Shown here: piece by piece, positions 1 to 64,000 of the stretch
How the letters are laid out: each line of letters begins with the position of its first letter
Numbering within the stretch: position 1 is the first letter of the stretch
NCBI RefSeq assembly: GCF_000586435.1
Contig: NZ_BAWH01000014.1
Coordinates: 1 to 64,000 of the forward strand
DNA: 64,000 bases
DNA from: Psychrobacter sp. JCM 18901
GTDB taxonomy: Bacteria; Pseudomonadota; Gammaproteobacteria; Pseudomonadales; Moraxellaceae
Direction: 5' to 3'
The notes under the pieces: model-generated
Seen by the model: only the letters and a program-made list of their open reading frames with translations
The model's database searches: none
What the model was told of the DNA's origin: nothing
Translations under genes and position numbers: made by a program

Positions 1-184
1 TTTTAGCTATTTGCTATACAATCCTTTTATTCATAATATCGAACTGATAAGACATGCTTTAGCACCTAACTATCCAGCTTATCATATTGATATGACATAT
101 TTTCTAAAATGGACTATTGCAGTAAATTTCTTAGGTTTGTTGATGTATAAAGCAGTAGAAAGAGATTTAATACGTTCCAAATAA
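1..184 (+). CDS. kpsM: Capsule polysaccharide ABC transporter permease, C-terminal end only (KpsM/CtrC family)
   Basis: The window opens inside this gene; only about 60 C-terminal residues are present, read from base 2 to the TAA at 182-184. The peptide contains LYNPFIHNIELIRHAL, which resembles the conserved region near the end of ABC-2 type capsule export permeases, followed by a hydrophobic last helix (FLKWTIAVNFLGLLMY) and a short basic tail. KpsM is the inner-membrane channel that, with KpsT, moves finished lipid-linked capsule polymer across the inner membrane. It lies 40 bases upstream of the ATPase gene on the same strand, the usual order of group 2 capsule export loci. The 5' part lies outside the window, so nothing can be said about its start or promoter. 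Confidence 0.85.
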   Translation, partial: FSYLLYNPFIHNIELIRHALAPNYPAYHIDMTYFLKWTIAVNFLGLLMYKAVERDLIRSK

Positions 185-224
185 GTCATCAAGCATACTA
201 CCAGTTTTAACCTAGGATGATAAA

Positions 225-902
225 ATGATTGAAATTCGAAATATTTCTAAGTCATTTATGACCAAACAAGGTCGACATTATTTATTTAAAAATTTAAATC
301 TAACCATTGGTGACAAGCAAAGTGTGGGTCTATTGGGACGTAATGGTGCTGGGAAATCAACCTTACTACGTATCATTTGCGGTCTTGATAAGCCTGATCA
401 GGGAGAAATTTTTACTAATTCTACTATTTCTTGGCCAGTTGGGGTTTCAGGTGGTTTTCAGGGCAGTTTGACCGGGCGTCAAAACGTTCGTTTCGTCTGC
501 CGTCTATATTCTAGTGGCTCTTATGTTAATGAAAAAATTCGTTTTGTCGAAGAGTTTGCAAATATTGGTAATTATTTTGATATGCCAGTTAAGAGCTATT
601 CATCAGGAATGAGAGCCCGCTTAACGTTCGGTTTAAGCTTGGCCTTTGATTTTGATTACTATATGCTCGATGAAGCAGGTGCCGTTGGGGATGCGGCATT
701 CCGTAAGCGTAGTGAAGAGATTTTAGCGGCCCGCCGCGCACAAGCAGGTTTTTTAATAGTGTCACATGATATTGGTGATATAAAGCGTAATTGTGATATT
801 GGCATCGTGTTAATGGATCAAACAGCACACGTCTTTGACGATACAACAGAAGCGATTGAGGTTTATGAAAAGCATATCCACAAAGCAAAAAAAGTAAGAT
901 AA
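225..902 (+). CDS. kpsT: Capsule polysaccharide ABC transporter ATP-binding protein
   Basis: This 225-residue protein is the ATPase of the capsule exporter and energises KpsM. Visible motifs are the Walker A GRNGAGKS at about residues 38-46, the ABC signature YSSGMRARL near 125, the Walker B YYMLDEAGAVGD near 145-156, and a switch histidine in VSHD near 180. The unusual Walker B, with Ala-Gly after the catalytic Glu, is typical of the KpsT/CtrD/Wzt polysaccharide subfamily. The length fits KpsT (about 220 residues); there is no C-terminal carbohydrate-binding extension as in Wzt. The ATG at 225 follows a purine-rich AGGATGATAAA. The 3' end overlaps the inferred start of kpsE at 865, which suggests translational coupling. 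Confidence 0.93.
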   Translation: MIEIRNISKSFMTKQGRHYLFKNLNLTIGDKQSVGLLGRNGAGKSTLLRIICGLDKPDQGEIFTNSTISWPVGVSGGFQGSLTGRQNVRFVCRLYSSGSYVNEKIRFVEEFANIGNYFDMPVKSYSSGMRARLTFGLSLAFDFDYYMLDEAGAVGDAAFRKRSEEILAARRAQAGFLIVSHDIGDIKRNCDIGIVLMDQTAHVFDDTTEAIEVYEKHIHKAKKVR

Positions 903-1981
903 TTAACCTTTCGCTGTTTATCGGCTTGGTCGGCCTTCCTTGGTTGCTCGTTATATACTATGTAATGACACTGGCACATCCACGCTTCGTTTCGACTGCA
1001 GATGTGGTGGTGAAGCAAGTCAGTGATTCGAGCGTGCCAGCAGCTGGAGGTCTATCCGCTCTATTAGGCGTCAATAGTACCAGTAAAGAAGATGCGACTT
1101 ATTTGACAGAGTATATTTTGTCAAATGATATGGTTAAGCGGCTAAATAACAAGTTTAAGTTCCGTGAAGCTTACTATGTTGATGGTTCCGACCCTATTTA
1201 TGAAATTGATCCTGATGCAACACAAGAGGAGCTGCTTGAGTACTTCGAAAAAAGGGTTCACATTAACCTTGATGAGCAGAGCTATGTGCTTTCAGTATCA
1301 ACAGAAGGCTTTGACTCAAAGTATGCTTTTGAGCTGAACAAAGCTATCTTAGGAGAGTCTGAGCGTTTTGTAAACCGCATTTCACAAGAAGTGGCTCGTG
1401 ATCAATTGGCGTTTGCAGAAACTCAGTTAGACGAATCAGAAGAGCGTTTAAATGATGCCAAAGAGCAGTTATTAAACTATCAGAATGAAAACGAAATCTA
1501 TGACCCACAAGCCAATGCGCAAATCGTCAATCAGTTGATTGGCAGCTTGCAAGCGCAATTAAGCTCGTTGCGTACCGAAGAGCGTCAGTTACTCAGTTAT
1601 CTAAATCCAGATGCGCCGCAAGTGGTTTCACTAAGAAGTCAGATAAAGGCTGTTGAAGAGCAAATCACTCAAGAACAAACCAAATTGACATCACCAAATA
1701 CAACCAAGTTGAACCGTCAAGCGGTACAGTTTGAGACCATCAAGGCAGATGTGGATTTTGCTACCGAGTTGTATAAATTGTCGTTATCATCGCTTGAAAA
1801 ATCAAGACTAGAAGCATTCAAGAAAATGAAAAACTTGATTGTGATCTCAACGCCCTACGAAGCTGAAGATGCAACTTACCCGCGCCAAGCGTATCTTATT
1901 TGGACATCGCTTGCATTGCTCTTAATGCTATACGGCTTTGTGCGTTTGGTAATGGCAGTTGTCCGTGATCACCGTAGCTAA
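865..1981 (+). CDS. kpsE: Capsule export inner-membrane protein, KpsE/CtrB-type polysaccharide co-polymerase (frameshift near start)
   Basis: KpsE spans the periplasm and couples the KpsMT transporter to the outer-membrane exporter. The protein has an N-terminal membrane segment (LSLFIGLVGLPWLLVIYYV), a periplasmic domain with a long charged coiled coil at about residues 165-260, and a C-terminal membrane segment (YLIWTSLALLLMLYGFVRL) ending in a short basic tail. Without correction the open frame starts at a TTG at 926, in the middle of the first membrane helix. Removing one A from the seven-A run at 887-893 joins it to an ATG at 865 and gives a normal cytoplasmic start, MKSISTKQKSKII. I therefore place the start at 865, inside the 3' end of kpsT. 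The total is about 371 residues, close to the family norm. Confidence 0.85.
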
Positions 1982-2036
1982 TCTTGAAAAACCAGATATC
2001 AGTAATGATCGATAGATCAGGAAAGGAATATAACTC

Positions 2037-3807
2037 ATGAATATGAAACCACGTTCTATCGTGATAGCGACAAGCTTGGCAATGGCGGCGACTAGTATGT
2101 CTGCAACAGCTGCAAGCAGTTATGCAGATCAAATATCAGGTTCGGGCTTTGGCACAAGCAACAATAATATGAGCCAATCTCAGAACCAGAGCAATATTAA
2201 CGTGTCTACCCAAGCATTTGCTGGGGCAGTGCCAGGGCAAGCAACGACTCAAGAAGCGGTCAATGCAGCAAGCTTACCAAGCCAGTCAGTTATCAATACA
2301 ACGCGTCCTTATCAAGATATCAAAACTCAAGATATGATGTTCGGTGAGCAATTGTTCCGTGGAGCATTTTCGACGACTTCAGGCTCTACCTTCAATGATA
2401 GCTATGTGATTAACCCTGGTGATAACGTCCAAGTAAGAATGTGGGGCGCTTACCAGTATGCTGCTACCATGACCGTCGATCCACAAGGTAATATTTTCTT
2501 ACCAAACGTTGGACCAGTCCGTGTCTCTGGTGTGCAAAATGGTAGCTTACAGAATGTGGTCAAAAGTGCCGTCAGTCGTATTTACCGATCGAATGTAGGC
2601 GTTTATGCTTCATTAGAGCAGGCGCAGCCAGTTAAAGTATTCGTCACAGGTTTTGTTAAGCAGCCAGGCTATTACGGTGGTCTAGCAGCAGACTCGGTAT
2701 TGTCTTATTTAGATAGAGCAGGCGGCGTTGACCCAACACGCGGTAGTTATATCGATATCCAAATCAAGCGCAATGGTCAAATGCTACAGCAAGTCAATTT
2801 ATATGACTTTTTGCTAGCAGGTAAATTACAGGCTTTTTCATTTCGAGATGGTGATGTCATCACCGTGGCACCGCAGAAAAAGACATTCGTGGTAAGCGGT
2901 CAAGTTCAAAACGAATATACTTTTGAATTTGATGTGAATGATCTGACTATTGGTGATGTGTTGCAAGTGTCTAATCCAGCAGCCAATGCTACTAATGTCA
3001 GTATCACTCGCAGTGCAGGACGTGCACAAACGGCAGAGTACTACTCATTAAGTGAAGCCCAAAATGTTCCTGTCTATAACGGCGATCAAATGGTAGTAAC
3101 GTCAGATCGTTACGCAGGTACATCGCGGTGCAGGTAAAAGGTGCACATACTGGTAATGGCGCGATGGTTGTACCATATGGCGCGCGTCTAAAAGATATCG
3201 TGCCACAATTACAGCCAAGCCCACTGGCGAAATTAACGCATCTAACCATCTATCGTGAATCTGTTGCTGAGCAACAAAAACGCATGATTAACGAGTCGCT
3301 CGACCGTTAGAAGAGCTAACGCTTGCCACTCAGTCAACGACTCGTGAAGAAGCCGCATTGCGTCAAGATGATGCAGCATTGGTTAAACAGTTCGTCGCCA
3401 AGGCTCGTAATGTACAGACTGACGGTCAAATCGTCGTTGTGCCAAATTCATGGCAAGATATTATTCTGCAACAGGGCGACATCATTGAGATACCAGCACA
3501 AACATCAGTCATTACAGTCAACGGTCAGGTACGAGCACAAGGGGCACTTACCTTTAATCCTGACTATACCGTTGGCGATTATGTGGCTAATTCTGGTGGT
3601 TTCTCTGATAACGCTGATACAAAAGATATCTTAATTATTCATCAAAATGGGGCGAGCCAAGTGGTCAATACTGCGTATCGTATCCAGCAGGGTGATGAGA
3701 TTATGGTATTACCGAAAGTTAAAACTAAGCGTGTGGAGATTGCTCGCGGTCTATCACAGATTGTTTATCAGTTAGCAATTGCTGCCAAGGTAGTTCTAGA
3801 TCTATAA
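2037..3807 (+). CDS. kpsD: Capsule polysaccharide export outer-membrane protein, KpsD/Wza family (two frameshifts)
   Basis: This is the periplasmic/outer-membrane export protein that hands polymer to the cell surface. The N-terminus has a signal peptide (MKPRSIVIATSLAMAATSMSATA) without a lipobox cysteine, so it resembles E. coli KpsD more than the lipoproteins Wza and CtrA. After a Ser/Asn/Gln-rich segment comes a polysaccharide-export domain (YVINPGDNVQVRMWG, near residue 120), then several SLBB-like units (for example VFVTGFVKQPGYYGG and SVITVNGQVRAQG). The frame breaks near 3123, where one A is missing from GGTACAATCGCG, and near 3316, where one T is missing in CGTTTAGAA. Restoring both gives about 590 residues ending at 3807. 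It sits 55 bases after kpsE and was very likely co-transcribed. Confidence 0.85.
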
Positions 3808-3882
3808 CGGTTAGCCAGTTACACCTTAACGATGACTGTTGAATAGATTTAACCAAAATTAACGAGTAAAGGTATTAAAGAT

Positions 3883-6367
3883 ATGGCAAAAGAAGTAGCG
3901 AATGAAGTCAAGGTATCTACTATGTCTACCTCTGATCATGCGCTACTTTCGCCTTCATCACAGTACCAATCACCAAAGCAGTTGGCAGTAGTTGGTAAAG
4001 GTATGTGCCACAATAACTTGCTACTCTCGCAAGTGTTGCAAGCTGATATCCAGCGCTGGTATCCGTGGTCAGGCTTGCAACACAGCCTGATAAATCGCAA
4101 GAAAAAATCACAACCTGAGGCATTTATTGGATGGGGGCATAAGAAAAGCTTCCAAAGAGCTAATAAAGCCGCCACTCGTCAGAATGTGAATGCTTTCAGT
4201 ATTGAAGATGGATTTTTGCGTTCATTAGATTCAGGTATTAATAGTCGCCACGGTTTGAGTGTGGTTATCGATGACGTTGGTATCTACTTTGATATGACGC
4301 ATCACTCGCGCCTCGAGCAGTTGATTGTTGAGCGCACCAAGAGTACTAGCAATGATCGCGCAGCAGACGAGGCACGTGCTCATCATCTGATGACACGTAT
4401 ATGCGAAGAAAAACTGAGTAAATATAATTCTATAATCGATTGTCCGTCGTTGGACAAATTGATTAATGAAGAAAATATTAACGAAAAAGAAAGTGTTTCA
4501 CCATCACATATCCTGTTGATTGACCAAGTAGCGGGTGATGCCTCTGTTAAAGGTGCTGGTGCGAATAAACGTCAATTTAAGAAGATGCTAAAATCTGCAT
4601 GCCACAACCATCCTAACGCCCATATTTGGATAAAGGCTCATCCTGCGTCAAAATCAGGCTATTTATCCAACTTAAAACTGCCTAAAAACGTTAGTTTATT
4701 GACAGAGTCTCTCAATCCTATTGAACTGCTTAAACAAGTAAGTGAGGTCTATACCGTCAGCTCACATATGGGCTTTGAAGCATTAATGCTAGGTAAAAGA
4801 GTACATTGCTTTGGAGTCAGCTGGTATAGTGCTTGGGGGCTGACCGATGACACTAACGCACCTAAAAATTTACTTAAAGCAGTTCAAAAACGTCGTTTAG
4901 AGTCAGCTGAGATACTTCTCAATAATAGAGATTTGTCAAACTCAGCAGTGTTTCCTGCGACGTCACATAAGACGCTTGAAACGTCATTAGAAACATTATT
5001 TTATAGTGCTTATATTGATTACAGTCGTTATGTAGATCCGGCAACGAAACAGGCTTGTGATATCGATGCAGCCATCGAATGGCTAGTGACCAATCGGCGG
5101 TGGCAAGCGCGACTTGAAGGCGATTTGACTGTATATGAATTTAGTCGTTGGAAGTTGCCATTTGTCAAAGCCTTTACAGACCTACCGCGTACGACATTAT
5201 TTATCAAACCAAAACCACGTCTAAAAAAACCTGTTACATCCAGATCATTTCCGTGTCAATTTCAGCCAACCTTTATTGGTATGGGGTTTAGCCAAACGTC
5301 AGCAAGTACAGAAAAAGCTACAGAGTAAACTTGCTGAACAAAGCTCGGATATGCCAGCTATTTATTGTATGGAAGATGGGTTTATCCGATCAAACGGTCT
5401 AGGTGCTACTTTATTGGCACCACTGTCTGTTGTAATAGATAAGCAAGGTATTTATTACGATGCGACCCAACCTTCAGATTTAGAAACATTGCTGCAAAAT
5501 TGTCAGCCACTGAGTTCTGAACAGCGTCTTCGCGTAAAAAAACTGCAAGACAAACTGCTGAATCAGCGGGTAAGTAAATACAATGTTGGGGCTGGTATAG
5601 ATGTTTCTAGCATCCAAAATAATTCGTGGATGCAGGATGCCAAAATATCTGGGAGACGACGCGTTCTTATTATCGGTCAGGTAGAGGACGATTTGTCAGT
5701 ACAGTACTGCGGCTCTACAATAAAGACAAACAGTGGTCTGATCGAACGTGTACGACAAGATAACCCAGACGCTTATTTGATTTATAAGCCGCATCCTGAT
5801 GTCGAAGCAGGACTGCGAGCGGGTAAAGTATCAGAAGCCCATCTACAACAAGTTCAAGCGGTTGCCTACGATACTGCGCTGCCTGATTGCTTAGAATGGG
5901 TGGATGAGGTTCATACGATCAGCTCACTGACTGGTTTTGAAGCGTTGCTGCGAGGGTTGGACGTTACCTGTTATGGATTGCCGTTTTATGCAGGTTGGGG
6001 GTTGACCACAGATATTGACGAGCAGTCGTTACCAAAAGCTACCTATCTAAAAAGACGTCAACGAGATATACCTTTGACTTTTGAGCAGCTAATATATGGC
6101 GGGCTTATATGTTATCCGTTGTATCGTCTGCCTGATGGCTATGGATTAGCACAAGTAGAACAGGTGATCGATTATTTATACCCTCTCAAAGACTCGCATC
6201 TGCTTGCGAATAGTGAAGAATCGCAATCTGAAATGGCTAGTACTTCAAATAGTTCAGCTAAGACTGTGAACTCGTCTTTACCTACAAAGTTTAAACGTCA
6301 CGCGACCACACGTTTTATGCAGCAACGTCATCGATGGCAACAAAAATTGCGTAAAATGTCTCGTTGA
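3883..6367 (+). CDS. kpsC: Capsule polysaccharide biosynthesis protein KpsC/LipA, beta-Kdo transferase (one frameshift)
   Basis: KpsC builds, with KpsS, the poly-Kdo linker that joins group 2 capsules to a phosphatidylglycerol anchor. The protein is a tandem of two related glycosyltransferase halves. The first has FIGWGHKKSF, IEDGFLRSLDSG and HPASKSGY; the second repeats these as LVWGLAKRQQ, MEDGFIRSNGLG, GIYYDATQPSDLE, YKPHPDVEAG and the SSLTGFEALLRG motif. The frame breaks at the seven-A run 5223-5229. Dropping one A joins the halves through NLLHPDHFRVNFSQP into LLVWGLAKRQQ, without which the second half would begin at an artificial TTG at 5276. The corrected length is about 828 residues, longer than E. 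coli KpsC (about 675), with extra length in a polar linker and the C-terminal tail. Confidence 0.88.
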
Positions 6368-6512
6368 TTTACCAGAGTAGCACCGTATAATTGCATTGCG
6401 ACAAATAGGTGCTTTTTCGGTATAATCATTTTTACGCTATGTGTTTTCGCACGGTTGCATGACCTTTCTCATTTTTATCTCTTATTTTCTCATTTAATGG
6501 TAGCCCAGTACT

Positions 6513-7727
6513 ATGGCAGCTTCGATGTCTCACTTGCTTACTCATCGACATGTCTTGCTACTACAAGGGAAAATGGGTGGGTTTTTTAATCGCTTTTCGT
6601 CATTCTTGCAAATTCAAGACATTAAAGTAAGCAAAATCAATTTTAATGCAGGCGATGCCTTTTTTTACCATCACGACAATACCTACGAATATACCAATAC
6701 ATTAGCGCAATTTTCCTCTTGGTTGCAGGCGTTCATTAAAGAAAATGCCATTGATGCGATTGTATGCTTTGGCGATTGTCGACCGCATCATACTCAAGCA
6801 GCGTGTATCAGTGAGAAGCTAGGTATTTCATTTTTTGTCTTTGAAGAAGGGTACTTGCGTCCTGATTACATTACCTTACAAGAGCATGGGATTAATGGCT
6901 ATTCACGTCTAAACACTGCTGAGATTAAAGCGCTTAAGAAAGCCAATGATCAGCCTTTATACACACATAATCGATTTTATCGCTTAAGTATCGCGGCCAT
7001 CGTCTATTACATCATTGCTTGGCTTTATAAAAGTCGTTATCCACATTATTCGCATTATCGTGGTATGACCGCTTGGCAAGAGGCCATCGCTTGGTTAAAA
7101 GCACCGTGGCGGAAGCTACGAGGATATTTGCCAGATAAACAATTGCAAAATAGACTGATCAAGCAAGAAAGTAACAATTACTTTTTGATCAGTTTGCAAG
7201 TGCATAATGACTCACAGATTACCCATCATAGTGATTATCGTGATGTGGTACAGTTCATTGATAAGTCTATCGCAAGCTTTGCAAAATTTGCTAAGCAAAA
7301 ACAGTTACTTGTGTTTAAGCATCATCCATTGGATCGTGGTCATAGAGACTATCGGGAGCTGGTAGCTAGCCTAGCTGAGCGCTATCAAGTGTCTCATCGT
7401 GTTTTCTATGGTTGTGATATGCACCTGCCAACTTTGATGAAATATAGTATTGGCATGGTGACTATTAACAGTACGACAGGCTTGCAGTCGGTTTATCATA
7501 AGAAACCTACTAAGGTTATGGGTCGTGCAATTTACGATATTCCTAAGCTAACAGATCAAAAGCCGCTTGATGATTTTTGGCAGCAGCCTAAGGGCCCAGA
7601 TAATGAATTTTATTTGAGATTTCGTGAGTATCTGATAGAGCAAACTCAAATAAATGGTGCTTTTTATGGCAGATCGCATGGATGTATAAGTATTTGTGCC
7701 AAACTGGCAGTGAAACGACAGACGTAG
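6513..7727 (+). CDS. kpsS: Capsule polysaccharide export/biosynthesis protein KpsS/LipB
   Basis: This 404-residue protein belongs to the KpsS/LipB family, the Kdo transferase that starts the poly-Kdo linker on lyso-phosphatidylglycerol. Support comes from the N-terminal LLLQGKMGGFFNRFSSFL, the FEEGYLRPDYITL motif (comparable to the EDGFLRS motif of KpsC), a KHHPLDRG motif and the C-terminal TINSTTGLQSVYHKKP segment. The gene is unbroken. It lies 145 bases after kpsC on the same strand and closes the capsule export block. The start ATG at 6513 has only a weak upstream purine stretch; a second ATG five codons on (residue 5) is possible. Confidence 0.88.
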   Translation: MAASMSHLLTHRHVLLLQGKMGGFFNRFSSFLQIQDIKVSKINFNAGDAFFYHHDNTYEYTNTLAQFSSWLQAFIKENAIDAIVCFGDCRPHHTQAACISEKLGISFFVFEEGYLRPDYITLQEHGINGYSRLNTAEIKALKKANDQPLYTHNRFYRLSIAAIVYYIIAWLYKSRYPHYSHYRGMTAWQEAIAWLKAPWRKLRGYLPDKQLQNRLIKQESNNYFLISLQVHNDSQITHHSDYRDVVQFIDKSIASFAKFAKQKQLLVFKHHPLDRGHRDYRELVASLAERYQVSHRVFYGCDMHLPTLMKYSIGMVTINSTTGLQSVYHKKPTKVMGRAIYDIPKLTDQKPLDDFWQQPKGPDNEFYLRFREYLIEQTQINGAFYGRSHGCISICAKLAVKRQT

Positions 7728-8116
7728 ATATGTCTAAAACCAATTTACCCTAGTCATTTATTCGCTTTTGTTTCTAAGAAGTCATAGTAATTATAATAGT
7801 ATCTATATAAAGAAACGAAGTTCAACAAGTGTAACGATTGTTGCGTTATCCTTTTTTTAGCTTGTCATTTCATCTGTAAGTCACATCTCTTCTAACAAAA
7901 TCGCCTTACTTTGCAGTGGAAAACTGCTAGAATACTCTTTTATGTCTACGCATAAGAGTTAATGTGCTTGACTATGGATTTAGACGGTAGTATTAGCCCG
8001 ATCGGCTTGTTATAACGGTTAACCTTCAAAGAGTACAAGCACGTTATCAATTGCATCTGACAGTATTTATTTTTTTAGTTTTATTACTCTATCACCCTTA
8101 ATTTAGTAGGCGCTTT
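7728..8116. other. Intergenic region between kpsS and lepA
   Basis: This 389-base AT-rich stretch separates the capsule locus from the lepA block. I see no credible coding frame and no clear intrinsic terminator. A possible promoter for lepA is TTGACT at 7969-7974 with TATTAG at 7991-7996 and a 16-base spacer, but the -10 match is weak. Confidence 0.4.
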
Positions 8117-9916
8117 GTGACTGCATTAGCCAATATTCGTAACTTTTCAATCATTGCCCACATTGATCATGCAAGTCGACGCTTGCCGATCGTTTTATTC
8201 AGATGTGCGGTGCCTTGCAAGATCGCGAGATGCAGGCGCAGGTACTCGACTCAATGGATATTGAGCGTGAGCGCGGTATCACTATCAAAGCACAGTCAGT
8301 AACACTGTTTTATGATCATCCAAATGGTGAGCGCTATCAGCTTAACTTTATTGATACCCCGGGTCACGTCGATTTTTCATATGAAGTTTCGCGTTCATTA
8401 GCGGCTTGCGAAGGCGCGCTGTTGGTTGTTGATGCCGCTCAAGGCGTAGAAGCGCAGTCAGTAGCCAATTGCTATACAGCCGTTGATCAAGGCTTAGAGG
8501 TCATGGCGGTGTTAAATAAGATTGATCTCCCGCAAGTTGAGCCTGAGCGCGTCATTCAAGAAATTGAAGATATTATCGGTATCGATGCCGTTGACGCACC
8601 GCGTGTATCAGCGAAATCTGGTCTGGGTGTCGACAAACTATTAGAAGCATTGGTCGAATTTATTCCAGCACCAACTGGTGATCGTGAAGCGCCACTCCAA
8701 GCACTAATTATTGACTCTTGGTTCGATAATTATTTGGGCGTGGTTTCATTGGTACGGGTGCGTGAAGGTACTATACGTAAAGGTGACAAGTTATATATCA
8801 AATCGACTCAAGAGGCACATCTGGTTGGCTCGATTGGTGTCTTTACGCCTAAGCCTGTAGATACGGGTGTTTTAGAAGCAGGGGAAGTCGGCTTTGTTAT
8901 TGCGGGTATTAAGGATATTGCCGGAGCACCAGTAGGCGACACTATCACTCATGCTAAGACCCTGATGTGGATCGTATCCCAGGCTTTAAACAAGTCACGC
9001 CACAAGTCTATTCTGGTATGTTCCCAGTGGATTCGAGTGATTTTGAAAAATTCCGTGAAGCTTTGCAAAAACTGCAAATCAACGATGCTTCGCTGTTTTT
9101 TGAGCCAGATACGTCGGATGCGCTTGGCTTTGGTTTCCGCTGTGGCTTCTTGGGTATGCTGCACATGGAGATTATCCAAGAGCGTCTAGAGCGTGAATAT
9201 GATTTAGATTTGATTACTACAGCGCCCTCAGTTATTTACGAAATTGAGAAAAAGAACGGTGATGTAATCTATGTAGATAATCCATCACATCTACCTGAGC
9301 CAAACAACATAGAAGAATTCCGTGAGCCAATTGCCCGCTGTCAAATTTTGGTACCGCAAGAATTCTTAGGCAATGTAATGACGCTATGTATTGAGCGTCG
9401 TGGCGTTCAGGTTGATATGCGTTTTATGGGTCGACAAGTACAGCTGATATTTGATATCCCAATGGGCGAAGTGGTCATGGATTTCTTTGATCGCCTAAAG
9501 TCAGTCTCACGTGGTTTTGCATCGCTAGACTATAACTTTGAACGTTATCAAGCCGATAAGTTGGTGAGAGTTGATGTACTAATCAATGGCGATAAAGTTG
9601 ATGCCTTAGCGATGATCGTGCACGAAACCCAATCACGTTATCGTGGTAATGCACTGGTTACGAAGATGAAAGAGTTAATTCCGCGCCAAATGTTTGATGT
9701 TGCCATTCAAGCCGCTATCGGTAGCCAAATCATTGGTCGTAGTACGGTAAAAGCCATGCGTAAAGACGTATTAGCAAAATGCTATGGTGGCGATGTATCA
9801 CGTAAGAAAAAGCTACTGTCTAAGCAGAAAGCAGGTAAAAAAAACGTATGAAGCAAGTAGGTAATGTGGAAATCCCACAAGAAGCCTTCTTAGCTGTGTT
9901 GCAAGTTGATAGCTAA
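8117..9916 (+). CDS. lepA: Elongation factor 4 (LepA), ribosome back-translocase GTPase (three frameshifts)
   Basis: LepA is a translational GTPase that acts on stalled or mistranslocated ribosomes. The start is GTG at 8117 ([19 protein letters not shown]). The P-loop AHIDHGKST is disrupted by a missing G near 8170. The G3 motif IDTPGHVDF and G4 NKIDLPQ are intact. A C is missing near 8963, in ACCCCTGAT for T-P-D, and the eight-A run 9837-9844 shifts the last frame. Reading nine (or six) A there restores the C-terminal [15 protein letters not shown] that is typical of LepA, with the stop at 9914-9916. The corrected length is about 600 residues, as expected. Three independent homopolymer breaks in one conserved gene argue for sequence error rather than decay. 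lepB follows 48 bases later. Confidence 0.93.
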
Positions 9917-9964
9917 TCATTGAGCTTAATTTAAGATAACCATTGTAGATAACAGTCAAATGTA

Positions 9965-10921
9965 GTGAGTCTTATCGTAAAGGTATTAGATAAGCCGCTC
10001 GTTAATAGGCAATTTGGTATGGATTTTGATTTTAATTTAATTTTAGTGCCGTTAACTATAGTCCTAGGAATTGTTTGGCTGTTAGATAAGCTAGCGCTCA
10101 AACAGCGCAAAACTCGTGGTCGAGGTCAAGAAGGCTTACTAGTGCGCTGGGCTTATGACTTTTTCCCTGTGTTAGCAGTGGTATTGATAGTACGCTCATT
10201 TTTAATTGAGCCATTTAATATCCCATCATCGTCTATGGTGCCGACGCTATATACGGGTGACTTCATTGCTGTTAATAAGTATGCATATGGCGTGCGCCTG
10301 CCGTTAACCTATAATAAGGTGCTAGATACTGGTGAACCTGAACATGGTGATGTGGCAGTGTTTCGCTATCCTGAGAACCCGAGCATTTATTATATTAAAC
10401 GCGTTATCGGTTTGCCTGGGGATAGCGTGAGTTATAGTCAAGGCACGTTGTCTATCAATGACGTACCTATTGAGACTAAGTCTGTAGATTTTGCGGCAAA
10501 TGCTGAATTGACTTCACAGCTATACTTACCAGGGCAAATTGGTCCAGGTCAAGTGCTGACCGAAGAGAGTGCTTCTGCAATGGGCCAGCAAGAAGAAGAT
10601 GCGGCACAATATTTTGAAGAAGTACAAGGTGACAACAAGCACCTCGTGCGCTATTTAGATGGCATGAACAGTTCACAATACGCGCCATTTTTGCAGCAAC
10701 AATCACCAGAGGTGGTTGAATCAGAAGGTACTGAGTGGCGTATTGATGTGCCAGAAGATCAGTATTTTGTGATGGGTGATAACCGGGATCGCAGCGCAGA
10801 CGGTAGATTTTGGGGCTTCGTTCCGGATGAAAACCTAGCAGGTAAGGCAGTTTATATTTGGATGCATAAACCACCTGGTCTTAACCTACCGACCTTTGAA
10901 CGTAATGGTACTATCAATTAA
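9965..10921 (+). CDS. lepB: Signal peptidase I
   Basis: LepB cleaves signal peptides of exported proteins at the outer face of the inner membrane. The catalytic serine lies in IPSSSMVPTL (about residue 90), the general-base lysine in YYIKRVIGLPGD (about 144), and box E is GDNRDRSADGRFWGFVP near the C-terminus. There are two N-terminal membrane segments (FNLILVPLTIVLGIVWLL and WAYDFFPVLAVVLIVRSFL). The open frame begins at a GTG at 9965, but the ATG at 10019 (MDFDFNLIL) just before the first helix is the more natural start. At 300 to 318 residues it resembles long gammaproteobacterial forms with an acidic insert (about residues 185-235) between the Lys and box E regions. It stands in the usual place between lepA and rnc. 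Confidence 0.93.
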   Translation: MSLIVKVLDKPLVNRQFGMDFDFNLILVPLTIVLGIVWLLDKLALKQRKTRGRGQEGLLVRWAYDFFPVLAVVLIVRSFLIEPFNIPSSSMVPTLYTGDFIAVNKYAYGVRLPLTYNKVLDTGEPEHGDVAVFRYPENPSIYYIKRVIGLPGDSVSYSQGTLSINDVPIETKSVDFAANAELTSQLYLPGQIGPGQVLTEESASAMGQQEEDAAQYFEEVQGDNKHLVRYLDGMNSSQYAPFLQQQSPEVVESEGTEWRIDVPEDQYFVMGDNRDRSADGRFWGFVPDENLAGKAVYIWMHKPPGLNLPTFERNGTIN

Positions 10922-11052
10922 GATTATGAGATTGTCTAGAGGTTGATTGGTTGACGATGGTTTTATGCTAATATCGTTGATAAATAATCAATAGCTATTT
11001 ATTATTTATACACTTATTCGAAATAGTCGTTTATCTTTAGAAGGATATCATA

Positions 11053-11445
11053 ATGCAGCAATTATCTGGTTTGGCTATGCAGCGCGGCGCCAGTGTGACA
11101 AACATTGTTCTCATTATTATGCTTTTAGGTATTGCGACTAAGTTGACAGTAGCTATCGTACCGGCTCAGATTGGTGACTATCAACTGACCAAGGTATTAA
11201 GTGCACAGCTAAAAGAAGCCAATAATAATAAAGAGACAGCCAAACAGTTTGTTGAACGTGTCAACAAACAGTTATCAATTAACGCAGATTACGATACTAA
11301 AGCCGAAGACGTATTTACTTTTACCGATAAAAAAACAGGTCAATTGGCTATTTATAAAGAATATGCAGTAACTAATAACTTTTTTAGCAATGTTGACATT
11401 GTGAACCGTTTCGAAGGGGCCATTGAAATGGCAACAGCAGAGTAA
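11053..11445 (+). CDS. DUF4845 family membrane-anchored protein
   Basis: This 130-residue protein has one N-terminal membrane segment (VTNIVLIIMLLGIATKLTVAIVPAQ) and a small soluble domain ending at YAVTNNFFSNVDIVNRFEGAIEMA. It matches the DUF4845 family, whose members commonly sit between lepB and rnc in gammaproteobacteria, exactly as here. The function is unknown; the position suggests a link to secretion or to the rnc-era operon, but that is only inference. The start ATG at 11053 is preceded by AGAAGGATATC, a good ribosome binding site. Confidence 0.8.
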   Translation: MQQLSGLAMQRGASVTNIVLIIMLLGIATKLTVAIVPAQIGDYQLTKVLSAQLKEANNNKETAKQFVERVNKQLSINADYDTKAEDVFTFTDKKTGQLAIYKEYAVTNNFFSNVDIVNRFEGAIEMATAE

Positions 11446-11547
11446 GCCATCATAGTACGACATAGCGCTTTCATTATTTCATAAAATATATCAAATAATA
11501 TTATTAAACTAAATCTGTCAAGCAGAAGGGATAACCACAAACCACGC

Positions 11548-12372
11548 ATGAAACCAACTTCGCAACATTCCCAAGCGGTTCCTACTTCCCAAAAAAATAG
11601 TACATCTGTTGACACGCTTGTTGTTAGCTCGGAATTTATTCAGCGGTTAGCCGTATTAACGCGTAAGTTAGGCTACGAGTTCAATGACTTGAGTCTACCT
11701 AAACTTGCGTTAACGCATCGCTCATTTGATAGCAAAAAAAACTATGAGCGCCTAGAGTTTTTAGGTGATGCACTTTTAGGGATGATTGTGGGTGAAGCTT
11801 TATATCATCGTTATCCTAGTCAAAATGAAGGGCGCTTAACGCGTATGCGCGCGACATTGGTGCGCCAAGAGTCGTTGGTAATTATCGCTCAAAACTTAGA
11901 GCTGTCTAACCATCTTATATTAGGAGTAGGTGAGCGCAAAGGTGGCGGTCGCAATCGTGCTTCCATACTGGCGGATGCTGTAGAGTCTCTGATTGGTGCT
12001 ATCTATTTAGACAGTCAGGATATGGATATTACTCGTAAATGTGTTCTCTCTTGGTATGGTGATCTGATTGATAATGTCAATGACCAAAAAGCATTGAAGG
12101 ACGCCAAGAGTCGGCTGCAAGAATGGCTACAATCTAAACAGTTTGACTTGCCTAATTACGAGCTCATGGAAACGCGTGGTAATGCACCGCATCAAATTTT
12201 CGTTGTACGTTGTCATGTCAATATCAATAACTGCCCTGATATTACTGAATCTGGTGAGAGCCGCCGTATCGCTGAACAAAAAGCAGCAGAGCTTATGATT
12301 AACCAATTACATAAATTGCCAGGATCTGCCAAAAAAACGTGTATAGCCGATGTCTATTTAATGCATTTTTAG
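11548..12372 (+). CDS. rnc: Ribonuclease III
   Basis: RNase III cleaves double-stranded RNA in rRNA maturation and regulatory RNA decay. The signature ERLEFLGDALLGMIV (about residues 67-82) and the second acidic helix ILADAVESLIGAIYLD (about 144-160) carry the metal-binding residues. A C-terminal double-stranded-RNA-binding domain follows (KSRLQEWLQ to RRIAEQKAAELMI). The N-terminus has about 35 extra polar residues. The C-terminal tail after GSAKK may be an artefact: if the seven-A run at 12331-12337 is really six, as in many other genes here, the protein would end KKRV with a TAG at 12344-12346. era follows on the same strand. Confidence 0.92.
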   Translation: MKPTSQHSQAVPTSQKNSTSVDTLVVSSEFIQRLAVLTRKLGYEFNDLSLPKLALTHRSFDSKKNYERLEFLGDALLGMIVGEALYHRYPSQNEGRLTRMRATLVRQESLVIIAQNLELSNHLILGVGERKGGGRNRASILADAVESLIGAIYLDSQDMDITRKCVLSWYGDLIDNVNDQKALKDAKSRLQEWLQSKQFDLPNYELMETRGNAPHQIFVVRCHVNINNCPDITESGESRRIAEQKAAELMINQLHKLPGSAKKTCIADVYLMHF

Positions 12373-12542
12373 ATGCAGAGTATTAGCTTAGATTGGTTGT
12401 AACTTGGCAAACATACATTAAAACTACCTCACATATTATTTATTTTAAAACTTTAAATGTTTCTAGCTCGTTTTTAATGGTGACTAAATAAATTTAGCAT
12501 CAACGACTGTTCGGCTAGACACAAACCCTATAGGATTAACTT

Positions 12543-13658
12543 ATGAGCAATCATACTGATTTGCCATCAAACAATGAAGACAGCACCCAAAGTTTGGGTG
12601 AAAACACAGATATCGATTTAAGCCAAAACAATATCGAAGTTACCGAAGAGACTGATAGTATTGATGCAGAAGATATTGCATTAGACAATGATATGGCTAT
12701 TGAAGAATTTTTTGCGCCAAGTGGCAATACTCGGATGCTGATGATTTTAGAGCAGGTTATGTGGCCATTGTTGGACGACCAAATGTGGGCAAGTCAACTT
12801 TGATGAATCACTTATTAGGTCAAAAGCTGTCTATTACTTCACGCAAACCACAAACCACCCGTCATCGTATTCATGGCATTTTGTCAAACCATGAAATGCA
12901 AGCGGTGTTTGTTGATACACCAGGTATTCACCGTAACGAAGTACGTGCTATTAACGAACGTATGAATAAAGCGGCGGTATCGGCGTTAGTAGATGTAGAT
13001 TTAGTACTGTTTGTTGTTGATTCAGATCAATGGCGTGACGATGATTTATTGACCTTGCAAAAGCTCGGTGAGACCAATCTAACAGTCGTATTGGTTATCA
13101 ATAAGTCAGATACTCTAAAAGATAAAGGCAGCGTGCTACCACTTATCGAAACCTTCAACGATAGTTCGATTTTGCTGATATCGTTCCTGTATCTGCACTA
13201 AAAAAATCAAAACTTAGATCGTTTGCAAGAAGTGATTGCCTCACATTTACCAGTCGCTGCGCCTATTTATGATACAGAGCAAATCACAGATCGCTCTGAG
13301 CGATTTTTGGCCAGTGAAATCATTCGCGAAAAAAATCATGCGTAGTGCGGGCGATGAAGTGCCATATGATTTAACCGTACAGATTGATGAGTTTAAAGAC
13401 GAACCTGCACATACTGATCCAAAAACAGGGCGTCCACGCAAAGCTTGTACTTTCATCGATGCGACCATCTATGTTGAACGTGGTGGTCAAAAAGCCATCG
13501 TTATCGGTGATAAAGGCCAGCGTATCAAACAAGTTGGTATGGATGCTCGTAAAGATATGGAGCAGTTGTTCGGTAAAAAAATCATGTTAACTTTGTGGGT
13601 CAAAGTGAAACGTGGTTGGTCTGATGATGAGCGTGCGTTGACCAGTTTGGGCTATTGA
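12543..13658 (+). CDS. era: GTPase Era, 16S rRNA/30S assembly factor, with acidic N-terminal extension (four frameshifts)
   Basis: Era is an essential GTPase that binds the 3' end of 16S rRNA during 30S maturation. After correction the G domain reads [15 protein letters not shown] (G1), VDTPGIHR (G3) and VINKSD (G4), followed by the KH domain with [19 protein letters not shown]. Breaks lie near 12735 (missing G, ACTCGGGATGC), near 13164 (missing T), in the seven-A run 13200-13206 and in the seven-A run 13329-13335 (each one A too many). The first roughly 75 residues, before the G domain, are an Asp/Glu/Asn/Ser-rich extension that is absent from E. coli Era. The stop is the TGA at 13656-13658. 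It lies in the rnc-era-recO-pdxJ order. Confidence 0.93.
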
Positions 13659-13721
13659 TAGCGGTTAAGAACGAACGCTTTAAAAGCACTGTCTGCCTTT
13701 TAACTATTTAGGTAATAACAA

Positions 13722-14536
13722 ATGCGTAATGAAGCGCTCGTCGGGTATTTATTGCATCAGCGTCCTTATCAGGAAAAGCGCGCTTTGTATTATCTTTTTT
13801 CTCAACAACACGGTGTGATACATGGTGTTGGGAAAAAGGCGCGCCATTATTTATGCCGTTACAGCTTTTTGCTACTGGCAAACGCGACCTAAAAACCTTT
13901 AGTCAAATTAATATTGCTTCGCAAGATAATACTCAAGCTGACAGTATTCAAAAAGACTGTGTTCAAAAAGATAGTACATTTGCTGTCTTAGAAGCCGTAC
14001 CTTACGCTAATATCAGCGGTCAACATCAGTATGCTGCACTATATATAAACGAGATTCTGTGGCGGCTGTTACCTACTGAAGACCCAATGCCAGTATTGTG
14101 GCAGCATTATCAAATCAGTCTACAACAACTCAAACAACCTCTAAGTAATAGCGAGCTTCGTCTCTGTCTACGTCAGTTTGAGCAGTATCTATTTACTGAA
14201 TTAGGATTCACTTTAACGTTAACGCATGACAATGTTGAAAACCCCATCGAGTCTGATTGTACTTACCGCTTTTTACCGGATGTGGGTTTGCTCCCTGTAT
14301 TGGTACATAATGAAGAATCTGAGCATTTAGCCAGTGAGTCTGGACAGACCGTCTTTAAGGGTGCAGATATCATAGAAATGGCACGCTTAGGTATTACTGA
14401 GCAAACGCTGAGCCATTGGTCCAAACTACATCGACATCTTATTGATCATTTGCTTGATTATCAGCCGCTACAAAGCCGTCTGTTATGGCAGCAGCAGCAG
14501 CGTTATCAACAACTGCATTCTCAAATATCATCGTAG
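13722..14536 (+). CDS. recO: DNA repair protein RecO (one frameshift)
   Basis: RecO works with RecR to load RecA on SSB-coated DNA in the RecFOR pathway. The ATG at 13722 gives MRNEALVGYLLHQRPYQEKR, a typical OB-fold start. The frame breaks near 13836, where AAGGCGCG should read AAGGGCGCG; restoring one G gives VIHGVGKKGAPLFMPLQLFATG and joins the open frame that otherwise appears to start at 13853. The rest holds the helical domain with YINEILWRLLP. I do not see the four-Cys zinc motif of some RecO proteins. The corrected length is about 271 residues. It is placed between era and pdxJ as in many gammaproteobacteria. Confidence 0.85.
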
Positions 14537-14578
14537 TATCAACTATATAAGTTAGGCTTAATTGTCCAAAGGATTTTT

Positions 14579-15352
14579 ATGAGTATCTCTGTATCTACCT
14601 CATCTGAAAACAATACAAAAAAACCTTTGTTAGGCGTGAATATTGATCATGTGGCAACATTGCGTCAAGCGCGCGGTGTGAGTTATCCGAGTCCTTTAGC
14701 TGCTGCATTACTGTGCGAAAAGGCAGGGGCAGATGGTATCACTATACATCTGCGTGAAGATCGTCGTCATATACAAGATGCTGATGTTTATGAAATGGCA
14801 GGGCAGTTGTCGACGAGAATGAATCTAGAGATGGCCGCAACTGATGAGATGCTTGCAATTGCTTGCGAAGTTAAACCTTTTTGGGTATGTCTAGTACCTG
14901 AAAAGCGTGCAGAGTTAACGACAGAAGGTGGTCTTGATGTTGCAGGTCAAGTCACGTCTTTGAAAGAGTATGTTCATAAGCTACAAGATTCTAATATTAA
15001 GGTTTCTTTGTTTATTGATCCTGATGACAAGCAGATTGCAGCCGCGATCGAGTGTGGTGCAGACGCGATAGAATTGCATACTGGTGCTTATGCCGAAGCA
15101 GGCTTAGCAAATGATACTGCAGCACAGTTGGCTGAACTTAAAAGAATCGAACAAGCAGTAGCTACAGCACAGAGCCTAGATAATAAATTGCTTATTAACG
15201 CGGGTCATGGTCTAACGTGTGACAATGTTAATGCCATTGCAAAGATTGATGGTATCTATGAGTTAAATATTGGTCACGCACTTATTGCAGATGCGGTCTT
15301 CGTAGGACTAGAAAGCGCTGTGACAATGATGAAAGAGGCCATGCATAAATAG
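14579..15352 (+). CDS. pdxJ: Pyridoxine 5'-phosphate synthase
   Basis: PdxJ condenses 3-amino-1-hydroxyacetone phosphate with 1-deoxyxylulose 5-phosphate to make pyridoxine 5'-phosphate, the last ring-forming step of vitamin B6 synthesis. The 257-residue TIM-barrel protein shows [16 protein letters not shown] near the N-terminus, [16 protein letters not shown] (about residues 50-65), [13 protein letters not shown] and the C-terminal [13 protein letters not shown]. Length and motifs match the family, and the gene is intact. An AAAGGA ribosome binding site precedes the ATG. Compared with E. coli PdxJ there are about 15 extra polar residues at the start. Confidence 0.95.
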
Positions 15353-15372
15353 GTTTGCATATACGGCATCTA

Positions 15373-16101
15373 TTACCCATTACATTTCGTAGGGTGGTCT
15401 ACGTTAAGTTTATGTTTGACGATACCGGATTGGTTAAAAGAGATTTGGTACATTGATTTATTATAAGAAGAGGTAGGGCAATATTTTATATGACCGAAGT
15501 GTCCTCGAGGTCTGCCGCTATCGCCCCAAAATTTAGTGTAGTGACGCCTACCGCCAACTCGTAACTTCACTGTACTATATCTTAGGTTTAAGGATTGCTG
15601 AGTTAATAAGGTATCTACTTGAGAATCAAAATGCTTGTTGTTATTTTTATCTACGAATAGCAGAAGCGTTTTATCACTGTTCCTATGGCACTGCTGTGCA
15701 TCATTCGATAAACAAACCAAGACATCCTGCCGACTTATATAACTTTCGGCCTTTGCTAAGGATAAGGTGTTCTCTAATTGATGCTTGACCCTTTGGGCTT
15801 CCATTCGTGCTAAGTGCGTTAAGATACTTGGCGCTGCAATAGCTGCGATAATTCCCAATACCATTGTCGTCACAGTTAGCTCAACGAGAGTAAAGCCGTT
15901 TGATTGCTTAGCATTTAAAATATTATCGTTTTGAAGGAGTGGTTTCCTATAAATGACAAACTTCAATAGTTTATTGAATAACCTAGATGCAATAGCTAAT
16001 AAATTATCAATTCCATACCTGCCGTTTTTACAAATAGGTAAACAAAGGGTAAAAATGGCTATTCTCTTATAATGGGCCAGTATCTTACTAAGCAAGATCA
16101 T
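15373..16101 (-). CDS. FimT/GspH-like minor pseudopilin
   Basis: The protein carries a type IV prepilin signature, SNGFTLVELTVTTMVLG, in which cleavage would occur after Gly and before Phe, with Glu at mature position 5. The hydrophobic helix runs on through IIAAIAAPSILTHLA. The globular part contains a paired cysteine region (VLVCLSNDAQQC) and a WGDSGRPRGHFG segment that fits FimT/GspH minor pilins, which prime type IV pili or type II secretion pseudopili and in FimT may bind DNA. The open frame begins with about 70 residues before the cleavage site, far longer than a normal leader. A TTG about 23 codons before the site is a more likely start. It is an orphan here, with no other pilin genes adjacent, and it is convergent with pdxJ. 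Confidence 0.75.
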   Translation of the reverse strand: MILLSKILAHYKRIAIFTLCLPICKNGRYGIDNLLAIASRLFNKLLKFVIYRKPLLQNDNILNAKQSNGFTLVELTVTTMVLGIIAAIAAPSILTHLARMEAQRVKHQLENTLSLAKAESYISRQDVLVCLSNDAQQCHRNSDKTLLLFVDKNNNKHFDSQVDTLLTQQSLNLRYSTVKLRVGGRRHYTKFWGDSGRPRGHFGHIKYCPTSSYNKSMYQISFNQSGIVKHKLNVDHPTKCNG

Positions 16102-16687
16102 AATGCGCTACATCCTATAGCTGTTTATCTTTGAAGTAAAAAACAACGTCTCACACATCCTTGTGTTGACTATCTTTTAAGCTAACCAATTGTCCAAATT
16201 CTTTAAAATTTCTCTTATTCCACTGTATATAAAGCACATATAACACCTAATCACTTGATTTTCAGAAGAATATTGGTTTTTTTACAATATATATGTAATA
16301 TATAGCGACTGTCAAAAAATGTTTCAATTAGTGAAAGAACGACATTAGCAATAGAGAAAAAATTCCAATTGTAATAAAATACTTCAAGAAAATAGCTATC
16401 AATGGACTATTCATCTATCGCAAACTGAGGTGTAAAAGATAAGAAGCGTAAGGTGTGTTAGTTCTGGGTAACTTAGACGGTTTATTGTGTTTTAGTTACA
16501 ACATTATCGTGTAATAATGTGTAGCTCGTTAACGAAAAAAAGTTGTAAACTGAATTAATAATCGCTAAGCTACTCCTTAATTGGTTTTGCTTTGTAACTT
16601 AAAATGCGTAAGAGATGTCTATCTTAGTACGTCTTGAGAATCGGTTTTGCTTAATGCATCACTAAAATTATCCTTTGGAGGAAGTCC
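16102..16687. other. Long AT-rich intergenic region upstream of the OmpA-family gene
   Basis: These 586 bases lie between the divergent pseudopilin and ompA-like genes. No open frame or recognisable RNA was seen. Such long leaders are common before highly expressed porin genes. The strong ribosome binding site TTTGGAGGAAG lies at its 3' edge. I could not assign a promoter with confidence. Confidence 0.4.
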
Positions 16688-17982
16688 ATGAAATTGAATA
16701 AAATAGCTCTAGCCCTTGTTGCTGTAGCGGCTGCACCGATGGCAGCTAATGCTGGTGTTACTATTAGCCCGTTGCTTCTTGGTTATCACATGACTGAAGA
16801 ATTCAGTGATACCTCTGACAAACAGCGTGAAGTTTTACGTACTGGTAAAGACTTATATGTAGATGCCAATGGTAATTCTATTGACGGCCGTGCTGGAAAC
16901 GTAACTAATGGTGGCGTAGCTAAAGAAAGCAGCCTATACACTGGTGCAGCTTTAGGTATTGAACTTACTCCTTCTACTCAGTTCCAAGTAGAGTATGGTG
17001 TATCTGACGCAAACGGTGAAGCTTCTGAAGATTCAGCTGATGCAGGCGTTAACCGCTTTGATATCGAACAAGAAATGATTTCTGGTAACTTCTTGATCGG
17101 TACTGAAGAATTCACTGGTTACACTGATAGCGCACTTAAGCCATACGTACTAGTAGGTGCTGGTCAGTCTAAAATCAAAGTAGAAAACCAAGAACAGTAT
17201 ACTAATTCTAACGGTGAAGTAGTTGCTGCTGGTACTGAAGTATCAAACTCTAAAGACACTATCGGTAACCTAGGTTAGGTGCTATGTATCGCATCAATGA
17301 CGCGCTAAGCCTACGTGGTGAAGCTCGTGCGATTCATAACTTTGACAACAACTGGTGGGAAGGCATGGCTTTGGCCGGTCTAGAAGTAGTACTAGGTGGC
17401 CATCTAGCACCTACAGTAGCAGTACCACCTATGCAAGAGCCAGTAGTTGACAATACTCCAGTAGTTGTTGTTGAAGCTGATCTTGATTCTGACGGTGATG
17501 GCGTACCTGATAGCATCGATGCATGCCCAGGCACTCCAATGAACGTTGTGGTTGATGAGCGCGGTTGCCCAGTACCAGTAGACATTACTGACGAACTGAA
17601 AATGGAACTACGTGTATTCTTTGATAACGACAAGTCAGCTATCAAAAACCAGTACAAGCCAGAAATCGCTAAAGTAGCAGAGAAGATGCGTGAGTATCCT
17701 AACTCTACCGCTCGTGTAGAAGGTCATGCTTCTAAGACTGGTCCTTCAGCACGTTATAACCAACGTCTATCTGAAGCTCGTGCCGTTGCTGTTAAATCTA
17801 TGCTAACTAATGAATTCGGTATTGCTCCAAACCGTCTATCAACTGTAGGCTATGGCTATGATAACCCAATCGCTTCAAACGACACTGAAGAAGGTCGTGC
17901 TATGAACCGTCGTGTTTATGCCATCATCACTGGTGACAAAACAATGACTGTTGAACAAACTAAAGATATGGTTGTTCAGTAA
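16688..17982 (+). CDS. OmpA/OprF-family outer-membrane protein (one frameshift)
   Basis: This is a probable major outer-membrane protein that anchors the envelope to peptidoglycan. It has a clean signal peptide (MKLNKIALALVAVAAAPMAANA), an N-terminal beta-barrel of about 250 residues, a calcium-binding thrombospondin type-3-like stretch (DLDSDGDGVPDSIDACPGTP) and a C-terminal OmpA domain with FDNDKSAI, VEGHASKTG and NRRVYAII. The last contains the expected peptidoglycan-binding Asp/Arg region (LSEARAVAV). The frame breaks near 17274, where one T is missing from CTAGGTTTAGGT. With it restored the protein is about 432 residues, comparable to OprF-like proteins. A strong GGAGG site precedes the ATG, and a clear terminator follows the stop. 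Confidence 0.88.
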
Positions 17983-18331
17983 GTATTAGCAAAATAACCG
18001 TATAGTTAAATATACAGTTACAAAAAAAGCCACCCAATGGGTGGCTTTTTTATTTATGTATTGAGAAAAGTGAGTTATTACATAAATTTATGAATCAATA
18101 ATGTTATACTAGCCACCCAAACATTCTGTAAATTAACAGTATGTACAATAGCATAGCAATCTGTATGATGAATTCGTCAGTATAGATATTTGATTGTATT
18201 GAACTTTTTTTATTTGATAGCATTCTTTTTTTGCGTCATCTTAGATTCAATATCTATCTGATTGATGATGAAAGTTTATTCAGCAGCGCTTACTGCTACT
18301 GCATTTTTTTAAGACGAAACGAGCATTTTAT
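17983..18331. other. Intergenic region between the OmpA-family gene and typA
   Basis: Apart from the porin terminator, this 349-base region is AT-rich and presumably holds the typA promoter. No further gene or structured element could be supported. Confidence 0.4.
18022..18051 (+). terminator. Intrinsic terminator after the OmpA-family gene
   Basis: A perfect seven-base stem GCCACCC/GGGTGGC with an AAT loop is followed by six T and preceded by seven A, so it could also work on the other strand. It begins 40 bases after the porin stop codon. Confidence 0.9.
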
Positions 18332-20180
18332 ATGGCGAACGATATCAAACACCTGCGTAACATTGCAATTATTGCCCACGTTGACCACGGTAAGACAACT
18401 TTGGTTGATAAGTTATTACATCAGTCTGGTACTTTTGGCGACCGTGCAAACATTGCTGAGCGTGCAATGGACTCAGGTGATATTGAGCAAGAACGTGGTA
18501 TTACCATTTTGGCTAAAAACACAGCTATCCGCTGGACAGATAAAACTTCAGAAACTGAATACCGTATCAACATTGTTGACACCCCAGGTCACGCCGATTT
18601 CGGTGGTGAAGTTGAGCGTGTAATGTCTATGGTTGATTGCGTACTTTTGGTTGTTGACGCTGTTGATGGCCCAATGCCTCAGACTCGTTTTGTGACGCAA
18701 AAAGCATTCGAACAAGGTCTAAAGCCGATCGTTGTTATTAACAAAATCGATCGTCCTGGCTCACGTCCTGATTGGGTAATGGATCAAATCTTTGATTTGT
18801 TTGACAACCTAGGTGCAAACGATGAGCAGCTTGATTTCCCAGTTGTTTATGCTTCAGCATTGAACGGTATTGCAGGTCTAGAAGCAGATGATTTAGCTGA
18901 TGATATGACGCCATTGTTCAAACTATCGTTGACGTTGTTCAGCCTCCACAGGTTGATGCTGACGCTCCGTTCCGTATGCAAATCTCAAGCCTTGACTACA
19001 ACAGCTTTGTTGGTGTAATCGGTATTGGCCGTATTCAGCGTGGTAAAGTTAAACTTAACACGCCAGTGACTGTCATTGATAAGCATGGTAAGACGCGTAA
19101 CGGCCGTATCCTAAAAATCATGGGTTACCATGGTCTTGATCGTATTGACGTTGAAGATGCACAAGCAGGTGATATCGTTTGTATCACGGGTATCGATGCA
19201 CTAAACATCTCTGATACTATTTGTGATCCTAACAACGTTGAAGCACTACCAGCACTAACGGTAGATCAACCTACAGTATCTATGAACTTCCAAGTAAATA
19301 ATTCACCATTTGCTGGTCGTGAAGGTAAGTTTGTGACTTCACGTAACATTCGTGAGCGTCTTGAGCGTGAATTGATTCACAACGTAGCATTGCGTGTAGA
19401 AGACACTGAGTCTCCTGACAAATTTAAAGTATCAGGCCGTGGTGAGCTTCATTTATCAGTACTTATCGAAAACATGCGCCGTGAAGGTTTTGAGCTAGGT
19501 GTTTCTGGTCCAGAAGTTATCGTTAAAGAAGTTGATGGTAAGCTACAAGAGCCGTATGAAAACGTTGTCTTCGATATCGAAGAAGAGCATCAAGGTTCTA
19601 TCATGGAGCAAGTTGGTTTACGCAAAGGCGAGATGACTAACATGGAGCTGGACGGTAAAGGCCGTATGCGTATTGAGGCAACCATACCAGCGCGTGGCTT
19701 GATCGGTTTCCGTTCTGAGTTCCTAACCCTGACTTCAGGTAGTGGTATCATGACCTCGAGCTTCTCACATTACGGTCCACAGAAGATCGGTGATGTTGGT
19801 GGTCGTTCTAACGGCGTATTGGTTTCTATGGCAAATGGTACTTGCTAGGTTTTGCTCTGTTTAACCTACAGAAACGTGGTAAGTTATTTGCTGAACCACA
19901 GCTTGAAGTTTATGAAGGTATGATTGTTGGGCTTAACTCTCGTAACGATGATATGACTGTTAACCCAACGACTGCTAAACAGCTAACCAACGTACGTGCT
20001 AGTGGTACTGACGAAGCATTGACGTTGACGCCAGCAGTGAAGTTCACTCTTGAGCAAGCGCTTGAATTTATTCAAGACGATGAGCTAGTCGAAGTAACGC
20101 CAAAAGCGGTACGTATTCGTAAACGCTACTTAACTGAAAGTGAGCGTAAGCGTCACGGCCGTGGTAAGAAAGGTGCTTAA
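18332..20180 (+). CDS. typA: Ribosome-associated GTPase TypA/BipA (two frameshifts)
   Basis: TypA/BipA is a translational GTPase needed for 50S assembly at low temperature and for stress adaptation. The N-terminal G domain has [17 protein letters not shown], the switch segment [28 protein letters not shown] and [15 protein letters not shown]. The later domains show [18 protein letters not shown] and the C-terminal [16 protein letters not shown] and RIRKRYL. Frames break near 18922, where one A is missing from TTCAAAACTATC, and near 19840, where one T is missing from ACTTTGCTAGG. Repair gives about 616 residues, the family length. The start ATG at 18332 is supported by the conserved start of homologues. 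A terminator follows about 100 bases after the stop. Confidence 0.95.
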
Positions 20181-20277
20181 TATCAATAAGTGAGTTACTC
20201 AGTAATTCATAGTATTGATGTTTGACGCGAACACTTAGTGTCAGTAGTTTCTACAGGCACTGAGTGATTCAAAAATG

Positions 20278-20325
20278 AGCAGTATAAGGTGAGCTATTAG
20301 TGGTTCACTTTATACTGCTTTTTTT
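20278..20325 (+). terminator. Intrinsic terminator after typA
   Basis: A 15-base stem AGCAGTATAAGGTGA pairs with TCACTTTATACTGCT (one G-U pair) around an 18-base loop and is followed by seven T. Confidence 0.85.
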
Positions 20326-20459
20326 GTGTTGTAATCTTGGAAAAATACAGACAGAATGAATAGTGGCATTAATGTATTCAATTATTAACATGAAAGCTAG
20401 ATGTGACACTTATTATATAAATATCTATTTGCTTATAGATAAATTTTGAGGAAAAAACA

Positions 20460-20915
20460 ATGAGTATGGTTTCAGAGTTTAGAGAGTTCGCTGTCAAAGG
20501 TAATGTGATGGATTTGGCAGTCGGTGTCATCATCGGTGGGGCTTTTGCTACCATCACAAAATCTTTGGTAGATGATATTATTATGCCGATTGTCGCTTTT
20601 ATTTTTGGCGGCGAGATTAATTTTGAAAACATGTTCTTAGTTTTAGGCGATGCACCTGATGGTATTGCTATGACTTATGATGCGCTCAAGGAGGCAGGTG
20701 TACCTGTATTGGCTTACGGTAGTTTTATTACCGTACTTATTAACTTTCTAATCTTAGCTTTCATCATCTTTATGATGGTGAGAGGTGTCAATAAAATGCG
20801 CCGTGCTGAAGAGGTAGAGGAAGTTATAGAAGAAGCAGTAGAAGAGCCATCAGAGGAAGTGAAGTTGCTGCGCGAAATCAGTGCCAAATTAAGTAATACT
20901 AGTATTACGAAATAA
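20460..20915 (+). CDS. mscL: Large-conductance mechanosensitive channel
   Basis: MscL opens a wide pore when membrane tension rises and protects against hypo-osmotic shock. The 151-residue protein has the conserved N-terminal amphipathic helix and first membrane segment ([23 protein letters not shown]) including the glycine-rich pore constriction, the motif [11 protein letters not shown], and a second membrane helix ([22 protein letters not shown]) ending in RGVNKMRR. The C-terminal helix is unusually Glu/Val-rich but ends with the typical LLREISAKL bundle. The gene is intact, monocistronic, and followed by its own terminator. The ATG is preceded by GAGGAAAAAAC. Confidence 0.96.
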
Positions 20916-20935
20916 ATTATAAACTCGCTGACAAT

Positions 20936-20968
20936 AAAAAAAGGCTAACTTCTCGTTAGCCTTTTTTT
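20936..20968 (+). terminator. Intrinsic terminator after mscL, potentially bidirectional
   Basis: A stem GGCTAAC/GTTAGCC with a TTCTC loop is flanked by seven A on the left and seven T on the right. It lies between mscL and the convergent gene at 21030, so it may serve both. Confidence 0.9.
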
Positions 20969-21029
20969 CTATAAAGTATTTACTATCATCTTTTATAAAA
21001 TATTGGATGTTTCCGTTAAAAGAGAACTT

Positions 21030-21471
21030 TTACGGAGTAACCACTACATAATCATTGGTATTAATTAGAATTTCTGATGGTTGATCGACAACGATACGTA
21101 CCACATTATTATCAACGACTTGAGATTTATAATAGTTGTCTTCTGCAACTGTGCAGCCTAAACAACGTCCCATCGCATTCCAAGGTTCAACAAATAGCTT
21201 CTGCTGTGCTTGATCTGCATTACCACCAATAAGTGAGAAAGGTAGGCTTACGATATAAGCTGCTGTTCCAGCTACCGCATTAACGAGTTGAAGTGGTTTG
21301 CCAACAATCGTATCGACTACCATCGTTTCATATGAAGGACCGAAATCAGTTTCATCAATTTCTATAGCTGCAAAAGTAGGTTGAATAGTCGCAGCTACCA
21401 ATCCTAAAGTTGCCAATACAGTAAAAAAATCTCTGCTTAACTGTGCGTTGAGTTTTTGCTTTAACAGTCAT
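21030..21471 (-). CDS. Small exported protein of unknown function (frameshift near start)
   Basis: I do not recognise this protein. The frame breaks in the seven-base homopolymer at 21423-21429 (A on the plus strand). Removing one base extends it to an ATG at 21471 and gives MTVKAKTQRTVKQRFF followed by TVLATLGLVAATIQPTFA, a complete signal peptide with cleavage before AIEID. The mature part of about 110 residues has a mildly hydrophobic segment (LVNAVAGTAAYIVSLPFSLIGG), a short Cys-containing motif (GRCLGC) and a C-terminal beta-rich stretch. It is probably periplasmic or membrane-associated. It is monocistronic and convergent with mscL. Confidence 0.7.
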
Positions 21472-21761
21472 AACGATATCCTGAAACTCATAGTAGTATG
21501 ATTAATGGCTGCTGCTATCTTCACGCAGGAATCTTGCGGCAACAATAGTTAGGCTAAATATTACAGAAAAATAAATGATACGCACTATTTATGTAAGCGC
21601 TAGCACTATTAAAGCAAGATGTGCGCTAATAAGCAACAAAAATGAGAATAATCTAGTGATAGCTTTGGCAGTATTTGATACTTTTAAAAATAGATACTCT
21701 GCCCAGATATTAGCTTCATTTAATCTAAATATACCATAAGCAGATAGATATCATTTATTAG

Positions 21762-22703
21762 CTATTTTAACGGCTGACAATTTGGACAATAAACACTGGC
21801 TCTACCAGTAAGCTTGATGTTTTCTAGCGTCGTACTACAATGCAGACAGCTCTCTCCTTGTCTACCATACACATTTAAGGTTTGCTGAAAGTAACCAGTT
21901 TGACCACTTGCTACTGTGAAATCCCGTAGTGTCGAACCGCCTAATTTTATCGCTTTCTTTAAAATTTCTTTAATATGACTCACTAAAATGACAATCTGAT
22001 CGTATGAAATTTGATTGGCTGGTGTAGCAGGGTGGATGCCGGACAAGTACAGACTTTCAGTCGCATAGATATTGCCAACCCCAACCACGACTTCTTGTTC
22101 CATGATGACAGATTTAATCGCTCGGGAGATGGGTTTTAGTCGTTTGTTTGCTTTAGTATTATCTGTCGATGACCCATTGCCATCTTGGCTAGATAAATCT
22201 ATACGCTGGATTAAATTGTACAAATAGTCTGCGGTAAAATCTTTTGAAAGCGGCTCAGGACCTAGATGATCTAGTAGTTTATTGCCGTAATCTTCATGCC
22301 ATAGTACTGAACCAAAACGTCTCGGATCATAGTAGTGTAGCTGAGACTTTTCATTATCAGCATCATTAAAGATGACAACCAGATGATCATGTTTACGCTT
22401 ATCAGTACCATAGCTATGTTGCTGTAAGCTACCTGACATTCCTAAGTGAATAAGAAGCTGACGTGGTTCAACTTTGCTGGCTGATATGGGAGCGTTATTC
22501 TGTGAATCTACTGGCAGAAAATTAAGAATCAGATACTTTGCTCGGCGCTCGACACTCTCTAATGTGTAATTAGCTAGCTCGTCCAAGTTATCTGGCATCA
22601 TCCATCGCAGCTTTGGTTGAAATACTTTAACATCAACTACCTGTTGCCCCAACAATGGAGCAAGACTGGCTTTAGTGGTTTCTACTTCAGGTAATTCAGG
22701 CAT
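21762..22703 (-). CDS. mutM: Formamidopyrimidine-DNA glycosylase (Fpg/MutM)
   Basis: MutM removes 8-oxoguanine and other oxidised purines from DNA and nicks the abasic site. The catalytic N-terminal proline lies in MPELPEVETT, which fixes the start at 22703 rather than at the TTG further upstream. The central VGVGNIYATESLYLSGIHP and the C-terminal zinc finger (CLHC ... CPNC) with the TGRASVYC segment are present, so both the helix-two-turn-helix and the zinc finger are intact. At 313 residues it is about 40 longer than E. coli MutM. The extra residues are polar inserts near VDSQNNAPISASK and SSQDGNGSSTDNTKAN. It is the last gene of the minus-strand block that starts with relA. Confidence 0.95.
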   Translation of the reverse strand: MPELPEVETTKASLAPLLGQQVVDVKVFQPKLRWMMPDNLDELANYTLESVERRAKYLILNFLPVDSQNNAPISASKVEPRQLLIHLGMSGSLQQHSYGTDKRKHDHLVVIFNDADNEKSQLHYYDPRRFGSVLWHEDYGNKLLDHLGPEPLSKDFTADYLYNLIQRIDLSSQDGNGSSTDNTKANKRLKPISRAIKSVIMEQEVVVGVGNIYATESLYLSGIHPATPANQISYDQIVILVSHIKEILKKAIKLGGSTLRDFTVASGQTGYFQQTLNVYGRQGESCLHCSTTLENIKLTGRASVYCPNCQPLK

Positions 22704-22758
22704 AGTATTTTTTGACAACTCTATTGTGGAATAAACAACGACTGGCTTAAGGTTTTAT

Positions 22759-25295
22759 TTACACGACTGCACGGCGTGCGTGCAAAATACCATGTTGCTG
22801 CTCTAATTTTGCGAGCAACTTAGATAGATGTGCTAAGCCTGAGACTTCAATATGGAACTTTAAAAAAGCAATATTGTCGTCATTACTTAACGTTTGCACT
22901 TGGCGAATATTGACGTTTTCTTTATCAATTATCTGTGTCAAATCACGTAGCAAACCTCGTCGGTCATATGCTTCGACATGAATATCAACGGGCTGATAAC
23001 GCCCCGTCTGCACTTGCCAAGCGGCTTCTATCTTACGCTCAGGGTCACGCTCGACCAGACGTAAGTACTCTGGGCAGCCTCGATTATGCACGCTAACGCC
23101 ACGCGATAAAGTGATGTAGCCAGCTATCGGTTCGCCATGCACAGGATGACAACAACCTGCCAAATTGATTTCGATATTATCCAAACCATCGATATGGATT
23201 TTATACGCATCGAGCTTACCTGTATCTCTGTTATCTACATGAGGTACAAAGCTCTCTGGTGGTATCTCAGGTTCAAGGTGTAGCTGACGAGAGATATGAC
23301 TGGTTAACTGATTAAGGCCAATATCACCTGTCACTAGCCCCACGATAATATCGTCGGTCGTATTGACATGAAAATGCTGAATATAGTCGTTCAGATCAAT
23401 ACTATTAGGATGAACAGATAGGCGCTCAAGCTCTTTACTGAGCATTTGGCGACCTATTTCAATATTCTTATCACGGTCTTGCTTATTGAACCACTGGCGC
23501 AGTTTTGAACGGGCGCGATTGGTATGAATATAACCTAACGAGGCTACCAACCAATCACGATTGGGCTCACGCGATGCCTTAGTAATAATCTCAACTTGCT
23601 CACCTGTTTTCACTGATACGTCAGTGGCACATAGCGTTGATTGACACGAGCAGCCTGCGCACGGTTGCCAACTTGAGTATGCACATAGTAGGCAAAATCG
23701 AGAACGGTCGCGCCTTTTGGTAGCTCAGTAATATCACCGTCACGGCTAAAGATATAAATACGTTCTAGTTCATCAAAATCAACAAGTTGTTCTTCTTCGT
23801 CAAACTCGATATCGTCTATCTCTTCGCCCGCTACCACAGCTGAGCGTGGTTGATTACGTGTCTCATTGTTGATAGATAATAATTGGCGTAGTGAGCTGAT
23901 TCTTTGATTCAGATAATTGTCTTTTTTTGTTCTTTAGCCCTTCTTTGTAATTAACGTGCGCACACATGCCAAGCTCGGCCTCAAAATGCATCTCATGAGT
24001 ACGAATCTGGACTTCGAGTGATTTGTTTTCTGCAATTACAGCAGTATGTAGCGAGCGATAACCATTGGACTTAGGGTTAGTAATATAGTCATCAAACTGC
24101 TCAGGAATGTAACGCCATAATCCGTGTACTAATCCTAAAACGTGATAACAGTCAGAAGGGCTATTGACCAACACACGTAAGGCGCGAATGTCATAAAGCT
24201 GATCAAACGATAAACCTTTGAGCTTCATTTTTCGATAGATAGAGTAGATATGTTTGACGCGCCCAGATACTTCGCCTTCGATACTGGCGTCTGCTAATGA
24301 CTCATTTAATTTGTCTTGTACGCGCTGAATATAGGACTCACGTTCACTACGTTTTTCTGACAGCAGCTTAGCAATTTCTTTATAGCGATCAGGCGCGAGA
24401 TAACGGAAAGCTAAATCTTCAAGCTCCCATTTTAGCTGCGCAATACCTAAACGATGGGCTAATGGCGCATAAATAGTCATGACTTCACGTGCGACACGCG
24501 TTTGACGCTCTGGCCTAGAAAACGTCAATTCACGCATGGCGAAAGTACGTTCAGCCAGTTTTATCAGTACCACGCGCACATCGTTAGTAACAGAGATGAG
24601 CATGCTATAAATATTTGATAGCTGATCACGCTGATTATTGACGAAATGATCTTCTAAGCGCTTGTTGCTCTCGATAATCTCCGACAGTTTACCCATTGCA
24701 AGGGTGTCTTTAACAAGCGTCAAAATATCTGGACCAAAGTTTTTTTCCACTTCAGCGAGACTAATAATTGATTTGCGCGCACTGCGATACAGCATGGCCG
24801 CGACCAATGCTTCTTCATCTTGATAAAGATAGGTCAAAATATCAGTCATACCAATACCGGTCACATAAGCGCCTGAACGCTCAGATTCACTGGTGTTCAT
24901 ATGACTGCGAATAAACTCGCAAGCTGCACTTAGGTTGGGTACTGACTCTTGTCCAATACGCTTGGCCACATTATCTAGCCAAGTAGGTACGTCAATATTG
25001 GCTTGGTCTAAGTCGACCGCCTCAAGCTCTTCGTTTGATAGCACATTGGTATCATCCAAATACTCGTCTTCAATGTGAGGGTCATGCAAATGATAAGTGT
25101 GTGCGGCTGAGCGATCAAAAGTAGTATGTAGCTTGTGAGTTGCCAACTGGTATTTGATGTCGAGGGGAATTTGGGCATAGCTATTGCTGACTGGTGAGAG
25201 CGTTGGCTCGCCACCAGTTGCGCCGCAAGTGTTGCACTATCGGCCTGCGTGGTTTGTCCATCCACCAGCGGTAATCCTTCACGAATTTTTACCAT
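22759..25295 (-). CDS. relA: (p)ppGpp synthetase RelA (three frameshifts)
   Basis: RelA makes (p)ppGpp on stalled ribosomes in the stringent response. After repair the order is an N-terminal pseudo-hydrolase domain, the synthetase domain (RLGIAQLKWELEDLAFRYL, YDIRALRVLV, DDYITNPKSNGYRSLHTAV), TGS (IYIFSRDGDITELPKGATVLDFAY), a zinc-finger region (GCCHPVHGEPI) and a C-terminal ACT domain. The hydrolase His-Asp pair is absent (LYRSARKS at that place), which identifies RelA rather than SpoT. Breaks lie near 25143 (one T short on the coding strand), in the seven-T run 23932-23938 (one too many) and near 23609 (one base short). The corrected length is about 845 residues, longer than the E. coli protein because of an acidic, polar N-terminus. 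Confidence 0.93.
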
Positions 25296-25717
25296 AGCCG
25301 ACTCCTCTTAGCTATTTTGAATTGATTATAACCTCATCTACTATGCACACACTCTGAATTAATGATCCATAAAGTGTCAGCTATAAACCAATACAACTGC
25401 TAAAAATGTTATTTTTAGCAGCTATAAAATGCGCGTAAAATATATAAAGCTATGAGTGCAAATGCTTGCTATGTAGCGATTGGAAACATCACCAAAAACA
25501 TAGGAAGATTGTTTACTATTATCTCATTTTAAAGTGACAAATCAAGCGAGCCTCTGTATGGCTGTGGTCAATTACGCTAAATAATGGCTATTTATTAGCA
25601 CAAACTTATCAAAGCTTTGGGTTAACTTAGATAATTGTAATAACGCTTAATTGTCTCTTTAATCAGGTTCAACTATCAGTTGTTACTAACTATTATCATT
25701 TTTGAAGACTAACAATG
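25296..25717. other. Intergenic region between rlmD and relA
   Basis: These 422 AT-rich bases hold no credible gene. They probably contain the relA promoter on the minus strand. I saw no clear terminator for rlmD. Confidence 0.4.
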
Positions 25718-27290
25718 TTAAACCGCTACCTTCTCGAAACGAGCGATAGATTCAACATGACCCGTATGGCAGAACATATCCATCACGCCAGCATGAGTCA
25801 GACGATAGCCTTGTTCTAACAATGCTTTTGTATCACGAGCAAGGGTCGCTGGATTACAAGAGACATAAACAATGCGCTCAGCATTAAATTTTGGCAAATA
25901 TTGCATAATCTCCCAAGCACCAGAGCGCGGCGGATCAATCAACAGTGCATCAAAGCCTTGGTTGGCCCATGGCTTATCAGTACAGTCTTGAGTCAAATCT
26001 TGACTATAAAACTCAGTATTGTTGATACCGTTGCGACGAGCGTTGTCAGCAGCACGTTCGGTCATGGCTTCACTGCCTTCGACACCGACTACTGAGCCTA
26101 TCTCGCCAACGAGGCGCGCTAGTGGTAAGCTAAAGTTACCCAAGCCACTGAATAAATCTAGTACCCTTTCACCTGCTTTTAAGTCCAACAAGTCACAGGC
26201 AAGCTTAGTCATCTGACGGTTAACCGATAAGTTTACTTGGGTAAAGTCAGTAGGGATAAATTCAAAAGTCAGATCATACTCTGGCAATTGATAATATAAA
26301 CGACCAAATTGTTCGCTCAAATCATCAGCATCTGTTAACGCAATACGTTGGATGCTATCAACGCCTTTCGACTGTAAATACAATTGCCAATTACGCGCTG
26401 CGAAAAATACTTTTAGTTTGTCTATATCAGCGTCTGACAACGGTTCTAAATTACGTACGATGAGCGCAACTGGCTGATTGCCATCAGGTAGTTCTGGCAG
26501 TTGCTCACCCATTGCAAGCTCAAGCTGAGCAATCTTGTCACGGCTCTCTAAAGTGCTAATAAGTGTTTTTAGGTTTTCAATCTCGAAACCAATACGCGGA
26601 TCCAAGATATGGCACTCATTTAGCTCTGCTAAGAAGTTACTTGAACGCTCGCGGAAGCCGACAAGTGCGGTTTCTTTTTTTGACAACATAGCGCACGCCC
26701 AAACGTGCTTTGGTACGATAACCAAGACGATCGCCGACCACAGGAGGGAGCCAATTGTCAGGTTCCGCGTTGGCTTGGTGCATTAGCATTTCAGCCAGTA
26801 CTGACTGCTTGAAGTTTATTTGACCATCTGGTTGCCAATGTTGCAAGTTACAACCGCCGCAGGTACCGAAATGCGGGCAGGGTGGTACAGCACGTTCAGG
26901 GTTTGGGTTGGCAGTAATGCTAATGGCATCGCCTTCTTCAAAGCTAGCACGGCTGTTAGTTATTTTTACTAAGGCGCTCTCACCGGGTAGGGCAAAGCTA
27001 ACAAAGATCTTTTTGCCATGCTTGTCTTCAGCATGACCTTCAGCAACGTCAAAACCATTACCATACACAGCAACACCGCGACCATCATGTGATAAGCCAT
27101 CTATATTGAATGGAATTGGCTCTGCATCTTTTAGACGACGACGTGTCTTTGATGATGGCTTTGATTTTTTCTTACTCGGCGGAATGACAATCGTTTGGGT
27201 GTCGTTTGTTTGAGCTTCATTCGCTTGAGTGTTACTATTTTGCGCTGCCATATCAGATGCTGTAGATGTTTTTGAATCGGTGGGTTGCAT
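25718..27290 (-). CDS. rlmD: 23S rRNA (uracil-1939-C5)-methyltransferase RlmD (one frameshift)
   Basis: RlmD methylates U1939 of 23S rRNA using S-adenosylmethionine. The iron-sulfur cluster motif [15 protein letters not shown], the SAM-binding [29 protein letters not shown] and the catalytic cysteine in [13 protein letters not shown] are all visible. A TRAM-like N-terminal domain is preceded by about 55 Thr/Lys/Asn-rich residues. The frame breaks in the seven-T run at 26675-26681. With six, the sequence reads [19 protein letters not shown] across the join. The corrected length is about 523 residues. In Pseudomonas the equivalent gene lies between cysM and relA, as here. Confidence 0.93.
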
Positions 27291-27351
27291 AAACCTGCCT
27301 TAATAATAAATAACTAGAAGAGGGGAATAAAAACTACTAATAATGCGAATT

Positions 27352-28176
27352 CTATAATTCAGGTGCAGATGACCAGTCAGCGATAAACTCTTGATGTCGC
27401 GGACTACCGTCAGCTTGGGTATACTTTGCCAGATAGTCATAGCTCTGCTGCTGCCAGGCATCAAAATCTTGTGAAGACAACTGTCCTGTTAGACGTAACC
27501 AGCGTAAATAAATAAGCCAAGTATTCATGACATCAGACTCACAGTATATAGATAGGGTCTGCCAGTCACCGCTACTAACAAGCGCGCCGACCATGCTACC
27601 ATCTACATCAGTTTTACCAGGTAATCCGTACAGACTTGCGACGATATCCATGGCTTCGCGGCGACTAGCACCGTACTGGCTAAACCGATCCATCAAGTCT
27701 AGATGACGCGTATGAAAGCGATTAACATAGTTATCAAAGCGCATGTTTTTAATACGCTCGCCTTCTTCGAACAGCCATGGTGCTGACAAATCATATTGCA
27801 TGGCACGATATATCAGTACAGGTATGTCAAAGCCCGAGCCATTCCAACTAATAAGTTGTGGCAGTGTCTCAATGTCGGTAAATGCTCTAAAGAATTTGGC
27901 TAGGATTTCTTTTTCACTAAATTTATCGGCAGTCAAAGAAAATAGCGATAACTTACCATCCTTGATATACAGAGCTGAGATACAGACGATACGCTGTAGT
28001 GGCAAGCGCATAAAGTCATGCCCTGCCTCTTGCGTACGTATGGCTGTCAGCGCGCTTAAGGCATCTGCATCATTAAGATCGGCCAATTTCGGATAGATAC
28101 GGCGTGCTGCATCGACATCGGCAACAGTCTCGATATCAAAAACCAATATAGGGTCGGATGGTAGCGCTTGTGACAT
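27352..28176 (-). CDS. Predicted 3'-5' exonuclease related to the PolB exonuclease domain
   Basis: This 274-residue protein is a DEDD-superfamily nuclease. Exo I motif is VFDIETVADVDAA (about residues 12-24), Exo II is LISWNGSGFDIPVL (about 107-120), and a third acidic motif lies in YCESDVMNTWLIYLR (about 209-223). This fits the family of stand-alone exonucleases resembling the proofreading domain of DNA polymerase B (Pfam DNA_pol_B_exo2). The substrate is unknown; a role in DNA or RNA trimming is inferred from the family. The gene is intact and sits between cysM and rlmD on the same strand. Confidence 0.85.
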   Translation of the reverse strand: MSQALPSDPILVFDIETVADVDAARRIYPKLADLNDADALSALTAIRTQEAGHDFMRLPLQRIVCISALYIKDGKLSLFSLTADKFSEKEILAKFFRAFTDIETLPQLISWNGSGFDIPVLIYRAMQYDLSAPWLFEEGERIKNMRFDNYVNRFHTRHLDLMDRFSQYGASRREAMDIVASLYGLPGKTDVDGSMVGALVSSGDWQTLSIYCESDVMNTWLIYLRWLRLTGQLSSQDFDAWQQQSYDYLAKYTQADGSPRHQEFIADWSSAPEL

Positions 28177-28318
28177 AGATAATCCTGACTATTTATGAGC
28201 TTATAGTTAATTCATTATAAAAGAATAACAGCGCTAACCTTGCTTGAAGTATTACATCTGCACTTGGCCGCTTTGCACTTCTTTTAAATTAACGATACTA
28301 AATGGTATTTCTTATGCA

Positions 28319-29288
28319 TTAATTAACTTCTGCGCTGCTGTTGTTCGTATTACTATCATCAACGTTATATAAACCTGTTGATAAATAACGATCGCCACGA
28401 TCGCAAACAATGAAAGCAATAACAGCATTAGGATTTTCTTTTGCCACTTGGGTCGCTGCCCACGCAGCTGCGCCCGAAGATACTCCAGCAAAGATACCTT
28501 CAGTCTTCGCCAATTTACGCATATAGACTTCAGCAATACGCTGATCGATATCCATCACTTCATCAATCAAGTCTGCATCAAAAATACCTGGCATATAGGC
28601 AGCAGGCCAACGGCGAATGCAGCAATCGAAGCTTCTTCGTCAGGCTGTAGGCCGATGATTTTGACGTCTGGATTTTGCTCTTTTAAATAACGTGACACAC
28701 CGGTAATCGTACCTGTCGTGCCCATCGAGCTAATAAAATGCGTAATTTTACCTTCTGTCTGTGCCCATAGCTCAGGGCCTGTAGTCAGGTAATGTGCTTG
28801 GCTATTGTCAGGATTATTAAACTGATCCAATACAACCCCTTTGCCATCTGCTTGCATCTGCAATGCCAAGTCACGCGCAGTTTCCATACCTTCATCTACT
28901 TCAATCAGCGTTGCGCCATAAGCAATCATGGCATCTTTACGTTCTTGGGTAGAGTTGGTTGGCATGAGCAATGTTATTGGGTAGCCACGCATCGCAGCGA
29001 CCATGGCCAATGCAATACCAGTATTGCCACTAGTGGTTCAATCAACATATCGCCAGGCTTGATATCACCGCGCTGTTCTGCTTGATAAATCATATTAAAA
29101 GCGGGGCGATCTTTTACGGAACCCGCTGGATTATTACCTTCAAGCTTAGCTAGTACTGTGGCGCCATTGGCAATGTGCTCTTGCTCAGGCAGGCGTTGAA
29201 GTTTCACCAATGGCGTTTGACCAACGCAATCAGCGAGGGTAGTGATTTGAGTAATAAAGTTAGCATTTGACATGGCCGTAGTGGACAT
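28319..29288 (-). CDS. cysM: Cysteine synthase B (two frameshifts)
   Basis: CysM is a pyridoxal-phosphate enzyme that makes cysteine from O-acetylserine with sulfide or thiosulfate. The cofactor lysine lies in NPAGSVKDRPAF. The substrate loop TSGNTG is restored by adding one C near 29035, where GAACCACTAG should read GAACCCACTAG. A second break near 28604, also one C short, restores SIAAFRRWPAAYMPGIF. The arginine/tryptophan segment RRWP and the C-terminal GVSSGAAAWAA favour CysM over CysK. The corrected length is about 323 residues. It is divergent from the GacS-type kinase gene, matching the cysM-gacS neighbourhood seen in pseudomonads. Confidence 0.92.
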
Positions 29289-29879
29289 AAAGTATCCTTT
29301 TCTATTTTTTAAATATGTTTTTAATGGCTTGTTTTTGATGGAAGCGCTGTTTTTATTGTTTGATCATAATTTTAGACAGTCGCTTGGGTTATAGGTTTAC
29401 AGTGATAAGCGAGCTAAAAACGAAAGGCATTAGAGTGCGCTCTCATATGTTATGACTATGAGCGATATATTGTGGTAAATAAAAAGTGGCTTTATTATAT
29501 CATTTTGTTTTCAGCTGCGCTTATCGCATCAAGGATTAATAGTCACTGTATCAGGTCAGTACTAATGCTACGTTAAGGGTTGCAAAAATGGGACTGTTCG
29601 CTTAAAGCCATATTCTCTTTAACACAGAGTGGTTGGTACTCTAATTATAACGTTATTCATCACATGGAATGCTTAACCAGTACTTATAAAATCCTGTTAA
29701 GATAATCTTGAGTTATATATCAATTGTCTTATCAAAACCAGTGACCTTATTAACGATTAGTGGCTTCATTAAAAGTAGCGCCTTACCCAAATGCTTTGAC
29801 ACGACATGCTATAAGTAACACGAATACTGACATTATCACAAAAATTCATGGCAAGAACCTAGTAGAGAGTAGACCTAGC
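29289..29879. other. Divergent promoter region between cysM and the GacS-type kinase
   Basis: These 591 AT-rich bases separate two divergently transcribed genes and should contain both promoters. No open frame, RNA gene or strong inverted repeat was found. Confidence 0.4.
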
Positions 29880-32800
29880 ATGGCATATAAAAAAAACGTT
29901 TCGATACCAGTAGTGCTTATGGTCAGCTGATCATACTGGTGTTTTTGCCTATCTGTGTGTTGGCAGCAGTAGGCGGCATTTTGGTATTTCACGAAACCAT
30001 GCGTGCAAGCGACTCTGAGCAAGAAGTATTGGCCGAAGCGGTACTTATTCGCTATACGCCAGTCATAGCTGAACTGATTCCTGAGCTGCTAGAACAAGAG
30101 CGCCAGCAAGTAGGGAGTAGTGCTGAGAGGACCCAGCAAGCGGCGATGACGACGCTAGAGGGCATCCAAGATAAGCTTGGACGTATGCAGTCTGAGCAGC
30201 ATGTACAGCGCATTGCTATTATTAATGAAGGCAATCAAATACTGGCAACCGTCGGTTATGGTCTCAATGAAGAATGGCCATTAATCAGTGATTCTGCAAG
30301 CTTTTTATCACAACGCCCAACGCCTGTAGGCACAGCGTATGGCAGTGTATTGGGAGAGTTTGAAGGGCAGACATTGTGGTTGCTCGTGGATATGGATAAT
30401 GAGCCGCTTTATATTGCACGCTACCGTATTGCGATGGCGTTAGTGATTACTGGCTTGTTTACTATCTTGATTCTACTACTGAGCTTAAATATCTATTCGA
30501 AACGTTGGATTGCCCCCATTTATGAGCTGCGGTTGCAGTTGCAGCGTACCCATGTCGATAATTTATACCAACCTGTACCCGTTGAGTCAGATGGTGAACT
30601 GAATCTATTGCAGCAAGATCTAGTCAGAACATTGCGCCGCTTGCATAGAAGCTTTCAAGAGCTCAAAGACCATGCCGAGCAGACTGAGGATGATTTACGG
30701 TTGGCATTTGATGAAATGGAGATGCAAAACATCTCTATTCGAAATGCACGTGATGCAGCGATTTCAACCAGCCAAGCAAAATCTGCGTTTTTAGCCAATA
30801 TCAGTCATGAACTGCGTACACCATTGAACAGTATCGATGGCTTTATTAATCTGCTGGCACGCCATGGTGAGCTTAATCCTGAGCAGGACTTGTATGTACA
30901 GACCATACGTAAGTCCTCAGCACATTTGCTTGCTTTGGTAAATGATGTCTTAGATTTTTCTAAAATTGAAGCAGGCAAGCTGGTATTGGATCGCCATGAG
31001 TTCGATCTCTATGACACCATTTATGATGTGGTCGATATGCTATCTCCTGTCTCTGCGGAGAAGGGTTTGCGCATGGCAGTACTGTTTTACAATGATGTGC
31101 CGATGCGTATCAATGGCGATGCGTTACGTCTTAAGCAAGTATTGACCAATATCGTTGGTAACGCCATTAAATTTACGGATAGTGGCGATGTGGTGGTGCG
31201 TGTGAGCTTAGATGACCACCGTGATAATTATCTGATGATTAGTGTGCAAGATAGCGGAAAAGGTATTTCTCTGGCAGATCAAAAAATGCTGTTCCAAAGC
31301 TTTAGCCAAGGCGATCCATCAATCACGCGTCAGTATGGTGGTACAGGGTTAGGTTTGGTCATCTCCAAACAGTTGACGCGCTTGATGGGCGGTGATATTG
31401 GGTTTCATGATAATGCGCAAGAGAATATTGCCAACCAAGGTGCAACGTTTTGGTTTCGCATGCCAGCCCATGTCGACGTGCTAGAGGCGGCCACAGGACA
31501 GACGATTGAATTGCCAGTATTAGCGCCACTAGCAAGCGAGACCGATGAATTTAATGTACTGGTTTGGATCAATCATACTGCTTCAATACAAGTGCTTAAG
31601 GCCAGCTTGCAGTATTTGCCAATTAAGCTAACTCAAGCCAACTCATTACCAGGTGTACTTGAGTCACTAAAAGAGCACGGTAATTATTGGGATTGGGTCA
31701 TCGTTGATGATGACACGCAAGACGATATGATGGCGCTCCTCAAGCAAATTCGTCTGCATTATCAAGGTAAGCTTGCTGTATTTGGCTATCAAGTGGCTGC
31801 CGATCAAGCGCTACTCAATCGCTATCATGCCAACATACTGTATGAGCCATTAGACAAAAGACAGCTGTACGCGATGCTTGATACGCAAAGCCGTAGTACG
31901 CCGCAAAGCTTCAGGAACCACGCTGGAAAGGGGTCACGGTACTGGCAGTTGATGACCATTTGCCCAATTTACTAGTGCTTGATGCTCTATTGAGCGAGCT
32001 AGGGATTCAGGTAGTTACTGCGAGCAGTGGGTTTGATGCTATCGAGATTATCAGTAAACAGCAAACCAAAAACATCAAAACTGCCAAGAGCGATAAGCAA
32101 AGCCTATCGAATAAAACGCAACTTTCTAAAGCAGAAACACGTGATGAGATAAATAAGAAAACAAATAGCGCGTTCTATCATGAGGACACGAGCGCTGATG
32201 ATAAAGCGGCTACGCAAGATAAAGATAATATTGATCTGATCTTTATGGATATTCAAATGCCGCGGATGTCGGGACATGAGGCAGCTAAGCAGATTCGAAA
32301 TATCGAAAATGCGGATAGTCGTATCCCTATTATCGCTCTGACCGCGCATGGGTTGGCAGATGAACGTGACAAACTTATAGCCAGCGGTATCAATGACTAT
32401 GTTGGCAAACCGATTAGCCAACCTCAGTTATTACAGGTGCTACAGAAATGGCTTGGTCGTAAGAGTACTACACCACAATTGACCGCGTTGCCTGATACAG
32501 ATTTGCAGAGCTTTGGCTTACAGCATTCTGATTTGCAGAGTGATAATTTACAAGATGCTAATGTACAAGGTGCTAATGTACAGAGTATCGACCCAACAGG
32601 GCTGAGTTAACTCCTATTGACTCGCTGCGCGGTTACTCAATTAATGATAATGATTTATCGAACGACTTGCTCTCTAATAATATAAAAGGGCAAGAGACTC
32701 AAGCCAGTTCAGATATATCTTCAAATACATTAACCGCTACTTATCCAATAATAAGAGGAGACGGGGTAGATCGTAATAGTACTTCTGTCAGTAGCGAGCC

Positions 32801-33494
32801 AAAAATTACCCGTCCATTATCCTTGAAAAAAATCCGTGATGACTATCTGCGTGATAGCCAGCCTCGTGACGGCTATAGACGAGATACTGCGCGTGATATT
32901 CAGCCGCGCTATGAGAGCTTACGTCTACAAAAACAAGGTCAGTCACCACTACTACAATCACCAACAAAGTCTATCGACAGCTTTCAAGACCAAAGCCCTC
33001 AAGATAGAACAGCTCACGATAATACGACTTTACACGAGCAAATTAATAATGACCTTAGCCACAACAATATAAGCAAAAGTGATACCTCAAACATTTTAGA
33101 TTGGCAAGATGCGCTCACTCGTTCAGCGAACAAACCTGAATTGGCGGCCAAGCTTATTATCATGATGATCGATACTATCAATGATGAAAAGCAGGCGCTT
33201 ATTCAGGCATGGGAAGCGCATGACCGCAATATGCTGGCACAAATTGCCCATCGTATACTGGGTGGTAGTCGATATACAGGTGTACCGCAACTGCGTCAGG
33301 CTAGCCAAGATTTGGAAGATAAGTGCTTGCTGAATGTACAGCATACGACACCTGTGCAATTTGCAATGATTGAGCCTTATTATGAGGCATTATTAACGGC
33401 GCTAGACAACTTGCAAAAGGTGGATTTATCTTCTTATCCTCAGCTTAATTATCATCGCTTGAGCGAAAATGACATGACATGGAAAATGATATAA
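29880..33494 (+). CDS. GacS/BarA-type hybrid sensor histidine kinase (three frameshifts)
   Basis: This tripartite kinase probably phosphorylates a GacA-type regulator. In order it has a membrane segment near the start (LIILVFLPICVLAAVGGI), a periplasmic domain, a second membrane segment (VITGLFTILILLLSL) and a HAMP linker. Then follow the kinase core with the phospho-acceptor in ISHELRTPLNS (about residue 309) and ATP-site motifs NAIKFTDSG, DSGKGIS and GGTGLGLVIS. Next are a degenerate receiver, a receiver with VLAVDDH and phospho-Asp in FMDIQMPRMSG (about 791), and an Hpt domain with IAHRILGGSR (about 1122). Breaks lie at the eight-A run 29889-29896 (joins the ATG at 29880), near 31914 (one C short) and near 32600 (one G short). 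The active receiver carries a polar insert of some 55 residues. Total is about 1,204 residues. Confidence 0.88.
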
Positions 33495-33717
33495 GTTGAC
33501 GGTAAGGCAAAACAGACAAAATCATTCAGATTCAGAGAGCGATAGGTAATCTTGTTAGATTTGCTTATCGCTATCAACTAGGTACTCTGTGTCTGCTGTA
33601 TATGAAACTGACTATAGTATCGTGGCAGTCAGTTATTACTACGGTACAACAAAGACAAGCCTGCTAATATTGTGAATATTAGCACCATATATGTTTTATT
33701 CATTAATAAGGATTGTT

Positions 33718-34530
33718 ATGAACGCGATTGCAAGTTACCAGTATGAGACCTTACAAGTTAGTATTACAGACAACATACTGACGGTTACCTTAAATCGTCC
33801 ACATAAAAAAAATGCCATGAGCTTTCAGGTAATCAATGAGCTGATTAAGCTGGCAGGTCGTATTAGCAAGGACAGAACCATACGCGCAGTCATTCTAAAT
33901 GGGGCAGAAGGAACTTTTTGTGCAGGGATTGACTTAGGAGACTTAAATCATCCAAAGAACACAGCATTTGCGCTTTGGGAGCTGATCAAGCCATGGCAAA
34001 GTGCGTTCCAACGGGTGTGCTTGGTATGGCGTGATCTGCCAGTACCCGTCATAGCAGTATTGGAAGGGTATTGTATCGGCGCTGGACTACAGTTGGCATT
34101 GGCTTGTGACGTACGTATCAGCCATCCTGATTGTCAATTATCTATTATGGAAGCTAAGTGGGGGTTAGTGCCAGACATGGGACTGACCCAATCAGCATTT
34201 GGGGTCCTACGAGAAGACACTCTAAAAGAGCTCGCCATGAGCGCCCGTATCATCGATGCTAATGAAGGCAAAGAGTTAGGCTTGATTAGTCATTGTAGTG
34301 AAGCGCCTCTTGAACAAGCGCAAAAGCTTGCTGCCGAATTCGCAGAGCGCTCTCCTGATGCGGTGCTAGCAAGTAAACGCGTGATAAATGCGATGTACGA
34401 TCAGCCTGCTAAGACTTTATATAAAGAAAAAGCATGGCAGCTTAAAATGATGCTTGGTCGTAATCGTAAGCTTGCCCTCAGAAAAGCAAAGCAGGCCAGC
34501 ACCTTATTTGGCAAACGCCAATTCCGCTAA
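33718..34530 (+). CDS. Crotonase-family enoyl-CoA hydratase/isomerase
   Basis: This 270-residue protein has the crotonase fold: LTVTLNRPHKKNAMSF near the start, the oxyanion-hole segments EGTFCAGIDLGDL and GYCIGAGLQLALACDVRIS, and a C-terminal helical trimerisation part. It should act on an enoyl-CoA in fatty-acid or amino-acid breakdown. At the second catalytic position the sequence is KWGLVPDMGLTQ, with an Asp where dienoyl-CoA isomerases also have Asp and where classical hydratases have Glu or Gly. An isomerase is therefore possible, but the substrate cannot be fixed by reading. The ATG at 33718 follows AATAAGGATTG and fits better than the upstream frame start at 33691. It is monocistronic. 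Confidence 0.85.
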   Translation: MNAIASYQYETLQVSITDNILTVTLNRPHKKNAMSFQVINELIKLAGRISKDRTIRAVILNGAEGTFCAGIDLGDLNHPKNTAFALWELIKPWQSAFQRVCLVWRDLPVPVIAVLEGYCIGAGLQLALACDVRISHPDCQLSIMEAKWGLVPDMGLTQSAFGVLREDTLKELAMSARIIDANEGKELGLISHCSEAPLEQAQKLAAEFAERSPDAVLASKRVINAMYDQPAKTLYKEKAWQLKMMLGRNRKLALRKAKQASTLFGKRQFR

Positions 34531-34884
34531 ATTTTTGCTATCAGTAAATTTTCTAGTGTTATTTTCGTTTGATTCATTCTGATAAAAGAAATTGCTACCT
34601 AAGAAAACTAGACATATTTTGATTAATTATTTGACGATTTTTAATTGTTAGCGGTCGTTTCGCCAATATCTTATAGCCATTGAAATGCAAGCAGATAGCA
34701 CGATATAGCATTGTCTGCTTGCACCGATGTGGGTAAAGATGCACTATTGTTGTTAAAGGTGTTCATTTTGATTACTGGATAAGCCAGTAAAATGACGAAA
34801 GCCTACCTAATAACACGTGCAAGCAATTAAACGTTGAAAAATAAAATATTAAAAATAATAGCCACTATATAAAACGGTCTAAAT
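34531..34884. other. Intergenic region between the crotonase gene and the Bcr/CflA gene
   Basis: This 354-base AT-rich stretch has no gene. It contains a stem-loop at 34687-34722 listed separately and another weaker inverted repeat around CATTTT...CCAGTAAAATG near 34767-34795. Confidence 0.4.
34687..34722. repeat. Eleven-base inverted repeat (stem-loop) of unknown role
   Basis: GCAAGCAGATA pairs with TGTCTGCTTGC (one G-T mismatch pair) around a 14-base loop. There is no T-run after either arm, so it is not a standard terminator. It could be an RNA-level element or a protein site. Confidence 0.5.
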
Positions 34885-36143
34885 ATGTCTGCTTCAAAAC
34901 CCTCTCTTCCAAACAAACCTATCGCTTCTGAGCGAGTGCGCTCTGCTGATTTGCCTGTTGCATGGATTATGATGCTTGGGCTGATGGTTGCGGTAGGGCC
35001 ATTATCAATTGATATGTATCTGCCAGCACTGCCATCGATGGCCGATGATTTCGGTGTTTCAACGGCATTTATGGCCAACTCTGTTCCTGCATACTTTTTA
35101 GGTTTGGTATTTGGGCAGCTATTTTACGGACCTTTTAGTGACCGTGTTGGCCGTGTCAAACCCTTATATATAGGTATGACGTTATACGTTATCGCTTCTA
35201 TCCTTTGTGCGACCACTGACAATGAGTACGTGCTTTTTGCAGGCCGTACTCTACAAGCGTTGGGCGCGTGCGTCGGTGCAGTAGTTACTCGCGCTGCGAT
35301 TCGAGATCGCCTCACTGCCAAACAAACGGCAAAAGCTTTTTCCATCATGATTTTAGTGATGGGCTTAGCACCCATATTGGCACCATCGCTTGGCGCGCTA
35401 TTCTTACAGTTTTTTGATTGGCATTCTATCTTTTGGTTTTTAGCTGCATTTGGCGCTCTTAATTTGTTACTTACTAAGTTTTTCTTTTTTGAAACTTTGA
35501 CCGAAGAAAACCGTAACGTACGCCCTGCAAGAGAAGTGCTCAGTCAATATTGGGACTTATTAAAAGACCCGACCTTTAACTATCCAGCAATTGGTGGTGG
35601 ATTGTTAATGGGAGCAATGTTTGTCTATATCAGCTCCGCTTCAGAGCTAATCATGGATACTTATGCGTCTCAGCAACACATTTCGCTTGGTTGTTCGGAA
35701 TGAATGCGGCAGGTTTTGTAGGTTTGACTCAGTTAAACCAATGGCTTACCAATCGCTTTCGAATACTAAGTATTCTGCGCTTTGGGGCAATGATGCAGGT
35801 TATCTCTGCGGGTCTGCTATTCGTGATCGGCTTGCTTTTAGGGACGGACGCTTGGTTGCCACTAGTGCTGGCTTGTATTTTCTTTTGTATCGCAGGACTG
35901 GGTCTGACCCAGCCCAATGCTTCTGCAATTGCGCTCGCTTTTCAGAAACGCCGTGCTGGTATGGCAAGTGCGCTACAAGGTTCGCTAATGTTTTCAGTCG
36001 GTATCTTTGGCGGTTTATTATTGAACCTGTTTCCAGTCAACCCAGTTCTCAAAGTTGGTATTGCCCTGTTCTCACTAATGAGTTTCGGTTCTTTCCTGAT
36101 TTGGAAAATTGATCGTAATCTCAACTTGGACGACGCAGAGTAA
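34885..36143 (+). CDS. Bcr/CflA-family multidrug efflux MFS transporter (one frameshift)
   Basis: This is a 12-helix drug/proton antiporter of the inner membrane. The family start VAVGPLSIDMYLPALPSMADDF, the helix-2/3 loop GPFSDRVGRVKPLYIGM and the motif-C-like segment LGLAPILAPSLGALFLQFFDW are clear. The frame breaks near 35683, where ATTTTCGC lacks one T. Restoring it gives QHIFAWLFGMNAAGFVGL, and the second half continues with six more hydrophobic helices to the stop at 36143. The corrected length is about 419 residues, close to Bcr (about 400). The substrate cannot be predicted. It is followed directly by a terminator. Confidence 0.88.
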
Positions 36144-36497
36144 CAGCGCCTCTATTTTAAGTTAACAGTATTTCAAAAAAAGCACTTATACGTTCACAGC
36201 GTATAAGTGTTTTTTTCTGTGTTGAATAATTATTCAGTTAAGGATCAAGTCTCATAGAGACTTTAAGTAGCAAGGTCACTAGACTTTAGTAAACATAAGT
36301 TGTTCCGAATTATATGCTGTATTTTATATATATAACTAAACGTAGATAATGACCAAACATAATTATTGCAATCGCAAAATTAGGTAAGTATTATCTAACG
36401 TAACTTTCTGTAAGTGGATATGTATAGACATTGCTTAACCTTGCTAGATTGTCAATTAATTAAAATGTAAAACAACGTTAGGTTTCAAGGATAGATT
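36144..36497. other. Intergenic region upstream of the chemotaxis-like cassette
   Basis: After the Bcr/CflA terminator there are about 280 AT-rich bases that should contain the promoter of the solute-binding lipoprotein and its downstream signalling genes. No promoter could be assigned with confidence and no gene was seen. Confidence 0.4.
36175..36216 (+). terminator. Intrinsic terminator after the Bcr/CflA gene
   Basis: A perfect ten-base stem CACTTATACG/CGTATAAGTG with a seven-base loop is flanked by seven A upstream and seven T downstream. Confidence 0.9.
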
Positions 36498-37367
36498 ATG
36501 AAGCAGTTATATCGAGCGTTACCGATTTTGTTGAGTGTTGGCCTATTCGGCTGTGGGAATTCCGCTACTCAAGAAAGTGCAAGCGCACCAGTAAAGGAAA
36601 ACACAGATAGCTTTGTGAGTAAGTTACCTGATACAGCGCCAACATTGAAAGTTGCCATGACTGGTGATTTGCCGCCTTTTTCATTCCAGGATGACTATGG
36701 CAATATGCAGGGCACTGATGTTGATTCAATTCGTGCTATTGGTGAAGAGCAGGGGTTCAAAGTCGAGTTTTACAAAGAAACTTGGCAAGACATGTTCGAT
36801 AGCGTCGAAACAGGAAAGCGTGATCTAGCGATTTCTGGTATTTCTTACAAAGACGATCGGGCAGTGAGATATGGTCTATCAACACCATACTTTTTCAACC
36901 CAGCTACTATCATGTATTTGGAAGGTAAGTTCGATATAAAAGGCTTAAACGATATAAAAGGTCTAAGAGCAGGTACGTTAGAAGGCTCTAAAGAAGAAGA
37001 CACACTAAAAGAGATGGGTAGTTCAGTGGAGCTAATTTCGAGACCTACAGCATTTTTGGCGTATCAGGATTTGGTTCAAGGTAATACGGATGTCTTCTTG
37101 TACGATATGCCAGTCTTGCAATATATCGTCAAAGGCTATCCTGAGCATAAAGTGAAAATTGTACCCTATGAAGCTGCAGATGCGCCTTCAGCCCAACAAG
37201 TGGTGCTCATGGCAAAAGAAAATACTCAGCTTATCAAAACGGTTAATGAAGGTATTGCCAAACTAAAAGAAAAAGGGACATTTAAAGAAATTGAGGCGCG
37301 CTGGTTGGGTGAAGCTGACCCTACTGAAAAGAGCGACTCTGACACCAATACTAAGCAATTGAACTAA
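36498..37367 (+). CDS. Amino-acid-type periplasmic solute-binding lipoprotein (SBP_bac_3 family)
   Basis: The 289-residue protein has a lipoprotein signal peptide with lipobox LFGC (Cys about residue 19). It then matches the family 3 solute-binding fold: LKVAMTGDLPPFSFQDDYGN, GTDVDSIRAIGEEQGF, SGISYKDDRAVRYGLSTPYF and a C-terminal LKEKGTFKEIEARWLG. Such proteins usually deliver polar amino acids to an ABC permease, but no permease or ATPase gene is adjacent. The gene ends only 12 bases before the membrane kinase gene on the same strand, so it is probably co-transcribed. I infer that it is the ligand-sensing partner of that kinase. The ligand is unknown. The start is ATG 36498 after CAAGGATAG. 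Confidence 0.88.
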   Translation: MKQLYRALPILLSVGLFGCGNSATQESASAPVKENTDSFVSKLPDTAPTLKVAMTGDLPPFSFQDDYGNMQGTDVDSIRAIGEEQGFKVEFYKETWQDMFDSVETGKRDLAISGISYKDDRAVRYGLSTPYFFNPATIMYLEGKFDIKGLNDIKGLRAGTLEGSKEEDTLKEMGSSVELISRPTAFLAYQDLVQGNTDVFLYDMPVLQYIVKGYPEHKVKIVPYEAADAPSAQQVVLMAKENTQLIKTVNEGIAKLKEKGTFKEIEARWLGEADPTEKSDSDTNTKQLN

Positions 37368-37379
37368 GGAATTCTGAAG

Positions 37380-39560
37380 ATGGCAACCGTACCTAATGTT
37401 GACAATAAGCGCTATCAAGGTCTGATTATTTCAATTGCACTATTTTTATCTCTAATCGGTGCTTTGCTGGCGTTTACGTTTTATACCTCAAATTTATTAG
37501 AAAGAAACACCGCTTTAATTGACCAAACTAACCAAGTTGCGAATAGTGCACAGGCAGTAATTAAAGATCTTTTCGATTTAGACAGTAGTTATGGTGAGGA
37601 TACTAACTCTCCGCACATACAACGAGTGCTAAGCCGTTTAGAACAAAATACTGCGCTAATCACTAGCTCGATTGCTGCTATTGAGCAAGGCAGTACAATC
37701 ACAGATGCAGAAGGTAATAGCTATGACTTGCCAAAAATTGATAGTCAAGCACAGACCAATATTGCTGCGGCCAATGAGCAATGGAAAGCGCTAGAGCCTA
37801 AGATTCAAACATATCTAAAAGATGCTGATAATATCATGGTAACGTCTGCTGATGAATTGACGCAGGCCGTTGAACAGGCGAAAACATCAAGTTTGTTTAT
37901 TAACGATTCTTTGGATAATTTGACAAAAGACGTGTTCGATAGTGCACAACGTCAAGCAACGACCATTCGTCTTATTCAGGTACTTGGTGTTGCCGCTATC
38001 TTTACCTACTTCCTAATTTTCGTATTCTTCTTTGTACGTCGTCTACGTGAGACGGATGCTGAAGCACTTGCCGCTCGCCAAGAAACGCAAGAGATTATGG
38101 AAACGGTAAATACGGGTCTTTTCCTACTTGATAAAGACTTGAATATTGGTCAACAGCATTCTCGTGCGCTTAACAATATCATCGGCTCTGATCGCTTGGC
38201 AGGGGAGAACTTTACCAATGTCTTGCGTGGTCGTATCTCTGATAAAGACCTTAAGACCACCCAGCAATTTATTGAGCAGCTCTATAACCCTCGCGTTAAA
38301 GAAAAACTGGTAGATTCACTTAACCCATTACACAAGGTCATGCTACATAACCTATCTGAAGACAAGAGTCTTGATAATCGCTTCTTAGATTTTAAATTCT
38401 CACGTGTTTATGACAATAAAGACATTGCTCGTATCTTGGTCAACGTTAACGATGTATCAGATGCAGTCTACTTAGAACAGCGCCTAGAAAAAGAGCGTTC
38501 GCAAAACGATATGCAGATTGAGATGTTAACGACTATCTTGAATGTGAATCCAAAGATTATTAATGAGTTTATTGGTAATACCCAAGCGCATATCGAGAAG
38601 ATGAATAATATCTTGAAAAATCCTGGTAGCTCACAATATGAGCTTGAAGGCAAATTAAAAGCTATTTATCGTGAAATGCACAGCTTAAAAGGTGAAGCAT
38701 CAGCACTAAAACTACATAGCTTTACGAAGATTGCTTCTGATGCTGAAGACAAGCTGCATGCATTACAAAACCAAGGTCAGTTGTCTGGTAATGACTTCTT
38801 ACCATTAGCGGTACATTTGGATGATTTGCTTAGCTTATCGAATACGATTGCGACGTTGGGTGAGCGTATCAACCGCTCAGCACCGTCAGCAGCTAAGGCG
38901 TCAACCGTACAAGCACCAGTCGCTACTCAAAATCCAGTAGCAGACCATGCAGCTAGCAATGCTGACTTTGATGGTGGGCTAGATATCGACTTAGACAATG
39001 AAACAGATGACGATTTGCTGTCTTTCTACAATGAATTTACAAAAGAGATTGCTGCAAGACAGGGCAAGCGAGTACAGCTAAAAAGTACGACGCTGACCCA
39101 AACGAGCATTCCGGCGCATCTTGCAAAACCAATCAAAGAAATCAGTATTCAGTTGCTGCGTAATGCGGTAGTCCATGGTATCGAGTCGCCAAATGTGCGT
39201 CATGCTACTGGCAAACCTGACGTTGGGACCATTGATTTGGAAGTGCAAGACAACGGTTCAAACTTTATGTTGGTGGTGCAAGACGACGGACAGGGTATCA
39301 ACTATGACAACATCCGTAATAAGCTGATTCAAGAAGGTCGTTTCGGTACGGAAGAGGCAAATCAGCTTAGCAAAGGCGACTTACTCAAACAGCTGTTCTC
39401 TTCTGGATTTTCTACCAAAGAGCACGCAGATGAAGACGGTGGCCGCGGTGTTGGACTTGATATCATCAAAGCAAAAGTAAAAGAGTATGATGGCAAGCTT
39501 AATGTAAATAGCGAGCTGGGTCAGATGACACGGTTTGTCATTACTTTACCTAAAGCTTAA
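37380..39560 (+). CDS. Membrane-bound CheA-like histidine kinase (Hpt plus ATPase domain, no CheW-like domain)
   Basis: This 726-residue protein has a membrane segment at about residues 15-33, a helical periplasmic region of about 165 residues, and a second membrane segment at 201-220. A PAS-like segment begins at about 237 (IMETVNTGLFLLDKDLNIG). An Hpt-like helix carries MHSLKGEASALKL with the candidate phospho-His at about 434. After an Ala/Thr/Pro-rich linker comes a CheA-type ATPase domain with LLRNAVVHGIESP (about 595), VVQDDGQGI and GGRGVGLDIIKAKV (about 687). It ends right after that domain, so the CheW-like coupling domain of true CheA is absent. This order of Hpt before ATPase is the CheA order, not that of ordinary sensor kinases. 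It lies between the lipoprotein and receiver genes and should be membrane-located and ligand-controlled. Confidence 0.85.
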   Translation: MATVPNVDNKRYQGLIISIALFLSLIGALLAFTFYTSNLLERNTALIDQTNQVANSAQAVIKDLFDLDSSYGEDTNSPHIQRVLSRLEQNTALITSSIAAIEQGSTITDAEGNSYDLPKIDSQAQTNIAAANEQWKALEPKIQTYLKDADNIMVTSADELTQAVEQAKTSSLFINDSLDNLTKDVFDSAQRQATTIRLIQVLGVAAIFTYFLIFVFFFVRRLRETDAEALAARQETQEIMETVNTGLFLLDKDLNIGQQHSRALNNIIGSDRLAGENFTNVLRGRISDKDLKTTQQFIEQLYNPRVKEKLVDSLNPLHKVMLHNLSEDKSLDNRFLDFKFSRVYDNKDIARILVNVNDVSDAVYLEQRLEKERSQNDMQIEMLTTILNVNPKIINEFIGNTQAHIEKMNNILKNPGSSQYELEGKLKAIYREMHSLKGEASALKLHSFTKIASDAEDKLHALQNQGQLSGNDFLPLAVHLDDLLSLSNTIATLGERINRSAPSAAKASTVQAPVATQNPVADHAASNADFDGGLDIDLDNETDDDLLSFYNEFTKEIAARQGKRVQLKSTTLTQTSIPAHLAKPIKEISIQLLRNAVVHGIESPNVRHATGKPDVGTIDLEVQDNGSNFMLVVQDDGQGINYDNIRNKLIQEGRFGTEEANQLSKGDLLKQLFSSGFSTKEHADEDGGRGVGLDIIKAKVKEYDGKLNVNSELGQMTRFVITLPKA

Positions 39561-39621
39561 TCAAAATAGTAATTATATTGTCAGGGACGACAAGCACTTC
39601 ATTAAAGGTAGTAGATAAGTT

Positions 39622-39985
39622 ATGTATAAGTTAATGATTGTTGATGATTCAAATATTATTAGAAACCGTATTCAGCGTGCATACGATTCAGGAAAGTTCA
39701 TGCTGGTGGCGACAGCGACTAGCGGTGTTCAAGCCATCGAAAAGTTCAATGTCCATCGTCCTGATGTAATCACTATGGACCTAACCATGCCACAAATGGA
39801 TGGGCTAGAATGCATTGAAAAAAATCATCGCGATTGATCCTGAAGTACGCATTTTGGTGGTATCAGCGTTATCGGACAAAGCCACTGGTATTGAGGCATT
39901 ATCATTGGGTGCCAGCGGCTTTTTGTGCAAGCCTTTTTCAGAAGAGGAGCTTGTAGAGTCTTTGTATGAGCTGATGCAAGACTAA
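39622..39985 (+). CDS. Stand-alone CheY-like response regulator (one frameshift)
   Basis: This is a single receiver domain of about 121 residues. The acidic pair lies in IVDDSN (residues 8-9), the phospho-acceptor Asp in TMDLTMPQMDG (about 53), the switch Ser in LVVSALS and the lysine in LCKPFSEEE. No output domain is present. The frame breaks in the seven-A run 39818-39824; with six A the sequence reads CIEKIIAIDPEVRILVV and continues to the TAA at 39983-39985. It lies 61 bases after the CheA-like kinase and is the likely phosphate acceptor. Its target is unknown: there is no flagellar switch gene in the window. Confidence 0.9.
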
Positions 39986-40015
39986 TACCATTCATCGACC
40001 AAAGCAGATGTCATT

Positions 40016-40466
40016 ATGAAAGAGCAAAAGCTACAGATTTTTTTTAAGTATTATTAGTAATTACTTTGATCAGTTTGGCGGAGAAGAGCTAATTGCTGAT
40101 ACCCCTTACTTACTAGAAAACAAACAGCCAAAAGTCCATGACTATACAGGCGTGATTGGTATATCTGGTGGCCAAAAAGGCGTGGTGTATTTTTCGGCGA
40201 CGCGTGACTTGCTGTCTTCAATATTAGACAGCATGGGCGAAACCGATAAAAGTGAAGAGAACTATGTAGATCTGGCTGGGGAAGTGGCCAATACCATCGC
40301 AGGCAATGCACGCAAAGAGTTTGGCTCAGAGTTTCATATCTCTGTACCATTTGTGTTCAAAGGTGCGCCGCAAAGTATTGTATTGCCGAACGATGAGCGT
40401 TCTTTTATCATCCCCATCACTTGGCATTCTGAAGTAGGCGAGATTGTGGTTTGTTTGCAAGATTAA
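40016..40466 (+). CDS. CheX-like CheY-phosphatase homologue, first copy (one frameshift)
   Basis: This protein of about 150 residues matches the CheX/CheC/FliY phosphatase fold. The key signature D-x3-E-x2-N is present as DLAGEVAN near residue 85, followed by TIAGNARKEFGSEF. The ATG at 40016 (MKEQKLQIF) is joined to the rest by reading seven instead of eight T at 40038-40045, which gives LSIISNYFDQFGGEELI. In known systems CheX dephosphorylates CheY-P, and here a CheY-like gene ends 30 bases upstream. It is about 45 percent similar by eye to the next gene, which suggests a tandem duplication. Confidence 0.82.
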
Positions 40467-40501
40467 TGCTGCCACGTAATACAGATGGATATTAATATAT
40501 T

Positions 40502-40952
40502 ATGGTTAAAGTAGAAAAATTGGGTGTATTTCTAAGCTCGATCAATGCGTTTTTTTGCGCAAATCGATGGCTCGGAAGTGTCAATTGATACCCCTTACTT
40601 GAACAACAACAAAAGCGCGATTGGCTTTGATTATAGCGGTGTCATTAAGATATCAGGGCCTTTAGAAGGTTGCGTCTATGTCAGTGCACCAAGCGCGATG
40701 TTGCGAGAAGTCATCAAAGTGATGGGCGAGCCTGACTCTTCAATCACTATGATGAAAGATTTGTTGGGTGAAATGGCCAATACAATTTCAGGTAACGCTC
40801 GGACAGAGTTTGGTTCAGAGTTTATTATCTCGCCGCCGCACATTGTAGAGAGTGCCCCAAGCGTGTCTTATTTACCTAAAGATCGTCAAAGCTATATCAC
40901 ACCATTTACGTGGCGTGGTTACAAAGCGGTCATTGGTATTTGCATTGCATAA
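40502..40952 (+). CDS. CheX-like CheY-phosphatase homologue, second copy (one frameshift)
   Basis: This is a second CheX-like protein of about 149 residues. It keeps the signature as DLLGEMAN near residue 86, followed by TISGNARTEFGSEF, closely matching the first copy. The ATG at 40502 is joined to the main frame by reading six rather than seven T at 40550-40556, which gives SINAFFAQIDGSEVSIDTPYL. It starts 35 bases after the first copy. CheX works as a homodimer in known cases, so two paralogues may form a heterodimer or have split roles; that is inference. A terminator follows about 90 bases after the stop. Confidence 0.82.
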
Positions 40953-41417
40953 GTTATAGTCAATCCTCTATCAACGAGTGATAACTATAAAAGAGCGGCA
41001 GCATTAACCTTGCTTAAAAAATAGCTATTAAAAAGATAATCATAAAAAAGCGATGCAAATGTGTCGCTTTTTTTGTTTTATTATCGCCGTAGTTTGTTTT
41101 TATCTTATTGATACGCTACAAACAAACTGCTGGAGATTCCAAGGCGTTATGTGATAAAATACAGCGCAGCTATTTTTTTATAATTCACTTTATAGTTTAG
41201 ATTTGAGCATTTGCTTCAATCTAGCGATAGCTTCTTTTTTTAAACCAACCAATGACACACACATCATGGCAAAAAAATTGCTGGGTGTTTGGCGACTTGA
41301 TTAATTTGTGATCTGTTAGTGCTTTACTAATGAAAACTAACCGGTAGCAGATGCGTGTCGCTAAATAGGCTGTTTTTGTGATGTGGAGGCATAACCCAAC
41401 CAATAGGATATATTCTC
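40953..41417. other. Terminator and long rpsB leader region
   Basis: This 465-base stretch contains the cassette terminator (41044-41074) and then the rpsB 5' region. A perfect TATAAT lies at 41179-41184, but no good -35 was seen at the right spacing. The roughly 200 bases before rpsB may be a structured untranslated leader. Confidence 0.4.
41044..41074 (+). terminator. Intrinsic terminator after the chemotaxis-like cassette
   Basis: AGCGA pairs with TCGCT, extended by flanking A and T runs (six A before, seven T after). The stem is short, so confidence is moderate. Confidence 0.7.
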
Positions 41418-42210
41418 ATGGCTACAAAGAATCCAACCAAAATCGAAATGCGCGACTTACTACAAGCAGGCGCTCACTTTGGTCACCAAACACGTTTTTG
41501 GAACCCAAAAAATGGGTCCATACATCTTTGGCGCACGTAACAAGATCCATATCATCAACCTAGAGCACACCGTAAAAGCGTTCAACGAAGCGTTGACTTA
41601 CGTAAACGGCCTAGCTGCTAAGAAAAACAAAGTATTATTTGTTGGTACTAAACGCGCTGCAAGCGGTATCGTACGTGAGCAAGCAGCTCGCGCTGGCATG
41701 CCATACGTTGACCATCGCTGGTTAGGTGGTATGTTGACTAACTGGAAAACTCTACGTCAGTCAATCAACCGTCTAAAAGAGCTAGAAAAGCAAGCAGAAG
41801 ACGGTACTTTCGCTAAGCTAACTAAGCGTGAAGCGCTAGAGCGTACTCGCGATATGGAAAAACTTGAGCGTTCACTAGGTGGTATTAAAGATATGGGCGG
41901 CCTACCTGACGCTATCTTCGTAGTAGACGTAGATCACGAAGCTATCGCTATTAAAGAAGCCAAGAACTTGGGTATCCCAGTTATCGGTATCGTTGATACT
42001 AACTCTAGCCCAGACAACGTTGACTACATCATCCCAGCTAACGATGATGCTATCCGTGCTGTGACTTTGTACGTAACTTCTATGGCTGATGCTATCATCG
42101 CTGGTAAAGAATACGCACAAACTCAAGCTGGTGGTAAAGCTGAGCAAGCACCTGCTGCAACTGAAGAAGCGCCAGCTGCAGAAGAAGCTGCAGCAACTCC
42201 AGCAGAATAA
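41418..42210 (+). CDS. rpsB: 30S ribosomal protein S2 (one frameshift)
   Basis: S2 binds the back of the 30S head-body junction and is essential. The start ATG at 41418 gives [25 protein letters not shown], the conserved S2 start. The frame breaks at the six-A run 41507-41512; with five A it reads [19 protein letters not shown]. Downstream motifs such as [30 protein letters not shown] and [17 protein letters not shown] are typical. The C-terminal tail is Ala/Glu-rich. The corrected length is about 264 residues. It is followed by tsf, the standard pairing. Confidence 0.97.
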
Positions 42211-42585
42211 GTAGCTGACTTAAAAAGTTTAACTTTGTAAGGATGTCTTGATAGTGTATCTATCAGCATCCATATAATGTTTTGAACAGCGTATAAGCTC
42301 ATAATAGGCATGATGTAGTTTTACTCGTCATGCCTTGTTATTGAATAAAGCCTTATTAATAACGCCATGCGTATAAGCGAGTAGCTATTGGGCGAGTATT
42401 ATCGCTCCTACTGGTCATATCGCTATATTGTACAGATGTTATTTGTTTGACATCATTGATGGCTATATTAGTAATCGTTCAAAACGAGCTGTCTGCTAGA
42501 TTTTAAGTAATACTAAGATATCGAATAGAAATACAGCATTTAGAAATACAGCACTCCTATACATAACTATACTAAGGTGACTCTT
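42211..42585. other. Intergenic region between rpsB and tsf
   Basis: This 375-base gap is long for an rpsB-tsf pair. It contains one stem-loop, GGCATGA/TCATGCC at 42307-42334, which might be an attenuator or weak terminator. No gene was seen. Confidence 0.4.
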
Positions 42586-43467
42586 ATGACAGAAGTAAAA
42601 GTATCTGCCAAAATGGTAAAAGAATTGCGTGACCGTACTGGTCTTGGCATGATGGAATGTAAAAAAGCGTTAGAAGAATCAAACGGTGATGTTGAAGTTG
42701 CCATTGATAACCTACGTAAATCTGGTCAAGCTAAAGCAGCTAAAAAAGCGGGTAACATCGCAGCTGACGGCGCTATCATCATCGCTCAAGGCGAGAACAA
42801 AGCATTCTTGTTAGAAGTTAACTGCCAGACTGACTTCGTTGCAAAAGATGACAGCTTCACTGCATTTGCAGAAAAAGTTGCTAACCTTGCGCTAGAAAAC
42901 AACGTAACTGACGTTGCTGCTATCTCTGAATTGTCTTATGGTGAAGGTCAGACTGTTGAAGAAGCACGTGTATCTCTAGTACAGAAAATCGGTGAAAACA
43001 TCCAGATTCGCCGTGTTGAAACCCTTGAAGGTGCTAACATCGCTGCATACCGTCATGGTCTACGTATCGGTGTAGTTGTATCTTATGAAGGTGGCGACGC
43101 TGACACTGGTAAAAACCTTGCTATGCATATCGCTGCATTCAACCCTGTTGCTGTAGATGATGAAGATGTTGCTGCTGACGTATTGGCACGCGAAAAAGAC
43201 ATCATCGAAGCAAAAGCTCGTGAGTCTGGCAAGCCTGATAACATCGTTGAAAAAATGATCGAAGGTGGCCTACGTAAGTACCTAGACGAAGTAACTTTAC
43301 TACGTCAGCCATACGTTATGGACAACGACAAGAAAGTTGGTGAAGTCCTAAAAGCTGAAGGCGTAAAAGTACTTGGCTTCAAACGTCTAGAAGTTGGTGA
43401 AGGCATCGAGAAGAAGCAAGAAGACTTCGCTGCTGAAGTTGCTGCAACTCAGGCTGCTAACAAGTAA
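42586..43467 (+). CDS. tsf: Elongation factor Ts
   Basis: EF-Ts exchanges GDP for GTP on EF-Tu. The N-terminal UBA-like domain has [19 protein letters not shown]. The core holds [13 protein letters not shown], which includes the EF-Tu contact region TDFVAKDD, and the C-terminal part has [18 protein letters not shown]. At 293 residues it fits the bacterial family. The ATG at 42586 has a good AAGGTGA ribosome binding site; the frame start nine bases upstream does not. The gene is intact and is followed by a strong terminator. Confidence 0.97.
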
Positions 43468-43554
43468 GCATCAAATAGTATTGGATCAGCTGTGAGTCCT
43501 TAATTGTGACTCACAGTTTGGCTTTATTACTCTTAATGCATCAAGATATAAAGC

Positions 43555-43611
43555 AGCCAAACATAAAAAAAAGCCCATTAATTCGTTAATGGGCTTTTTT
43601 ATGTTTGGCTT
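43555..43611. terminator. Bidirectional terminator with extended palindrome between tsf and the lytic transglycosylase gene
   Basis: The inner stem GCCCATTAA/TTAATGGGC is perfect and closed by a TTCG tetraloop. It is flanked by nine A on the left and six T on the right. The palindrome extends outward with AGCCAAACATA (43555-43565) matching TATGTTTGGCT (43601-43611). It lies between convergent genes and can serve both. Confidence 0.92.
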
Positions 43612-43624
43612 TTAGGTAATTGGC

Positions 43625-44431
43625 TTAGCGTAAAGCTGCATAGGCTGAGTTGGCATAGCTGGCACTATTAACATTGCTGCTGGTACCGTAACTGACATTC
43701 TGTAAGCCATTACTGGTACTGGTGCTACTGGTTTGATTGTTAGCACTGATACTTGCACCAAAAAGCCCTGCATCATTCTTATACAAGCTATGATAACGGC
43801 TCATCACTCTTTGAACATAGTTACGTGTTTCTTTGAATGGAGGGATGCCACCGTATTTATCGACATTGCCTTCACCCGCATTGTAGCCTGCGACAGCATG
43901 TTCGACATTGTTATTGAAGCGGCGCATGAGCCAAGCGATATACTTAGCTGATCCTTCGATATTATCTGCAGGGTTCCAAGGATTGCTGACATTGAAGCGG
44001 CGCGCAGTCGCTGGCATCAACTGCATAAGCCTTGCGCCCCCACTGGTGAGCGTGCGTTTGGATTAAAAGCTGATTCGGTATGCATCATCGCTTTCATAAG
44101 GGCAGGGTCAACACCGTTGCGCTCAGCGGACGCACGAATGTAGCTGTCGTAAGAGTTGCGACTTCCGCTGTTGCTAGCGGCGCTGCTACCATAGCTATCG
44201 CTACTTCCGTCATACATCTTAGAGTCTTTATAATAAGTTACTTTTACTTTTTTTCGTAAACTTATCAAAATTTCCACTAGGATTGACGTTGGTCAACAGT
44301 ACTTGTCCACCTTTGTCTTTGTAGATATACATATTGCCTGCATTGGCAGCGACAGAAAAAGTCGAAAGAGCAATGGCACTTAGCAAAAGGGGAGATAAGC
44401 AGCGAGTCATCAAAGTAGCCGTATTTATCAT
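43625..44431 (-). CDS. Lytic transglycosylase, SLT domain (two frameshifts)
   Basis: This exported enzyme cleaves peptidoglycan glycan strands to 1,6-anhydro products. It has a signal peptide (LSPLLLSAIALSTFSVAANA), a DUF4124-like N-terminal strand region (MYIYKDKGGQVLLTN), a Ser/Gly/Asn-rich linker, and a C-terminal SLT domain. That domain has the catalytic Glu in MHTESAFNPNARSP, then VGAQGLMQLMPATA and AGYNAGEGNV. Breaks lie in the seven-T run 44248-44254 (one too many) and near 44028 (one base short, within GLMQLM). The corrected length is about 268 residues. The C-terminus is a Ser/Thr/Asn/Ala-rich tail. It is monocistronic and convergent with tsf. Confidence 0.9.
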
Positions 44432-44917
44432 AGTAAAATCACTTTTTATCGAATAACAGCAAATTATTTTGCCTACATATGCGTTGATTTAGGCGCTTAA
44501 GCGGTTACTGATTTTGCAGAATTATTTAGCCCACTGTGAGGACAGCAGCTTAGCAATTATCACTTTCAATAAGGAACCACTTGCAATAGATACAAAAAAT
44601 AATAGTTGCTTACTATAACATATAATAACTTTTTGACGCATCAGATTGACAAACTAAGTTGTAAAATCAGATTTCTATTATTAAATAACCTTAGATAAAT
44701 CAATATACTAACTTTTCTAAGTGACTTAATGAGCCATTTGTAGTCGGTTTTTTTCGTTTATGAATTCATATAAATAAAGTTTCTCAATTTTTTTAAGAAA
44801 TAATAATGACATTTGAATAGTCGAGGTGATTTTCAATCTGAAATTAACAGTAGATAATACTATTAATGGTTAGGTTCTTAAAAATATAAGAATAGTGTAG
44901 GTAGCTTTTAGTGATGA
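44432..44917. other. AT-rich intergenic region between lrgB and the lytic transglycosylase gene
   Basis: These 486 strongly AT-rich bases contain no supported gene. They probably hold the promoter of the transglycosylase gene on the minus strand. No convincing terminator for lrgB was seen. Confidence 0.4.
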
Positions 44918-45607
44918 CTAGATACCGATAGCACTGATAAAGATAGGTACCCAAACTGCAGTAACCAACCCATTCACTGCCAAGCCAAATGCTGCATAAC
45001 GTCCTGCTGTGTGACTGATCTGCCATGCCTCTACAGTACCAAACGCGTGAGCTGCTAACCCCAGTGCTAGACCTTTAGCACGGTCGTCATTGATACCGCG
45101 GAACAAAAAGCGAGCGACCGTACCACCTATCAATCCTGAGACGATGATAATTAGGTTAGCCATTGCCAACGGTGCTTTGATTAAATCTGCGACACTCAGG
45201 CCAATCGGCGTAGTCACAGAACGGGTAGCGAAAGCCAATAGGGTCTCATGGCTGAGTGAAAATAAGTAAGCCAACGACATAGGCAGTAATGCGCCAACGA
45301 CACTAGCGATAGCGACAATTAGAGTGAGTTTTTTGACTGGTAAGCCTTTAAAGTTCATCGCCGCCAGTGGTACAGCCAGAAGTACTGTCACATATCCCAA
45401 CAGATGGTCAAATACAGGTTTTGCCGCGCTGTAATAGTTGTTGTAATCCCACTGCAGTACAAATAGGAAAACAAGCACGAGGACAAGTGCGGTAATGACC
45501 ATCGGTAGCCATGATAATTTACGTGCCAATACACGTGCAATTACGTGTGCTGCTAATGTCAATAATATTGCGGCTAGGGTTGCCATAAATACGCTGTCAA
45601 AAGTCAT
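44918..45607 (-). CDS. lrgB: LrgB-family membrane protein
   Basis: LrgB/CidB proteins are polytopic inner-membrane proteins linked to murein hydrolase control and to export of small metabolites. The protein of 229 residues has about seven hydrophobic segments and the family motifs DHLLGYVTVLLAVPLAA, ATRSVTTPIGLSVAD, GLALGLAAHAFGTVEAW and AAFGLAVNGLVTA. The ATG at 45607 (MTFDSVFMATLAAI) is preceded by GCGGAGAAATATT and is preferred over the long upstream extension. It follows the LrgA-like gene by 16 bases, the usual operon order. Confidence 0.9.
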   Translation of the reverse strand: MTFDSVFMATLAAILLTLAAHVIARVLARKLSWLPMVITALVLVLVFLFVLQWDYNNYYSAAKPVFDHLLGYVTVLLAVPLAAMNFKGLPVKKLTLIVAIASVVGALLPMSLAYLFSLSHETLLAFATRSVTTPIGLSVADLIKAPLAMANLIIIVSGLIGGTVARFLFRGINDDRAKGLALGLAAHAFGTVEAWQISHTAGRYAAFGLAVNGLVTAVWVPIFISAIGI

Positions 45608-45623
45608 AATATTTCTCCGCAGC

Positions 45624-46166
45624 TCACGGCTGTCCCTTTTGCTCAGTGGTAGTCGTACTATCAGTGTTTGCAGCGTGATTGAGCCAACGATTGGCCAATA
45701 ATGCCAGTCCCCACAATGGTATGAGCGTACTAACAATCATCGTTATCATCACACCCCATAGCTCATCTCCTAGAGCAAATAGTAACAAGCCTGCACCAGC
45801 AGAAACGGGTAAGAAGGCAAACCCACTATCGACTAGTAAAGTATTACTGGCCTGTGTGAGCCAGCTCGGTAATCCTTTGAGCAATCGCCACGCCATCAAG
45901 ATAACAAACATCGCAACCAAACCGACAATATTGGCCGCTTTTTCGATGCCTGCCATTTGACAGAGAACGACCGCCGTTTCTCGAACAACGATGACCATGG
46001 TCAACGTTAGAATTAACGCAAGCCATAGTGGGAGATGGGGAGAGTGAGCAGCTTCATAAGCAATTCTGGCCAAGTCAGATATAAATGGATGGTGTACAAA
46101 ACAAAATGCGTGATCACACCAAGAACACAACGTAGAAAATGATGCTATGCATACTGATGGTAGCAA
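45624..46166 (-). CDS. lrgA: LrgA-like (CidA/LrgA family) membrane protein
   Basis: The protein has four hydrophobic segments: LWLALILTLTMVIVV, IVGLVAMFVILMAW, FAFLPVSAGAGLLLFA and VMITMIVSTLIPLWGLALLA. The third matches the FVPAGVG-type segment of the CidA/LrgA holin-like family, here FLPVSAG. LrgA and LrgB act together in control of cell lysis or export of overflow metabolites. The frame can open at 46166, but the first 30 or so Cys/His/Ser-rich residues are unlike the family, so the true start is uncertain and may lie further in. Confidence 0.75.
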   Translation of the reverse strand: MLPSVCIASFSTLCSWCDHAFCFVHHPFISDLARIAYEAAHSPHLPLWLALILTLTMVIVVRETAVVLCQMAGIEKAANIVGLVAMFVILMAWRLLKGLPSWLTQASNTLLVDSGFAFLPVSAGAGLLLFALGDELWGVMITMIVSTLIPLWGLALLANRWLNHAANTDSTTTTEQKGQP

Positions 46167-46281
46167 TGATTCACTTTCGAGAGATTAGCGCTATCTATCA
46201 ATATTTATTGAATGTATAACAGGCGATTATATAGAGAGTGGGGCAACTAATAAAGCCTATGCACCGTGACTGGTCATATCC

Positions 46282-46313
46282 AAAAAAATAGACGATATCA
46301 ATGGATATCGTCT
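46282..46313 (-). terminator. Intrinsic terminator after hflX (minus strand)
   Basis: A perfect ten-base stem AGACGATATC/GATATCGTCT with a four-base loop (46290-46313) is followed, on the minus strand, by TATTTTTTT (seven T, 46282-46288). Confidence 0.85.
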
Positions 46314-46432
46314 ATTCTATTTTAACGTACTATATAAGGGTTTGTGATCTAACAGTATGAATCAAACGTTCATTCAACTACTGTCGCAAATGACTCACTT
46401 TAACAATAGTTCTTATTTTGCAGAAATGATCA

Positions 46433-47860
46433 TTATTTTTCTGAATCAGCTGTTTCTGAGTGTAATGCATCAAACTCGTCAAACGCCTTTTCTTCAGCCT
46501 CTGTCATGGTTGGCTCTTCAACGTCGTCAACCTTCTCAAACTCTTCGAGTACCGGCATCAGTAGTGTTGCTTGTGCAAGCGGCAATACATCGATAGGTTT
46601 CAAGTTTGCTTGACCCAGTAGCTGTCTTAGACGGTCACTTGGCAGACGAATCGTCAGACATTCACGACCTGTATCGTCGTAGCTTTCTTCTTCAATAACA
46701 CCCAGTTCATATAAGGTGTTTTTGAACTGTCCAGCATCATACGGCAAGGTCAAATCAAACGTCGTCAGTTTACCTGTCAGCAGTTGCTGTACGGCAAGCG
46801 TTAGCTCTTCCATACCGAGGTTCTGTCTAGAAGAAACATAGACGCGGTTTGGCTGACCTTCGCTAGCATAGCCGATATGTGCAGGCTCGTCAGTCAAATC
46901 AATCTTGTTATAGACATTGAGCACAGGTACATCGTTATCGATTTCTGCCAATACCTCTTTAACCGCCTGAATCTGCTCGTGCATGTCTTCGCTAGAGGAA
47001 TCGATGACGTGCAATAACAAGTCTGCTTCTAGTGTTTCTTCTAGGGTTGCATGAAAAGACTCAACCAGCTCATGCGGCAGATGACGGACAAAACCAACCG
47101 TATCGACTAAGACGACACGACCAACTCCCTGCCAGTCCAGACGGCGTAGAGTAGGGTCTAGCGTCGCAAATAGTTTGTCAGCAGCGTAGATGTTTTCATC
47201 GACCAAACGGTTGAACAAAGTAGATTTGCCCGCATTGGTATAGCCGACCAGTGAGATAGTCGGTACATCAGATTTTTGGCGACGGGCACGACCTTGCGCA
47301 CGGGTCTGACGGACTTTTTCTAGTTTGCTCTTTAGCTGGTTGACGCGAGTCTGTAGTAGACGGCGATCGGTCTCAAGCTGAGTCTCACCCGGTCCACGCA
47401 GACCAATACCACCTTTTTGACGTTCCAAATGCGTCCAACCACGTACCAGACGCGTTGATAAATGGTTAAGCTGAGCCAGCTCTACTTGCAACTTACCTTC
47501 GTAGGTACGGGCACGCTGCGCAAAAATATCCAAAATTAAACCAGTACGATCCAACACGCGGCACTTCACTAGCGCTTCGATATTACGCTCTTGTGATGGC
47601 GACAGGCTATGGTTAAACAGTACGATGTCTGCTTCGTGTTCGCGTACCAACTCTGCGATTTCTTCTGCTTTTCCGCTACCAACGAAGTATTTGGCGTCAG
47701 GGCGTGAGCGTGATCCAGTGACTAATGCCAAACGATCGGCACCTGCTGAATCAGCCAACAGCTCAAATTCACTAAGATCATCAGGATCTTGAATTTGGCG
47801 GATGTCTAAATGTACTAAAATGGCGCGTTCGCCACCTTCATGTCTTTCAAAATAATCCAA
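46433..47860 (-). CDS. hflX: Ribosome-associated GTPase HflX
   Basis: HflX splits stalled 70S ribosomes during heat or antibiotic stress. The 475-residue protein has the HflX-specific N-terminal domain (GSGKAEEIAELV, NHSLSPSQERNIE, the coiled coil with GGIGLRGPGETQLETDRRL), then the G domain with SLVGYTNAGKSTLFN, DTVGFVRHLPHELVESF and NKIDLTDE. A C-terminal domain follows, with an acidic tail rich in Glu. The length is somewhat greater than E. coli HflX (426). The gene is intact and is not next to hfq here. Confidence 0.95.
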   Translation of the reverse strand: MDYFERHEGGERAILVHLDIRQIQDPDDLSEFELLADSAGADRLALVTGSRSRPDAKYFVGSGKAEEIAELVREHEADIVLFNHSLSPSQERNIEALVKCRVLDRTGLILDIFAQRARTYEGKLQVELAQLNHLSTRLVRGWTHLERQKGGIGLRGPGETQLETDRRLLQTRVNQLKSKLEKVRQTRAQGRARRQKSDVPTISLVGYTNAGKSTLFNRLVDENIYAADKLFATLDPTLRRLDWQGVGRVVLVDTVGFVRHLPHELVESFHATLEETLEADLLLHVIDSSSEDMHEQIQAVKEVLAEIDNDVPVLNVYNKIDLTDEPAHIGYASEGQPNRVYVSSRQNLGMEELTLAVQQLLTGKLTTFDLTLPYDAGQFKNTLYELGVIEEESYDDTGRECLTIRLPSDRLRQLLGQANLKPIDVLPLAQATLLMPVLEEFEKVDDVEEPTMTEAEEKAFDEFDALHSETADSEK

Positions 47861-48167
47861 AGAGTATCACCTATTTAATAAAGTAAATGTCTCGCCATAA
47901 TCAGCTCAATAAGCTTTGACGTAGCGTTCATATGATTATCTATATATGGTCTTATCACTTGATATTAAAGCGTATTAGCATAATTAGCGATGGTTTTATG
48001 TTACAGCGTTTGCTGCGGATAATTTTTTTATAAATCTGCTTTATTACCCATTTGTATAAAAGTCAGCATTCACTGAGTGAACAAGCTATCACTGAGTGTG
48101 CGAACTTTGTTATACTGGGCTCGTTTTTTTGACTATTAAACACCCGTTATTTAATCATGAGGCGAAG
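47861..48167. other. Divergent promoter region between hflX and plsC
   Basis: This 307-base AT-rich region separates divergent genes and should contain both promoters. No additional gene was seen. Confidence 0.4.
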
Positions 48168-48968
48168 ATGAGCCAAGCTAAATCAAGCTTTTCACTCAGA
48201 CGACAGTTGAGCCGAGGCAGACAGGTTGCTGGTATGACCACGACCATGGTCGGCGGCATACGCGCGGCGAAGCGTATCGGTGCATTTAAGCAGCCACCAC
48301 GCGAGACCTTACCACGCTATATCCAGACATTCTGCCGCAAGATGGCAGGCTCTTTTGGGGTAAAAGTGGTAGAGGTGGAACCTGTAGAGCAGTTCCATGG
48401 CTTGTGGGTATCGAATCACGTGTCATGGATGGATATCCCTGTCGTTGGTACTGTGAGCCCAGCGTTCTTTTTATCCAAGGCTGAAATCGGTGAATGGCCT
48501 GTATTTGGCAAACTTGCCCATGCCGCAGGGACGCTTTTCATCGAGCGTGGCTCCGGTGATGCAAGCTCAGTATCGGCACAGATTGCTGACTTTTTAGCCA
48601 AAGGTTTTTCGATTATTTTCTTCCCTGAGGCGACGACCACTAGTGGTAAAAAAGTAAAGCGCATTCATGGAACATTGCTGCAAGCAGCCATTGACGCTGA
48701 TGTGCCTATCAGACCGATCATCATCGCTTATGTCAATAAAGACGGCACACTAAGCGACGCATTGCCATACTATGGTAAGCTGACGATGAAAGAAAGTATG
48801 AAAAAAGTGCTCGATAGCAAAAACGTGACCGCTTATGTATTGCCACTCGCGCCTATAGATCCAGAGGGTCGTAACAAAAGCGAGCTGACCAATTTATTGC
48901 AAGCACGCATGAATGAAGGGTTGGCTGAGCTGCACTCAAGAGTACTTAGCGCACCAGTTGAAGACTGA
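48168..48968 (+). CDS. plsC: 1-acyl-sn-glycerol-3-phosphate acyltransferase (PlsC family)
   Basis: PlsC-type enzymes acylate lysophosphatidic acid in phospholipid synthesis. The catalytic HxxxxD motif is NHVSWMDIPVVG (about residues 81-92). The second and third motifs are GTLFIERGSG and IIFFPEATTTSG. The family is broad and includes ornithine-lipid acyltransferases, so the acceptor is not certain. I choose the ATG at 48168 (MSQAKSSFSLRRQ), which has GAGGCGAAG upstream, over the longer frame from 48096. The protein is 266 residues, with a basic N-terminus and no clear membrane helix. A terminator follows the gene. Confidence 0.9.
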   Translation: MSQAKSSFSLRRQLSRGRQVAGMTTTMVGGIRAAKRIGAFKQPPRETLPRYIQTFCRKMAGSFGVKVVEVEPVEQFHGLWVSNHVSWMDIPVVGTVSPAFFLSKAEIGEWPVFGKLAHAAGTLFIERGSGDASSVSAQIADFLAKGFSIIFFPEATTTSGKKVKRIHGTLLQAAIDADVPIRPIIIAYVNKDGTLSDALPYYGKLTMKESMKKVLDSKNVTAYVLPLAPIDPEGRNKSELTNLLQARMNEGLAELHSRVLSAPVED

Positions 48969-49026
48969 TTACTTATAGTTGAGCTAGTTAGAGTTGAACT
49001 AGTGCAGCTAATCTCAGCCAGTTAAT

Positions 49027-49063
49027 AAAAGGGCGCAAATCGAAACGATTTGCGCCCTTTCTT
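49027..49063 (+). terminator. Intrinsic terminator after plsC
   Basis: A perfect 12-base stem GGGCGCAAATCG/CGATTTGCGCCC with an AAA loop (49031-49057) is followed by TTTCTT and preceded by four A. Confidence 0.85.
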
Positions 49064-49141
49064 ATAGGAGATTTAATAGAGCGAACTTAATATTATTTAT
49101 TCAGCAGGCTCTATTAACATCCAGTCTCTATAAAATACCAA

Positions 49142-50183
49142 CTATGGTGATGGATTAGGTTGCTGTGTATGCACCGCTTCAATCGCTTCTAATACATCTG
49201 CTGTTAGCTCCACATTGACACTGTCGATGTTTGATTTGAGTTGCTCGGTCGTGGTCGCCCCAATGATGTTGCTAGTGACAAAGTGACGAGAGTTTACAAA
49301 AGCCAATGACATCTGCGCCATGTCCAGACCTGCATCAGCAGCTATCTTGGCATATTGCTCAGTGGCTGATTTGGCTTGCTCATTCACATAACGACCGAAA
49401 CGATCATACATAGTCAGACGTGCACCAGTTGGACGTTTACCATCAAGATATTTACCAGACAATACACCAAAACCAAGCGGAGAATACGCCAGTAGACCAA
49501 CGTTTTCACGATGGGCAATCTCAGCCATACCAACTTCGTATAAACGGTTTAATAGGCTATATGGGTTCTGCACGGTAAGTGGTGCAATTAGACCGTTTTT
49601 ATCTGCTTCCCACAGGTAGCGCATGAGTCCCCACGCGGTATCATTCGATAAACCATAAGCACGAATACGACCTTTTTTTGATTTCATCGTTCAACGCTTG
49701 AATAGTCTCTAAAAATGGCGTTAAATCATCTAATGACTGTGCTGACATCTCTTCATCATAGCCGCGCTGACCGAAAAAGTTTGTTTTACGTTCAGGCCAA
49801 TGCAGCTGATAAATATCGATATAATCAGTTTGTAAACGCTCAAGGTTGCCATCAATAGCGCTGCTAATATGCTCGGCGTTAAAGCGCGTTTGACCATCAC
49901 GCAAAAAGTCCATTGGTGATATTTTGCTAGCAAGGATGACTTTGTCACGCTGTTTGGTTTTATCAAACCAAGTACCCATAAAGCGTTCGGTATCACCCTG
50001 TTTGTCTTTATCTGGTGGTGACGGGTACATCTCGGCGGTATCCCAAAAATTCACACCCTCAGAGAGTGCCATATCCATTTGCTCATGTGCTTCGGACTCA
50101 GTATTTTGCTGTCCCCATGTCATCGTGCCTAAACAGATTTTAGATACTTTTTCATCGAGTTGCGGTAAGGTTTGATACTGCAT
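49142..50183 (-). CDS. Aldo/keto reductase, Tas-like (one frameshift)
   Basis: This is an NADPH-dependent aldo/keto reductase of about 346 residues. The N-terminal strand is MQYQTLPQLDEKVSKICLGTM. The catalytic Asp/Tyr region is FWDTAEMYPSP, the Lys lies in VILASKIS, and the His in DIYQLHWPER. The C-terminal half resembles E. coli Tas closely: RAYGLSNDTAWGLMRYL, QNPYSLLNRLYEVG, LLAYSPLGFGVLSGKYL. The frame breaks at the seven-T run 49673-49679; with six it reads DEIKKGRIRAYGL. The natural substrate is unknown. The ATG at 50183 follows GGGAGAC. Confidence 0.9.
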
Positions 50184-50283
50184 ATAAGTCTCCCTTTTGG
50201 CTTTTTTTATCGATATTAATTTTTATCGTCGCGAGCTTTTATCTTAGTTAATGCCTAACGAGTTTTTGATAGTCTTTAAGTGA

Positions 50284-50781
50284 CTACATCAATTTGATAC
50301 CAGTGACACCGGGTGGTGTGACTTTGAAGATTTTTACTTTGAACAACACGTCTTGTCCAGCAAGCGGATGATTAAAGTCGACTTCGACTTGATCATCATC
50401 GATGGCACTGATCGTACCGGGCAGCGTGTTTTTACCTTTGTCTTCGAACTCAACCATCATGCCAATCTCTGGATTGTCAGCGACTAGCGCAAATTGAGTA
50501 CGGCTAAAATGTTGGATGTTTTCAGGATTCCACTCACCAAATGCTTGCTCTGGTTCAAGGTGTGCGGTACGAGTGTCACCGGCGCGTAGATTCATCAGTA
50601 CTTGCTCAAAACCAGGCAACAAGCTCTCATCGCCAACGGTCAAAGACACAGGTGCGTCACGATTAAAGGTTGAATCGATGATGGTACCGTTCTCTAGTGA
50701 AACTTCAAAGTGCAGCTTAACAAGGCTACCGTGAGCGATACGCGTGTCTTCGTTTGGATTAATAAATTGAGATTGAGTCAT
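50284..50781 (-). CDS. fkpB: FKBP-type peptidyl-prolyl cis-trans isomerase (SlpA/FkpB type)
   Basis: The 165-residue protein matches the SlyD/SlpA-like FKBP group with an insert-in-flap domain: LVKLHFEVSLENGTIIDSTF, LLPGFEQVLMNLRAGDTR, LEPEQAFGEWNPENIQ, FEDKGKNTLPGTISAI and DFNHPLAGQDVLFKVKI. It should speed up prolyl isomerisation and act as a chaperone in the cytoplasm. There is no His-rich metal tail, so it is SlpA/FkpB rather than SlyD. The common order ileS-lspA-fkpB is preserved, but interrupted by the opposite-strand cold-shock/DUF1294 gene. Confidence 0.92.
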   Translation of the reverse strand: MTQSQFINPNEDTRIAHGSLVKLHFEVSLENGTIIDSTFNRDAPVSLTVGDESLLPGFEQVLMNLRAGDTRTAHLEPEQAFGEWNPENIQHFSRTQFALVADNPEIGMMVEFEDKGKNTLPGTISAIDDDQVEVDFNHPLAGQDVLFKVKIFKVTPPGVTGIKLM

Positions 50782-50964
50782 AATAAAAAACCATCGGTTA
50801 CTAGAGTAAAAGAATAGAAAATAATGTGTTTGATTAAAGTGTTTTTAATTGCAGTATTATAGTGTAAGAAATAATAAGCCATCTAAGACCAGATGTAAGC
50901 GTCAATAATGTAACGCAGATGGTGTACTATAATTGGCAATTCTAAAAGATATGAGGTGTCGGTA

Positions 50965-51634
50965 GTGAATAAACAACAAGGCACTGTCAAAAAAATGGCA
51001 GGACGATAAAGGGTTTGGCTTTATTGAAACTGAAGCAGGCGAGTCTGTCTTCTTTCATGTGAGTGAGTTTAGGCTCAGCGCCGTCCTAATATCGGTGAGG
51101 CAGTGGTCTTTAGCATTGGACAGGATGCCCAAGGACGCAGGCGAGCCAAGCAAGTACAAGAGCTTGGGTTTGTGCAGCAAAAAATGGCACAAAAAAAATC
51201 AGCAGATTCGTCAGCGTAATCAGAAACGTAGCCACCAAGCGGAATTTGAAGCGGGTCAAAAGAAACGCTCATTTCTTGGACTGGCTTTTTATGGTGTCTT
51301 AGCTTTATTAGCAGCAACAGATAAACTAAGCTGGCTAGTGGTCGGCTGGTACGTCGTGCTAGGGATTATTACTTATGGCATGTATGCCAAAGACAAAGCT
51401 GCTGCGCAAAGTGGCGACTGGCGTACGCCTGAGTCTAAATTACATATACTAAGCGCGCTTGGCGGTTGGGTAGGCGCGCTATTGGCTCAGACGTATCTGC
51501 GGCACAAATCACAAAAGCCTGAGTTTCGGGTCACCTATTATTTGACCGTTGTCATTAATATGGCAGGCTTGCTGTTTTTATTATCAGATGGTGGGTTAGA
51601 GACTGTCACTGATTTACTATCAGCGTTGCTATAA
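50965..51634 (+). CDS. Cold-shock domain fused to DUF1294 membrane domain (three frameshifts)
   Basis: The N-terminal part is a cold-shock nucleic-acid-binding domain: GTVKKWQDDKGFGFIETEAGESVFFHVSEF, whose RNP1-like core is KGFGFIE and RNP2-like core VFFHVSEF. The C-terminal part is a DUF1294 domain with three or four membrane helices (FYGVLALLAATDKLSWLVV, YGMYAKDKAAAQSGDWRTPE, LHILSALGGWVGALLAQ). Breaks lie in the seven-A run 50989-50995 (one too many), near 51071 (one G short) and in the eight-A run 51191-51198 (one too many). The GTG at 50965 is chosen because it precedes the CSD directly. Such fusions occur in other proteobacteria; the function is unknown. The corrected length is about 223 residues. 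Confidence 0.85.
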
Positions 51635-51696
51635 ATAATTGCATTCACGATTAGCAGTATTGCTACGTGTATGACGAAAGCACTAAAATGATCGAC

Positions 51697-51735
51697 AAAA
51701 AAAGGTGGGTTACGACTGCGTAACCCACCTTTTTT
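51697..51735. terminator. Bidirectional terminator between the CSD-DUF1294 gene and lspA
   Basis: A perfect 12-base stem AGGTGGGTTACG/CGTAACCCACCT with a four-base loop is flanked by seven A on the left and six T on the right. It lies between convergent genes. Confidence 0.92.
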
Positions 51736-51772
51736 ATTTATAAATTGAATTAATGTCTCTAGCTATAGACGG

Positions 51773-52429
51773 TTATGAACGTGGCATTTCACGCTTCTTT
51801 TCCAAAAACAGCATATCGATGACAATCAGTACAACACCGATGGATATACCGATATCCGCGATATTAAAAATCGGATAATGCCAGACATCAGCATAATGCA
51901 CATGGATAAAATCAATAACATGACCATGTAGTAAGCGGTCGATTAAATTACCAACTGCACCGCCCAACACTAAGGCTAGACCAAAAGATAACAGCGTGGC
52001 TTTGCGCGGTGCTTTAATCAGATAAATGATTAGAAATAGCGACATTAGTAATGCCAGTCCTGAAAAAAACCACTTCTGCCAACCGCCAGCATCCGCCAAA
52101 AAGCTAAATGCCGCGCCATAGTTATAAGCCAATGTCCAATTAAGAAATGGCTCAATTACCGGCACTGGATCATGAAAGGTCAGTTTGGTTTCTGCCAGCC
52201 ATTTGGTCCACTGATCGATAATGACAACAACCAATGCCAATATATACCATACAAAAGCACGACTACCATTGGCCACCAGCTTTGGTGTCCTATTTGTTGA
52301 CTTGGTCAGGCGACTTCTAGGCGTAGTTGAGCTACCTGTGGTTGCATGAGCAGGCTTAGGTGAATGGTCAACCTCAACCTGCGGCGGCTGGTCATGCTGG
52401 CTTTCAGGTGAGTCTGTTGGGTTAGGCAT
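51773..52429 (-). CDS. lspA: Lipoprotein signal peptidase (signal peptidase II)
   Basis: LspA cleaves the signal peptide of prolipoproteins after lipidation. The four-helix membrane core shows VVIIDQWTKW, NYGAAFSF, GGAVGNLIDRLLHGHVIDFI and FNIADIGISIG, with the two catalytic Asp in NLIDR and NIAD. Ahead of the first helix are about 55 cytoplasmic residues rich in Pro, Ser, Thr, Gln and His, which E. coli LspA lacks. The ATG at 52429 ([11 protein letters not shown]) overlaps the end of ileS by eight bases, so the two genes are probably translationally coupled. Confidence 0.95.
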   Translation of the reverse strand: MPNPTDSPESQHDQPPQVEVDHSPKPAHATTGSSTTPRSRLTKSTNRTPKLVANGSRAFVWYILALVVVIIDQWTKWLAETKLTFHDPVPVIEPFLNWTLAYNYGAAFSFLADAGGWQKWFFSGLALLMSLFLIIYLIKAPRKATLLSFGLALVLGGAVGNLIDRLLHGHVIDFIHVHYADVWHYPIFNIADIGISIGVVLIVIDMLFLEKKREMPRS

Positions 52430-55283
52430 AGTGACGTACCTCGCCATCGCCACTGACATTGGTTACGCAGCGCGCGCATAGTTCAGGGTGTGCGTTATCT
52501 GTGCCGATGTCATCACGAATGTGCCAGCAGCGTACGCACTTAGTACCAGTAGCCGCGCTTACTTGGACTACTAAATCTACAGCTTCTTCGGTATTAGTGT
52601 CGGTCGCTTCTTCTGTCTGTGCGATGCTATCAGCAGGTGCTTCGCTCATTGGCTTTAGTGCAGCGTTACTAGTAATTAGTACAAAACGAAGCTCTTCATC
52701 AAGCTTGGCTAAGCTTTCATACATAGCACCGTCAGCATATAGACTCACGTCGGCAGACAAGTTGGCATTGATGATTTTTTCGCCACGTGCAGTCTCGATA
52801 TGTTTGTTTACCATGTCTTTCGCGAACATGATGCGCTGCCAGTCATCATTGCTAATAGCACTTAGCTCAAACGCTGGGAACTCATACCACTCTTGAGTGA
52901 ATACATAGCCGCCTTTATCTGCATCACGTTGGTTCAGCACTTCCCAAGCCTCTTGCGCTGTGAATGACAGGATTGGTGTAATCCAGCGAATCAGAGCATG
53001 AGTGATATGGTAGATAGCCGTCTGCGCAGAACGACGAGGTTGACCTTCCGCCTGCGTGGTGTACTGACGATCTTTGATGATGTCTAGATAGAAGCTACCC
53101 AAGTCTTGCGAGCAAAACGCCGTCACGTGCTGAGTGACTTGGTGGAAGTCCATCGCATCGTAAGCGCTAATGATTTGCGCTTGTACGGTTTGTGCGCGCT
53201 CAATGATGAATTTATCAAGGCTAACCAATTCATTGATATCAATGCTGTCGGTCGCTGGATTGAAGTCATCGGTATTGGCAAGCAAGAAACGTAAGGTATT
53301 ACGGATACGGCGATACATATCGATCGCACCTTTAAAGACCGTCTTACCTGCGCTCATCTCATAACGATAGTCACTTGAGGCAATCCATAGACGCAGCATG
53401 TCTGCGCCTGTTTTATTGATTTCTTCTTGCGGGGTGATGATATTGCCCAGTGACTTACTCATCTTGCGACCGTTTTCATCGACCACAAAACCATGGGTCA
53501 ATACTTGCTTAAACGGTGGACGCTCATACATCGCTTCTGACGTTAGCAGTGACGTCTGGAACCAACCGCGATGCTGGTCAGAGCCTTCTAGATACATATC
53601 AGCTGGATTGGTCAATTCATCACGCTGATCAAGTACCGCAAAATGCGTGGTGCCTGAGTCAAACCAAACGTCCAACGTGTCAGTTGCTTTGTCATAGTCA
53701 GCGGCTTCGCTACCTAAGAAATCTTCACAGCTAGCATCAAACCACGCTTCTACGCCGCCTTCATTGATTTTTTTGTGCCGCAGTTTCCATTAGCTCAAGC
53801 GTGTTTGGATGCAGCTCGCCAGTTTCTTTATGCGTAAAGAAAGTAATCGGCACGCCCCATGTACGCTGACGCGAGATACACCAATCAGGACGACCTGTCA
53901 TCATTGCTTCGATACGGTTTTGTCCCCACGCTGGGGTCCAGTTGACTGTAGGAATATCAGCAAGCGCGCGAGCACGTAAGCCTTTGGTTTCCATGTTGAT
54001 AAACCACTGAGGCGTAGCACGGAAAATAATTGGTGACTTATGACGCCAGCAATGCGGATAGCTGTGCTCAATTTTGGTATGGCTGATTAAATGACCATTG
54101 TCATGTAGGGCAGCGATGATTTTTGGATTGGCTTTATAGATGTGCTCGCCTGCAAATACAGCAGCGCTATCTAAATAAACGCCTGTACCGCTTACTGGGT
54201 TTTCCACTGGTAAGTTGTATTTTAGACCAACGATATAATCGTCTAAACCGTGACCAGGTGCAGTATGTACCAGACCAGTACCACTATCAGTAGTCACATG
54301 GTCGCCCAAGATGAGCGGTACTTGACGGTCTGCAATTAGTGGGTGCTGGGCATGTAAGCCTTCAAGCTCGCTGCCTGATACAGTTGCTAGGATGCCGTTA
54401 TTTTCTAGTTTAAGTTCGTTTAGCGCCGTTTCTACAAGATCCGCTGCGAGTAACAGATTGCCTTTTTCGGTCGCAACCACGCTATAGTTATGCTCAGGAT
54501 GTACTGAGATAGCTTGGTTGGCAGGTAGTGTCCATGGCGTAGTTGTCCAAATAACAGCAGCGATGTTATCTGCGATATCAGCCAGTGCGGCTACTTTATC
54601 CGTACCGAGCACATCAAAGCTGACATAGATCGCGTCAGAGACTTTGTCTTGATATTCTACTTCAGCTTCTGCTAGGGCAGAGCTACAGTCCAAGCACCAG
54701 TTGACCGGCTTCATACCGCGAGTCACATGACCATTGTCATATATTTTGGCAAGCGCACGTACGATGTTGGCTTCCTGATGGAAGTTCATGGTCAGATAAG
54801 GGTTGTCCCAATCACCAAACACACCTAGACGCTTGAAGTCTGCTTTTTGCAATTCAATCTGAGTGCTCGCATATTCGCGGCATAGACCACGGAATTCGGT
54901 AGCAGACACTTTTTGACCAACTTTACCAACCTTGGCTTCGACTTTTTGTTCGATTGGCAGACCATGACAATCCCAACCAGGGACATAAGGCGCATCAAAT
55001 CCTGACAAGGTTTTTGATTTTACAATAATATCTTTTAGTACTTTATTGACTGCGTGACCCAGGTGAATCTGACCGTTGGCGTATGGAGGCCATCGTGCAA
55101 AATATATTTGGTCGCACCAGCACGCGCCTGACGAATTTTACCGTACACGTCATCTGCTTCCCAAGCAGCTAACCAATCTGGCTCGCGTTTGGCAAGGTTT
55201 GCGCGCATCGCAAATGGCGTATCCGCAAGGTTCAGCGTGTCTTTGTAATCTTGGCTTGGTGTGTCAGTGCTTTTATCAGTCAT
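52422..55283 (-). CDS. ileS: Isoleucyl-tRNA synthetase (two frameshifts)
   Basis: IleS charges tRNA-Ile and edits misactivated valine. The N-terminus reads [19 protein letters not shown]. The class I HIGH motif is HLGH after [10 protein letters not shown], the editing domain contains [14 protein letters not shown], the KMSKS motif is [10 protein letters not shown], and the C-terminal zinc site has CVRCW and CARC. Breaks lie near 55087, where GGCCTCC lacks one C on the coding strand, and in the seven-T run 53768-53774 (one too many, restoring [17 protein letters not shown]). The corrected length is about 954 residues, the family norm. It is upstream of lspA. Confidence 0.97.
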
Positions 55284-55734
55284 AGAAGGTATCTTTTTAA
55301 AAGGTAGGTTTGTGTGTCGGTTCAAAACCGGATACAAGGCTCGATGTTCAATGTAGTTCAATATAGTGCTGAGGTTAATGCTGTGTCGATATTATTCAAT
55401 TACTAATAGTAGGTATATTGCTCATCATAGTCGGTTTATCAACCATCATGTCAATAAATACCCATTATCGCTCATTAGTCGGTAAATAGTTACGTCAATA
55501 ATAAATGGTAACGAGACGATTGCAACATAAAATATGCTAGCAAAAATAATTCAAAAAAAAGATTTAGATCGGCAGCTATTATATGACAAAAAGGGTAGGG
55601 TAAAAAGAGCTGTGCGAGGTCAGCCCAATTTTGTCCAATATCAATCGTTTATCTACGTCGTATATCCTTAGCACGGACGTAACTATAAGCACTTTAAATA
55701 ATGATTTATTGAAATATAAAGTACGGCTCAAGTG
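55284..55734. other. Intergenic region upstream of ileS
   Basis: These 451 AT-rich bases hold the ileS promoter region on the minus strand. No gene, T-box-like element or terminator could be supported by reading. Confidence 0.4.
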
Positions 55735-56283
55735 CTAAAAAACAGATGCTAACCACAAGCGCAGTTTCAATGACCATAATGGCTGAATCCCTGTTAGCCC
55801 TTGTGTCATCTCGCCATTCTCTAATACCACATAAGACGGTGTGACTTGTCCTTGCCAATCTGCAAAGATATTGCCTTGTTGATCGTTTATGGTGGTGAAG
55901 TCAAACTGATGTTGATCGAGGTAGCTGCGCAACTCTTGGTTTGAGCCTGACTGTACGGCAACAGTGACCACGGGATAATTATCTGCTGCTAACTTATTAA
56001 TGGTGGGTGAGGTAAAGCTACAGACTGAACACCACGTACCCCAAAAGTATACCAGTGTCGGCCGCTCGTGACTCATCGCTGCTAGATCGATACTTTGTCC
56101 TTGGTAATCGGTCAGTTGCAATTGAGGATTGGCAGGCATGACAGGCTGTCGCCACCAATTGATCACGCTATAGATCACGACAAACATGAGACCGTATAAC
56201 ATTATCGTTTTAAGTATCGAAACTATCTTTCGCTTCGGCTGCTTCTTTGGCTTTACTTCTTTTTGCTCAATATCAGTCGTCAT
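55735..56283 (-). CDS. Thioredoxin-fold protein disulfide oxidoreductase (ScsD/TlpA-like)
   Basis: This 182-residue protein has one N-terminal membrane anchor (IMLYGLMFVVIYSVINWW) and a periplasmic thioredoxin domain with active site WGTWCSVCSF (CSVC, about residues 86-89), a buried cis-Pro in GQVTPSYVV, and a TlpA-like start LTDYQGQSIDLAAM. It resembles ScsD of the copper-sensitivity suppressor group and TlpA-type reductases. It would reduce or isomerise periplasmic disulfides. No scsB or dsbD gene is adjacent. The gene is intact and monocistronic. Confidence 0.85.
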   Translation of the reverse strand: MTTDIEQKEVKPKKQPKRKIVSILKTIMLYGLMFVVIYSVINWWRQPVMPANPQLQLTDYQGQSIDLAAMSHERPTLVYFWGTWCSVCSFTSPTINKLAADNYPVVTVAVQSGSNQELRSYLDQHQFDFTTINDQQGNIFADWQGQVTPSYVVLENGEMTQGLTGIQPLWSLKLRLWLASVF

Positions 56284-56469
56284 GACATCCGCTTTTTGGT
56301 TTGCATATTGTTCTCAGTTATTTTCAAATAATGGCTTATCGTCACTGCTTATCTTATCGTGATTGCCTATATGGCCATTGCACAAAGAGTAGACATTAGA
56401 TAAAAATAAACGGCTGAAAATCAGCCGTATTATTTATAAAGTCTACTATAAGTGTGCTACGTCAACCTA

Positions 56470-58107
56470 TTATGGCTTTTGTGCTCGGTTTTGTAATGGA
56501 TCACCAATAAGCACGCTGCCTGAATTTTCAAGGCGCTGCTCATCACTCAATTTGCTCGCTGGCACTTTGGCCTTGCGCTTCCATTTTAAACTGAACAAAT
56601 CATCACGGCGGTCGATTAAGTTATGTACTGAGCCTTCATGACGAACGTGAGTAAGCTTGTCTAAGTTTACATCAGAGAAGAATACCATCTCCGTGTTGGC
56701 AGTGGTCTCTGCCATAATCGCATCATGTGGGAACGCAAAGTCTGAAGGTGAAAAAAATCGATGACTGAGCATACTGAATATCCAAGCTCTCAACTTGCGG
56801 TAAGTTACCCACTGACCCGCAAATCATCACATAGCATTCGTTTTCGATAGCGCGGGCTTGCGCGCAGTGGCGAACACGTAGATAGCCGTTCTTGGTATCA
56901 GTCCAGAAGGGCACAAACAAGATATCCATGTCATCAAGTGCCATTAGACGTGCAAGCTCAGGGAACTCAACATCATAGCAGACCAAGATACCGATACGAC
57001 CCGCATCTGTGTCGAATACTTTGACTTCATCGCCACCTTCGATTACCCAAGCGCTACGCTCATGCGGAGTAATATGAATTTTGCGTTGCTCTTCAACGGT
57101 GCCATCACGGCGGCACAGATAGCTGACGTTGTATAAGGTATCGTCTTCATCTAGTAACGGCATCGAACCGGTAATGACGTTGACGTTATAACTGACGGCT
57201 AAATGCGAGATTTCATTTTTGAACCACTCGGTATAACCCGCCAAAAATCGAATGGCAATATTTTGATCGGTTTCTTCGCATAGACCCATCAATGGCGCAT
57301 TGAAAAACTCTGGTAAGCAGGCAAAGTCTGAGTTGTAGTCAGCCATGATGTCGACAAAGAACTCAACCTGTTGCAATAGCTCCTCAGGTGATTCGACTTC
57401 ACGCATCTGCCACTGAATACCACCAATACGCACTTCAGACTTACGAGTATTAGGCTTATAGTCTTTAGGCTCATAGTAGATATTTGCCCACTCAAGCAAG
57501 GTAGCAAAGCCTTTTGATTGTTTATCATCTGGCAGATAAGCGGTCAAGATACGCTTAACGATAAAGCCATTAGATAGCTGGAACGACAAAGCTGAATCGT
57601 GAATTTCACGGCTTTCAACGGCATCAATATATTCGCCTGGAGTCAGATCCTTGTGATTATGATAGTTAGGTATACGCCCGCCAGCTAAGATAGCGCGGAA
57701 GTTCAACTGTCGGCATAACTCCTTGCGTGCATCATAAAGACGACGACCGAGACGGTAGCCGCGATAATCAGTCGATGAGTGCATCTAAACCATAAATGGC
57801 ATCACCTTCTGGATTGTCTCTAATGATTTCTTTTTGCCCAATCAAATCATCATAGGTATGTGGATTTGAAAACTTGGCATAGTCAACGCGCATGGAGAGC
57901 ACGATACCAATCAGCTGATCATGATCAAACAAAGCAATCTGACCTTCTGGAAAAGCATCGATTAAAGTATGAATGGTTGTCTTTGACCAAGCGCCACCCA
58001 AGTTTACATAGACACGATCCATCAAGGCTTTTAATTGTGGATAATCTTTTTTTCTTAATCTCAGCAATCGTGAGGTGAAAATCATCTAGTTTTTCCATCT
58101 TACTCAT
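56470..58107 (-). CDS. GNAT acetyltransferase fused to carbon-nitrogen hydrolase (three frameshifts)
   Basis: The N-terminal 200 or so residues are a GNAT domain, with YRGYRLGRRLYDARKELC as the acetyl-CoA-binding motif. The C-terminal 300 residues are a nitrilase-superfamily domain with the triad Glu in FACLPEFFNAPL, Lys in EQRKIHITPHERS and Cys in GILVCYDVEFPELA. Breaks lie in the seven-T run 58047-58053 (one too many), near 57775 (frame fits if two bases are missing, for example TTT read as T) and in the seven-A run 56751-56757 (one too many). The corrected length is about 545 residues. The same fusion is known from other gammaproteobacteria; its substrate is not known. The start is the ATG at 58107 (MSKMEKLDDFHLTI). 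Confidence 0.85.
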
Positions 58108-58646
58108 AATTTTCCTGTTTTAAATAGCTATTGAATGTAGTGTTATCAAATAATGGGGTCATAGCAAATTGATATGCCGATTTTTGTGCAAAAAAAGTAA
58201 TAAAAACATTCCAATAGGAAGATATTGTCGTTACAATAATTTATTGCCGTATTTACAATAGGTTATGTTGATATCTTAGGCTGTTTTGCTCACTATATTT
58301 CGTAATGATTTTGGCTAATATAGAGGACTAAAGGATAGCGAACGCCGCATTCTATACCACTTTATACCTATTGGGTTTGTGAGCACCGATAAGCGCATAA
58401 CCCTGCATTATCATTGTACCTGCGACTGTCTTGCTATTTATTATCTCAATATAGAATCTAAATAATATCTATCAGCACCTTTTGTTTTGCTTGTTATCAT
58501 AGCAAGCTGTAACGGTAATAACAGTCTCACGTAGTAAATATTTGCTACGTTTTTGTGAGTCAATTTTTTTGGTTCAACTCAGGCATAGTATTGTGTTGCT
58601 TGTATCGTTTAGCCGTATCTCATCGGCTTCTTAGGATTATTTTATT
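58108..58646. other. Divergent intergenic region upstream of the BLUF gene
   Basis: This 539-base AT-rich stretch separates the divergent GNAT-nitrilase and BLUF genes. It should contain both promoters. No gene or strong inverted repeat was seen. Confidence 0.4.
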
Positions 58647-59276
58647 ATGCCTTTAAATCATACCAATAGAATCATGAAGTGGGATGACATAGATGACTCC
58701 GCTTTGGTTCAGTTGGTTTATGTCAGTACGCTGACTCTTGGCTCGCGTCTGAGCACCTCTATTTTTGATGAAGTAGAAGGCCACGCACGTAACTACAATC
58801 AGCAGCATAACATCACAGGCACGCTATGCTACGGCAATGGTCACTTCCTGCAATGTATTGAAGGTAAAAAGTCAGACGTATTTAATCTGCAAGAGCGTAT
58901 CTTCGTCGATAGTCGTCATAAGAATGTAGAAGTATTGCTACTACAAGTTATCAATCATCGCAGCTTTGCCGACTGGCGTATGCGTTTGCTGTTTTTAGAG
59001 CGTTGGTTATGGTCGCCCGCAACCAAGAAACAGGCTGTACAATTATCTCCGTTTTTACCATTTGCGCCGCACGGTTGGTCATCTGATCGGACCGAACAGT
59101 TTTTGCAAATTATCAAAACTTTCGATAGTCCACCTCATATTAAGGCGGCAGGTATTACTTATAATGCATTGGGTAATATGGTGCGTCATATCGCGGCACC
59201 GCATCAGGCATTTCTGATTATTCAAGGGTTTTTGAGCATACTACTGGTCGTCGCATTGATACTGTTATATTTATAG
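58647..59276 (+). CDS. BLUF-domain blue-light receptor with C-terminal membrane segment
   Basis: The 209-residue protein has a BLUF domain at about residues 18-125 that would bind FAD and sense blue light. The three photocycle residues are visible: Tyr25 in QLVYVSTLT, Asn51 in RNYNQQHNITG, and Gln69 in GHFLQCIEG, with a Trp in FADWRMRL. After the BLUF core and its capping helices, a middle region with a Pro-rich segment (SPFLPFAPHGW) leads to a hydrophobic C-terminus of about 21 residues (FLIIQGFLSILLVVALILLYL), which suggests membrane anchoring. There is no EAL, GGDEF or other output domain. The gene is intact and monocistronic, followed by a strong terminator. Confidence 0.9.
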   Translation: MPLNHTNRIMKWDDIDDSALVQLVYVSTLTLGSRLSTSIFDEVEGHARNYNQQHNITGTLCYGNGHFLQCIEGKKSDVFNLQERIFVDSRHKNVEVLLLQVINHRSFADWRMRLLFLERWLWSPATKKQAVQLSPFLPFAPHGWSSDRTEQFLQIIKTFDSPPHIKAAGITYNALGNMVRHIAAPHQAFLIIQGFLSILLVVALILLYL

Positions 59277-59303
59277 ATTGTAGTTTTTGCGAATTATAAA
59301 GCC

Positions 59304-59340
59304 AAAAAGACGCTAGCTCTCGGGTTAGCGTCTTTTTTTT
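59304..59340 (+). terminator. Intrinsic terminator after the BLUF gene
   Basis: AGACGCTA pairs with TAGCGTCT around a ten-base loop, followed by eight T and preceded by five A. It may also serve the convergent dehydrogenase gene. Confidence 0.88.
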
Positions 59341-59363
59341 GGGTTAAGCGTTTAGAGTACTAA

Positions 59364-60807
59364 TCACATATCAAAAATTTTACCGCGGTTCATAATGTTA
59401 TTTGGATCGAATACTTTTTTTGACTTCTCGTAAATAATCAATCTCCGTCTCACTGCGGCTATAGTGCAGGTACGGCTTCTTCGTCATACCAACCCCATGC
59501 TCAGCAGACACTGAACCGCCATATTTCTGTACCGTCTCAAACACGTATTTATTGACGACCTGACACTCTGCAAAGAAATCATCCTTATTCATATTCTCAG
59601 GTTTTAAGATATTCAGATGCAAATTACCATCGCCGATATGACCGAACCAACAGACTTCAAAGTCAGGATAGTTGCTGCTAACAATATGATCAATCTCTTC
59701 GATAAAGGTCGGTACGTGACTTATTAGTACAGACACATCGTTTTTATAAGGGGTGAATACTGAGATAGTCTCAGAGATATACTCGCGCAGCTTCCACAGC
59801 TCTGCTGCTTGTGTGAGGTTTTGGCTCATGACACCATCGACCACCCAGCCTTGTTCCATACAATGCTCAAATATGGCCATGGCTTTGTCCATGATTGGCT
59901 CATATGGTGCTTCAAACTCTAATAGCGTATAGAACTTGGTACGCGATTCAAACGGTTCTTGTACTTGACCATGTGCCATCAGCTTATCAATCGCCACATC
60001 GTCAAAGAACTCAAATGCCGTCAAATCAATCTGCGCTTGAAAAGCAGAGAGTACGTTCATCACATCGTTAAAGCTGTCCATGCCAAGCACCATGACGTTT
60101 AAGTCTTGTGGTTGACGCTCAAGCTTAATTTGCGCATGAGTGACAAGGCCAAGCGTGCCTTCACTACCGATAAACAGTTGACGCAAGTCATAACCAGTAG
60201 CGTTCTTTACCATACCGCGATTCAGCTGCAAGATATCGCCTTTACCCGTGACGACAGTCAATCCCATAATCCATTGACGGGTCATGCCATAGCGAATGAC
60301 TTTGATACCGCCAGCATTGGTACCGATATTGCCACCGATTTGACTAGAGCCTGCTGAGGCAAAGTCGACAGGGTAATATAGGTCTTTGGATTCAGCGAAT
60401 TCTTGCAACTGCTGGGTGACGACACCGGCTTCGACTTCAACTATTCGATCGGCAGGATAGAACTGTCCAATCTGGTTCATTTTATCCATACTAACGACTA
60501 TCTCGCCATTAGCAGCCACGGCACCAGCAGACAGGCCTGTACGACCGCCACTTGGGGTGAGGACGACGTTGTGCTCATTGGCCAGCAGTACGATAGCCTG
60601 TACTTGTTCAGTGGTCTTTGGAAAGACGATGGCAGCAGCAGCAGGCGCAAAATGCTTGGTCCAGTCTTTGCCCCAATGCTCTAAACTTTCAGCATCAGTT
60701 TTGATTTGGGTCGGATCGAAATCATGGGTATCAGTGAGCGTGCTCAAGATGGTTTGCACGGCATTGGTTTCGGATGTGTTCTGAGCGGTAGTTGGCGTCA
60801 TGGTCAA
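59364..60807 (-). CDS. FAD-linked D-2-hydroxyacid dehydrogenase, probably D-2-hydroxyglutarate dehydrogenase (one frameshift near end)
   Basis: The protein belongs to the FAD-binding GlcD/D2HGDH oxidoreductases. It has the PCMH-type FAD domain (VLTPSGGRTGLSAGAVA, SSQIGGNIGTNAGGIKVIRYG, GSEGTLGLVTHA) and the C-terminal cap with CWFGHIGDGNLHLNIL and SVSAEHGVGMTKKPYL. The apparent end IRSK is an artefact: in the seven-T run 59415-59421, reading six restores VKKVFDPNNIMNRGKIFDM and a TGA at 59364-59366. The corrected length is about 481 residues. It is divergent from serA. In pseudomonads the same neighbour recycles the D-2-hydroxyglutarate that SerA makes, which supports the assignment over D-lactate dehydrogenase. 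Confidence 0.82.
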
Positions 60808-61137
60808 ATCTCAATATTGGCGTAAGCACGATGCTGGGACTGCTTATTATATAGTGAAATAACTATAAATTCAGTGATGAGTCAGCTCGTAGAAGTAATA
60901 AGTGGGTGATAATTTTTACCTATAATAAGAGGTAAGTAATAAATAGTTGATTCGATCGGTTTCAAACAGAATAATTCACTATAGCATAAAAATTTTTCAG
61001 GCTTGATAACCAATAATTCATCTAATCTGCTAACATCGACCTCAAATTTTGTGTAAGATATCGGGACTGTTTTCGTTTCATCCATCATAGATTATCCAAC
61101 AGGTAATCTTATAAAACAATTATAGGACAGTTCTCAT
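60808..61137. other. Divergent promoter region between the dehydrogenase gene and serA
   Basis: This 330-base region should hold the divergent promoters of the two functionally linked genes. A 68-codon minus-strand frame at 60882-61088 lies in it but has no recognised family, so I do not call it as a gene. Confidence 0.45.
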
Positions 61138-62364
61138 ATGGCGTTATCACTACAAAAAGACAAAATCCGGTTTTTATTGCTTGAAGGTCTACATGACAAT
61201 GCCCTAAAAGTATTGGAAGGAGCTGGTTATCACAACATCGAGAATATCAGTCACGCCTTAGATCAAGACGAGCTGATCGAAAAGATCAAAGATGCTCACT
61301 TTATAGGTATTCGTTCACGCACTCAGTTGACGCGTGAAGTGCTTGAGCACGCACATAAGCTTATCGGCATTGGTTGCTTTTGTATTGGTACCAACCAAGT
61401 AGATCTAGACGCCGCTCGTGATCTTGGTATCCCTGTCTTTAACGCGCCATTTTCGAACACCCGTTCGGTAGCTGAGCTAGTATTGGCCGAAGCCATTATG
61501 CTGTACCGCGGTATTCCTGAGAAGAATGCAACTGTACATCGCGGCGGCTGGGGCAAGTCTGCGACCAATTCACACGAAGTGCGTGGCAAGACTATCGGTA
61601 TCGTCGGTTATGGCTCTATCGGCTCGCAGCTGTCTGTCTTAGCAGAAAGCTTTGGTATGAAAGTCATTTATCATGATGCTGTGACCAAGTTGCCACTAGG
61701 CAACGCGGTACAGGTTGGTAGTCTAGAAGAGCTACTATCAACGGCTGACATCGTAACATTGCATGTACCTGATGTACCAAGCACTCGCTATATGATGAAA
61801 GCTGAGCAGTTCGCTCAGATGAAAGAAGGCAGCTACTTTATCAATGCGGCTCGCGGTACGTGCGTCGAGATTGATGATCTGGCGGATGCGCTTGAGTCTG
61901 GTAGAATCTTGGGCGCGGCTATTGATGTGTTCCCAAAAGAGCCAAAATCAGCTGACGAAGAGTTTGAGTCACCACTACGTAAGTTTGATAATGTGATTTT
62001 GACGCCACATATCGGTGGTTCAACACAAGAAGCACAGGCCAATATCGGACTGGAAGTAGCAGATAAGTTCGTTAGATACTCTGACCAAGGTGATACAGCG
62101 ACTGCTGTGAACTTCCCAGAAGTTTCTATCCCGTTCAAAGAAAACTCGCATCGTCTACTACACATTCACAAAAACGTGCCAGGCGTACTGTCTCAGATTA
62201 ACCGCTTATTTGCTGAAGCTGGCATTAACATCCTAGCGCAGAGCCTGATGACAGAAGGTGATGTTGGTTATCTAGTGATGGATGTCGATTACAATGATTC
62301 GACCGCTGCACTAGACCAATTAAAAGATGTAGAAGAGACTATCCGCGTACGTATCTTATTCTAA
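61138..62364 (+). CDS. serA: D-3-phosphoglycerate dehydrogenase
   Basis: SerA makes 3-phosphohydroxypyruvate, the first step of serine synthesis, and can also reduce 2-ketoglutarate to D-2-hydroxyglutarate. The 408-residue protein has the Rossmann motif TIGIVGYGSIGSQLSVLAE (about residues 150-168), the substrate Arg in NAARGTCVEI, the catalytic Glu in FPKEPKS and His in LTPHIGGSTQEAQ, and a C-terminal ACT domain (VPGVLSQINRLFAEAGINI) for serine feedback. The length matches E. coli SerA (410). The gene is intact. A clear terminator follows. Confidence 0.97.
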   Translation: MALSLQKDKIRFLLLEGLHDNALKVLEGAGYHNIENISHALDQDELIEKIKDAHFIGIRSRTQLTREVLEHAHKLIGIGCFCIGTNQVDLDAARDLGIPVFNAPFSNTRSVAELVLAEAIMLYRGIPEKNATVHRGGWGKSATNSHEVRGKTIGIVGYGSIGSQLSVLAESFGMKVIYHDAVTKLPLGNAVQVGSLEELLSTADIVTLHVPDVPSTRYMMKAEQFAQMKEGSYFINAARGTCVEIDDLADALESGRILGAAIDVFPKEPKSADEEFESPLRKFDNVILTPHIGGSTQEAQANIGLEVADKFVRYSDQGDTATAVNFPEVSIPFKENSHRLLHIHKNVPGVLSQINRLFAEAGINILAQSLMTEGDVGYLVMDVDYNDSTAALDQLKDVEETIRVRILF

Positions 62365-62439
62365 TATAGTCACTCCATTATAAAATTGGATTAACTATAT
62401 CAGTGCTAATAGTTTTGATAGTCACTAAAGATTTATCAT

Positions 62440-62479
62440 AAAAAAGAGAGGTTCTATTGATTAGAGCCTCTCTTTTTTT
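62440..62479 (+). terminator. Intrinsic terminator after serA
   Basis: AAGAGAGGTTCT pairs with AGAGCCTCTCTT (one G-U pair) around a seven-base loop and is followed by seven T and preceded by several A. Confidence 0.88.
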
Positions 62480-62514
62480 ATTTCACTTCTTTTTTTATTG
62501 TACTAATGCTAAGT

Positions 62515-63606
62515 TTAATTGGCTTTAGTATTGTTTGCAGCTTCCGCTTGTAGACGCGCTTCCGTCTTAGCAGCTTTACGTTTTTCGATTACATCCATCA
62601 CGTCACTACCGATATGGGCTTCGCCACGCTTTTTCGCTAGCTGCATTTGGTGCTCACGCTCACGGAAACGGGCTTTCTGCTCGTCGGTCGCTTTGTCGAT
62701 ACAGTGTGGGCATGACTCGCCTTTGATATAGGCAGGGCTTTGCATCTCCTCAGCGGTGATTGGCATACGGCAAGCAAAGCATTGCTCGTAGCTGCCTTTT
62801 TCTAAGTTATGGTTTACTGACACACGGTTGTCAAAAACAAAGCAGTCGCCTTGCCACATAGAGTCACTGGCAGGGACTTCTTCAAGGTATTTTAGGATAC
62901 CGCCTTCTAAATGATAGACCTCTTCAAACCCTTGCTCGCGTAAATAGGCAGTAGATTTTTCGCAGCGGATACCACCTGTACAGAACATCGCCACTTTTTT
63001 TTATGCTTGGTTGGATCTAGCTCTTTTGAAACGTATTCTGGAAACTCGCGGAACGTTTCAGTGTTCGGATTGACTGCATTTTGGAAGGTGCCGATTTGCA
63101 CCTCATAATCGTTACGCGTATCGATCAAGGTGACTTCAGGATCTGAGATCAACGCATTCCACTCGCTTGGCTTTACATAGCGACCAACGGACTCCAATGG
63201 GTCGATATTCTCGACACCCATAGTGACGATTTCTTTTTTTTAGCTTCACCTTAGTGCGATAAAAAGGCTGTGCGTCAGTATAGGATTCTTTGAAGGTAAA
63301 CGTACCAATCGCCTCAATACTACGCAGGTAGTCAAGTACGGCATCGATACCTTGACGCGTACCAGAAATCGTACCATTAATGCCTTCGCTTGCAAGTAAC
63401 AACGTACCTTTCACATCGTGATCGAGCATAGTGTTTAGGATAGGCTCACGATATTGCTCAAAATCAGCAAAGCGCGTGAACTTATATAGTGCGGCAACGA
63501 CGATATTATTAGTTACACTATCGTATACAGGGGCTGATTTATTGTCAGTTGTAGTAGGGCTGTGAGTGGTGCTATCTTGGATATTGCTACTTTGAGTGGT
63601 ACTCAT
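62515..63606 (-). CDS. trhO: tRNA uridine(34) hydroxylase, rhodanese-related (TrhO/YceA; two frameshifts)
   Basis: TrhO hydroxylates U34 of certain tRNAs on the way to 5-carboxymethoxyuridine, using molecular oxygen. The N-terminal acylphosphatase-like part ([35 protein letters not shown]) is followed by a rhodanese domain with the active Cys in [12 protein letters not shown] and the preceding [16 protein letters not shown]-terminal region has four Cys arranged as CFAC and CPHC, possibly metal-binding. Breaks lie in the eight-T run at 63234-63241 (one too many) and in the eight-T run at 62995-63002 (fits nine or six). The corrected length is about 363 residues. The start is the ATG at 63606. 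Confidence 0.9.
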
Positions 63607-64000
63607 GTTTTTCTCCTGCTGGCTAGGTCGTAAACCTAGTGCGTTGGGTTAACAGTCTGGTTCAAACGAACACGTTATTGTGTCATCCTCGCTTGATGTA
63701 CTTTGGGTACAATCTGCGCTCGGCTTTCTTATATCGCATTCATTTGAAATAGACTTTGTCAGTTCGAAATGGGTTATAACACTAGTCTAATTGTGGAATT
63801 GGCCAATGCGCGCGTAGTGTAGCAAATTTTAGATGGGTTTTGAATATTTTAAAAGTTAATAGCATCGTTAAGCGTATACATAACTCATTAAGTGATCTGC
63901 TCTAAGCTGTAATAGCTTTTAGGCGTTTATCCTATGAGTAGGGCTTGCTATAGTAGACATTTATCATTATCTGTTCTGTTTATTTCATGATAAAGGCAAC
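63607..64000. other. Region upstream of trhO to the window end
   Basis: These 394 bases contain no supported gene on either strand. They should hold the trhO promoter on the minus strand. Confidence 0.4.

Follow-up and report, generated by a model that had tools for sequence, protein, structure and literature searches.

A short BLUF photoreceptor of Psychrobacter with a predicted C-tail membrane anchor and a conserved juxtamembrane segment

Introduction

The signal output of short BLUF photoreceptors is an open question, because these proteins have no output domain. The PixD proteins (Tll0078/TePixD and Slr1694) are soluble chains of about 143-163 residues in which the BLUF domain is followed by two C-terminal helices. 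BlsA of Acinetobacter baumannii (6w6z/6w72) has the same plan and fold and ends at residue 156 (PMC6695109). In Rhodopseudomonas palustris the short BLUF protein PapB signals via its C-terminal helices to a separate partner, PapA (PMC8846402), a precedent for a helix-to-partner route. For the Moraxellaceae, a 2013 paper (PMC3554667) states that the BLUF of Psychrobacter groups separately from those of Acinetobacter, and that among the other genera of the family named there Psychrobacter alone has BLUF genes.

Membrane attachment has been described for unrelated proteins of similar layout. ElaB, a C-tail anchored protein, is described as having its transmembrane segment at the C-terminus and lacking an N-terminal signal, and its cytoplasmic domain is unrelated to BLUF; judged by title, the papers found on such C-tail anchored proteins include none on a photoreceptor. 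The open-licence literature on BLUF in Psychrobacter or the Moraxellaceae and on tail-anchored or transmembrane BLUF proteins, within the excerpts available from it, describes no membrane-anchored BLUF.

Here we describe a BLUF gene in a window of 64,000 nucleotides from Psychrobacter sp. JCM 18901 (contig NZ_BAWH01000014.1). Its product, from the same bacterial family as BlsA, shares the plan of PixD and BlsA and is predicted to continue for some 50 residues beyond it, through a conserved linker into a membrane anchor.

Methods

A scan of prokaryote genomes returned 62 loci, namely 61 from Psychrobacter, referred to below as orthologues, and one from Mucilaginibacter (L068, E 1e-18), which was excluded from the 61. 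A protein was called tail-anchored when it had one hydrophobic window of at least 1.8, at most 25 residues from its C-terminal end. Terminators 3' of orthologues were recognised by a strict test (perfect stem of at least 7, T-rich tail). The upstream element was modelled (model R1) from 26 blocks, drawn from 26 of the 61 orthologous loci. AlphaFold was run on 35 close orthologues, which gave a weak C-terminal half, and on a 116-row alignment, which gave the better model. Rows for the trees excluded L059, L068 and hits that spanned fewer than 80 residues; near-copies were then collapsed by clustering (323 to 131 rows), and L003, L280 and L288 were dropped to leave 128 rows. A careful tree of 73 chosen rows was built from the BLUF domain with 45 further residues, the tail being omitted (138 usable columns).

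Results

The reading frame is intact, starts with ATG and encodes 209 residues (Table 1); we call the protein paralogue A. BLUF (PF04940) is its sole Pfam domain (E 1.4e-24; 86.4 bits vs a cut-off of 25). A search of the whole protein against NCBIfam gave no match, and Pfam matches in the tail region reached only E 0.0053 or worse, with no family present in more than two of 26 members. By its domain content, then, the protein belongs to the short BLUF class and has no output domain, as a first-pass annotation of the window had said; neither an enzymatic nor a DNA-binding one was found. Tyr25, Asn51 and Gln69, which that annotation had listed, are invariant in all 55 distinct orthologue sequences, as are Trp110 and Met112. 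We take these to be the photocycle residues from what is known of AppA, an assignment with which the PDB sequence alignments agree.

Table 1. Positions of the features of the BLUF locus within the window
Feature	Position	Strand	Basis
Upstream element, 68 bp, with imperfect inverted repeat	58493..58560	+	Conserved; ends 86 bp 5' of the start codon
Whole protein (paralogue A, short BLUF with tail anchor), 209 aa	58647..59276	+	Reading frame; Pfam; 61 Psychrobacter orthologues
BLUF photosensor domain, residues 20-112	58704..58982	+	Pfam; invariant key residues
PixD/BlsA-type C-terminal helices, residues 113-162	58983..59132	+	AlphaFold helices 124-136 and 146-157; Foldseek
Juxtamembrane segment, residues 163-187, including the first half of PHQAF (185-189)	59133..59207	+	Lowest dN/dS; 15 of 24 positions (164-187) invariant
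C-terminal transmembrane helix (predicted), residues 188-209	59208..59273	+	Hydrophobicity; uncharged in 55/55; AlphaFold helix 187-208
Intrinsic terminator, probably common to the convergent oxidase gene	59304..59337	+	15-pair stem and T run

The predicted structure (116-row alignment; mean pLDDT 81, pTM 0.71) found its top Foldseek matches in TePixD, Tll0078, AppA-BLUF, Slr1694, BlrB and, within the first 30, BlsA. For the PixD and BlsA chains among the listed hits, TM-scores normalised by target were 0.75-0.86; the best E, for PixD, was 4.7e-12, and the closest PDB sequence was that of Tll0078/PixD (E 2.9e-17). In the model, the soluble part is a PixD/BlsA fold with a two-helix C-terminal cap, so that the protein as predicted is a short BLUF of this type plus the additional linker and anchor.

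Beyond the cap, the hydrophobic C-terminal helix reported in the first-pass annotation scores as a membrane segment. The top 19-residue window begins at residue 189 (Kyte-Doolittle mean 2.93, scored on the identical protein L007), its Wimley-White octanol sum is -14.7 kcal/mol vs -3.1 for the next best segment (residues 22-40, the first BLUF strand), and AlphaFold predicts the helix with a pLDDT of ∼94. Downstream of the HQxF motif, D, E, K and R are absent from all 55 distinct orthologues, and the 25 residues preceding the motif carry a net charge of +1 to +2, a bias that fits an N-in/C-out topology. The best hydrophobic window leaves 0-3 residues at the C-terminus in 60/61 orthologues. Because nothing follows the helix, C-tail anchor is the correct term, and the sequence has the corresponding layout of a single, extreme C-terminal helix with no N-terminal signal or other predicted membrane segment.

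When the protein's own letters were shuffled, a C-terminal window of at least 1.8 arose in 844 of 20,000 trials; chance alone would be an uncommon yet possible source of such a tail, and is ruled out because the orthologues retain it. A comparison of homologues, which the first-pass annotation had proposed as a check, found the helix kept in 60 of the 61 Psychrobacter orthologues, the sole exception (L059) having a stop at residue 198, within the helix. More distant short BLUFs do lack the hydrophobic tail. Stretch L140 (genome G186), on a contig as long as that of L059, shows the truncated copy seen in L059 and a complete second copy ∼280 bp downstream. Three loci (L065, L140, L142) carry a second tandem copy of A ∼1 kb downstream, whose tail has diverged but keeps HQAF.

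The strongest constraint lies just before the helix. Corrected dN/dS over the 46 distinct orthologues of 209 aa, in rough values since synonymous sites are close to saturation, was 0.36 (residues 2-19), ∼0.07 (BLUF domain), 0.06 (residues 113-162), ∼0.03 (residues 163-187) and 0.05 (helix). Mean identity among the 55 distinct sequences was 0.949 over residues 164-187, compared with 0.829 for the BLUF domain and 0.828 for the helix. PHQAF is invariant in these 55, the polar residues H186, Q187 and Q193, at or inside the helix start, are invariant in a 35-row alignment, and HQ[AV]F recurred in 19 of 20 further Psychrobacter genomes fetched, namely the 19 with a BLUF frame. In G051 the gene is apparently decayed: the sole match to the tail is a frame of 46 aa, and the search for a BLUF frame gave nothing. 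Since the juxtamembrane stretch is the most conserved part of the protein, the pattern argues that the tail region does more than tether passively. A docking role for it rests on this conservation, because AlphaFold gives residues 163-174 a pLDDT below 50.

The gene is flanked by a carbon-nitrogen hydrolase gene and, on the other side, by a convergent gene for an FAD-linked oxidase, the latter followed by a serA-like gene (Pfam names); its neighbours are on the opposite strand. A short frame at 57768-58085, presumably a GNAT protein, had no Pfam match. The hydrolase, short frame and oxidase were each found at 59/61 loci and the serA-like gene at 58/61. Neighbour order was the same at all 57 loci showing the first three genes, 56 of them also with the serA-like gene; some of the remaining four end too early to reveal it. 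The hydrolase gene (56470-58085) and a rhodanese-like gene (62515-63606) are each split into overlapping frames in the window, and the gene matching the former is an unbroken 572-aa frame in L140. Because neighbouring genes are broken and the hydrolase is a single frame there, this assembly probably contains indel errors; the BLUF gene is unaffected.

The first-pass annotation had called the gene stand-alone, with its own promoter region and terminator. The opposite-strand neighbours and the terminator stem bear this out, and a single-gene transcription unit is supported as read from the sequence. A terminator scan of the region found four sites against 2.7 expected, the tabulated one being the longest, and a strict terminator-like stem follows 39 of the 61 orthologues. 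The promoter part of that claim fared unevenly, in that a sigma-70 scan of the region did no better than chance (11 found vs 10.7 expected), while a conserved upstream element stands in contrast to unconserved flanking DNA. Model R1 matches 60 of the 61 orthologous loci, including the 26 used in building it, and is missing in L061. In the whole genome (84.7% complete) it has one clear match (E 6.2e-19), the second-ranked hit (E 0.63) being this site read from the opposite strand, and there is no sign of a wider regulon within this genome. Read as an RNA hairpin, the element showed compensatory change in 0 of 8 pairs, no excess over shuffles. As the stem is without compensatory changes a DNA site is likelier, and as the element is also unique in the genome it is probably a promoter or operator.

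A second tail-anchored paralogue, B, occurs in most Psychrobacter genomes. Among 348 genomes, a profile of residues 113-209 matched 103 of 105 from Psychrobacter, three from genus code g7 and no further member of the Moraxellaceae; in an evenly drawn sample of the order, 12 of 390 genomes matched, all Psychrobacter. By the tail profile at E 1e-20 or better, A is present in 97/105 Psychrobacter genomes, and B (query from L136) at E 1e-50 or better in 91/105, a threshold that counts as B the proteins of G310 and G138 (51% and 47% identity), in which the other tail-anchored copy is placed between A and B in the tree and the labels are unsure. All 30 B loci read are tail-anchored, and each has HQ[AV]F. 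The window's genome has the two paralogues on different contigs; B (L134, G000:C52:52000-52606), downstream of what we take to be an ispD-like gene, is split by a frame change there and intact in the listed relatives that match it over the full length. The same genome holds remnants of soluble BLUF genes, some of them interrupted by stops (L135, G000:C38, ∼17836-19536); relatives have an intact tandem pair of such genes.

Across the family, BLUF was found in 11 of 16 Moraxellaceae genus codes, which bears on the statement in PMC3554667, although the codes are not matchable to the genera named there. Eight of the 11 codes read include tail-anchored BLUFs. In distinct frames from the best-scoring loci, an uneven sample in which Psychrobacter is over-represented since its tail was the query, tail-anchored proteins made up 97/141 in Psychrobacter, 10/15 in g7, 26/29 in g9, 1/3 in g5, 1/1 in g10, 1/2 in g11, 1/1 in g12 and 1/2 in g14, and none in g8 (0/1), g13 (0/3) or g15 (0/3), the last barely read although many g15 genomes have BLUF. 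The Psychrobacter frames without an anchor include the soluble pair and two truncated copies of A. Outside the family, 2 of the 63 BLUFs read were tail-anchored and six had several membrane segments, hits with lengths fitting a tail (such as G406 and G438) falling outside these counts. Acinetobacter and Psychrobacter also carry BLUF genes without a hydrophobic tail on small plasmids (L290, L291; excluded from the tail-anchor counts). Genus code g15 is probably Acinetobacter, because it holds BlsA-like proteins (L096 vs BlsA, E 1.3e-37). Two g9 genomes have at least seven tail-anchored BLUFs each. In g9 we also noted six to twelve BLUF matches per genome (L187, L197), most of those read being tail-anchored, and frames in which a single anchor comes after two or three BLUF domains.

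In the tree, A, B and proteins of g7 and g10 form one clade spanning three genus codes (bootstrap 100, SH-aLRT 98), in which 22 of 24 rows are tail-anchored, the tail-less ones being the g7 rows L165 and L168. HQxF is present in A, B, L137 (g7) and L147 (g10); it is absent, with the hydrophobic tail kept, from L146 (the second tail-anchored BLUF of G008) and from g7 loci L151 (two), L152 and L156. Another clade (91/93, not starred) holds tail-anchored BLUFs of g5, g9, g11, g12, g14 and two outside families, together with the g9 expansion and g15. The tail label changes 10 times across the Moraxellaceae in the careful tree, at least five of these changes being forced by starred branches, which speaks against a single origin; on this topology the anchor was gained or lost several times, gain and loss being indistinguishable because the root was not inferred.

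Pfam searches of the conserved neighbours of A found no output gene, so any partner would be encoded elsewhere. Inspected by eye over ∼1.5 kb per side, the flanks of 18 further tail-anchored BLUF loci shared no common gene, except that the g10 homologue L147, like A, adjoins a serA-like gene, which supports common descent of the two. EAL proteins were considered as partners. Among the 105 Psychrobacter genomes, 91 have both B (E 1e-50 or better) and EAL, six have EAL only, eight have neither and none has B only. The eight (G008, G105, G108, G111, G130, G322, G327, G333) lack canonical B and form one clade on the A protein (bootstrap 100, SH-aLRT 100), so the co-variation may reflect a single event, and EAL is a weak lead as a partner of B. 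For A, whose conserved neighbours include no EAL gene, an EAL partner is unlikely, because A persists in all eight EAL-less genomes. Most other Psychrobacter encode two EAL proteins of ∼570 and ∼700 aa, with a PAS-GGDEF-EAL arrangement in the two read.

Discussion

The computation gives a BLUF domain with its key residues, a PixD/BlsA fold, a hydrophobic tail that is, like the juxtamembrane segment, under strong selection, and a single-gene unit. Not covered by the first-pass annotation were the conserved motif next to the membrane, paralogue B with its own tail anchor, and the occurrence of the architecture elsewhere in the Moraxellaceae. Our preferred reading, to which we give a probability of about 0.6, is that A is a short BLUF receptor held at the inner membrane by its C-tail anchor, with the juxtamembrane segment docking a membrane partner. 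According to this model, the flavin domain would lie in the cytoplasm; light would alter the hydrogen-bond network around a bound flavin (Tyr25/Gln69), as in other BLUF proteins; the two PixD-like helices would relay the signal to the conserved segment (about residues 163-193); and this segment would dock a putative partner in or at the membrane.

One may alternatively propose that the anchor only positions the receptor, which would catch or release a soluble regulator in a light-dependent manner, as BlsA is reported to act on Fur, and so keep the regulator membrane-bound in one of the states. The BlsA/PixD-like fold fits such a scheme, as do the soluble BLUF pairs that Psychrobacter genomes also carry, and BlsA acts through Fur in A. 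baumannii according to PMC5955987. However, the strongest selection falls beside the membrane, and the invariant H186, Q187 and Q193 exceed what a plain tether needs, so we regard sequestration of this kind as rather unlikely. The conserved segment could instead be the joint interface of a mixed receptor, in which A pairs with B or with a soluble BLUF and the complex gives the output. Both A and B are present in most Psychrobacter genomes (97/105 and 91/105), LERW and HQAF are common to the two, and tail-anchored and soluble BLUF genes adjoin in g9 loci L098 and L174; yet A is kept in the eight genomes without canonical B and lies on a different contig from B in the window's genome, which leaves a mixed receptor improbable. 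That A is a degenerate or non-photoactive BLUF with an incidental packing helix at its end, as the truncation of L059 and the decay in G051 might suggest, is most improbable given the invariant photocycle residues, a dN/dS below 0.1 everywhere except the first 19 residues, and a helix uncharged in 55/55 sequences, which would be unusual for soluble packing.

The preferred model, with its anchor and docking segment, differs from each described system in some part. There is no PixE-like gene among the conserved neighbours of A. The proposed route through C-terminal helices to a partner resembles that of PapB-PapA, while these neighbours include no EAL gene. The BlsA-like g15 proteins fall in a different clade from A, beside the tail-anchored BLUFs of g9. 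BLUF-PsiE proteins also place membrane segments after BLUF (L264, with similar tails in L204, L263, L265, L266 and L268), but in L264 these belong to a PsiE domain (E 4.8e-26) of ∼200 residues with four hydrophobic windows, in a clade separate from A. The tail-anchored variant of the short BLUF class is real, conserved and, as far as the open-licence literature searched shows, unreported.

With the family in mind, we consider it an evenly balanced proposition that short BLUFs bound to the membrane by a C-tail anchor make up a widespread and so far undescribed class of blue-light receptors in the Moraxellaceae, and that those in the clade of A mostly have a juxtamembrane HQxF motif which docks a membrane partner, with two such receptors in most Psychrobacter and at least seven in each of two g9 genomes. 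The soluble BlsA-like branch, next to tail-anchored BLUFs in the tree, may on this account have lost an anchor. The conserved anchor and the invariant motif beside it turn the search for a partner towards membrane proteins and name residues to mutate, in a culturable genus. If true, the model would define a membrane-localised class of BLUF receptors and might help to position light-controlled proteins at bacterial membranes. For the bacteria themselves, our findings suggest that one group senses blue light from the inner membrane, with a putative partner passing the signal on.
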